Positions 1-33,313 of a DNA stretch of 33,313 nt are shown one piece after another. Source of the stretch: Oscillatoria sp. HE19RPO (lineage in GTDB: Bacteria > Cyanobacteriota > Cyanobacteriia > Cyanobacteriales > Laspinemataceae). Each line of letters opens with the position of its first letter. Within the stretch, counting starts at the first letter, position 1. Made by a program: the position numbers and the translations under genes. The notes under the pieces were generated by a model. It was given only the letters and a program-made list of their open reading frames with translations, had not been told where the DNA came from and ran no database searches. The stretch lies in NCBI RefSeq assembly GCF_024220515.1, contig NZ_JAMXOT010000198.1, positions 1-33,313 on the forward strand, in the 5' to 3' direction.

Positions 1-49
1 CCAACAAATAAATCATCCTTGCTTTGATGCGATCGCACCTAACAAGGCT

Positions 50-116
50 CTTTTAGCCCGCGCAGGCACCGCTTTGTCCGTGTAGCTCCAGGCTTGAGCC
101 TGCGGGTTTTTTGAAG
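50..116. repeat. Interspersed hairpin repeat (copy A), terminator-like
   Basis: A GC-rich element with the core 'GCCTGCGCGGGCT' (reverse orientation here) and 'GGACAAAGC'. Related copies lie at about 10415-10492, 12299-12365 and 16251-16318. Within it CAGGCT (89-94) and AGCCTG (97-102) form a tight hairpin followed by CGGG and six T (103-112), so on the plus strand it looks like an intrinsic terminator, possibly for a gene ending left of the window. It sits just beyond the 3' end of cdsA. Bases 1-49 show only one HIP1 octamer (29-36) and no gene. Confidence 0.6.
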
Positions 117-171
117 GTTTTATTTTTTGGAGTTCCCTAAGCGGTTCTGGCATCAGGAGGACCTACTGCAA

Positions 172-1053
172 TTAAGACCCGACCCATTGCGATAACAAAG
201 GCAACAGCAGGGTAATAAAATAATAAACAAAAGGAGCCGTAAAAATATAACTATCCACCCGGTCTAGGATGCCCCCGTGACCCGGAATCAGCTTACCGGA
301 ATCCTTCACTCCTGCATCGCGCTTCATCAGGGATTCGATTAAATCTCCCATCAAGCTGGCAATCCCGAGGAGTAACCCAAATGCCACCCCAGTCCCTACC
401 CAGAACGGCCAATTGAGAAACTTCGCCCCGAGGGTTGCCAAAATGACACTTCCGAGGACCCCAAATACCGCCCCTTCCACGGTTTTTTTCGGACTGATAT
501 CGGAAAAATGAGTCCGTCCCAACCACTTGCCACCGACATAAGCGGCAGAATCTGCCATAGAAATACAAATAAACGAAAGCAAGGTTACACTCAACCCCGT
601 GGGTAGGTCTGACAAATTAGGCCAGGTTTGGGGCCAATAGCCGCCCAAGGGCAGATTACTGGCCAACTCAGACCCTAACGTGCGTAAGCGCAGCCAAAAA
701 CTGGGTAAATAACCGATATAAAATAGGCCGAGAATGGAGGCAGCTAAATCGGCGATCGTGGCCATTTTTGGCTTAAATAGCAGATAGAAACAAATACAGG
801 TTCCGGCGATCGGCAAGAGGGCATCGGTCAACTGGGAATCTAAGGTCGAAAGCACAACCAACGCCAGACTTAGAAATAAACTCGTTTTGGCTGCGGGGCA
901 AATCCCTTTCGCCCGGACCAGTTCCAAATATTCCCGATGAGCAATACAGACCAGAATGGAGAAACCGACCGTAAAGTACCAACCTCCTAGGAAGGTCGTA
1001 CCTAGCGCTAGGATGAGAGCAACAATGGTACTGAGAATTCGAGACAAAGGCAT
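172..1053 (-). CDS. cdsA: Phosphatidate cytidylyltransferase CdsA
   Basis: Makes CDP-diacylglycerol from phosphatidic acid and CTP, the branch-point precursor of phosphatidylglycerol, in the cytoplasmic membrane. The 293-residue protein is polytopic, with long hydrophobic stretches from the N-terminus onward and again at the very C-terminus. Residues 241-267 carry the complete CDP-phosphatidate cytidylyltransferase signature (SLMKRD...KD..KLIPGHGG.LDRVD), including the conserved acidic and His residues. Length is normal for the family. The start (MPLSRIL...) suits the usual cyanobacterial N-terminus, although no clear Shine-Dalgarno is visible. It lies 196 bp downstream of cbiT in the same direction, so co-transcription is possible but not shown. 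Confidence 0.96.
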   Translation of the reverse strand: MPLSRILSTIVALILALGTTFLGGWYFTVGFSILVCIAHREYLELVRAKGICPAAKTSLFLSLALVVLSTLDSQLTDALLPIAGTCICFYLLFKPKMATIADLAASILGLFYIGYLPSFWLRLRTLGSELASNLPLGGYWPQTWPNLSDLPTGLSVTLLSFICISMADSAAYVGGKWLGRTHFSDISPKKTVEGAVFGVLGSVILATLGAKFLNWPFWVGTGVAFGLLLGIASLMGDLIESLMKRDAGVKDSGKLIPGHGGILDRVDSYIFTAPFVYYFITLLLPLLSQWVGS

Positions 1054-1249
1054 AGAACAATTTTATAGTTAATCTAGCTATTAGCAAAATAGAATTCTGG
1101 CATGATTCGGGGAATTTTCGCTCTTGTCAACATTTCTTGATATTGCCGCCCCCACAAAACTGTACCCCTATTTTAGGGGAAATCTGGGCATTTATTTGTC
1201 ATTCTGCAAGCGGTCTAATTCCACCGAGTCCGGTAAACCGGGCGGAATT
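1054..1249. other. Intergenic spacer between cbiT and cdsA
   Basis: No credible gene. It contains a short perfect hairpin, CCCCTA (1165-1170) / TAGGGG (1174-1179), and an imperfect GC-rich inverted repeat at about 1219-1248 just after the cbiT stop. Neither has a good T tract on the minus strand, so a terminator call would be weak. Confidence 0.4.
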
Positions 1250-1852
1250 TCAATCCAGCTTTTCTCCACTCAGGATAAAAATGGGGTCAACCGCCACAAA
1301 ACTTTGATGAGTTCCCCTTCCTTCTAAGCGGTTGAAGGAGGACTGTACCACCTCGACATTCCGCACTTGTAACTCAGCAAAGCTTTCGGAAATGGCATAG
1401 AGATTTTCTAAACTCGCGGCAGTGGCAACGACTCGCCCTTCTGGGAGTAAGTAGGACCAGACTTTTTCTAAGATAGTTTTAATCGGACGGCCTCCTTCAA
1501 TACAGACGCGATTCGGGGCATGGGGTAACTGGGACAGACATTCCGGCGCACTGCCTTCGATGACTTCTACATTTTGAACCCCGAAGCGATCGCAGTTGGC
1601 CCGAATTAAGGCGGCCACTTCCTCATCCCGTTCTACGGCTAAAATCCGACCCTTCGGACAGAGTAATCCCGCTTCTACAGGAATGGTTCCGGTGCCCGCC
1701 CCAATATCCCATAAAACCGATTCGGATTGCAGACGCAGGTGGGAGAGTAACAGCAATCTCGTTTCCCGTTTGCTCATCGGAATTCCCGGCAACCGCTCGA
1801 ATAAATCATCCGCAATACCCGGGGTAATATAAGGCCAAATTTTAGAATTCAT
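1250..1852 (-). CDS. cbiT: Precorrin-6B/cobalt-precorrin C15-methyltransferase (decarboxylating) CbiT
   Basis: SAM-dependent methyltransferase of the corrin ring pathway to cobalamin; the CbiT/CobL-C family methylates C15 and decarboxylates the C12 acetate side chain. The 200-residue protein has a class I SAM-binding loop at residues 48-58 (WDIGAGTGTIP), an acidic motif II near AVERDEE, and the family's N-terminal 'GIPMSKRETR' segment. Its length suits a stand-alone CbiT rather than a CbiE-CbiT fusion. No CbiE or other cobalamin gene is visible in the window. I see no Shine-Dalgarno upstream of the ATG; the start rests on the family-like N-terminus. Confidence 0.93.
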   Translation of the reverse strand: MNSKIWPYITPGIADDLFERLPGIPMSKRETRLLLLSHLRLQSESVLWDIGAGTGTIPVEAGLLCPKGRILAVERDEEVAALIRANCDRFGVQNVEVIEGSAPECLSQLPHAPNRVCIEGGRPIKTILEKVWSYLLPEGRVVATAASLENLYAISESFAELQVRNVEVVQSSFNRLEGRGTHQSFVAVDPIFILSGEKLD

Positions 1853-2210
1853 AATAATATTTATGTGAATTTTATCAGTAGTTTTAAGCAGTTATTATGT
1901 TATTTGACAGACCAAAGTTTAATAATTTTAGAAAGGGTTGTCCCGGGATTAAGAAATTCACAAATCTGGAAAAATGGAAAACTCCAATAATTTGAAGCAA
2001 TTGTAGGGTGGGCAATGCCCACCTTAACTGGAAAAATGGAAAACTCCAATAATTTGAAGCAATTGTAGGGTGGGCAATGCCCACCTTAACTAAGGTGGGC
2101 ATTGCCCACCCTACTTCTTCGGTGAACCGGCTAAATTTATAAATTAGAGGATTAAATGAGAGATTCAATCGTCCTATTTTTAACCGATTTCTGGATTATT
2201 TCTAGCCCGG
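1853..2210. other. Repeat-bearing intergenic region
   Basis: A 358-bp gap between the decarboxylase 3' end and cbiT. A 94-codon minus-strand reading frame (1884-2168) is explained by the repeats it crosses (see 1966-2114) and is not called. The remainder is AT-rich and would have to hold any cbiT promoter; I recognise no specific regulatory motif, including no cobalamin riboswitch. Confidence 0.5.
1966..2114. repeat. Two 62-bp direct repeats plus a 24-bp perfect inverted repeat
   Basis: A 62-bp unit occurs at 1966-2027 and again at 2028-2089. Each ends in the palindromic motif GGGTGGGCAATGCCCACC. The end of the second copy (2065-2088) is followed after 2 bp by its exact reverse complement (2091-2114), forming a 24-bp perfect hairpin. 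GTAGGGTGGGC...GCCCACC elements are known as abundant interspersed repeats in many cyanobacteria. A short relative lies near 17497-17507 upstream of the AI-2E permease gene. Confidence 0.92.
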
Positions 2211-3671
2211 TTATCTAGTTCTAACCACTTTGAGGGTAGTTAGAGTCCGATCGCTACATCCGGTGAGGATACCTCCCTGGGCAAGCACTTGTTGCAAATA
2301 GGCGATTGCCTCTAAGGTAATCGCCTCTGAGGGCATCAAAATTGGGATTCCCGGGGGATATGGACATACTAACTCAGCACTGACCCTCCCGATCGCCTCA
2401 GTCACCGGGATTGCTTCTACTTCGGCGAAAAACGCATCCCTCGGACAGCAGGAAAGGGCCGGAGAAGGTGGCATCAGGTGCCGGTAACCCAGTCGCCGGT
2501 TGTCCCCATAATCCTGGGCGAGGGTCGAGAACCCTTGCACCAGTTGGTCAATATCGGCCTGGGTGTTTCCCAAGCTGATAATAAAAGTTAAATGGTCCGG
2601 AGACGGTAACTCACAGGTGACCCCAAACCGTTCCTGCAACATTTCATCCACGTCATACCCACTCACTCCCCACTCCCAAACCCCCACTGTCAGACGGGTG
2701 CGATCGCCTGCCACAAATCCCGGACTTCTCCCTTCAGGCGGCGTTAACACCCCTAACCCAGGGATTTGGGCAATCTCCTCCCGGGCGCGACTACTTAGGG
2801 CCAGGGTTTGAGTCATCAAATCTTGACCCTGTAACGCCATTTGTTGCCTTGCCGCATCTAAGGACGCCAGGAGTAAATAACTCGGACTGGTGGATTGCAT
2901 CAACTGCAAACTTTGACTCAAGCGATTGACATCAATGCAGTCGCCTTGAATATGCAGCATCGATGCCTGAGTCATCGCCCCCAAGACTTTGTGAATCGAT
3001 TGCACGGATAGGTCCGCCCCGGCAACCAGGGCCGGAGTCGGTAAATCGGGATGGAATGCAAAATGAGGCCCATGCGCTTCATCCACCAACAGGGGAATGC
3101 CAAATTGGTGAGTCACCTGGGCGATCGCCTGAATATCCCCGCAGACCCCCTGATAGGTGGGATACACCATCATCACCGCTTTGGCATCGGGATGGGCCGC
3201 TAATGCTTCGGCAACGGATGCTGGGGTGATACTCAGGGCTAAACCCCAGATTGGATCAAATTCCGGGGGGATAAAAACCGGCAATGCCCCGGATAAAATT
3301 AAGCCAGAAATTACAGATTGATGGACATTTCTAGGCAGAATAATTTTCTCCCCTGGGCGAACTGTTGCCAGAATTGCTGCAATAATTCCGGCGGTGGAAC
3401 CATTGATTAAAAACCAGGTTTTGGATGCACCAAAAGCATCGGCTGCCAGTTCTTGTGCCGCTGCGATCGCCCCAGTTGGTGCAAATAAATTATCCAGGTC
3501 CGGGAGTTCGGGTAAGTCGGCTAAAAATACCGATTTTCCTAACAGATTGCTCAGAGATTGAGGAATTCCTCGGCCTCGTTTATGCCCCGGTGCATAGAAG
3601 GGCGTGTCCGGTGTTCGGGCACAACGGGCGAGGGTTTCTAATAGAGGGGCTTGACGGTGGTCTTGGAACAT
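2211..3671 (-). CDS. Orn/Lys/Arg decarboxylase-family PLP enzyme
   Basis: A fold-type I PLP enzyme of the Orn/Lys/Arg decarboxylase major-domain family, expected to decarboxylate a basic amino acid for polyamine synthesis. The 486-residue protein has the N-terminal FYAPGHKRGRG motif (residues 25-35), the cofactor-binding aspartate in DEAH (197-200), the Schiff-base lysine K228 in SIHK, and a C-terminal domain with the PYPPGIP motif (~439-445) typical of these decarboxylases. It is shorter than the ~700-residue inducible enterobacterial enzymes, as usual for the cyanobacterial/Bacillus SpeA-like group. Arginine versus lysine as substrate cannot be decided from sequence. The ATG is 3 bp after the stop of the TPR gene, so the two are very likely one transcript. 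Confidence 0.88.
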   Translation of the reverse strand: MFQDHRQAPLLETLARCARTPDTPFYAPGHKRGRGIPQSLSNLLGKSVFLADLPELPDLDNLFAPTGAIAAAQELAADAFGASKTWFLINGSTAGIIAAILATVRPGEKIILPRNVHQSVISGLILSGALPVFIPPEFDPIWGLALSITPASVAEALAAHPDAKAVMMVYPTYQGVCGDIQAIAQVTHQFGIPLLVDEAHGPHFAFHPDLPTPALVAGADLSVQSIHKVLGAMTQASMLHIQGDCIDVNRLSQSLQLMQSTSPSYLLLASLDAARQQMALQGQDLMTQTLALSSRAREEIAQIPGLGVLTPPEGRSPGFVAGDRTRLTVGVWEWGVSGYDVDEMLQERFGVTCELPSPDHLTFIISLGNTQADIDQLVQGFSTLAQDYGDNRRLGYRHLMPPSPALSCCPRDAFFAEVEAIPVTEAIGRVSAELVCPYPPGIPILMPSEAITLEAIAYLQQVLAQGGILTGCSDRTLTTLKVVRTR

Positions 3672-3674
3672 GGA

Positions 3675-4970
3675 TTAGAATAATGGACGCGATCGGCGAA
3701 CGAGTCGATCAATTTGTTCAGTGAAATATGCCTCATGATAGTTGAGTTGTCGGGCTACCTCTAAACCGTTTTGAAAGGCTTGGATGGCTTGGGGATAGGC
3801 ATTTTGTCGCTGATGAATTTGACCGATGCGATCGTAAGTATGCATTATCCCATATAAGTTGTAGGCGCGACGCTCGACGATTAATAAAGCTTCATAAACT
3901 TCTAAGGCGGCATCGAATTGTTCTAGGGTGGTATAGAGGCGGGCGAGGCGTTCTAGGGCATCACTGGCGATGTAAAATTGTTGTTGAGTCCAGGCAAAGG
4001 TATAGGCTTGTTCGTAGGTGGCGATGGCGGTTTGCAGTTGTCCGAGACGTTCATAATCCGTGGCGATCGCCAGCTTGAGTTGAGGGATTTTGCCAATATC
4101 TTGGGGGTTACTATAAAGGGTGACCAGTCGTTGCCTTGTGGCGACTGCGCCTTGGGAATCATTCGCTTGGGTGTAGATAAAAGCGAGTTGTTCGAGGTAG
4201 GACAATTCTTGGACGCGATCGCCTCGTTGAACTGCAAAGGAGAGTAATCCTTGATAGGGGGTTGAGGCATTGACATAATCGAGTTTTTCCAGATAGAGGC
4301 GACCCATCGTGGTGAGGATGGATTCTTCTGCGGAGGCATCGTTGCGATCGCGTGCATCGGTGAGCAATTGCTGATAAACTGTTAGGGCTAAATCTCGCGA
4401 TCGCACGGTTTCAAATCCCGTCGCTAAAGCTTGTAACAGGGGCAATTCACACCCTTGAGGCGTGAGACAATACTCTTGATGAATGACTTTGAGTCTTGCA
4501 TCAATTGCTTGCAGGGCGGTAATTTCTGATTGTTCCCAGGCAGTCGCCCCCACCCGAGTTAAAGCGCGCACCTCCGGCAAGGGTCCAAAATAACGCCATA
4601 ACCGCAATTCTCGATACCAAATTGTAAATGCTTCTGGGTTATTTCCTGCCGCCAACTCGGCGGAGGCTTCTGCATCTAAGCGATTTAAAGCCAATTCTAA
4701 TTCCCGCAGTTGTTCCGGGGTTAAGGATTGATTTTTCTTCGGGGGATTCGGCACTAATGGGTCAGGGATCAGCACTTCCAAGGGGTTTGGAGGGAGCAGT
4801 GGCGGTGCAGAATTTTCCGGTTGTCCGAGAGCAGTTAAAGCATTAAACCCGGAAAAAGTCAAGCTTAAAATCCAAAAAAACAACCCAAAATAAGCCCGGT
4901 TTCGGTGTAGTCGAAATGGGGCGATTGGGTCAGGATTTCCTCCAGGTTTTACTCCGGTTACAATTTTCAT
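3675..4970 (-). CDS. Secreted or membrane-anchored TPR protein
   Basis: A 431-residue protein with an N-terminal hydrophobic segment (about residues 25-45, ending ...ALTALGQ) preceded by basic residues, consistent with a signal peptide or anchor. A Pro-rich linker (PPLLPPNP...) follows, then about 300 residues of degenerate TPR-type helical repeats (for example AIATYEQAYTFAW, ALEVYEALLIVERRAY, AIQAFQNGLEVARQL). Its likely role is periplasmic protein-protein interaction; the partner is unknown. I chose the ATG at 4970; an upstream in-frame GTG at 4991 would add seven residues and has no better ribosome-binding site. It is divergent from the lipoprotein gene and abuts the decarboxylase gene. 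Confidence 0.8.
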   Translation of the reverse strand: MKIVTGVKPGGNPDPIAPFRLHRNRAYFGLFFWILSLTFSGFNALTALGQPENSAPPLLPPNPLEVLIPDPLVPNPPKKNQSLTPEQLRELELALNRLDAEASAELAAGNNPEAFTIWYRELRLWRYFGPLPEVRALTRVGATAWEQSEITALQAIDARLKVIHQEYCLTPQGCELPLLQALATGFETVRSRDLALTVYQQLLTDARDRNDASAEESILTTMGRLYLEKLDYVNASTPYQGLLSFAVQRGDRVQELSYLEQLAFIYTQANDSQGAVATRQRLVTLYSNPQDIGKIPQLKLAIATDYERLGQLQTAIATYEQAYTFAWTQQQFYIASDALERLARLYTTLEQFDAALEVYEALLIVERRAYNLYGIMHTYDRIGQIHQRQNAYPQAIQAFQNGLEVARQLNYHEAYFTEQIDRLVRRSRPLF

Positions 4971-5145
4971 CTCGTTTATTTTTGAATTCACTCAACGGGT
5001 TAACGGTTCAATTTAATTGCTCTACATAACCGGGGTTCGGGACTGATGAAAGAGATAGGCAAGAGAGATGCACCCTCCCAATAGAGCCGTCAATTTGTTA
5101 CATTGAAAATTGAACTGTTTAGATTTTCAAGGGTTGGAGGCGATC

Positions 5146-6312
5146 GTGAACTGGCGCAAATTTCAAATTTTCCCCTGGGTGATGGCATTAGCAGTGGTGC
5201 TATCGACGGTATTAACCGCCTGTGCCTTGCCTCAAGTTAATGCACAAGAGCGCATATTTCTCGACTTGTCCGTAGAATTTTTAGACGAGTATGAACTGCC
5301 GAAACGGCCCTTTCAGGATACGCCCGTTGGTGGATTATCCGGCATCACCTACGATCGCCAACGCGATCGCTTCTATGCCATCTGCGACGATCGCGGATAT
5401 TATGCTCCCGCCCGCTTCTATACCCTTAAACTGAATTTGGATTCTAACAGTTCCGATTCCCCTAAAATCGCCAGTGTTGACATTGAATCCGTCACCTTTC
5501 TCAAAGGGGAAGATGGCAACACGGTTGCGATCGGTAAAATTGATGCAGAAGGCATCGCCTTTGCCTCCCCCAACAGCGTTTATATTGCCAGCGAAGGGAT
5601 TGCGCGCAAAGGGTTGGCACCCTTTATCCACGAAATTGACCTAGAAACCGGGCAGTTTGTCCGGGATATCACCCTTCCCAAACGCTACATCCCCGATAAT
5701 GCCGAGGACCAAAGCCAAGGGGTCCAAGATAATTTAGGGTTGGAGTCCCTCACCCTCAATCCCAGAGGATTTGGAGATGCTACTGTCGATCCCTATCGCC
5801 TGTTCACCGCCACGGAAGCACCTCTGGTTCAAGATTTAGATGAACTCGATGCCGAACTCCCCCCCAAAAACCGCTTACTTCATTATCTAATCTCCGATGG
5901 ACCTCCGATCCTAATTTCTGAAAATCTTTACCCCCTTGATGATAGTGTTCGCTGGAGTCTCTACAACGGGTTACCCGAATTATTAGCGTTAGAACAGGGA
6001 GGGCATTTGCTCAGTTTAGAGCGCAATTTTGGGTTTCTCGGTTTCGGTGCAAAACTTTTTGAAATCCAAACCGGCAGCGCGACTGACACCTCCCGAATTG
6101 CCAGTTTAAAAGGGGAACTGAAGAAGGTTGAACCGATTAAGAAGCGATTGCTTTTAAACTTACAAGATTTAGGAATTGAGTTAGATAATCTGGAAGGGAT
6201 GACCCTTGGACCCCGCTTCTCCGATGGGAGTCAAAGTTTAATTATGATCAGTGACGATAATTTTAATCCGGATCAAGTGAATCAGATTTTATTGTTCCGG
6301 TTAAAACTCTAG
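5146..6312 (+). CDS. Esterase-like/phytase-like lipoprotein
   Basis: A 388-residue protein matching the 'esterase-like activity of phytase' family, with the characteristic opening LSGITYDRQRDRFYAICDDRG and later the 'LEGMTLGP...SLIMISDDNFN' segment expected of a beta-propeller. Substrates in this family are poorly defined, so phosphatase/phytase activity is only possible. The GTG at 5146 is chosen because GGAGG lies 5 bp upstream. From it the protein begins with a lipoprotein signal whose lipobox is LTAC with Cys26, so it should be lipidated and exported. A longer frame from a TTG at 5110 lacks such a site. It is transcribed divergently from the TPR-decarboxylase pair across 175 bp that must hold both promoters. 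Confidence 0.85.
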   Translation: MNWRKFQIFPWVMALAVVLSTVLTACALPQVNAQERIFLDLSVEFLDEYELPKRPFQDTPVGGLSGITYDRQRDRFYAICDDRGYYAPARFYTLKLNLDSNSSDSPKIASVDIESVTFLKGEDGNTVAIGKIDAEGIAFASPNSVYIASEGIARKGLAPFIHEIDLETGQFVRDITLPKRYIPDNAEDQSQGVQDNLGLESLTLNPRGFGDATVDPYRLFTATEAPLVQDLDELDAELPPKNRLLHYLISDGPPILISENLYPLDDSVRWSLYNGLPELLALEQGGHLLSLERNFGFLGFGAKLFEIQTGSATDTSRIASLKGELKKVEPIKKRLLLNLQDLGIELDNLEGMTLGPRFSDGSQSLIMISDDNFNPDQVNQILLFRLKL

Positions 6313-6601
6313 CGGGTTTCCGGAGTTTCAGTCAGGTGTTTCAGAGCGATCGGTTATGGGTCGCAGATAGAATGGAGGAGTCTGAAACACCTTCTCTCCC
6401 GGGAATTCGCACGAATTGAACTAAAAAAATTAATGCCCTCAGTAGTCTGAAGGCATTAATAATTAAATTGATTTATCTTAAATTTTTAAATCAACCCTAA
6501 GAATTTAACAATTAAACGCCACTTATCTCCGGATCTTCCTGGATAAGCCTGACCCTGTAGGGTTATAAAAATCAGCCAGTTTTATTGATTTCCAGGTAAA
6601 T
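6313..6601. other. Convergent intergenic region
   Basis: Between the lipoprotein gene and a convergent small gene. It contains the hairpin at 6429-6460 and a weaker ACCCTGTAGGGT palindrome near 6552-6563. No gene is recognised. Confidence 0.5.
6429..6460 (-). terminator. Intrinsic terminator of the 6602-6901 gene
   Basis: Arms 6429-6442 and 6447-6460 pair over 14 bp with one mismatch around a 4-nt loop. Read on the minus strand the stem is followed by a run of T (plus-strand A run at 6423-6429), the arrangement of a Rho-independent terminator for the leftward small gene. It may also stop rightward transcripts from the lipoprotein gene less efficiently. Confidence 0.75.
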
Positions 6602-6901
6602 TTAGTCTTTCATTGTAATCCATCCGCGTTTGACTGCGTGTAATAGGCGATCGATGAGTCTATGGTCAGATTCGTTAAGTTCCTGATAACTTGACAAAGC
6701 AAATTTCAACCTTTTACGATTTGCCTCAGTTATTTCATGATTTTGCCAAACCGAGAAAAATAACTCCGCAATATCTGAGTGAGGTAAAGTCTCATGACCG
6801 TAAATATTAGGCTGTTTCTGAGGATAATGGAAGGGAGGGTTAACTGAATATTTAGGGAGTGAAGATTTAGAAAAAGTTAGAGGACTCTCAAGAGCTTGCA
6901 T
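6602..6901 (-). CDS. Small hypothetical protein, cyanobacterial type
   Basis: A 99-residue soluble protein. The first ~35 residues are low-complexity, Ser/Pro/Tyr-rich and probably disordered. The rest is helical, with SDIAELFFSVWQNHEIT and a C-terminal LIDRLLHAVKRGWITM segment that resembles short conserved proteins of filamentous cyanobacteria. Supporting it as a gene are an ATG start, a compact terminator downstream on the same strand and absence of a competing frame. No function is recognised. Confidence 0.65.
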   Translation of the reverse strand: MQALESPLTFSKSSLPKYSVNPPFHYPQKQPNIYGHETLPHSDIAELFFSVWQNHEITEANRKRLKFALSSYQELNESDHRLIDRLLHAVKRGWITMKD

Positions 6902-7788
6902 AGAGGATTGATTGTTTTTGTAAGTAGTAAATTGTCTGTTGTAGCCTTTATTTAATAATTTGATAAAGGGCTAATTTAGGGGATGGAATTTAAGGGAGCA
7001 AGCCCTTGGGAAAGAAATCAAATTAAGTAGTCTGAAAATCTATGTGATTTGGCTAAACTTTACCATCAGACTCCTGAGATTTTCAGTTAATCCCTGGCTA
7101 GAGCATTTTTAACATTGCTCCACTATATCTAGGACGGTCCCTCTATCTGAAGAGGTAACTCAAGGAAATGTTGATCCCGGCCCGAGCATTCTTGGCATTG
7201 CCCCACTCTATATAGGTAGGATAGTCTGATGAATCTAAACAGTCCCTCTACCTAAAGAGGTAACTCAAAGAAATGTAGAGGCGATAGGCTGGGCAGAGTC
7301 GCTAGGGAGGGTATGAAAACCTGGATTAGGGAGGTCTAGAGGTATTTTTTAAAAGTTTTGTAGTCCGGAGTGAGGCAACTTCAGTTAGTCCAAAAAGCCC
7401 TATGTTTCATGGATTCAATCTTTTAAAATTTCTGATAACTTGGAGACTTGAGACTCCCAGGGAGGAATGGAGGGAATCCCGCTACGCGAGGACCATGACT
7501 CGCCTCTTTAAGGCAGAAAAGGGGAGAATCTCCTACGGATGGGATGAGTAAGGAGGCATTTGTTGTGTCACTGGGGTGTAACTAAATCGTTACACCTCTC
7601 TATTGTGAGGGGGATAAATTGGGGCCTGAAAAACGAATTTGCTGCGGGATAGAGGGTTGACGATCGCCCTGTGATTAAAAGATTACAATATGTAACGATT
7701 TAGGAGATGGTAGCGTAAGTAACTTCGGAAATTTGGTAAATCTTTGTTAACTTGAGAGAGCAAAGACGTTCTTCTATTTTTTTCAGAT
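6902..7788. other. Long gene-poor region with diverged tandem repeat
   Basis: An 887-bp stretch without a supportable ORF on either strand. It contains a diverged duplication (about 7101-7170 and 7184-7275), a perfect 8-bp hairpin GGTGTAAC (7575-7582) / GTTACACC (7589-7596), and a reverse-complement copy of part of that hairpin's loop and arm (7583-7593 versus 7692-7702). It could carry an untranslated RNA or a long leader, but no known RNA family was recognised. Confidence 0.5.
7101..7275. repeat. Diverged tandem duplication with small hairpins
   Basis: Two related units begin GAGCATT (7101 and 7184) and share an ATTGC.CCACT segment, then CCCTCTA.CT.AAGAGGTAACTCAA and GAAATGT. The second unit has about 20 extra bases in the middle. 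The CCTCT/AGAGG arms make a small stem-loop in each copy. Conservation of the stem while the loop varies suggests, but does not prove, a structured RNA element. Confidence 0.55.
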
Positions 7789-7926
7789 ATGCAAAGCTGT
7801 GAAACTTGTAAGCATCGAGGCACCAAGCACTGTCCCGTCCAGACCAAAGCGCTGATTGTTGGAGAAACCAGCCAACTGACGAGCCAGGGATTCTGCGATC
7901 GCTATTCCCCGATATTGGCAACCTAA
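7789..7926 (+). CDS. Candidate 45-aa Cys-rich small protein
   Basis: An ATG-initiated frame encoding 45 residues with a spaced cysteine pattern: C4-x2-C7 near the start (SCETCKHRG), C15 in KHCPVQ and C36 near the end (GFCDRYSP). Four Cys with nearby His residues in so short a peptide resemble metal- or Fe-S-binding small proteins. An in-frame stop at 7753-7755 and no alternative start codon fix the start. No strong Shine-Dalgarno is seen. It is convergent with the TPR gene at 7986 and overlaps a 105-codon minus-strand frame (7700-8017) that looks non-coding. Real gene or chance: slightly favoured as real because of the Cys pattern. Confidence 0.45.
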   Translation: MQSCETCKHRGTKHCPVQTKALIVGETSQLTSQGFCDRYSPILAT

Positions 7927-7985
7927 ACCCTGCTGCTCGTGAATTGGTTCTAAATCTCCAGTGCAACAAGCACTCCAGGTCTAAA

Positions 7986-9110
7986 TTATCCGATCCACCG
8001 TCGCCATAGGCGGACAATCCATCGCCGCATCCAACGGATCACACGCCCCACAGGACTCGACGATCGCCGCACTGGGGTGGGGATCGGGACTATCTCCGGG
8101 GAGGGAGCCTCCACCGGAGTCTCCGTAGTAGTCTCAGTCAAAACCTCCACAGCGGTATCAGCAGGTTCAGGGGTGATTGTAGGGGGCGCGGGTTGCAATT
8201 CTAACGCCCGCTCATAACTTTTGAGGGCTTCTTCCTGTCGCCCTAACTGTTTCAGCGAGACTCCCCGAGATTTCCACCCCTGCCAATTGTTCGGATCCAG
8301 GGAAATTGTCCGATCGTAGCTGGTAACCGCTTCCTCATAGCATCCTAATTCTGCTAAAGCACTGCCGCGATCCAGCCAAGCTTCTGGATCATCGGGATAC
8401 CGTTCCACCATGCGATCGCAGGCGACGAGTTTGGGATTGTCCAGGGGAACCACCGGCTGACTCGGCGCTGATTCCGGGACAATTTTTTCCTCTTTCTCTT
8501 TCTGAGCAACAGGAGTTTGCACAGGTTCAGGGGTTGCCGGTTTTGGACGGGAGGGCATCTCTTGTAACTTTGCCATCGCCGTTCGTCGCAACCGTTTCGT
8601 TTCGCGCCAGGTGGGTTTGAGGGCTAAGACGCGATCGTAACAGGCGACTGCCTCTTCATAGCGTTCTAACGTTGCTAACGCTTCTCCTTGGTTATGCCAC
8701 CCTTGACAATAGTCTGGAGAAATCGAGATCGCCCGTTGGTAACTCGCCACTGCTTCCTCATAGCGTCCTAACTCCACCAAAGCATTCCCGAGGTTGTTCC
8801 ACCCTTGGTAATAATCCGCCTTCAGGGCGATCGCCTTCTCATAACTCGTCACCGCCTCTTCATGACGTCCCAAACACTTCAGGGTCATCCCGCGATTATT
8901 CCAGGCATCCGCATAGTCCGCATCAATGGCGATCGCCTTCTCATAGCTCTCTAGCGCCTCTTCATAGCGTCCTAACCGATAAAGAGACCCAGCGCGATCG
9001 TACCAGGCTTTCGGATTATTCATCTCGATGACAATCAAACCCTCTTCTTCGTTCTGCTCTCCCGAGTTAGGGGGAGAATTAAAATTTTCTTGCGCTTCTT
9101 GCCCTGTCAT
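7986..9110 (-). CDS. TPR-repeat protein
   Basis: A 374-residue protein with six canonical 34-residue TPRs: four in tandem (about residues 34-170, e.g. AWNNRGMTLKCLGRHEEAV), then a Pro/Glu/Lys-rich linker, then two more (about 240-310). A Pro/Thr-rich stretch follows, and the protein ends in a very basic Trp/Arg-rich amphipathic tail (VIRWMRRWIVRLWRRWIG). No signal peptide or catalytic domain is present, so it is probably a cytosolic scaffold; the tail might bind membrane or nucleic acid (inference). The near-identical TPR units make the DNA itself repetitive and prone to copy-number change. Confidence 0.88.
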   Translation of the reverse strand: MTGQEAQENFNSPPNSGEQNEEEGLIVIEMNNPKAWYDRAGSLYRLGRYEEALESYEKAIAIDADYADAWNNRGMTLKCLGRHEEAVTSYEKAIALKADYYQGWNNLGNALVELGRYEEAVASYQRAISISPDYCQGWHNQGEALATLERYEEAVACYDRVLALKPTWRETKRLRRTAMAKLQEMPSRPKPATPEPVQTPVAQKEKEEKIVPESAPSQPVVPLDNPKLVACDRMVERYPDDPEAWLDRGSALAELGCYEEAVTSYDRTISLDPNNWQGWKSRGVSLKQLGRQEEALKSYERALELQPAPPTITPEPADTAVEVLTETTTETPVEAPSPEIVPIPTPVRRSSSPVGRVIRWMRRWIVRLWRRWIG

Positions 9111-9200
9111 TAACTAGCTCTCTCCCTTCGTAAACCCTATCCAGTTCAAACACCCCGATGGGAGCAATTTCCTGTATTTTCCTCTCCTGTGCGATCGCCC

Positions 9201-10106
9201 TTAATTAATCACCTGATAATCGGCAATTTTCCACTGACCATTGACCCGTTGTAAATTGTACCGGATTAAACTCGTGCCAAAACTAGCGCGATCGCGATTG
9301 ATTCGTCCATTTTCATATAACGTATAATCTTCCGTCACCCTGGCTTCTAACGTCACCCGACTGCCTTGCGTAACAAACCGCTCAATAGATTCTACTCGCT
9401 GCACCCCATATTGATAGAAGGCATTATTATTTTCTAACCAACTCACGGAATTGAGAGAATCTGCATATAAAATTCCCGTCGTTAAATTTCCCAACAATTC
9501 CCGATCAAATGGAGGGGCAAAAATATTAGCTTTCGCCGTTAACCAGTCCCGCAGCAATGCCGCTGCTTGCCTCTGATCCAGTCCCCCTGTCTCTGGTGAC
9601 GGATTGGGTACCGGATTCGGTGCCGGATTCGGTGTCGGATTCGGTGACGGATTCGGTGTCGGGGTAGGACGAATGCACCCCGCCTCTTGTAAATTGACCC
9701 CTTGTAACCGAGCATCTTGACGCTGCCAACCGCAAGTATTTGCCCCTGTCACCACCGCATCCTTGAGATTGGCTCCTCGGATATCAACTTCCTGTAAATT
9801 CGCCTGACTAAAATTAGCCGCTTCTAAGTCTGCCGCAATCAGAATCGCCTCAGATAAATTCGCACTGCGAAAATTGGCATACCGCAAATCCGCATTTCGC
9901 AGATTGGCCCCCTGTAAATTGGCTTCCGACAAATCTGCACCGCGTAAGCTAACCCCTTCTAATTGAGCATCCCGCAAATCGCATCCCTGACAACGATTAG
10001 TATCCAGGAGTTGCTGTAGGTGTGCTGGGTTAGCAGCAGCAACAGGTAAAGCCAACCCCCAGGGGACGAACAGAACCGTGATTATTCCTACATTTTTGAT
10101 CAGCAT
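9201..10106 (-). CDS. Secreted pentapeptide-repeat protein with ARC6-like IMS domain
   Basis: A 301-residue protein in four parts. A signal peptide comes first (residues 1-~25, ...PVAAA). A pentapeptide-repeat solenoid follows (~40-140; runs of A(D/N)Lxx such as LRGADLSEANLQGANLRNADL). Then comes a Pro/Asn linker of repeated N-P-x-P units (~147-170), and finally a C-terminal ~125-residue domain (DQRQAAALLRDWLTAKANIF ... QWKIADYQVIN) matching the ARC6-like IMS domain found in many cyanobacterial exported proteins. The function is unknown; the layout suggests a periplasmic binding or scaffold role. Its ATG overlaps the end of the upstream small membrane protein gene by 7 bp, implying translational coupling. 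Confidence 0.87.
   Translation of the reverse strand: MLIKNVGIITVLFVPWGLALPVAAANPAHLQQLLDTNRCQGCDLRDAQLEGVSLRGADLSEANLQGANLRNADLRYANFRSANLSEAILIAADLEAANFSQANLQEVDIRGANLKDAVVTGANTCGWQRQDARLQGVNLQEAGCIRPTPTPNPSPNPTPNPAPNPVPNPSPETGGLDQRQAAALLRDWLTAKANIFAPPFDRELLGNLTTGILYADSLNSVSWLENNNAFYQYGVQRVESIERFVTQGSRVTLEARVTEDYTLYENGRINRDRASFGTSLIRYNLQRVNGQWKIADYQVIN
9601..9660. repeat. 12-bp tandem repeat (coding minisatellite)
   Basis: Five units of about 12 bp (GGATTCGGTGNC) lie in tandem inside the linker of the pentapeptide/IMS gene. On the minus strand they encode repeated N-P-x-P. Copy number is expected to vary without breaking frame because the unit is a multiple of three. Confidence 0.85.
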
Positions 10107-10285
10107 AGACGGGTGATAACAGTAGCAACAGTTACCAGGGTAGACGGAATGAGGGTTCCCGTATCAATGGGAGCCGGTAACATTTCTCCGCGAAAATCGA
10201 GTAACTGAACAACAACGAGGTAGGCGATCGCCAGCAAAATGGAAATCGCACCCGTAATGATAGCTATAACTTTAGACCGATCCAT
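10100..10285 (-). CDS. Small single-pass membrane protein
   Basis: A 61-residue protein with one clear transmembrane helix (IIAIITGAISILLAIAYLVV region, residues ~7-28) followed by VQLLDFRGEMLPAPID, a segment that looks like a cyanobacterial family signature. The ATG at 10285 is preferred over the longer frame to 10405 because AGAGGA stands 8 bp upstream, and the upstream extension runs into an interspersed repeat. The stop overlaps the start of the pentapeptide/IMS gene, so the two are a coupled pair. No function is recognised. Confidence 0.75.
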   Translation of the reverse strand: MDRSKVIAIITGAISILLAIAYLVVVQLLDFRGEMLPAPIDTGTLIPSTLVTVATVITRLC

Positions 10286-10364
10286 TGGATTTTTCCTCTT
10301 GCTCCCTAAAACCATTCTATTTCGAGTCGCAGCAGGAGCACCAAAAGCATCAAAGCAATAGTTT

Positions 10365-10387
10365 GTAGTAACGACTTCAGTCGTTAT
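10365..10387. repeat. 23-bp palindromic repeat, copy 1
   Basis: GTAGTAACGACTTCAGTCG followed by TTAT; the core AACGACT-TC-AGTCGTT is a 7-bp hairpin. An identical 23-mer is at 10593-10615. The small palindromic form is that of dispersed cyanobacterial repeats. Confidence 0.85.
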
Positions 10388-10414
10388 ACGGAATCCGGTT
10401 GTCAAAGGTCTGTA

Positions 10415-10492
10415 AAAACCCGCAGGCTGTTCTATGAGCGTTCCGCTAGGAAAGCCTGGAAGCTCACAGGACGAAGCGGTGCCTGCGCGGCG
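10415..10492. repeat. Interspersed hairpin repeat (copy B)
   Basis: A diverged relative of copy A (50-116, opposite orientation). It begins AAAAACCCGCAGGCT, continues through AGCCTGGAAGCTCACAGGAC, and ends in AAGCGGTGCCTGCGCGG. It differs from copies C and D by an insertion in the first hairpin. Confidence 0.6.
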
Positions 10493-10530
10493 TCATTCAG
10501 AAAACCGACTTTTAACAACCGGATTTGGTA

Positions 10531-10668
10531 TTATCCCCAAATCGAAGGAAAACCCCCCAAACCCCCCTAAATCAAGCCCCCATCCTCAGTTCGTAGTAAC
10601 GACTTCAGTCGTTATCCCCCAAGTCAAAGGAAAAACCCCCCAAACCCCCCTAAATCAGGCCCCAATCC
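10531..10668. repeat. Two C-rich repeat units flanking a palindrome
   Basis: Units at about 10531-10585 and 10612-10668 are nearly identical (TTATCCCC..., AAGGAAAAACCCCCC, CAAACCCCCCTAAATCA). The second 23-bp palindrome (10593-10615) lies between and overlaps the second unit. The C-runs differ in length by one base, as expected from slippage. Confidence 0.8.
10593..10615. repeat. 23-bp palindromic repeat, copy 2
   Basis: An exact match to 10365-10387, with the AACGACT/AGTCGTT hairpin and 2-nt loop. Confidence 0.85.
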
Positions 10669-10789
10669 GTCCTAACATCCGGCGCAATCCAGAGAATCTG
10701 GCCTCTGAAAGGATGTAAAATGAGGCCAACTTGGGTAAATTCGGGACAAGATAGAACTAGATTAGATTGCACGAAATTGGGAAACGGAC

Positions 10790-11770
10790 ATGGATTCTGT
10801 CGTAGATTGGCCTACCGAACCGATAACCACTGAGCGAGTGCCTGCGATCGAGACTTTTCAATTGCGAAAGGCTTACCGCACTGGGTTTTGGATGAATAAA
10901 CAAGTCGAAACCCTGAAAAACTGCACCCTAACCGTCTATGAGGGAGAAACCTTTGGGTTGCTTGGCCCCAATGGAGCCGGAAAAACGACCATCTTCAAAA
11001 TTTTATTGGGCATCTTGCGTCCGAGTGGGGGTCGTGGGTTATTACTGGGACAGCCTTTGGGCGATCGCGCGGTTCGAGAACGGATCGGTTATCTCCCTGA
11101 AAACCCCTATTTTTATAAATATCTAACCGGCTGGGAATTTTTGGCCTTTACTGCCAACTTATTCCAAATTCCCGCCCGAGAGCAGCGCCAGCGCATTCCC
11201 GATCTATTGGATCTGGTTGGCATCGCCAAATCTGCCGCTCGTAATAAAATCTTGCGTAACTATTCTAAAGGGATGTTACAGCGAATTGGCATGGCCCAGG
11301 CACTGATTAACAATCCCGATGTGGTGTTTTTAGATGAACCCATGTCTGGATTAGACCCTTTGGGACGCTATCAGATGCGGGAAATTATTGTTTCTCTGAA
11401 AGAACAAGGGAAAACGATTTTTTTTAATAGTCACATCCTGGCTGATGTGGAAAAAATTTGCGATCGCGTAGCCATCCTCGCCCAAGGGGAATTAATTTGC
11501 TCTGGTTCCCTCAAGGAATTATTGGGGACTTCTGACCTTTATTTTGTCAAAGGTACTGGAGGGAATTTAGAAGTGCTCAAACAGTGGTTACCCGACTTGG
11601 AGTTAGAAGACGATCGCTGGCAAGGGCATTTAAAAGGTTCGCCCCAGGATTTTCTGGCTAGTTTGCAACTCATGGGGGGTAAGCTGATTACAATTGACCT
11701 AACGGGTGCTTCCCTAGAAGAGTTTTTTGTCCAACAACTGCGCGATCGGGGAATTACCGTCAGTCAATAA
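10790..11770 (+). CDS. ABC transporter ATP-binding protein (ABC-2/CcmA type)
   Basis: The ATPase subunit of an ABC-2-type exporter, 326 residues. Walker A is GPNGAGKT (59-66), a Q-loop-like region follows near GYLPENPYFY, the signature is YSKGM (158-162), Walker B is VVFLDEP (178-184) with D-loop SGLDP, and the H-loop is in FFNSHILADVE. A C-terminal ~90-residue domain (from about 235) is typical of exporters handling antibiotics, lipids or polysaccharides. No permease gene is adjacent, so its partner must be encoded elsewhere. The ATG start gives an extra ~20 residues before the core, which is acceptable for the family. Confidence 0.92.
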   Translation: MDSVVDWPTEPITTERVPAIETFQLRKAYRTGFWMNKQVETLKNCTLTVYEGETFGLLGPNGAGKTTIFKILLGILRPSGGRGLLLGQPLGDRAVRERIGYLPENPYFYKYLTGWEFLAFTANLFQIPAREQRQRIPDLLDLVGIAKSAARNKILRNYSKGMLQRIGMAQALINNPDVVFLDEPMSGLDPLGRYQMREIIVSLKEQGKTIFFNSHILADVEKICDRVAILAQGELICSGSLKELLGTSDLYFVKGTGGNLEVLKQWLPDLELEDDRWQGHLKGSPQDFLASLQLMGGKLITIDLTGASLEEFFVQQLRDRGITVSQ

Positions 11771-11874
11771 GTTCACCCTGAATTTCCTCCCTGTGAAAGA
11801 GGGCTTAGGCTGATTTCTCATGTTATTCCTAAACAGAAATCAACATAAATCCTATTTTTAGGGAGAAATCACTC

Positions 11875-12288
11875 ATGGCTAACTTGATAGAAACCGCCCA
11901 GGAACTGGGGCAATTCAAAACCCTGATGACTTTAGTGGAATCCGCAGAGCTCCTCGATTTGCTCAAGAGTCCCGGACCCTATACCGTTTTTGCACCCACG
12001 GACCAAGCCTTTGCCGCCCTGCCTTCTAATACCATTGCCAATTTGATGGAAGATATTCCGAAGTTGCAGAAAATCCTCTCCTATCACGTTCTGAATGGAG
12101 ATGTGCGGAAGGATAATTTGGAGGAGTTAGCTTCAGCAGAAACCGTGGAAGGTTCAGTGGTGGGGGTGGATACCTCCGATGGAATCAAAATCAATGATGC
12201 TAAAGTGTTGAGTGCCGACTGCCTGACGGACAATGGGGTGATTCATGCGATCGACAAGGTACTGATTCCCAGTTTGGTTTCGGTATAA
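11875..12288 (+). CDS. FAS1 (fasciclin) domain protein
   Basis: A 137-residue single FAS1/beta-Ig-H3 domain. It has the conserved H1 motif GPYTVFAPTDQAFAALP (residues ~34-50), the YHV motif in ILSYHVLNGDV (~64-74) and the H2 region NGVIHAIDKVLIP (~122-134). FAS1 domains mediate adhesion when exported. Here no signal peptide is seen, so location is uncertain, as for many short cyanobacterial FAS1 proteins. The GGGAG site upstream of the ATG supports the start. It is a single gene, 104 bp after the ABC ATPase gene in the same direction. Confidence 0.93.
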   Translation: MANLIETAQELGQFKTLMTLVESAELLDLLKSPGPYTVFAPTDQAFAALPSNTIANLMEDIPKLQKILSYHVLNGDVRKDNLEELASAETVEGSVVGVDTSDGIKINDAKVLSADCLTDNGVIHAIDKVLIPSLVSV

Positions 12289-12298
12289 GATAGTTTCT

Positions 12299-12365
12299 AA
12301 AAACCCACACCCTCAAGGGTGGGGCTATACGGACAAAGCCCGCCTGCGCGGGCTACTCTATAAAA
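12299..12365. repeat. Interspersed hairpin repeat (copy C)
   Basis: Nearly identical to copy D (16251-16318), with CACCCTCAAGGGTG-type and AGCCCGC-CTGC-GCGGGCT hairpins separated by TATACGGACAA. It starts about 10 bp after the FAS1 stop, so it may act as that gene's transcription end. Confidence 0.85.
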
Positions 12366-12374
12366 ACGACTCCC

Positions 12375-12417
12375 AAAGTCAATTGAGTGGGGTATTTAAC
12401 CCCACTCAATTGACTTT
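12375..12417. terminator. 19-bp perfect inverted repeat
   Basis: Arms 12375-12393 and 12399-12417 (AAAGTCAATTGAGTGGGGT and its exact complement) around a 5-nt loop. It follows the FAS1 gene and precedes a transposase remnant. It would form a very stable hairpin ending in four T (12415-12418). A terminator is likely, but a mobile-element end is an alternative. Confidence 0.6.
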
Positions 12418-12466
12418 TACCATTCTGGAAAGGCGTGGGATAATCAGAGTTATGAATGGAAAGATA

Positions 12467-12483
12467 GCGAGCAAGATGCTCGC
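12467..12483. repeat. 7-bp hairpin GCGAGCA-AGA-TGCTCGC
   Basis: A perfect short palindrome in the spacer before the transposase remnant. It has the form of the dispersed GCGAGCAAGATGCTCGC element of filamentous cyanobacteria. Confidence 0.6.
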
Positions 12484-12532
12484 ACTCCAAGACTGAAAGT
12501 CTTAGATCCATTGTCAAACTGATTTAGACTAG

Positions 12533-12847
12533 CTATATGCCCGTCGCTGGGGCATTGAGACGCTTTTCGGTGCGCTCAAGACTCGCGGCTTCAACCTCGA
12601 AACGACCCATTTTCGAGACTCGCAGAAGTTGAGCAAGCTGCTGGCATTACTCGCGATCGCTTTCACTTGGGCGATGACTGCCGGTCTCTGGCTACACCAA
12701 CAGCAGCCTCTCAAGCGCAAGTCTCATGGACGGCGCGAGCAGAGGTTGTTTCGCCTTGGCTTGGATTTTATCCGCCGCTTCTGCCTCGATTTCTACCTCC
12801 ACCGCTCCGAGTTTCGTAAGGCTCTACAATTTTTGTCCCCGTACTAA
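12533..12847 (+). pseudogene. IS4-type transposase, C-terminal remnant
   Basis: In frame from 12533 to the stop at 12845-12847 the translation starts LYARRWGIETLFGALKTRGF, the Y...R-W-x-I-E-T/E segment containing the catalytic glutamate of IS4-family DDE transposases. It continues with a hydrophobic LLALLAIAFTWAMTAGLWL helix and a basic C-terminal tail. An in-frame TAG at 12530-12532 stands directly before the homology, and the catalytic aspartates and the N-terminal half are missing. It is therefore a dead fragment. No flanking terminal inverted repeats were recognised. It ends 4 bp before the next gene's 3' end. Confidence 0.82.
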
Positions 12848-12851
12848 GTAT

Positions 12852-13835
12852 TCAATCAATTACATAACCAAACTCATATAATTTGTGTGAACCAATATTT
12901 ATAAATATTGGTTCATTCGGTGTTCCTTGAAAGTGAATTCTATACTTTTCATTAATTCTCATTCTATAAAATGATATTTGGTTGGACAGTGTAATTTTCT
13001 TTAACTTTATTCCAGAAAAGCTTCCACTTATTAAATTGCTAATTGCTTTTTCTGCCAACTTTTTTATATGGTCTTCAAGCATAGAGAAAGATTCTTCAAA
13101 TTTTTTTGTTGTTTTCAATCCCTCAAATCTACTAAGATTTCCTGTAATTTTAGGGTCTACAGACAAAAGCAAATCTTCAGCATTATCAAGGAAGTTTGCT
13201 ATGGCTACATCTAAATTGCAGGCTAACGATGACGAAACTATAGAATCCCTATTAGTAAAACCATTCGGCTTTAAAAATTCTGCAACCTTCAATTTATTAC
13301 AAAAAAATTCTTCATTTTGAGACTCAATCATTGATATCCCGGTCAAAACACTTTCTAACAAATTTGAATCTAAATCATTGCGCATGAAATTTCGTTTTAC
13401 TAGATATTTGTATCGTGTATTAATCACTAGCAAGCATGGTAAAAATTCTTCTGCATTTTGAAAAATACTTTGGTAAAAAAGTTGTTCTAGGACTATACGT
13501 TTCTGATCAGTTAAGCCAAGTTCAAAACATTGCTGCATCAACGAGATTGACTGAGTAGAGATTTGTGAAGGACACTGCTCTCTCCATTTTGAATAAAGAT
13601 AAGCACGGAATTCTTCATTAGAAGGTAGAAAATCAAGAAAAAGTATCTTTTCCTTAGAAATAGAAGCTAAATCAGGAATACTGCTTTTTATTTTATTTAT
13701 GGAAGCGGGTGAATTTTCCATATGTTCACCATAGAAGAAAGCAATAATCCAACTAAATTCTCCTATACATCTAGAAACAATAAGGTTAGCCTCATTCTTA
13801 TCCAATTGACATAAAACTAAAGGTGAAAAACCCAT
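12852..13835 (-). CDS. Unknown protein with RelE/ParE-like C-terminus
   Basis: A 327-residue AT-rich gene unlike its neighbours in base composition and without HIP1 sites. Residues 1-~265 are helical and unrecognised. The last ~59 residues (269-327: ...GIKLKKI....FYRMRINEKYRIHF......FINIGSHKLYE) have the order and key residues of RelE/HigB-superfamily toxins (the 'yRlRvn..yRI.F' strand pair and a final IG.H..vY strand). That relation is my reading of the pattern, not a search result. The start is supported by AAGGA about 10 bp upstream. No antitoxin-sized ORF lies beside it. Flanked by an IS4 remnant and a tnpB remnant, it is probably acquired DNA. Confidence 0.7.
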   Translation of the reverse strand: MGFSPLVLCQLDKNEANLIVSRCIGEFSWIIAFFYGEHMENSPASINKIKSSIPDLASISKEKILFLDFLPSNEEFRAYLYSKWREQCPSQISTQSISLMQQCFELGLTDQKRIVLEQLFYQSIFQNAEEFLPCLLVINTRYKYLVKRNFMRNDLDSNLLESVLTGISMIESQNEEFFCNKLKVAEFLKPNGFTNRDSIVSSSLACNLDVAIANFLDNAEDLLLSVDPKITGNLSRFEGLKTTKKFEESFSMLEDHIKKLAEKAISNLISGSFSGIKLKKITLSNQISFYRMRINEKYRIHFQGTPNEPIFINIGSHKLYEFGYVID

Positions 13836-14100
13836 TACTTAGAGTTCCTTATTAAATTACTTTCTTGAAGAGTTGAATTGAGCGATTGAAAGCAACTTTC
13901 GCTTTCAACAAAAATATTACAACTTTGTCCGCTTCAATGATTCGTTACGCCCCGATCTCTTCTTGATTTTTAAACTTTGCGATCGCCTCAACAGTCATCT
14001 TTTCAAGTTTGTATGAGGCGATCCTCAGTACAGGGACAAAAATCTGTGATGAATAGGTGAAACCTTGCCAGGGATGTGAATTGACAGATTAGAGAAAGAG
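13836..14100. other. Spacer upstream of the AT-rich gene
   Basis: No gene is seen. It contains an 8-bp hairpin TTGAAAGC/GCTTTCAA (within about 13883-13908) and a 10-bp inverted repeat GATCGCCTCA ... TGAGGCGATC (13981-13990 and 14016-14025). The promoter of the 12852-13835 gene should lie here. Confidence 0.45.
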
Positions 14101-14193
14101 GAGGTTGAGTGGAATAACCACAAACAACCCAACCCCCTCATGAAAGAGCAATGCCTAATCGTGAGGTTGGGAAGCCCTCGGTGTAATCTTTAG
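14092..14193 (+). pseudogene. tnpB (IS200/IS605-type) 3'-end remnant
   Basis: An open frame of about 33 codons ending in TAG (14191-14193) translates to ...KEEVEW...MKEQCLIVRLGSPRCNL, which resembles the extreme C-terminus of cyanobacterial TnpB/OrfB proteins (a V-E-W segment followed by a short tail ending GSPR). An in-frame TGA at 14077-14079 and absence of the RuvC and zinc-ribbon motifs upstream show that the rest of the gene is gone. Recognition is from memory of the family tail. Confidence 0.55.
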
Positions 14194-14214
14194 ATTCACC
14201 GAGGGAGGATGTCA
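14128..14214 (+). ncRNA. Possible omega-RNA scaffold / IS right end
   Basis: In IS200/IS605 elements the guide RNA overlaps the 3' end of tnpB and the right end. Here two stems overlap the tnpB tail: CCAA..CCTCA (14129-14140) with TGAGGTTGG (14162-14170), and CCCTCGGTG (14175-14183) with CACCGAGGG (14197-14205), the latter extended by AATC/GATT. The sequence then reads AGGATGTCAC (14206-14215), a plausible right end. Expression and function are not shown. Confidence 0.4.
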
Positions 14215-15657
14215 CCCCAAAATGCACCCACTGCGAGGGGGAACCGTTAAACTCAGCTGGTCATCCTGCCAAGACACCTGAGCTTTCCCATATAACAACT
14301 TCTCAGGATGAGCGTTCAACCCAGAGACATCCACCGTCTGCTCAGAGGCATTCGTGCCGACATTAACGGCGACAATCAGTTCTTCCTCCGGTAACTGCCT
14401 TGCGAAGACATAGAGGGTTCCCTGAGCGGATAACACCTTATAAGTGCCGGTCCGCAAAGCCGGATGAGCATGACGCAGGGTAATTAGTTGGCGGTGATAG
14501 TCGAGCACTTCCCGGTCCCAATCTTCTTCGTTGGGAAAACCGCGACGGGAGTCGGGGTCCACACGACCCGGTAAACCGACTTCATCCCCATAGTAGATAC
14601 TCGGAGCACCGGGGAAGGTCATTAATAGGAGCGTTGCCAACTCGACCGAAGGTTTATCATCTCCGGCGATCGACAGCAGACGTGCCGTATCATGAGAAGC
14701 CAGAAGGTTAAGCTGAGTCAGTTGGATTTCCCAGGGGTACATTTCCAACAACTCCTGGATTTTTTCCGCATAATCCCCGGCAAACATCGGAGGGGTGGTT
14801 TGGTAGTCCCGGCCCTTGACTTGACTCAAATCAACGCGATCGCCCGCAGTAAAGGCAATGGTGGGTCCGGTAAACAGATAGTTCATCACCCCATCGAACT
14901 GAGTCCCATCCAACCAGGGACGGGAGTCACCCCAGACTTCGCCGACAATGTAGGCATCGGGATTAATTGCTTTGACGCGATCGCGAAACTCCTGCCAAAA
15001 CCCTTCCGTTTTCACCTCAAACGGCACATCCAACCGCCACCCATCAATTCCAAACTTAATCCAATATTCCGCAATCTCCATAATGTATTCCCGCACCTCG
15101 GGATTATCATGGTTGAACACTGGTAAAGCCCGATTATCCGCCCACCCTTCATAATTAGCCGGAAAATCCCCATTGTAGGGAGACACAGGCCAATCATGAA
15201 TTTTAAACCAATCGACCCAGGGAGAATGAGGGCCATTTTCCAAAATATCGTGAAAAAAGAAAAAGCCCCGACTGGCATGATTAAAGACCCCATCCAGCAC
15301 CACTTTAATATTCCGGTTATGCGCCTCTAACAACAGTTCTCGAAACGCCCCTGTTTTCCCCAACATCGGGTCCACCTGATAGTAATCATGGGTGTGATAA
15401 CGGTGGTTACTCGCCGATTGAAAGATGGGGGTAAAATAAATAGCATTAATCCCCAACTCTTGTAAATAGTCCAGTTTGTCTATAACGCCCCAGAGATTTC
15501 CTCCTTTATATCCTTGCAGAGTCGGAATAGCGTGCCAATCTTCCCAACGACTGTGCTTCAAGAGTAGCTCACGAGGCTGAGTCCCTCGGGCGAAGCGATC
15601 GGGAAAGATTTGATAAAAAACCGCGTGTTTTACCCAATCGGGTGTTTGAATTTCCAT
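14212..15657 (-). CDS. GH13 alpha-amylase / neopullulanase-like glycosidase
   Basis: Hydrolyses alpha-glucans (starch, glycogen or maltodextrins). The 481-residue protein has a (beta/alpha)8 GH13 core with all four conserved regions: DGVFNH (122-127), GWRLDVP with the nucleophile D210, GEVW with the acid/base E240, and the transition-state D323 in SHD. The PSIYYGDEVGLPG motif is at 352-364. A beta-sheet C-terminal domain follows. The opening AVFYQIFPDRF is typical of the neopullulanase/cyclomaltodextrinase group, but it lacks the extra N-terminal dimerisation domain. No signal peptide, so it is cytosolic. The start is set at ATG 15657; a TTG at 15705 would add 16 non-homologous residues. Its stop codon lies inside the tnpB right-end sequence, so the natural C-terminus may have been changed slightly. 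Confidence 0.92.
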   Translation of the reverse strand: MEIQTPDWVKHAVFYQIFPDRFARGTQPRELLLKHSRWEDWHAIPTLQGYKGGNLWGVIDKLDYLQELGINAIYFTPIFQSASNHRYHTHDYYQVDPMLGKTGAFRELLLEAHNRNIKVVLDGVFNHASRGFFFFHDILENGPHSPWVDWFKIHDWPVSPYNGDFPANYEGWADNRALPVFNHDNPEVREYIMEIAEYWIKFGIDGWRLDVPFEVKTEGFWQEFRDRVKAINPDAYIVGEVWGDSRPWLDGTQFDGVMNYLFTGPTIAFTAGDRVDLSQVKGRDYQTTPPMFAGDYAEKIQELLEMYPWEIQLTQLNLLASHDTARLLSIAGDDKPSVELATLLLMTFPGAPSIYYGDEVGLPGRVDPDSRRGFPNEEDWDREVLDYHRQLITLRHAHPALRTGTYKVLSAQGTLYVFARQLPEEELIVAVNVGTNASEQTVDVSGLNAHPEKLLYGKAQVSWQDDQLSLTVPPRSGCILG

Positions 15658-16061
15658 AAATTTTCGTATGCCTCCACCGCTAATGCTACAATCGTGGGCG
15701 AACAAATGGATCTAACCTCCGGTAGAAAATCTCCGCCACAAGATTGCAGAAGGTCAAGAAAAGTCAAAGTTAATAAAATTTCGGCAGAGTTAGAAACCGG
15801 GTTTCTCGACAAAATCTCTGGCTATTTGCAACATATTAAGGTCAGAAACCCGGTTTCTGGTTCGGTTGAGTCAAGGCTGGCCCTGGGGTCTTAGGTAAGG
15901 AAGGGGGAGAGGAGCGATCGCCCTGTCCAAAACTACCGCGCAGTTCCAGGCAGAAGCAGGTCCGAAGTGTTCTACAATACTCCGTGCGGGTTTAAACCGC
16001 AATCGGTTTAGCGGTCTGGCTAGGACTTGTCCTCATCCCATAAATTAGGAGAACTTAAACG
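15658..16061. other. Divergent intergenic region, amylase / petM
   Basis: 404 bp. It holds two copies of the GAAACC..GGTTTC palindrome (15792-15806 and 15844-15858), which also forms the array at the right edge. The 94-codon plus frame at 15610-15894 crosses these repeats and is not called. A candidate -10 TACAAT is at 15973-15978, without a good -35. The leader before petM is about 80 bp, with a palindromic AAACCGCAATCGGTTT near 15994-16009. Confidence 0.5.
15792..15858. repeat. Two GAAACC/GGTTTC palindromes
   Basis: AGAAACCGGGTTTCT (15792-15806) and AGAAACCCGGTTTCT (15844-15858). The same 15-mers recur at 33179-33193, 33229-33243 and 33264-33278, so this is a dispersed repeat family. Confidence 0.85.
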
Positions 16062-16166
16062 ATGTCTGGTGAAATTTTCACAACAGCCTCTTTAGCCTTT
16101 GCCTTAGTCATGGTCGGTTTAGTCCTCGGTTTCGCCTTACTCAAAATTCAAGGCGCAGAAGAATAA
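16062..16166 (+). CDS. petM: Cytochrome b6f complex subunit PetM (subunit VII)
   Basis: A 34-residue single-helix subunit of the thylakoid cytochrome b6f complex, which passes electrons from plastoquinol to plastocyanin or cytochrome c6. The sequence MSGEIFTTASLAFALVMVGL continues to end ..LGFALLKIQGAEE, matching the family in length, with one transmembrane helix and a short acidic tail. The Shine-Dalgarno TAGGAGAA lies about 8 bp upstream. It is monocistronic, closed by a strong hairpin at 16192-16241. Confidence 0.97.
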   Translation: MSGEIFTTASLAFALVMVGLVLGFALLKIQGAEE

Positions 16167-16191
16167 GCCCCCAACACCCAACCCCATCCAT

Positions 16192-16241
16192 AAAACAAGC
16201 GATCGCCCTCCTGAATCTTCAGGAAGGCGATCGCTTGTTTT
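16192..16241 (+). terminator. petM intrinsic terminator
   Basis: A 16-bp outer stem (16192-16207 with 16226-16241, containing HIP1) and a 7-bp inner stem (16209-16215 with 16218-16224), separated by one mismatch, with a 2-nt loop and a final run of four T. It is bidirectional in form, so it can also insulate petM from the convergent permease gene. Confidence 0.88.
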
Positions 16242-16250
16242 ATCCTTCAG

Positions 16251-16318
16251 AAAAAACCCGCACCCTAAAGGGTGGGGCTATACGGACAAAGCCCGCCTGC
16301 GCGGGCTACTCTATAAAA
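16251..16318. repeat. Interspersed hairpin repeat (copy D)
   Basis: Nearly identical to copy C (12299-12365) over about 65 bp, including GGGTGGGGCTATACGGACAA and the AGCCCGC/GCGGGCT hairpin. It lies exactly between the petM terminator and the stop codon of the permease gene. Confidence 0.88.
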
Positions 16319-17389
16319 TCAGTGAGCACTGGAGACTTCAACCGGCTGCGGACTGTCTGCCACCTCCGATCGCAAACTGTCTGCGGTGCTTTTGATAAAA
16401 CTAGCTAGAGGCACTGCAATCAGAACCCCCAAGACTCCTCCCAACTTCGCACCGATCAACAGCGAAATTAACACCCAGACTGGATTAAGACCCGTAAATC
16501 CTCCCAACAATCGCGGTGCCACGCCACTTTCGATACTTTGCTCGATCGCCACCGACACAATTAAAACTTTCACCCCCAGCCAAAAATTATTAAACGCAAC
16601 TAAGATACTCACCAAACTAATACTTAAACCGGCCCCAAACGGAATCAGGCTCAACACGCCAACCACTAAACCGAATAACAGACCAAACGGGACCCGCAAC
16701 ACCAAAAACGCCAAAGTCATTGAAACTCCCATTAAAGAAGCTACCGTGACTTGACCCACAAAATAATTATGGAAATTTTTGCCGAGAGAGAACCGCATCT
16801 CTTTTGCCAGACGGGGAGGCAACCATTGTAATAAGCCCTCCCAAAGGCTACGTCCGCGCCAGAGCATATAGAACGTTAAGATGACCGTCACCACCACATC
16901 AAAGACGCGACCCACCGTATCCACGGCAAAACTCAGGACTTGACCCGTGAGATTTTGTAACTGACCCGAAAGGCGTTCGGTGAGTTGAGTCGTCAATCCA
17001 CTCAAATCTACTGGCCAATTTCGGGCGATCGCGATTTCTTGCAGGGTCTGGAGTTGCGCCGCACCGGATTTAATCCAAACCGGCAAACGATTGGCTAACT
17101 CCGTCAATTGTTCCAAGGCGATCGGGACCAAGGTGATCCCCAACCCCACCAACGTCAGTAAGGTCAAGAGAAACACCAGAATCACCGCAGGGGTATGTTT
17201 GGCCCCATATCGCTCTAGGAGATTCACCGGATAGTCCAAAATAAACGCCAGCAACGAGGCTGCAAGCAGGATACTGATGATCTTGTCAAAATAATCAAAC
17301 GCCACCAGCAACAGCCAACTGTTGAGGAAAATTAAGGGGAAGGCGAATCCCAAAGTCAACCATCGAGGCATTGTTTCGCTGATTTTCAT
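16319..17389 (-). CDS. AI-2E family permease
   Basis: A 356-residue polytopic membrane protein of the AI-2E (formerly UPF0118/PerM) family. It has paired N-terminal helices, a soluble amphipathic middle region (~100-190) and a C-terminal helix block with the family motif region GLLFGLVVGVLSLIPFGAGL and LIGAKLGGVLGVLIAVPLAS. Members export small molecules or act in Na+/H+ exchange; the name does not prove autoinducer-2 transport. The ATG at 17389 gives the usual family length. A GTG at 17503 would add 38 residues read partly from a GTAGGGTGGGC-type repeat and is rejected. Confidence 0.9.
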   Translation of the reverse strand: MKISETMPRWLTLGFAFPLIFLNSWLLLVAFDYFDKIISILLAASLLAFILDYPVNLLERYGAKHTPAVILVFLLTLLTLVGLGITLVPIALEQLTELANRLPVWIKSGAAQLQTLQEIAIARNWPVDLSGLTTQLTERLSGQLQNLTGQVLSFAVDTVGRVFDVVVTVILTFYMLWRGRSLWEGLLQWLPPRLAKEMRFSLGKNFHNYFVGQVTVASLMGVSMTLAFLVLRVPFGLLFGLVVGVLSLIPFGAGLSISLVSILVAFNNFWLGVKVLIVSVAIEQSIESGVAPRLLGGFTGLNPVWVLISLLIGAKLGGVLGVLIAVPLASFIKSTADSLRSEVADSPQPVEVSSAH

Positions 17390-17639
17390 AATGAGAACAT
17401 TGAACCGGGGATACTGAAACCCCAAAGAAGGCATCTTTTTAGTATGGTAGATGGGTGACCAGAGGTTTCGCTGAAAACTCCCGGAGGCGTCCGTAGCGCC
17501 CACCCTATTCTGGAATTCTACCGAATCCTCCCAGACTGGTTGTAAACTATCTTAAATTTCTACAATAGAGATGCCATATCCTAAATCGCTCGGAGTTTCC
17601 ACCCCAGGCGATCGCAATTGATATCAGGACCCCTAAAGC

Positions 17640-18473
17640 GTGAATATAGACACTATCCAAGATATTTTTGAGAAAGGCGGCGTATCCATGTGGCCGTTGT
17701 GGCCCTTGTTGATATTATCCATCCTAGCCGTCGCCACCATCTTAGAGCGCAGTTGGTTTTGGGCAACCGTCGTCAGCAAAGAAAAAGAAACCGCTAATCG
17801 CGTCCTAGAAGCGGCGCGATATGATTGGCGAGTCGCCCAGGAAGTGGCCCGACAAGCCAGCAAACGCCCGATCGGGCGCTTTCTCCATGCCCCTTTGCGC
17901 TTACAAAATGCTGACCCCGAAGTCTTTCGGTTAGCATTAGAAGCCGGGGCAGAAGAAGAAATCACCACCATGCGTCGGGGTGATAAAGTATTAGAAGCTG
18001 TCATTGCCTTAGCACCGTTACTCGGGTTACTCGGGACGGTTCTGGGGTTAATCGAATCCCTCGGGTCCATCCGCCTGGGAGACATCGGCACAGGAGCCAC
18101 CGCTGGAGTGACTACCGGCATCGGTGCAGCCCTTGTCAGTACCGCATTTGGTCTGATTGTGGCGATTACGAGTTTAGCCTTCTATCGTCTATTTCAAGGT
18201 TTGCTCGTTAACCAGGTCAAAATTTTCCGCAAATGCGGGAATGAATTGGAGTTGCTGTATCGCCAATATTGGAGCCAAATCCACCACAATCGCAGTGGTG
18301 CACCCGAAACTACCGCCTCTTGGGCAACTAGAACGGTGCCAGACAGTGGGTTTACGGTTAAGCCCGAAGGGTCTGTGAATCATAGTAAAGGCTACCCAGA
18401 AATAGGGGATCAGCCCCAGGATAGAGCCAACAAGATTGATGGTTTGAATTCCTCGGATCAGTCGTCGAATTAA
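17640..18473 (+). CDS. exbB: MotA/TolQ/ExbB proton channel protein
   Basis: A 277-residue inner-membrane protein with an N-terminal helix ([19 protein letters not shown]), a cytoplasmic loop and two C-terminal helices. The hallmark [12 protein letters not shown] (~123-134) and [18 protein letters not shown] follow. With ExbD it forms the proton-motive-force-driven stator that energises TonB-dependent outer-membrane uptake, or a Tol-like machine. The GTG start at 17640 fits the family N-terminus; ATG 17688 is possible. The ~60-residue C-terminal tail is hydrophilic and unconserved. It is followed after 71 bp by exbD. No tonB or receptor gene is in the window. Confidence 0.9.
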
Positions 18474-18544
18474 GTTCAATGAAGCGGGGGGAGTTCCTAC
18501 CGCTTGCCACTCACCCCTTTGAATTTCTGGGAGGCGATCGCCGG

Positions 18545-19081
18545 ATGAAGATTAACGGGTATGATTCACAAACGGAAGAAGCTCGGATTGAGCTGATTCC
18601 CCTGATTGATGTCATCTTTTGTATTTTGACCTTTTTCCTCCTAGCGGCATTGCAACTGACCCGCCAACAAGCGGTGAATGTAGATTTGCCCCAAGCGGAG
18701 ACAGGGACAGTACAGATGCAAGAGTTGAAACTGTTTGTCAGCGTGGACCAACTGGGACAAACGTATGTGGATAAACAGCCGGTGACCCGGGAGCAACTGT
18801 ATCAGTTATTGTTGACTTATAAAAGAGCCAGACCCGAGGGATTGATTGTGCTTTCGGCGTCGAAGATGGCCAGTTATAATGACGTGATGCAGGTGCTGGA
18901 TTTGCTGAGGTCTGTGGGAGGCGATCGGGTTGCCCTAGCCACGATCCCCACTTCCGGTGACCTATTGCTACCTGGTGGCGATCGGCCCAATAATGGTTCA
19001 GCAGTGCCAAATCCAATTGTTCCTGAAACAGGAGGAGAAAATGCGCCAGGGATGGGCGGCACCGGAGAAGGGAATGAATGA
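18545..19081 (+). CDS. exbD: ExbD/TolR-family protein
   Basis: A 178-residue partner of the ExbB-like channel. It has a short cytoplasmic start, one helix (ELIPLIDVIFCILTFFLLAA) containing the proton-carrying aspartate in LIDVIF, and a periplasmic domain (VNVDLPQAE ... VLDLLRSVGGDRVALAT). The Gly/Pro/Asn-rich tail of ~40 residues is longer than in the Escherichia coli protein. The ATG at 18545 is chosen because GGGAGG precedes it and MKIN.. is the family-like start; an ATG at 18479 has no ribosome-binding site. Confidence 0.9.
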   Translation: MKINGYDSQTEEARIELIPLIDVIFCILTFFLLAALQLTRQQAVNVDLPQAETGTVQMQELKLFVSVDQLGQTYVDKQPVTREQLYQLLLTYKRARPEGLIVLSASKMASYNDVMQVLDLLRSVGGDRVALATIPTSGDLLLPGGDRPNNGSAVPNPIVPETGGENAPGMGGTGEGNE

Positions 19082-19311
19082 GTAGGGAGCGGGGCGAGCA
19101 ATGCTCAGGGAAGAGTCCTTGTATTGGGTTGAGCAGTTCTATCTTACTCTGCCTCGTCCTGACCAGAAAAACAATACCTTTGCATGGTCCACATAAGTAG
19201 TCAGCCTAAATGAATTATTGCACATTTTAATTGACTCAACTCTGACCTCCTTCATGCCGAACGGTTCAAGTATTCACGTTCCATTGCTTATTTAGATAAT
19301 ATACATCAATA
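19082..19311. other. Intergenic spacer before the glycosylation-like island
   Basis: 230 bp with no gene. Base composition falls from here on, and HIP1 octamers stop at 18534-18541, not reappearing until 30338-30345. Confidence 0.5.
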
Positions 19312-20634
19312 ATGGATAATAAAAACTTAGAAATCCTCGAAAAAATCCGTCAACAATTTGAAAAAGGTCCTTATCCTAGAAGAAGCATAGAAGACACTCC
19401 TAAAGACAACTACAATTTTTTATTTAAACATAATTTGGCAACCCCTTTTTATTTAAGAAATCAAAAATTCATAAATAGCGAAGGGAAGTTTATTTTAGAT
19501 GCTGGATGTGGTAGCGGATATAAATCATTAGCTCTTGCCGAAGCAAATCCCGGCGCTAAAATTATAGGAATCGATATTTCAGAAGAATCTGTAAAGCTTG
19601 CACGTCAACGCCTAGAATATTACGGGTTTGAAGCAGATTTTTATGTTTTGCCGATAGAAGAAGTGGCAAGCTTGGGCATGACATTTGATTATATTAATAA
19701 TGATGATGTTTTGTATCTTTTACCTAATCCAGTCCTCGGACTGGAGGCGATGAAGTCAGTGTTAAAGCCCGAAGGAATTATCAGAACTAACTTTCATAGT
19801 TCCCTACAGAGATATTTCTGGTATCGGGCACAGGAAATTTTTAAAATCATGGGATTGATGGATGAGAATCCAGGAGAGATGGAAATTTCTGTAGTACGCG
19901 ATACCATGAAGGCACTCAAAGATGGAGTTCTTCTGAAAACTAAAACCTGGCAACAGGAGCATGAAGACAATGAAGAGTGGTACATGATGAATTATTTATT
20001 TCAGGGAGATAAGGGTTACACAATTCCTGAGATGTTCGCCGCATTGAAAGCAGCCAAATTAGAATTTATTAGCATGGTAGATTGGCGACGGTGGGAGTTA
20101 ATGGAATTGTTTGAGGAACCAGAGAATTTACCGATCTTCCTGGGAATGAGCTTGCCCGAACTCTCTGTAGAAGAACGGATGCATATACTGGAGTTGTTGC
20201 ACCCAGTGAATCGGCTGCTCGACTTCTGGTGTGGTCCTCCTGAACAAGATATTTCATTTCTTCCGGTTTCCGAATGGACAGACTCGGACTGGCAGGGTGC
20301 TTCAGTTCGTCTGCATCCTCAACTTAGAAACCCAAAAGCTAGAACGGATTTGCTTGAGTGCATCACCCACCAAAAATCCTTTGAAATCAGTCGGTATGTT
20401 CATGCTCCCACCTTGGCCCCAATCTTTATTGAGAGTAGTATAGCCGCTTGCCTGTTGCCGCTTTGGCAGGATACCCAATCGGTCAAATCTTTGGTAGAAC
20501 GCTTCCTGACTATCAGACCCGTACATCCAGCCACCCTCGAACGCGAGACCTCAACAACGGCGTTTGAGACAATGACTAAGCTTTTAACCTACCTAGAAAC
20601 TTTTCTGTATGTGCTTTTGGAGAGATCCACCTAA
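19312..20634 (+). CDS. Class I SAM-dependent methyltransferase, pilin-adjacent
   Basis: A 440-residue protein. Motif I (LDAGCGSGYKSL, D63-G69 loop) and motif II (IIGIDISEESV) make the N-terminal ~200 residues a Rossmann methyltransferase domain. The remaining ~240 residues resemble no catalytic domain I know; they include WRRWELMELFEEPENLP and could be a substrate-recognition part. It stands 107 bp upstream of the pilin gene in the same direction. The target is unknown; a surface glycan or the pilin are candidates by location only. Confidence 0.85.
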   Translation: MDNKNLEILEKIRQQFEKGPYPRRSIEDTPKDNYNFLFKHNLATPFYLRNQKFINSEGKFILDAGCGSGYKSLALAEANPGAKIIGIDISEESVKLARQRLEYYGFEADFYVLPIEEVASLGMTFDYINNDDVLYLLPNPVLGLEAMKSVLKPEGIIRTNFHSSLQRYFWYRAQEIFKIMGLMDENPGEMEISVVRDTMKALKDGVLLKTKTWQQEHEDNEEWYMMNYLFQGDKGYTIPEMFAALKAAKLEFISMVDWRRWELMELFEEPENLPIFLGMSLPELSVEERMHILELLHPVNRLLDFWCGPPEQDISFLPVSEWTDSDWQGASVRLHPQLRNPKARTDLLECITHQKSFEISRYVHAPTLAPIFIESSIAACLLPLWQDTQSVKSLVERFLTIRPVHPATLERETSTTAFETMTKLLTYLETFLYVLLERST

Positions 20635-20741
20635 ACTCAAAAAAATTTTTACGCCCGGTGATATGAAACTGAACAAAGGTGGGTAAGTTATCTCCAGGAG
20701 TTAGAAAGCAAGCATCCCACACCCCAAGGAGACATATTCTT

Positions 20742-21278
20742 ATGAAGACCGAATTTAAAGCCAAATTCCTCCAACATATCAATCAAAAAAATCGAGAAGA
20801 GGGTTTCACCTTAATCGAACTGCTCGTCGTGGTCATTATCATCGGTATTTTGGCTGCTGTCGCATTACCCTCACTGTTAAGCCAGACTAACAAAGCCAAA
20901 CAGGTTGAAGCTCGTAACAATATTGGTGCTATGAACCGGGCGCAGCAAGCAGTATTTTTGGAGCGTAATGGCTTTGCCACAGATATGGCAAATCTAGGCG
21001 TGGGTATTCAAACCCAAACAACAAATTACGAGTATTCGATGGTGGCTGCAGGTGGTACTTTACCAAGTAGCGTTAACAACCAAGCGAAAACTCGTGTTAA
21101 CAGCCTCAAACCTTACGCCGGACTCGTCTGGTCTGTCACCGATCCAACTACCTCTCAAGCTACGACGCGCGCCATTCTTTGTGAGGAAGCCGATCCCAAG
21201 CCACCTAACACAGCCCCGACTGTGGCTGCAGCACCTGGTGTTGGTGCAACCTGCGGTGCTATGAAGACTCTTGAATAG
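20742..21278 (+). CDS. Type IV pilin-like protein (G/H family)
   Basis: A 178-residue prepilin with a 21-residue leader ending in Gly21, then FTLIELLVVVIIIGILAAVA with the essential Glu at mature position 5 (E26), so it is a PilD substrate and a pilus subunit or minor pilin. The mature part has the cyanobacterial G/H-type pattern (MNRAQQAVFLERNGFA, LGVGIQTQTTNYEY, LKPYAGLVWSV). Two cysteines near the end (C147, C171) can close a D-loop spanning a Pro/Thr/Ala-rich segment (PPNTAPTVAAAP), a plausible O-glycosylation site. AAGGAGA 9 bp upstream fixes the ATG at 20742. It is followed by its own hairpin terminator and two GT41 enzymes. Confidence 0.93.
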   Translation: MKTEFKAKFLQHINQKNREEGFTLIELLVVVIIIGILAAVALPSLLSQTNKAKQVEARNNIGAMNRAQQAVFLERNGFATDMANLGVGIQTQTTNYEYSMVAAGGTLPSSVNNQAKTRVNSLKPYAGLVWSVTDPTTSQATTRAILCEEADPKPPNTAPTVAAAPGVGATCGAMKTLE

Positions 21279-21609
21279 TTAGGATATTAAAGAACTGCTA
21301 AGAACACTCAACTAACTCAAGAGCAATTAGAGAGGGGAGTTTACACTACCCTCTCTCATTTTCTTAAACTAGCTATCACCAACCCAACTACTTAATACAC
21401 CTATCCAGAGGGCCAAACCGACAATATAAACCATCCCTCAAACTATTGAAAAAATCGAGAACGGGCCGCTATAGTTAATAGAATTCATCCCTATTATATC
21501 CATACCATTTATTCAATTCATTTAACCTAGCTCTAAATAAACGAAGACCACCGATATTTACCTTTTGAGAAAAATATAGTTCCTGCACCTAAATTGATTC
21601 ATTGATTCT
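21279..21609. other. Intergenic region between pilin and GT41 gene
   Basis: 331 bp. It contains the pilin terminator at 21329-21356, then an AT-rich stretch without a gene. The start of the next gene has no strong ribosome-binding site (sequence ATTGATTCATTGATTCT just upstream). Confidence 0.5.
21329..21356 (+). terminator. Pilin gene terminator
   Basis: AGAGAGGG (21329-21336) pairs perfectly with CCCTCTCT (21349-21356) and is followed by CATTTTCTT. It would let an abundant pilin mRNA end before the glycosyltransferase genes. Confidence 0.75.
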
Positions 21610-23850
21610 ATGACCTTTGATAGTGTTTTAAGTCAGTTCAGTAATTGGCACGAGCAGGCCTATCAATATCTCCTTAAGGGTGAGTATAGCAAAGCTGCAA
21701 GTCTTTATGAACAAGCTATAGAAATAGAACCCGATGTAAAGTTGCACTATTGGTATCTGGGATTAATGGTCCTATTACAGGGCCAAGAGGCAGAAGCTCA
21801 AACAACGTGGCTTCTAGGAATGCTGGAGGGCGACCCAGAAGAATTGGAGCAGTGGACACAAGAACTGATAGAAGTTCTGAAAAAAGAAGCCGATCGGCAG
21901 AAAGCATTAGGAGAATATTCACCGGCTTGGCTGATACTAGGGCATATCCGCGAGATTCAGCCTACAAATCTGAATAACCTACTCGATCTGATTCAACTGG
22001 CAATCCAACTCGAAAAATTTAGTCCAGAAGAAATGATTGAATGGAGCATCATTGAACTGCTTCATAATCAGCAACCCGGGAGCATTGATGCCGAGCGGCT
22101 AATGCCAATTTTAAAGAAGGTTTTAGAATTGGCCCCATTACAGCGATCATCCTTAGAGTTTGCAGCACTGTGTATGCCCCACGTCCACCCCCATCCTGAT
22201 TTTTTCAGGGTTATATTGCACGCTGTTGCAGACATAGGGTACTCCCTGGGAAACCTATCAATGGCTTCATCGCTCATGGAGTTGTGCCTACGGATAGATG
22301 ACAGTAATCCAGAAATCCTGCGACATTTAGCTGCTTTTTATCAAGATTCTGGATACTATTCTTTGGGAATTGAAATCGCTCGGTGGTGTTATTCGATTGT
22401 TGAAAAGCTACCGCATAAAATTTTTGCCAATCACTTGCTACTTCGAGGATTGATGTGCGCTGGGGGGTACTGGGACGAAGCCTGTGAGCTATTAAAGCGA
22501 CACGAATTACTAATATCAAACCTAGTAAAGGAACCTCCCACAGAGATAGACCAACCTACAGTAGCACGTTTGATAACTTCCAGCTTCTTTTTACCTTATT
22601 TTCAGGACGTACCCCAACAAACCCGCTTGATGCAAAATCAACTCATGGGTCTTTGCCAGTCTTATCTTCAAAGTTATGACCCTGAAGCAGTAAAACGCTA
22701 TAAACAAAGACATCTTAATCGTAAAAAAACTGGCTTGGGGGCGGAATCCGCACCTTTGAAAATTGGCTATGTCTCCCATTGTCTGAAAAGTCATTCGGTA
22801 GGTTGGTTAGCGCGATGGTTGTTCCAACATCACGATCGCGATAGGTTTGAAATTTATATTTATTTTGTGAGCTATCGTTACACCGGAGAACCTTTACAAG
22901 ACTGGTATGAAAGTCAAGTATTTAAGGCTCATAAATTTGGAGGAGATAATATAGAAATAGCCGAACAAATTTCTCAAGATGAAATTGATATCTTAGTTGA
23001 TTTAGATAGTATTACTCTCGATGTCAGTTCTGAAGTTATGGCCCTAAAACCCGCGCCAGTTCAAGTAACTTGGCTGGGGTGGGATGCTTCCGGTTTACCA
23101 GCCATTGATTACTTTCTGGCGGATCCCTATGTGTTGCCAGAAGAGGCTCAGGATTACTACTCTGAAAAAATATGGCGCTTACCCGACACTTATATAGCAG
23201 TGGATGGGTTTGAGGTAGGTGTACCGACTCTTCGTCGGGATCAGTTAGAGATTCCCAATAATGCAGTCGTATATTTCAGTGGACAGCGAGGATTTAAGCG
23301 CCATTTGAATACAGCGCGACTACAAATGAAAATCATTAAAAATGTCCCTAATAGCTTCTTTTTGATTAAGGGTTTTGCCGATAAAGAATCTATCAAAAGC
23401 TTCTTTACTAAGCTTGCCGAAGAAGAAGGAGTGGATCCTAATCGGCTGCGCTTTTTGCCTCCAGCTGCCACAGAATCAACTCACAGAGCTAACCTTGGTA
23501 TCGCAGATGTGGTACTAGATACATTCCCCTATAATGGTGCTACAACTACTCTGGAAACCTTGTGGATGGGTATCCCTTTAGTTACAAGAGTTGGACAGCA
23601 ATTTGCGGCTCGCAATAGTTATACGATGATGATGAATGTGGGTGTAACAGAGGGAATTGCCTGGAGCGATGACGAATATGTGGAATGGGGAATTCGCATA
23701 GGGGAAGATTCTGCATTGCGGAAAGAAATATCCTGGCGACTGCTGCGCTCTCGCCACAATGCACCACTCTGGAATGGTAAAAAGTTTGCTCGGGAAATAG
23801 AAAATGCTTACCAACAAATGTGGCTTAAGTATCTTGAAACAACGCCTTAG
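21610..23850 (+). CDS. TPR-GT41 glycosyltransferase (SPINDLY/OGT-like), copy 1
   Basis: A 746-residue protein whose N-terminal ~370 residues are TPR-like helices (first repeat AYQYLLKGEYSKAASLYEQA at 17-36). The rest is a GT41 catalytic domain related to O-GlcNAc transferase. It keeps KIGYVS...SHSVGW with H395 (human OGT H498 position), VQVTWLG.DASGLPAIDYF, GQRGFK with K563 (OGT K842 position), and DTFPYNGATTT (637-647) for UDP binding. The alanine in GATTT stands where animal OGT has His. GT41 enzymes glycosylate Ser/Thr or Asn of proteins. Location after the pilin suggests that pilin is the acceptor (inference). It is clearly paralogous to the next gene. Confidence 0.9.
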   Translation: MTFDSVLSQFSNWHEQAYQYLLKGEYSKAASLYEQAIEIEPDVKLHYWYLGLMVLLQGQEAEAQTTWLLGMLEGDPEELEQWTQELIEVLKKEADRQKALGEYSPAWLILGHIREIQPTNLNNLLDLIQLAIQLEKFSPEEMIEWSIIELLHNQQPGSIDAERLMPILKKVLELAPLQRSSLEFAALCMPHVHPHPDFFRVILHAVADIGYSLGNLSMASSLMELCLRIDDSNPEILRHLAAFYQDSGYYSLGIEIARWCYSIVEKLPHKIFANHLLLRGLMCAGGYWDEACELLKRHELLISNLVKEPPTEIDQPTVARLITSSFFLPYFQDVPQQTRLMQNQLMGLCQSYLQSYDPEAVKRYKQRHLNRKKTGLGAESAPLKIGYVSHCLKSHSVGWLARWLFQHHDRDRFEIYIYFVSYRYTGEPLQDWYESQVFKAHKFGGDNIEIAEQISQDEIDILVDLDSITLDVSSEVMALKPAPVQVTWLGWDASGLPAIDYFLADPYVLPEEAQDYYSEKIWRLPDTYIAVDGFEVGVPTLRRDQLEIPNNAVVYFSGQRGFKRHLNTARLQMKIIKNVPNSFFLIKGFADKESIKSFFTKLAEEEGVDPNRLRFLPPAATESTHRANLGIADVVLDTFPYNGATTTLETLWMGIPLVTRVGQQFAARNSYTMMMNVGVTEGIAWSDDEYVEWGIRIGEDSALRKEISWRLLRSRHNAPLWNGKKFAREIENAYQQMWLKYLETTP

Positions 23851-23941
23851 ATAGAGATAATTTTAAGTTTGTATAAAAACTAAAATTATTTTTTATACAA
23901 AAATAGTAATTGTTTTATTATAAATAATAGGAGTTGATAGG

Positions 23942-26152
23942 GTGATTTTTGAAAACCAGAGTAACATTTTAGAGCCAAAAGCTTATGAACTTTGGATGGA
24001 AGGTGACTACGAAAGATCTGCACAACTTTATGAACAAGTAATTGTTGAGGAACCGTCACAAATCTCCTCTTACTGGCATTTGGGATTAATGAGGTTACTT
24101 CAGGGTAAGAAAGTAACTGCTAAAATCACCTGGGATGCAGTCAGATCAAAACTAGAGAGAGAGGAGAATCGAGCCGATACAGGAGATTTGATTGACATTT
24201 TACAAACAGAAGCTATCCGACAAGCATCTCTTGAAAATTATACTAATGTTTACTCGATTTTGGACTGCGTAATTGAGCTGTTCCCAGACCAGTTAGATGA
24301 GGTTTTAAATCATACAATTTTCTCTTCTAATTTCCCCCAAAATGATTATGCTCTGCTCCATCCTATGTTGATAAAACTGTTGGATTATAAGAAGAATCAA
24401 GGAAGCTCTAATTTCTTGACTTTTTTAGAAAAATTTTTAGATTTTTTTCCGCATTCAACACATACAATAGACTGGTTAGAAAAATTAACATTTGAAAACA
24501 TAGATATTTTAAGCTTTAAAAAACTACTTTTAACCAAACTTGATCGGTTCATCAAGAATCAAGTGGTATCGACAGATATCATTATAAAATATGCCGAGTT
24601 ATCCTTAAAACTGGAACCTCATAACTTGTCAGTCCTGATTAATTTAGCTGAGGCATATCAAAGGATAGGCTTATTTAAGCAAAGTATAGAAGTTTGTAAT
24701 CAAGTATCCATAAAATCTTCTACATCTCTTGAACACCAGATTAGCGCCAGCTATCTAACAATGAAATCTCTGCTAAATCAGGGAGGAGCCTGGCAAAACT
24801 CCTATGAAACTTCCCTAGATTATCAGAGGTTAATGCGTGATTTGATGGATAAAGATCCCCCCTTACCATTAGATTTTCTTCTAGGTTTGATGGGAACACT
24901 TAGTTTCCCCCCCTATTTCACTGACACTCCTCAAAATACCCATGAATTTCGGAGTCAGTTTGCTCAGTTTTATCAAACAAAAGTTCAAGCTGCGCTTGCT
25001 GAGGGAGTAAAACAGGATAGGTATAAATCGTCTTATCTCGGATCTCGTGGTAACTCTCTAAGAATTGGCTACCTCTCAAGCTGTTTTTGTAGACACTCCG
25101 TTGGCTGGATAGCGCGTTGGCTATTTGCCTATCATAACCCCGAAAAGTTCCAGATTTATGCTTACTCGTTACGCTATCAAAATGATGATTTACAATCATA
25201 CATTGCTGAAAGAGTTTTTAAATTTCATGATGTATCTCGGCTCAGTCCTATTGAAATTGCAAAATCAATTTCTGACGATAAAATTGATATATTAGTTGAT
25301 TTAGATAGCCTAACGCATCATTTAATTGCTCCAGTTTTAGCTTTAAAGCCTGCACCCATTCAAGTGACATGGTTGGGTTCAGATGCCTCGGATTTGCCAG
25401 CCGTCGATTATTTTTTAGCAGATCCTTATGTTCTCCCTGAATCGGCTCAAAACTATTATGTAGCAAAGATCTGGCGGATTCCACAGGTTTACCTTGCGGT
25501 GGATGGATTTGAAGTGGGCATTCCCACCTTGCGTCGCGATCAATTAGGGATTCCAGATGATGCCGTCGTCTATTTTAGCGGACAAACGGGGTATAAACGC
25601 AATCCTAATAATGTAAAATTACAGTTACAAATTATTAAACAAGTCCCCAAGAGTTATTTTTTGGTTAAAAGTAGTGGAGACCAAGAGTCAGTGAAAGGCT
25701 TTTTTAAGCAGATGGCGAACGAACTCGGATTAGAAGACGATCGGTTACGATTTTTGCCCGAGGTTGCCTCAGAGGAAATTCACCGTGCTAACCTCAGTAT
25801 CGCGGATATAGTTTTGGATACTTATCCTTACAATGGTGCAACTACTACATTAGAAACATTGTGGATGAGAATTCCTTTGGTGACGAGAGTTGGAGAGCAA
25901 TTTGCCTCGCGTAATAGCTATACGATGATGATGAATGTAGGTGTCAACGAAGGAATTGCTTGGACGGATGAGGAATATGTAAACTGGGGAATTCGTTTGG
26001 GTAAAGATGCACCACTCCGTAAAGAAATATCCTGGCGTATGTTGCACTCTCGCCAAATATCTTCTCTCTGGAATGCTGAAGAATTCACCCGAAATATGGA
26101 GAGAACCTACCAAAAAATGTGGTCCAATTATATGAACCTAATATCAAACTAA
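23942..26152 (+). CDS. TPR-GT41 glycosyltransferase (SPINDLY/OGT-like), copy 2
   Basis: A 736-residue paralogue of the preceding gene. The catalytic halves are alike almost throughout (e.g. DGFEVG.PTLRRDQL.IP, RNSYTMMMNVGV), while the TPR halves have diverged strongly. It keeps H385, GYK with K552 and DTYPYNGATTT (626-636). One difference stands out: LWMRIPLVTR where copy 1 and most relatives have LWMG. GTG start with AGGAG 8 bp upstream; the gap to copy 1 is 91 bp, so the two are probably co-transcribed. Composition is AT-rich and there is no HIP1. Divergent TPRs with a similar catalytic part suggest different protein acceptors with the same sugar donor. Confidence 0.9.
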   Translation: MIFENQSNILEPKAYELWMEGDYERSAQLYEQVIVEEPSQISSYWHLGLMRLLQGKKVTAKITWDAVRSKLEREENRADTGDLIDILQTEAIRQASLENYTNVYSILDCVIELFPDQLDEVLNHTIFSSNFPQNDYALLHPMLIKLLDYKKNQGSSNFLTFLEKFLDFFPHSTHTIDWLEKLTFENIDILSFKKLLLTKLDRFIKNQVVSTDIIIKYAELSLKLEPHNLSVLINLAEAYQRIGLFKQSIEVCNQVSIKSSTSLEHQISASYLTMKSLLNQGGAWQNSYETSLDYQRLMRDLMDKDPPLPLDFLLGLMGTLSFPPYFTDTPQNTHEFRSQFAQFYQTKVQAALAEGVKQDRYKSSYLGSRGNSLRIGYLSSCFCRHSVGWIARWLFAYHNPEKFQIYAYSLRYQNDDLQSYIAERVFKFHDVSRLSPIEIAKSISDDKIDILVDLDSLTHHLIAPVLALKPAPIQVTWLGSDASDLPAVDYFLADPYVLPESAQNYYVAKIWRIPQVYLAVDGFEVGIPTLRRDQLGIPDDAVVYFSGQTGYKRNPNNVKLQLQIIKQVPKSYFLVKSSGDQESVKGFFKQMANELGLEDDRLRFLPEVASEEIHRANLSIADIVLDTYPYNGATTTLETLWMRIPLVTRVGEQFASRNSYTMMMNVGVNEGIAWTDEEYVNWGIRLGKDAPLRKEISWRMLHSRQISSLWNAEEFTRNMERTYQKMWSNYMNLISN

Positions 26153-26253
26153 AGGGGGCTAACCAAAGGGGTTTATTTAAAAAATGCCCGAGTATAGAAT
26201 TATTTTAAATTCAAAATAGTGCTGGCTGGGTTAATTTTGTAAATGCCTCAAAA

Positions 26254-27222
26254 TTAAGTGATAATATAACTTTGGATTTGTTGAATTACTGAAAGCGATT
26301 CTAATCCATTTTTCACTAATTCTGGAAATTGAGATAGCCCTTCTACGATCTGCTTCGCACAATTGTATTTAGGATTACTTCCATGTTTCAAAGTCAGATA
26401 TTGGAGCAATTCCAGGGCATAATCTGTACAATCCATCAAGTCAGCGATGCAAGCTAGTTTAAGAAGATGGTACGGCGTTTTTAAATCTGTAGGGCTATTG
26501 CCTAAAAGATCTCGCATATAAAAAGCATCTCCCCATAGTAATTGTCCACCATAATGAGATACAATAGGGGAACATTGGCGAGGACGGTATGCAGTATTTA
26601 AAGTAAATAAGCTAAAGCCTTTGTGTCTCATGAAACTATCTACATCAGCGAATAAGGGACATTTTTCATATAAAGGTGCAAATAACACTTCAGATTTAAC
26701 GGCTAAAATGCTTTTACCCAAAAGATAAGAACACCCTTGCAATACATCTAAGTCCGCTCCCTGAACATCAGTTTGTAAAAAGTCAATTTTCTCAATTTCT
26801 TCGGACTGACAGAAAAAATCTAAAGTGGTAGTTTCTATTTCAACTGTAAAATCTAACTTCATGAGCTCAGGAATCATCCCTCCCAACCTTTCTAAATAGG
26901 GTTCATTAGGTTGGTATAAAGAACTGCACATGGGGTGTTTTGTAACATAAAGTGTAGATTCTCCTGCAGAATTTCCCAGTGCAAGCGGGATATGGATTTC
27001 ATTCCAATTTGCTTCTTTTTTTTCTAGATCAGCATTAGCTGAATCACAGGCATCAGCGTCAGCATCAAATCCATAGATAGTCAACTTAGGTGCAAAGATA
27101 TCCCACCCTTGATTACCCCAGTCATCTTGCTCTCCTAATTTACGAGAACCCACCTGACAGAGGGTTAAATCAATTTGGTCTAGGTGTCCACTTTTCTTCA
27201 AGCTATCAATAAAAACGGGCAT
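26254..27222 (-). CDS. FkbM-family methyltransferase
   Basis: A 322-residue SAM methyltransferase of the FkbM family, which O-methylates sugars or polyketides. An acidic SAM-binding segment (YGFDADADAC, 50-59) and the signature KIDFLQTDVQGADLDVLQGC (145-164) are present, though the usual Gly-rich motif I is replaced by CQVGSRKLGEQ. A ~80-residue helical C-terminal extension (from ~240) follows the catalytic core. It is transcribed toward the GT41 pair. Methylation of the glycan that the neighbouring transferases add is a reasonable guess. Confidence 0.85.
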   Translation of the reverse strand: MPVFIDSLKKSGHLDQIDLTLCQVGSRKLGEQDDWGNQGWDIFAPKLTIYGFDADADACDSANADLEKKEANWNEIHIPLALGNSAGESTLYVTKHPMCSSLYQPNEPYLERLGGMIPELMKLDFTVEIETTTLDFFCQSEEIEKIDFLQTDVQGADLDVLQGCSYLLGKSILAVKSEVLFAPLYEKCPLFADVDSFMRHKGFSLFTLNTAYRPRQCSPIVSHYGGQLLWGDAFYMRDLLGNSPTDLKTPYHLLKLACIADLMDCTDYALELLQYLTLKHGSNPKYNCAKQIVEGLSQFPELVKNGLESLSVIQQIQSYIIT

Positions 27223-27423
27223 ATAATATCCTTGATTGATTATAGAGTTAAGTAATGATTAGGGAGGGCTAGATTGTCTCAAATTTTAAGTTGGAAATTT
27301 ACTCAACACAAACCGAATTCCTCACGATATAACGCCACTTTACCAAGACTTACGCATAAACCCCATATACTTGTTCGGTTCATTTTAAAATCAACCCTAC
27401 TGCGTTGATCAAAGGGTTTTTAT

Positions 27424-27455
27424 ACCCTAGTCAGTCTTTACAGACTTGCTAGGGT
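27424..27455. other. Two-part RNA-like hairpin
   Basis: ACCCTAG (27424-27430) pairs with CTAGGGT (27449-27455). Inside, AGTCT (27433-27437) pairs with AGACT (27442-27446) around TTAC, with a symmetrical 2x2 internal loop. There is no T tract on either side, so it is not an ordinary terminator. Confidence 0.5.
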
Positions 27456-27721
27456 CTGGAAATTTAGTTTCCGAAGCTATACTGTAGCACAGGTAAATTA
27501 TTTCCTCTAGGATTCAGTCACCGTTAGCATGGAGATTTAAATGATATGCTCAGATTAACATATTGAACGGACGCCTTACCTCTGTAAAAAAGTTACAATT
27601 TGTTAAGCATTTAACCCATTTCCCCTTGATTTGGTCGGAAGTTCAGAAAACAAAACTTAAGAAAGCCTTCCCTGCTCAGCAGTTTAGCCCAAAGCATTTT
27701 TCTACAATCCAGACTGATTGA

Positions 27722-27739
27722 ATCATGCTCAAGCATGAT
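27722..27739. other. 8-bp perfect hairpin ATCATGCT/AGCATGAT
   Basis: Perfect arms at 27722-27729 and 27732-27739 around a CA loop, followed by ATTATAAG. It could be an operator or a weak terminator. Confidence 0.4.
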
Positions 27740-28039
27740 ATTATAAGTCTGATCGTCATTTTATGGTTCTGGGTCAAACACTTGCCGTGCGCTCATTGTT
27801 TTTAGGGGTTCGGAGAATACCGAAGCACTATCTATAGCGTTTTCACTTTCGCGCTGAGAATAAACCAGTAACTCTGGCATGAAATACACATCAAGTGACT
27901 TTCGTCAACATTTGTTTAGGAAGTCTGTAACCCTCATTCACTCGTAGGCCATCTCAAAAACTCAATTAAAAATGAGCTAACCGTAAGAACCATATCTTGG
28001 CGATCAAAGTTTACAATTGTAAGGGCGTTAAAATCAACT

Positions 28040-28567
28040 ATGAATCAAGTCAAGCTCCATATCGGGGGTACGGAAATCAAACCAGATTGGAAAATTGTAG
28101 ATATTGAAGATCGACCTGAAGTAGACTTTATCAGTGATGCTTCTAATCTGAGTCAGTTTGAAAGTGATTCGGTGGATGTAATTTATGCTAGTCATGTTTT
28201 AGAACATTTTCATCATAGCTTAAATAATGAATTAATTGATACATTAAAGGAATGGCATAGAGTTCTTAAACCCGGTGGGAAACTATTGTTAAGTGTTCCC
28301 GATTTAAAAGCCCTATGTTGGCTGTATCTTCATCCTAATATGACGCCCATTGAACGTCTTCATTTGATGAGAATTTTATACGGAGGACAAATCAATCAAT
28401 ATGATGTACACAAAGTCGGCTTTGATGCTGAAACTTTAGCTTTTTATTTGGAGGAAGTAGGCTTTAAGGATTATGAACCCGTTTCGGAGTTTAATTTATT
28501 TAATGACTGTAGTAGCTTAAGGATTTTAGATACCTTAATTAGCTTGAATGTCATTGCTACTAAATAA
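28040..28567 (+). CDS. Small SAM-dependent methyltransferase-like protein
   Basis: A 175-residue methyltransferase-11-type fold. It begins KLHIGGTEIKPDWKIVDIEDRP, a form common in methyltransferases of glycan clusters. DVIYASHVLEHF (motif IV region) and LKEWHRVLKPGGKLLLSVPD follow. The family is short, and motif I is reduced to the LHIGG loop, so activity is likely but not certain. It is 38 bp upstream of the GT2-TPR gene and probably co-transcribed with it. I see no strong Shine-Dalgarno. Confidence 0.82.
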   Translation: MNQVKLHIGGTEIKPDWKIVDIEDRPEVDFISDASNLSQFESDSVDVIYASHVLEHFHHSLNNELIDTLKEWHRVLKPGGKLLLSVPDLKALCWLYLHPNMTPIERLHLMRILYGGQINQYDVHKVGFDAETLAFYLEEVGFKDYEPVSEFNLFNDCSSLRILDTLISLNVIATK

Positions 28568-28605
28568 AACACCATTGAATTTTAATTGTTGATTGTATTG
28601 ATTAT

Positions 28606-29751
28606 ATGAACAAACCATTTCTTTCATTTTGCGCTATTGTCAAAAATGAAAAAAATAATCTTACCCGATGTCTACAGAGCGTCAAACCTTATGTAGATGA
28701 AATGATTGTTGTAGACACGGGTTCGCAGGATGGAACGCCGGAAATTGCCCGTCAGCAGAGTGCTCAAGTTTTTTACTTTGAGTGGTGCGATGATTTTGCA
28801 GCCGCTCGAAACTATGCGGTATCTCAAGCCTCGGGTGAATGGATTTTGAGTTTAGATGCTGATGAAGAGTTAGTTGTCAATTCTGAAAACTTTAGAGAAG
28901 CCCTTGTTGCTAATTCAGAGGTTTTAGCCTATTCGATGATATTAATAGATGTTGGGTCAGAAACAAAGGAAGTAGGTGGGAAATTTCAGAGATTATTTAG
29001 AAATCACCAAGATATCAAATATGAAGGTCGCTTACATGAACGTTTAATGTATTGTGGAGAAAAAATTGCCGGTCGTTTTCGAGGAGATTTAGATAGTCTC
29101 AAAATTTTACATTACGGTTACAGCAATCCGGAATTTACACAACAAAAAGCCCGAGAGCGGAATATTCCTATCTTAGAACGGATGCGCGAGGAGGAGGGGC
29201 TAAGTTTGTCCAATCTCTACTGTTTGGCAAGTATGTGTCAGGATGTAGGACAAAGCGAAAAAGCGCAAGAGTATTATGATGAACTCTTCGAGGGTCTTGT
29301 TCACTATGTGCTTGATGGAGAAGCCCCTACGGAATTTTTGTGGGTTCCGACTATGCTTTATTTCTTTGGATCTCAAGCTTTGAAACAGGAAGACTATGAA
29401 ACGGTAAGGATGTTGTGCCAACGAGGACTAGACTGGTGTCCTAATTTTCCTCCTTTGAATGCACTGGCTGGGGATCTACTCATAGCGTTAGGATTTACCG
29501 TGGGAGCGGTTCCTTATTTTCAAAAGTGTCTGCAACTAGGTCAAGAAGGAAATTACTACACACGCGATCCATTTGATGTTAGTTTTCTCAATACTTATCC
29601 CGCTTATCGGCTGGGCTGTGCATACCAAAATTTGCAACGCTGGCAGGAAGCAAAAACAGCTTGTGAAATGGCCCTCTCTTTTGATGAAAATTATAATCCC
29701 GCTCAACAACTACTAGAGCAAATTTTACAATTTTTGCCGGATAAAAAATAG
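28606..29751 (+). CDS. GT2 glycosyltransferase with TPR tail
   Basis: A 381-residue protein. The N-terminal ~220 residues form a GT-A (family 2) domain opening with LSFCAIVKNEKNNLTRCLQS, with VVDTGSQDGTPEIA and the metal-binding DAD at 84-86 (LSLDADEEL). The rest is TPR-like (KAQEYYDELFEG; AVPYFQKCLQLGQ; AKTACEMALSFDENY). This layout is found in cyanobacterial WaaE-like transferases near TPR-GT41 genes. It may add or extend sugars on the same acceptor as the GT41 enzymes. The stop is 11 bp before the pabC-like start. Confidence 0.9.
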   Translation: MNKPFLSFCAIVKNEKNNLTRCLQSVKPYVDEMIVVDTGSQDGTPEIARQQSAQVFYFEWCDDFAAARNYAVSQASGEWILSLDADEELVVNSENFREALVANSEVLAYSMILIDVGSETKEVGGKFQRLFRNHQDIKYEGRLHERLMYCGEKIAGRFRGDLDSLKILHYGYSNPEFTQQKARERNIPILERMREEEGLSLSNLYCLASMCQDVGQSEKAQEYYDELFEGLVHYVLDGEAPTEFLWVPTMLYFFGSQALKQEDYETVRMLCQRGLDWCPNFPPLNALAGDLLIALGFTVGAVPYFQKCLQLGQEGNYYTRDPFDVSFLNTYPAYRLGCAYQNLQRWQEAKTACEMALSFDENYNPAQQLLEQILQFLPDKK

Positions 29752-29762
29752 TTAAAGCCCCA

Positions 29763-30572
29763 ATGTTCTACAACGGCTCTCTGCACGACTCTAGCACCCT
29801 CGAACTCTCAATTACTGACCCTGCTCTCCTGTATGGGGCCACTGTTTTCACCACTCTACGGGTTTATGAGCAGTCCTTGGATTCTCCCCTGACTGCATGG
29901 CAGGCGCATTGTCGGCGGTTGAAATCCTCCCTGGAACCCTTTCAGTGGGCTGAACCGGATTGGGTGCGGGTGCGGGAGGGGGCGGAGTTGATGATGGCTG
30001 GGTGGCCAGTGTTACGGATTTCGATTTTCCCGGATGGGAGAGAATTAATTATAGGGCGTATTTTACCATCGGAGTTGGCGATTCGTCAAGAAGTTGGGGT
30101 GAAGGCTTGGGTGGCGGCGGATTCTTTGTTTATGAGATCGCTCCCGACCCATAAAACCGGCAACTATCTCTCCGCTTGGTTGGCGCTGCAAGCGGCTCAA
30201 CGGCAGGGTTGTCAGGAAGCTATTCTAATAGATGGTCAAGGGAATTGGTTGGAAACCAGTACCGGAAATCTGTGGGGATGGCGGGAGGGGCGGTGGTGGA
30301 CTCCGCCTATTGAGGTAGGGATTTTACCCGGGGTGATGCGATCGCAACTTCTGAACTGCCTCAACCATCAAGGTCATCCTGCCATCCTCGAACCCTGGAC
30401 AGCCGACGTGGTGAGCGGGTTTGAAGCCTTGGCCTATAGTAATAGTGTGGTAGAAGTCATTCCTTTATGTGAAGTTTTCTCAGAAACCCAAACGATTGCT
30501 TATCCTTACTCCCATCAAGGGTTCAGCCAATTGCGGCAGCTTTTCCTTGACCACTCGCCCCGCAAATTCTGA
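29763..30572 (+). CDS. pabC: Class IV aminotransferase, 4-amino-4-deoxychorismate lyase-like
   Basis: A fold-type IV PLP enzyme of 269 residues. It opens with MFYNG, then ITDPALLYGATVFTTLRV. The PLP lysine is K131 in THKTGNYLSAW, and E164 with the cofactor-phosphate loop is in NWLETSTGNLW; a late GVMRS motif follows. The size and motifs suit PabC, which releases 4-aminobenzoate for folate. Branched-chain or D-amino-acid aminotransferases share the fold, so the activity is probable rather than certain. HIP1 and GC-rich codon use return in this gene, marking the end of the island. Confidence 0.82.
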   Translation: MFYNGSLHDSSTLELSITDPALLYGATVFTTLRVYEQSLDSPLTAWQAHCRRLKSSLEPFQWAEPDWVRVREGAELMMAGWPVLRISIFPDGRELIIGRILPSELAIRQEVGVKAWVAADSLFMRSLPTHKTGNYLSAWLALQAAQRQGCQEAILIDGQGNWLETSTGNLWGWREGRWWTPPIEVGILPGVMRSQLLNCLNHQGHPAILEPWTADVVSGFEALAYSNSVVEVIPLCEVFSETQTIAYPYSHQGFSQLRQLFLDHSPRKF

Positions 30573-30652
30573 TAATACGTTAACATTAGTTAACAACAGT
30601 AGAATAAAAATAGCCCAAACACCCCCCCATTCCAGAACTAGGAGGACCGCTG

Positions 30653-32491
30653 GTGAATAAAAAATGGAGAAACGCCGGACTATACGCAATGCTGGCGATC
30701 GTTGTTATCTTTGTAGCAACGACATTTTTTGAAAATCAAACATCAAACGAGGAAACCTGGCGCTACAGTCAGTTTATCCAGGAAGTTCAAAACAACCGCA
30801 TTGATAAGGTAGTCATTACCTCCGATCGCTCCCGAGCTAGAGTCACCGCTCAGGATGGCAAAAAGGTTGTCGTCAATTTACCCAATGACCCGGAACTCCT
30901 CAACATCCTCACTGACCACCGAGTCAATATTGAAGTCTCCCCTCAAGGCGATGAAGGCTTCTGGTTCAAGGCACTCAGTAGCTTATTCTTCCCTGTTCTC
31001 CTCTTAGTGGGCTTAGTCTTCTTGCTTCGTCGTGCTCAAAATGGCCCAGGTTCTCAAGCGATGAACTTTGGCAAATCCAAAGCACGGGTGCAAATGGAAC
31101 CTCAAACCCAAGTCACCTTCGGGGATGTCGCCGGTATTGAGCAAGCCAAGCTAGAACTGAGCGAAGTAGTAGACTTCCTGAAAAACGCCGATCGCTTTAC
31201 CGCTGTTGGTGCCAAGATTCCCAAAGGTGTTTTATTAGTCGGCCCTCCGGGAACCGGCAAGACCCTCCTGGCCAAAGCAGTGGCGGGCGAAGCGGGCGTC
31301 CCCTTCTTCTCCATCTCGGGCTCAGAATTCGTGGAAATGTTTGTGGGAGTCGGTGCCTCTCGCGTCCGCGATTTATTTGAACAAGCCAAATCCAACGCTC
31401 CCTGTATCGTCTTTATCGATGAAATTGACGCCGTAGGTCGTCAACGCGGTGCCGGTTTAGGCGGTGGTAACGATGAACGGGAACAAACCCTCAACCAACT
31501 CCTGACCGAAATGGATGGGTTTGAAGGCAACACCGGCATCATTATTATTGCCGCCACCAACCGTCCCGATGTCCTCGATGCCGCTTTATTGCGTCCCGGT
31601 CGTTTCGATCGCCAAGTGGTGGTCGATCGCCCTGACTATGCCGGTCGTCGGGAAATCCTCAATGTCCATGCGCGCGGTAAGACCCTGGCGAAGGATGTGG
31701 ACCTCGACAAAATCGCCCGTCGGACCCCTGGTTTCACGGGTGCTGACCTCTCCAACCTGCTCAACGAAGCCGCAATTCTGGCGGCAAGACGCAATTTGAC
31801 CGAAATTTCGATGGATGAAATCAATGATGCCATCGATCGCGTCCTTGCCGGACCGGAGAAAAAAGACCGGGTGATGAGCGAAAAACGCAAAACTCTGGTT
31901 GCCTATCATGAAGCGGGTCATGCTTTAGTCGGTGCCTTAATGCCCGATTATGACCCGGTGCAAAAAATCAGCATTATTCCTCGGGGACGTGCCGGTGGGT
32001 TAACCTGGTTTACCCCCAGTGAAGAACGCATGGATTCCGGTCTGTACAGCCGGTCCTATCTGCAAAATCAGATGGCAGTGGCCCTTGGCGGTCGGATTGC
32101 GGAAGAAATTGTCTTCGGTGAGGAAGAAGTCACCACCGGTGCTTCCAATGACTTGCAACAGGTGGCACGAGTCGCACGGCAGATGGTCACTCGCTTTGGA
32201 ATGAGCGATCGCCTGGGTCCAGTGGCCCTCGGTCGTCAGCAAGGCAATATGTTCCTCGGTCGCGATATCATGGCAGAGCGTGACTTCTCCGAAGAAACCG
32301 CCGCAGCGATTGATGATGAAGTTCGCAATCTGGTGGAACAAGCCTACGGACGCGCTAAAGAGGTGCTCGTTTCCAACCGGGAGGTTTTGGATGAACTGTC
32401 TCAACTCCTGATTGAGAAAGAAACCGTTGATGCCGATGAATTGCAAGAGTTGTTAGCGAACAGCGATGTGAAGATGGCGGCGATCGCCTAA
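30653..32491 (+). CDS. ftsH: ATP-dependent zinc metalloprotease FtsH (FtsH3-like)
   Basis: A membrane-bound AAA+ protease that degrades misfolded or damaged membrane proteins, including photosystem subunits in cyanobacteria. The 612-residue protein has TM1 (~8-25), a lumenal/periplasmic FtsH_ext domain, TM2 (~105-124), Walker A GPPGTGKT (197-204), Walker B with D256-E257 in [13 protein letters not shown], the SRH in [10 protein letters not shown], and the zinc site HEAGH (419-423). The opening [17 protein letters not shown] is like the cyanobacterial FtsH3 subgroup, judged by eye. GTG start with AGGAGG upstream, closed by a strong terminator at 32561-32608. Confidence 0.96.
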
Positions 32492-32508
32492 TCGACTATC
32501 GAGCAATC

Positions 32509-32541
32509 CAGGGTTGATGATTCATTTCAAACTCAACCCTG
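32509..32541 (+). other. Hairpin in the ftsH 3' region
   Basis: CAGGGTTGA (32509-32517) pairs with TCAACCCTG (32533-32541), just after the ftsH stop and before the main terminator. It may stabilise the mRNA end. Confidence 0.5.
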
Positions 32542-32560
32542 ATTGAGCTTTTCCCATTAC

Positions 32561-32608
32561 AAAAGTCGGGGAATTTCTGGAGTAACCTCCAGGAATTCCC
32601 CGACTTTT
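32561..32608 (+). terminator. ftsH intrinsic terminator
   Basis: Outer arms 32561-32575 and 32594-32608 and inner arms CTGGAG (32577-32582) / CTCCAG (32587-32592) pair with one mismatch around a TAAC loop. The stem runs into a T run ending at 32611. A strong Rho-independent terminator. Confidence 0.93.
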
Positions 32609-32741
32609 TTTATTGGAGTTGTTTTAAATGGCTTTTCCCAGACTTGTTGTGATGGTTACTGTTGAAAAAGCATCTGCGGATTCCCTAGAAATCGCAGTCC
32701 GATCCTTGGAAAAATCCATTCCATCTCCAAGGCGATCGCGA

Positions 32742-32969
32742 TTACGCGGTTTGCATCACCTTTTGCAGGTGTTGACGGATCTCTTTGACTTGATCCATTT
32801 CCGATTCCTTGAGCTTTTGCAACAGTTCCACGCAAGGCTGTGATCCGGCGGCTTGAGCATCTTCAATATAAGTATCGTAAGCATTCACCGCTTCACACTT
32901 GTTGTGCATGACGGTCAGCAAATCGTACTCTAAATTAGGGACGCACTTTGTCTTTCCGTTAGTAGACAT
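32742..32969 (-). CDS. Small helical conserved cyanobacterial protein
   Basis: A 75-residue, Glu/Lys/Gln-rich, probably all-helical protein (PNLEYDLLTVMHNKCEAVNAY, then CVELLQKLKESEMDQVKEIRQ). It has two Cys and resembles half of a ferritin-like or helical-hairpin fold. It looks like a conserved small protein of filamentous cyanobacteria, function unknown. AGAGGA 8-9 bp upstream supports the ATG at 32969. An overlapping plus-strand frame (32628-32843) is antisense and not favoured. Confidence 0.75.
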   Translation of the reverse strand: MSTNGKTKCVPNLEYDLLTVMHNKCEAVNAYDTYIEDAQAAGSQPCVELLQKLKESEMDQVKEIRQHLQKVMQTA

Positions 32970-33313
32970 AAATTGATCCTCTTGTCATGTTTTCTAACAC
33001 TTTAGTTTGGCTCCTGCTCCCCTGATGAGTCATCTACCCAAAAGAAGAAGCACCCCTAAGTCAAAAGGCAGGTGTCTTTTATCCACGGAACACCGTTTGA
33101 GTATTGCTCGCTACAGCGCTAGGCATCGGTTTACAACCCGGTTGACCAGATGGCACCGTCCCCCCCACCCAACGGCCAAGAAACCGGGTTTCTGCGACAA
33201 TTTTTGCTGATTGTCCTAAATTGAGGAAAGAAACCCGGTTTCTGAACCCCCTGCGAAAGGCCAAGAAACCGGGTTTCTGCGACAATTTTTGCTGATTGTC
33301 CTAAATTGAGGAA
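32970..33313. other. Right-edge intergenic region
   Basis: No gene is recognised on either strand. The first ~100 bp hold the promoter of the small minus-strand gene and an imperfect inverted repeat around GCACC/GGTGTC (33049-33078). The remainder is the direct-repeat array. Confidence 0.5.
33174..33313. repeat. 55-bp direct repeats, 85-bp period, running off the window
   Basis: A 55-bp unit at 33174-33228 is repeated exactly at 33259-33313, where the window ends. Each starts GGCCAAGAAACCGGGTTTCT and ends CCTAAATTGAGGAA. The 30 bp between contain the inverted version AGAAACCCGGTTTCT (33229-33243). The palindrome is the same as at 15792-15858. The spacing and palindromic nature do not fit CRISPR. 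Confidence 0.9.

Follow-up and report, generated by a model that had tools for sequence, protein, structure and literature searches.

A 33,313-nucleotide stretch of DNA from Oscillatoria sp. HE19RPO (Laspinemataceae; GCF_024220515.1, contig NZ_JAMXOT010000198.1, positions 1-33,313), here called the window, probably carries a pilin-modification locus. This is, in our judgment, the best explanation of the locus as a whole, and we hold it with reasonable confidence: two GT41 enzymes would glycosylate the pilin from a GDP-sugar donor, the methyltransferase MT1 would act on a pilin lysine, and accessory enzymes would tailor the glycan. The pairing of pilin and GT41 genes is genuine and widespread, and the pilA-GT41 neighbourhood is partly known already from published cyanobacterial pilA-ogt pairs. 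The analysis shows the gene order and its conservation, predicted folds and donor-site residues; from these we infer that PilA is the acceptor, which sugar it receives, that MT1 targets one of its lysines and what the accessory enzymes do.

Organization of the locus

A Pfam search of the window recovered all seven genes of the preliminary description, in place and with the domains it had assigned to them. The core comprises MT1, a class I SAM methyltransferase (19312..20634, plus strand; Pfam Methyltransf_31), a PilA-like, G/H-family type IV prepilin (20742..21278, plus strand; Pilin_GH 8.2e-29, N_methyl 5.6e-9) and GT41a, a TPR and GT41 protein of the ogtA clade (21610..23850, plus strand; Glyco_transf_41 7.1e-50) with a SPINDLY-like donor pocket of K, N and Y. 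It is followed by a second GT41, GT41b (23942..26152, plus strand; Glyco_transf_41 1.1e-51), and by an accessory FkbM-family methyltransferase (26254..27222, minus strand; Pfam Methyltransf_21 3.8e-16) that is convergent with the GT41 genes. The variable part consists of a small methyltransferase (28040..28567, plus strand; Methyltransf_11 4.8e-11) and a GT2-TPR glycosyltransferase (28606..29751, plus strand; Glycos_transf_2 2e-18). Because the FkbM gene is convergent and the 817-base gap between it and position 28040 holds no open reading frame of at least 80 amino acids, this pair appears to form a unit of its own.

On the 5' side, MT1 is flanked by an ExbB/MotA-type proton channel subunit (17640..18473, plus strand; Pfam MotA_ExbB 6.6e-31) and an ExbD/TolR-type subunit (18479..19081, plus strand; Pfam ExbD 1.8e-28), one or both of which precede MT1 in 11 of 12 loci of relatives from the same family. 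A class IV aminotransferase and FtsH (29763..32491, plus strand; Pfam) form the far flank, as they do in several relatives, and lie outside the counted modification set.

The prepilin, the single Pilin_GH match in its own genome, more likely starts at ATG 20742, which is preceded by AAGGAG, than at GTG 20679. A terminator-like hairpin is predicted 3' of pilA at about 21329..21356 on the plus strand (z of -2.9 for the folded 111-base stretch 21275-21385); it was absent from the sites given by a consensus scan of terminators. The Cys loop had been described as rich in Pro and Thr. Across 104 loops, taken from pilins of at least 150 bits with a prepilin pattern and a GT41 above 800 bits within 3 kb, Pro is indeed enriched relative to the preceding stretch (8.5% versus 2.1%), whereas Thr hardly is (15.2% versus 13.5%).

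Conservation of the pilin-GT41 pairing

In the window, GT41a lies directly 3' of the prepilin across a gap of 331 bases, which is the cyanobacterial pilA-ogt order. A pilin directly 5' of an ogtA-clade GT41 was found in 32 of 44 clade-bearing genomes of the sample, which are not independent of one another and were mostly picked for a Pilin_GH gene, and at 77/80 named loci; the direct order is missing in the other 12 genomes. Since random placement would give this arrangement in about 0.1% of genomes, by a crude estimate that assumed 1.5 GT41s, 2.6 pilins and 5.3 Mb per genome, the pairing goes beyond chance. GT41 genes routinely found away from pilins, an outcome that would have counted against the proposed island, were thus not seen for the ogtA clade.

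The longer order of pilin followed by two GT41s held up only in its first part, as tandem GT41s occur at 8 of the 80 named loci and 9 of 13 loci in the organism's own family. GT41a and GT41b share 46% identity and belong to different sub-clades. A single ancestral duplication behind all tandem pairs was not borne out by a tree made with a quick method, in which such pairs arose more than once and 18 of 66 inner branches are open. A phage search with GT41b gave no match. At locus L217 of genome G033, pilins sit among other glycosyltransferases.

It is very unlikely that the GT41s have regulatory or cytoplasmic proteins as their main substrates and thereby control the level of pilin rather than its structure. 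An effect on PilA accumulation, reportedly seen, would speak for such a role, but the GT41 genes directly adjoin pilin genes. The S. elongatus Ogt is, moreover, stated to glycosylate PilA in the available text of PMC12647202. A 2025 review places ogt beside pilA in many cyanobacteria and has it take part in PilA glycosylation (PMC12288463, available portion). Glycosylation of the pilin by adjacent GT41s, as first suggested from gene order, is therefore supported both by the conserved order and by this published work, as far as its accessible text goes. By analogy with those cyanobacteria, PilA is the probable acceptor in the window.

The GT41 donor site

GT41a and GT41b score 170 and 176 bits with Glyco_transf_41 (cut-off 25), which places both in the GT41 family; TPR matches are weak in both. 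The preliminary description took GT41 as the O-GlcNAc transferase family, and the gene name ogt likewise implies that these enzymes put GlcNAc on the pilin. Family membership is common to OGT and SPINDLY and would suit either sugar, and so would the overall fold, since bacterial OGT homologues match the GT41a model as well as SPINDLY does and the fold does not discriminate between the two. The donor-site residues, whose roles in SPINDLY are taken from the available text of PMC10027727, are more telling. Among 159 ogtA-clade members (distinct sequences with GT41 profile matches above 500 bits, from loci up to L203), the guanine-binding Lys and fucose-binding Tyr of SPINDLY (K689 and Y744) are both present in 149, and both window enzymes have them in a K/N/Y arrangement. 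The human OGT trio L866/R904/C917, in contrast, was found in 0/159 members of the alignment, window enzymes included. Its absence is not phylum-wide, as one cyanobacterial GT41 (L241) carries it; this protein belongs to a control set of 56 rows in which L094 hardly aligned and L245 is only a piece of an ogtA-type gene whose read-through contains a stop. The insertion domain between the catalytic halves that marks human OGT (PMC10027727, in the part available) is also absent: residues 739-858 of 7ntf, some 120 positions, are passed over in the alignment, where the query has only 6. O-GlcNAc is thus an unlikely product by these residues, and UDP-GlcNAc is a less likely donor than a GDP-sugar, for example GDP-fucose.

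Whether that sugar is fucose is a further question. Use of another GDP-sugar, such as GDP-mannose, GDP-rhamnose or another GDP-deoxyhexose, would also be compatible with the conserved Lys. The third donor position (A731 of SPINDLY) is Asn in 156/159 members, neither SPINDLY- nor OGT-like, and Ala stands at the position of SPINDLY Thr747. The sugar pocket therefore departs somewhat from the one in SPINDLY. The product of gmd also feeds other GDP-deoxyhexoses, and gmd itself (present in 66/68) is too common to tell donors apart. We nevertheless regard a different GDP-sugar as improbable, as the fucose-contacting Tyr is kept and the HSV motif of SPINDLY mostly so (H in 152, S in 146 and V in 154 of 159). 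Because of the Asn at A731, a SPINDLY-like way of working is claimed for these enzymes and membership of SPINDLY is not. A literature search, mostly of papers available without subscription, showed no test of a GT41 O-fucosyltransferase on cyanobacterial pilin among the papers it listed, none of which contains the word pilin.

MT1 resembles protein-lysine methyltransferases

The predicted model of MT1 matches protein-lysine methyltransferases over nearly its whole length, the C-terminal part included, and a profile search of the PDB returned Rv2067c and Rickettsia PKMT1/PKMT2 as its first, third and fourth matches. MT1 thus looks like a protein-lysine methyltransferase rather than a sugar methylase. 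Among the Pilin_GH genes listed, one lies within 5 kb of MT1 in at least 22 of 36 MT1-bearing genomes, and the link also holds in at least seven genomes without an ogtA-clade GT41 (G002, G031, G039, G057, G082, G084 and G126).

That MT1 modifies something else, be it glycan, lipid or another protein, and lies beside pilA only for co-regulation is a possibility to be taken seriously, if not one we favour. MT1 is away from any listed pilin in 14 of the 36 genomes, among the matches listed. At 14 MT1 loci (12 of these 14 genomes contributed, along with second copies from G008 and G057; L207 and L213 are cut by contig ends near MT1), a prepilin motif was found within 4 kb of MT1 at one. No lysine in the pilin alignment tracks the presence of MT1. 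Against this stand the near full-length match to protein-lysine methyltransferases and the pilin link that persists without the GT41, and a pilin lysine is the more probable target of MT1. A C-terminal lysine was considered and rejected as this target: the window pilin ends in MKTLE, and elsewhere the idea is unsupported (39/61 versus 29/46 pilins). A plasmid search with MT1 gave 57 records, all below 60% identity and none with 80% query cover. No test of a pilin lysine methyltransferase was found in the literature, again mostly among papers available without subscription.

Accessory genes

FkbM has one match in each of 9 of 14 own-family genomes (E 1e-40), in all nine at the pilin-GT41 locus only. 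The small methyltransferase and the GT2-TPR gene are rare extras of the locus: the former occurs in 4/14 own-family genomes, all four at the pilin-GT41 locus, and a close homologue of the latter (above 500 bits) in 3/14, in all three no more than about 9 kb from the pilin, GT41 and FkbM genes. In some relatives, the FkbM-side interval holds glycosyltransferases and sugar-O-methyltransferases (GT4, TylF, FkbM and GXM-type enzymes). The early idea of a methylated glycan gains from these enzymes and from the confinement of FkbM to the locus, but loses MT1, which resembles protein-lysine methyltransferases.

Proposed mechanism and relation to known systems

We propose that the soluble TPR-GT41 enzymes glycosylate Ser/Thr of the prepilin in the cytoplasm, before or during membrane insertion, with the TPR part presumably holding the pilin and a GDP-sugar, perhaps GDP-fucose, serving as donor more probably than UDP-GlcNAc. 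MT1, whose gene lies immediately 5' of pilA, would most likely methylate a pilin lysine. FkbM would lengthen the glycan or O-methylate it, in the window perhaps together with the small methyltransferase and GT2. More tentatively, the pilA-linked "Ogt" enzymes of cyanobacteria may be protein O-fucosyltransferases of SPINDLY type, or near relatives that use another GDP-deoxyhexose, and may act in the cytoplasm to attach the first sugar to the major pilin, the same pilin being methylated by an Rv2067c-type lysine methyltransferase encoded just 5'. In Laspinema-like genomes, the glycosyltransferases and sugar O-methyltransferases that lie between the GT41s and the aminotransferase-ftsH flank would then form an exchangeable cassette and set a strain-specific O-methylated pilin glycan. 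This combined reading is possible, and we would not yet call it probable.

Should GDP-fucose prove to be the donor, the name Ogt, as used in work on cyanobacterial pili, would be wrong for these enzymes, and the system would offer a genetically tractable model for O-fucosylation of an extracellular bacterial fibre. It would also directly explain why, in the available text of PMC7076178, low fucose is linked with poor motility in Synechocystis Deg mutants. MT1, if correctly assigned, would be a candidate for the enzyme behind the lysine trimethylation that has been reported in cyanobacterial pilin.

Several known systems resemble parts of the locus. In the published pilA-ogt pairs, as far as the accessible sources describe them (Nostoc punctiforme OgtA and Synechococcus elongatus Ogt), the Ogt gene adjoins the major pilin gene as in the window; the window differs in its tandem GT41s of different sub-clades, in MT1 on the 5' side, in FkbM and variable tailoring genes on the 3' side, and in donor residues that point away from UDP-GlcNAc. 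Rv2067c and Rickettsia PKMT1/PKMT2 are like MT1 in fold, but share about 11-16% identity with it over aligned residues and have different substrates. A parallel in position is sll1693 of Synechocystis, which is annotated as a methyltransferase (PMC6508509), heads the pilA1 operon (PMC4144903) and is called potentially involved in methylation of PilA1 and PilA2 (PMC12313861), each in the text available; its likeness to MT1 lies in position and annotation. Caulobacter FlmG is likewise a soluble glycosyltransferase that has a TPR substrate-binding domain and acts in the cytoplasm to modify the subunit of an appendage (PMC7591256, available portion), although its substrate is flagellin and its sugar pseudaminic acid. 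SPINDLY, the nucleocytoplasmic protein O-fucosyltransferase of Arabidopsis, shares with the window GT41s the TPR and GT41 architecture without an OGT insertion domain and, by alignment, the putative guanine-binding Lys, fucose-binding Tyr, ribose-binding Glu and HSV motif. Unlike SPINDLY, the ogtA-clade enzymes have Asn for Ala731 and Ala for Thr747, and the window GT41s are bacterial, with an exported pilin as their probable acceptor.

Conservation of the pilin–GT41 order

The window is contig C174 in a draft assembly that totals 7.67 Mb over 511 contigs. In it, the prepilin gene (20742–21278, start codon ATG) lies between the gene for the SAM methyltransferase MT1 (19312–20634) and the tandem TPR-GT41 genes GT41a (21610–23850) and GT41b (23942–26152). 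All four are on the plus strand, as are the ExbB gene upstream of MT1 and the ExbD gene between the two. The FkbM-family methyltransferase gene that follows (26254–27222) is on the minus strand, and 817 bases separate it from plus-strand genes for a small methyltransferase, a GT2-TPR protein, an aminotransferase and FtsH, in this order. The prepilin was the sole match in a Pilin_GH search of its genome. A hairpin is located 3′ of its gene, so a large share of the pilin transcript may terminate ahead of the GT41 genes. Elsewhere in the window (12852–13835, minus strand), a 327-residue protein lacked a Pfam match at 0.001; we take its C-terminus to resemble RelE/ParE-type toxins, as a candidate likeness.

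Pilin_GH was present in 60 of 146 phylum-sample genomes, and these, with eight of the order or class that lack it, formed the GT41 search set of 68. Queried with the window GT41 pair, 50 of the 68 gave matches at 1e-60, whose neighborhoods were annotated using profiles built from the family (14 Laspinemataceae genomes, including the window's own). At a cut-off of >450 bits, 44 genomes held a GT41 of the ogtA clade, the group containing the window enzymes, and in 32 of them a pilin lay directly upstream on the same strand within 3 kb. Among the 12 others (G014, G067, G071, G076, G078, G086, G088, G122, G134, G136, G140 and G142), the GT41 was <500 bases from a contig end in G078 and G140, a pilin lay within 8 kb in a different arrangement in G014, G067, G122 and G142, and some others had no pilin near the GT41. 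The order was also found in 77 of 80 named loci, which are the best 80 of 168 and hence skewed to close relatives (in two of the three exceptions the GT41 was <600 bases from a contig end), and in all 13 family loci (window plus 12 relatives); a GT41 search of the fourteenth family genome, G151 (87% complete), gave no match. Of the pilin–GT41–GT41 order highlighted in the preliminary description, the first two members are conserved; a doubled GT41 is not the rule, at least two copies occurring in 9/13 family loci and 8/80 named loci, sets that overlap in some genomes.

GT41a and GT41b are not sisters in the tree. GT41a pairs with the first copy of G147 (support 99) and GT41b with its second (92), the latter two nesting in a clade (99) that also holds the second copies of G146, G156 and G158; the pairs of G157, G148/G152, Arthrospira/Trichodesmium and Pseudanabaena are placed elsewhere. 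This scatter indicates that GT41 has multiplied beside the pilin repeatedly.

Donor sugar of the pilin-linked GT41s

Three positions distinguish GDP-fucose use by the Arabidopsis protein O-fucosyltransferase SPINDLY (SPY; K689, A731, Y744) from UDP-GlcNAc use by O-GlcNAc transferase (OGT; L866, R904, C917) (PMC10027727). Across 159 distinct ogtA-clade catalytic domains (profile >500 bits) aligned with SPY and OGT segments, these positions read K/N/Y in 147, the Asn at 731 being why the clade is not classed as SPY, and K/D/Y in two. The OGT trio L/R/C occurred in none of the 159, which argues against the O-GlcNAc donor initially supposed, and we propose a testable, residue-based correction away from it.

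The remaining ten domains, with Q, S or N accompanied by F, come from multiple tandem copies at four loci in two families (L175, L176, L183 and L186), where donors may vary between copies. L183 (G110) and L186 (G047) each hold four ogtA-clade GT41s in tandem. In three of the four, Phe takes the Tyr744 position and Lys689 is replaced by Ser, Gln or Asn, which suggests that the donor differs between copies.

The other SPY contacts were mostly kept. K665 was present in 159/159 domains, V497 in 154, H728 in 148 and S496 in 146; E752 was Glu in 150/159, T747 was Ala in 155/159 and N662 was variable. Of 56 control rows, cyanobacterial GT41s other than the 159, 14 had the Lys, every one with Tyr at 744, while 38 had L, I, P or V instead and 32 had W at 744. 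The K/Y pair is therefore neither a phylum-wide default nor limited to the pilin-linked clade. One control row, L241:2281–5031 (G136), has the complete human OGT donor trio plus Asp and apparently an OGT-type donor pocket, so such a pocket is present in the phylum. SPY was the best hit in a PDB profile search (E-value ∼80-fold ahead of the best OGT) and ranked first in Foldseek, but a second structure aligner placed it level with bacterial OGT homologues.

The own genome carries gmd (542 bits, cut-off 415), near-universal at 66/68 genomes, adjoined by a GDP-L-fucose-synthase-like gene whose 296 bits fall below its cut-off of 500. After roughly profile position 188, the GDP-mannose 4,6-dehydratase genes at L248:2869–4923 (own genome, G000:C177), L249 (G107:C11) and L250 (G084:C77) carry an in-frame insert of ∼340–370 residues whose two ends are intein-like.

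Accessory genes and MT1

FkbM (E 1e-40) gave a single match in 9/14 family genomes, the small methyltransferase was found in 4/14 and a GT2 homologue (>500 bits) in 3/14, the first two always at the pilin locus and the third always near it; FkbM of G157 is split into two pieces. The far side was fetched for five relatives. In G147, G148, G154 and G156 further genes join FkbM on the same strand: each of the four has a second FkbM, three have GT4 domains, two have TylF and one encodes a GXM-type methyltransferase. On this side, G149 holds the small methyltransferase only. The interval ends at the aminotransferase in 4/5 relatives, with ftsH too in 3/5. Such an arrangement would fit a putative exchangeable cassette whose product is an O-methylated glycan. 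The interval from the GT41s to the aminotransferase–ftsH flank is short in the window (26254–28040), and several large glycosyltransferase and methyltransferase genes occupy it in some relatives (L254, L256, L257 and L258 compared), which suggests gene gain or loss.

MT1 lay within 5 kb upstream of the pilin in 12 of the 32 sample genomes with the order, 44/80 named loci (best 80 of 168) and 13/13 family loci, counts in which some loci end early on the upstream side. We regard it as a candidate pilin lysine methyltransferase. Two or three tandem MT1 copies precede the pilin at L065, L093, L095, L103, L162, L198 and L200 (L065 and L198 are one contig, judged by length). L217:5360–6475 (G033) holds two near-identical 144-residue pilins that are absent from the Pilin_GH results; on their flanks are a GT47-TPR protein, a GT2-GT1-domain fusion and, on the opposite strand, MT1.

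A literature search, with most subscription papers outside its reach, returned no donor test of pilin-linked Ogt enzymes, nor any test of MT1 or of sll1693, the annotated methyltransferase gene heading the Synechocystis pilA1 operon. That ogt adjoins pilA, and that Ogt takes part in PilA glycosylation, is already known (PMC12288463, PMC12647202); new here are a donor correction open to test and a candidate pilin lysine methyltransferase.
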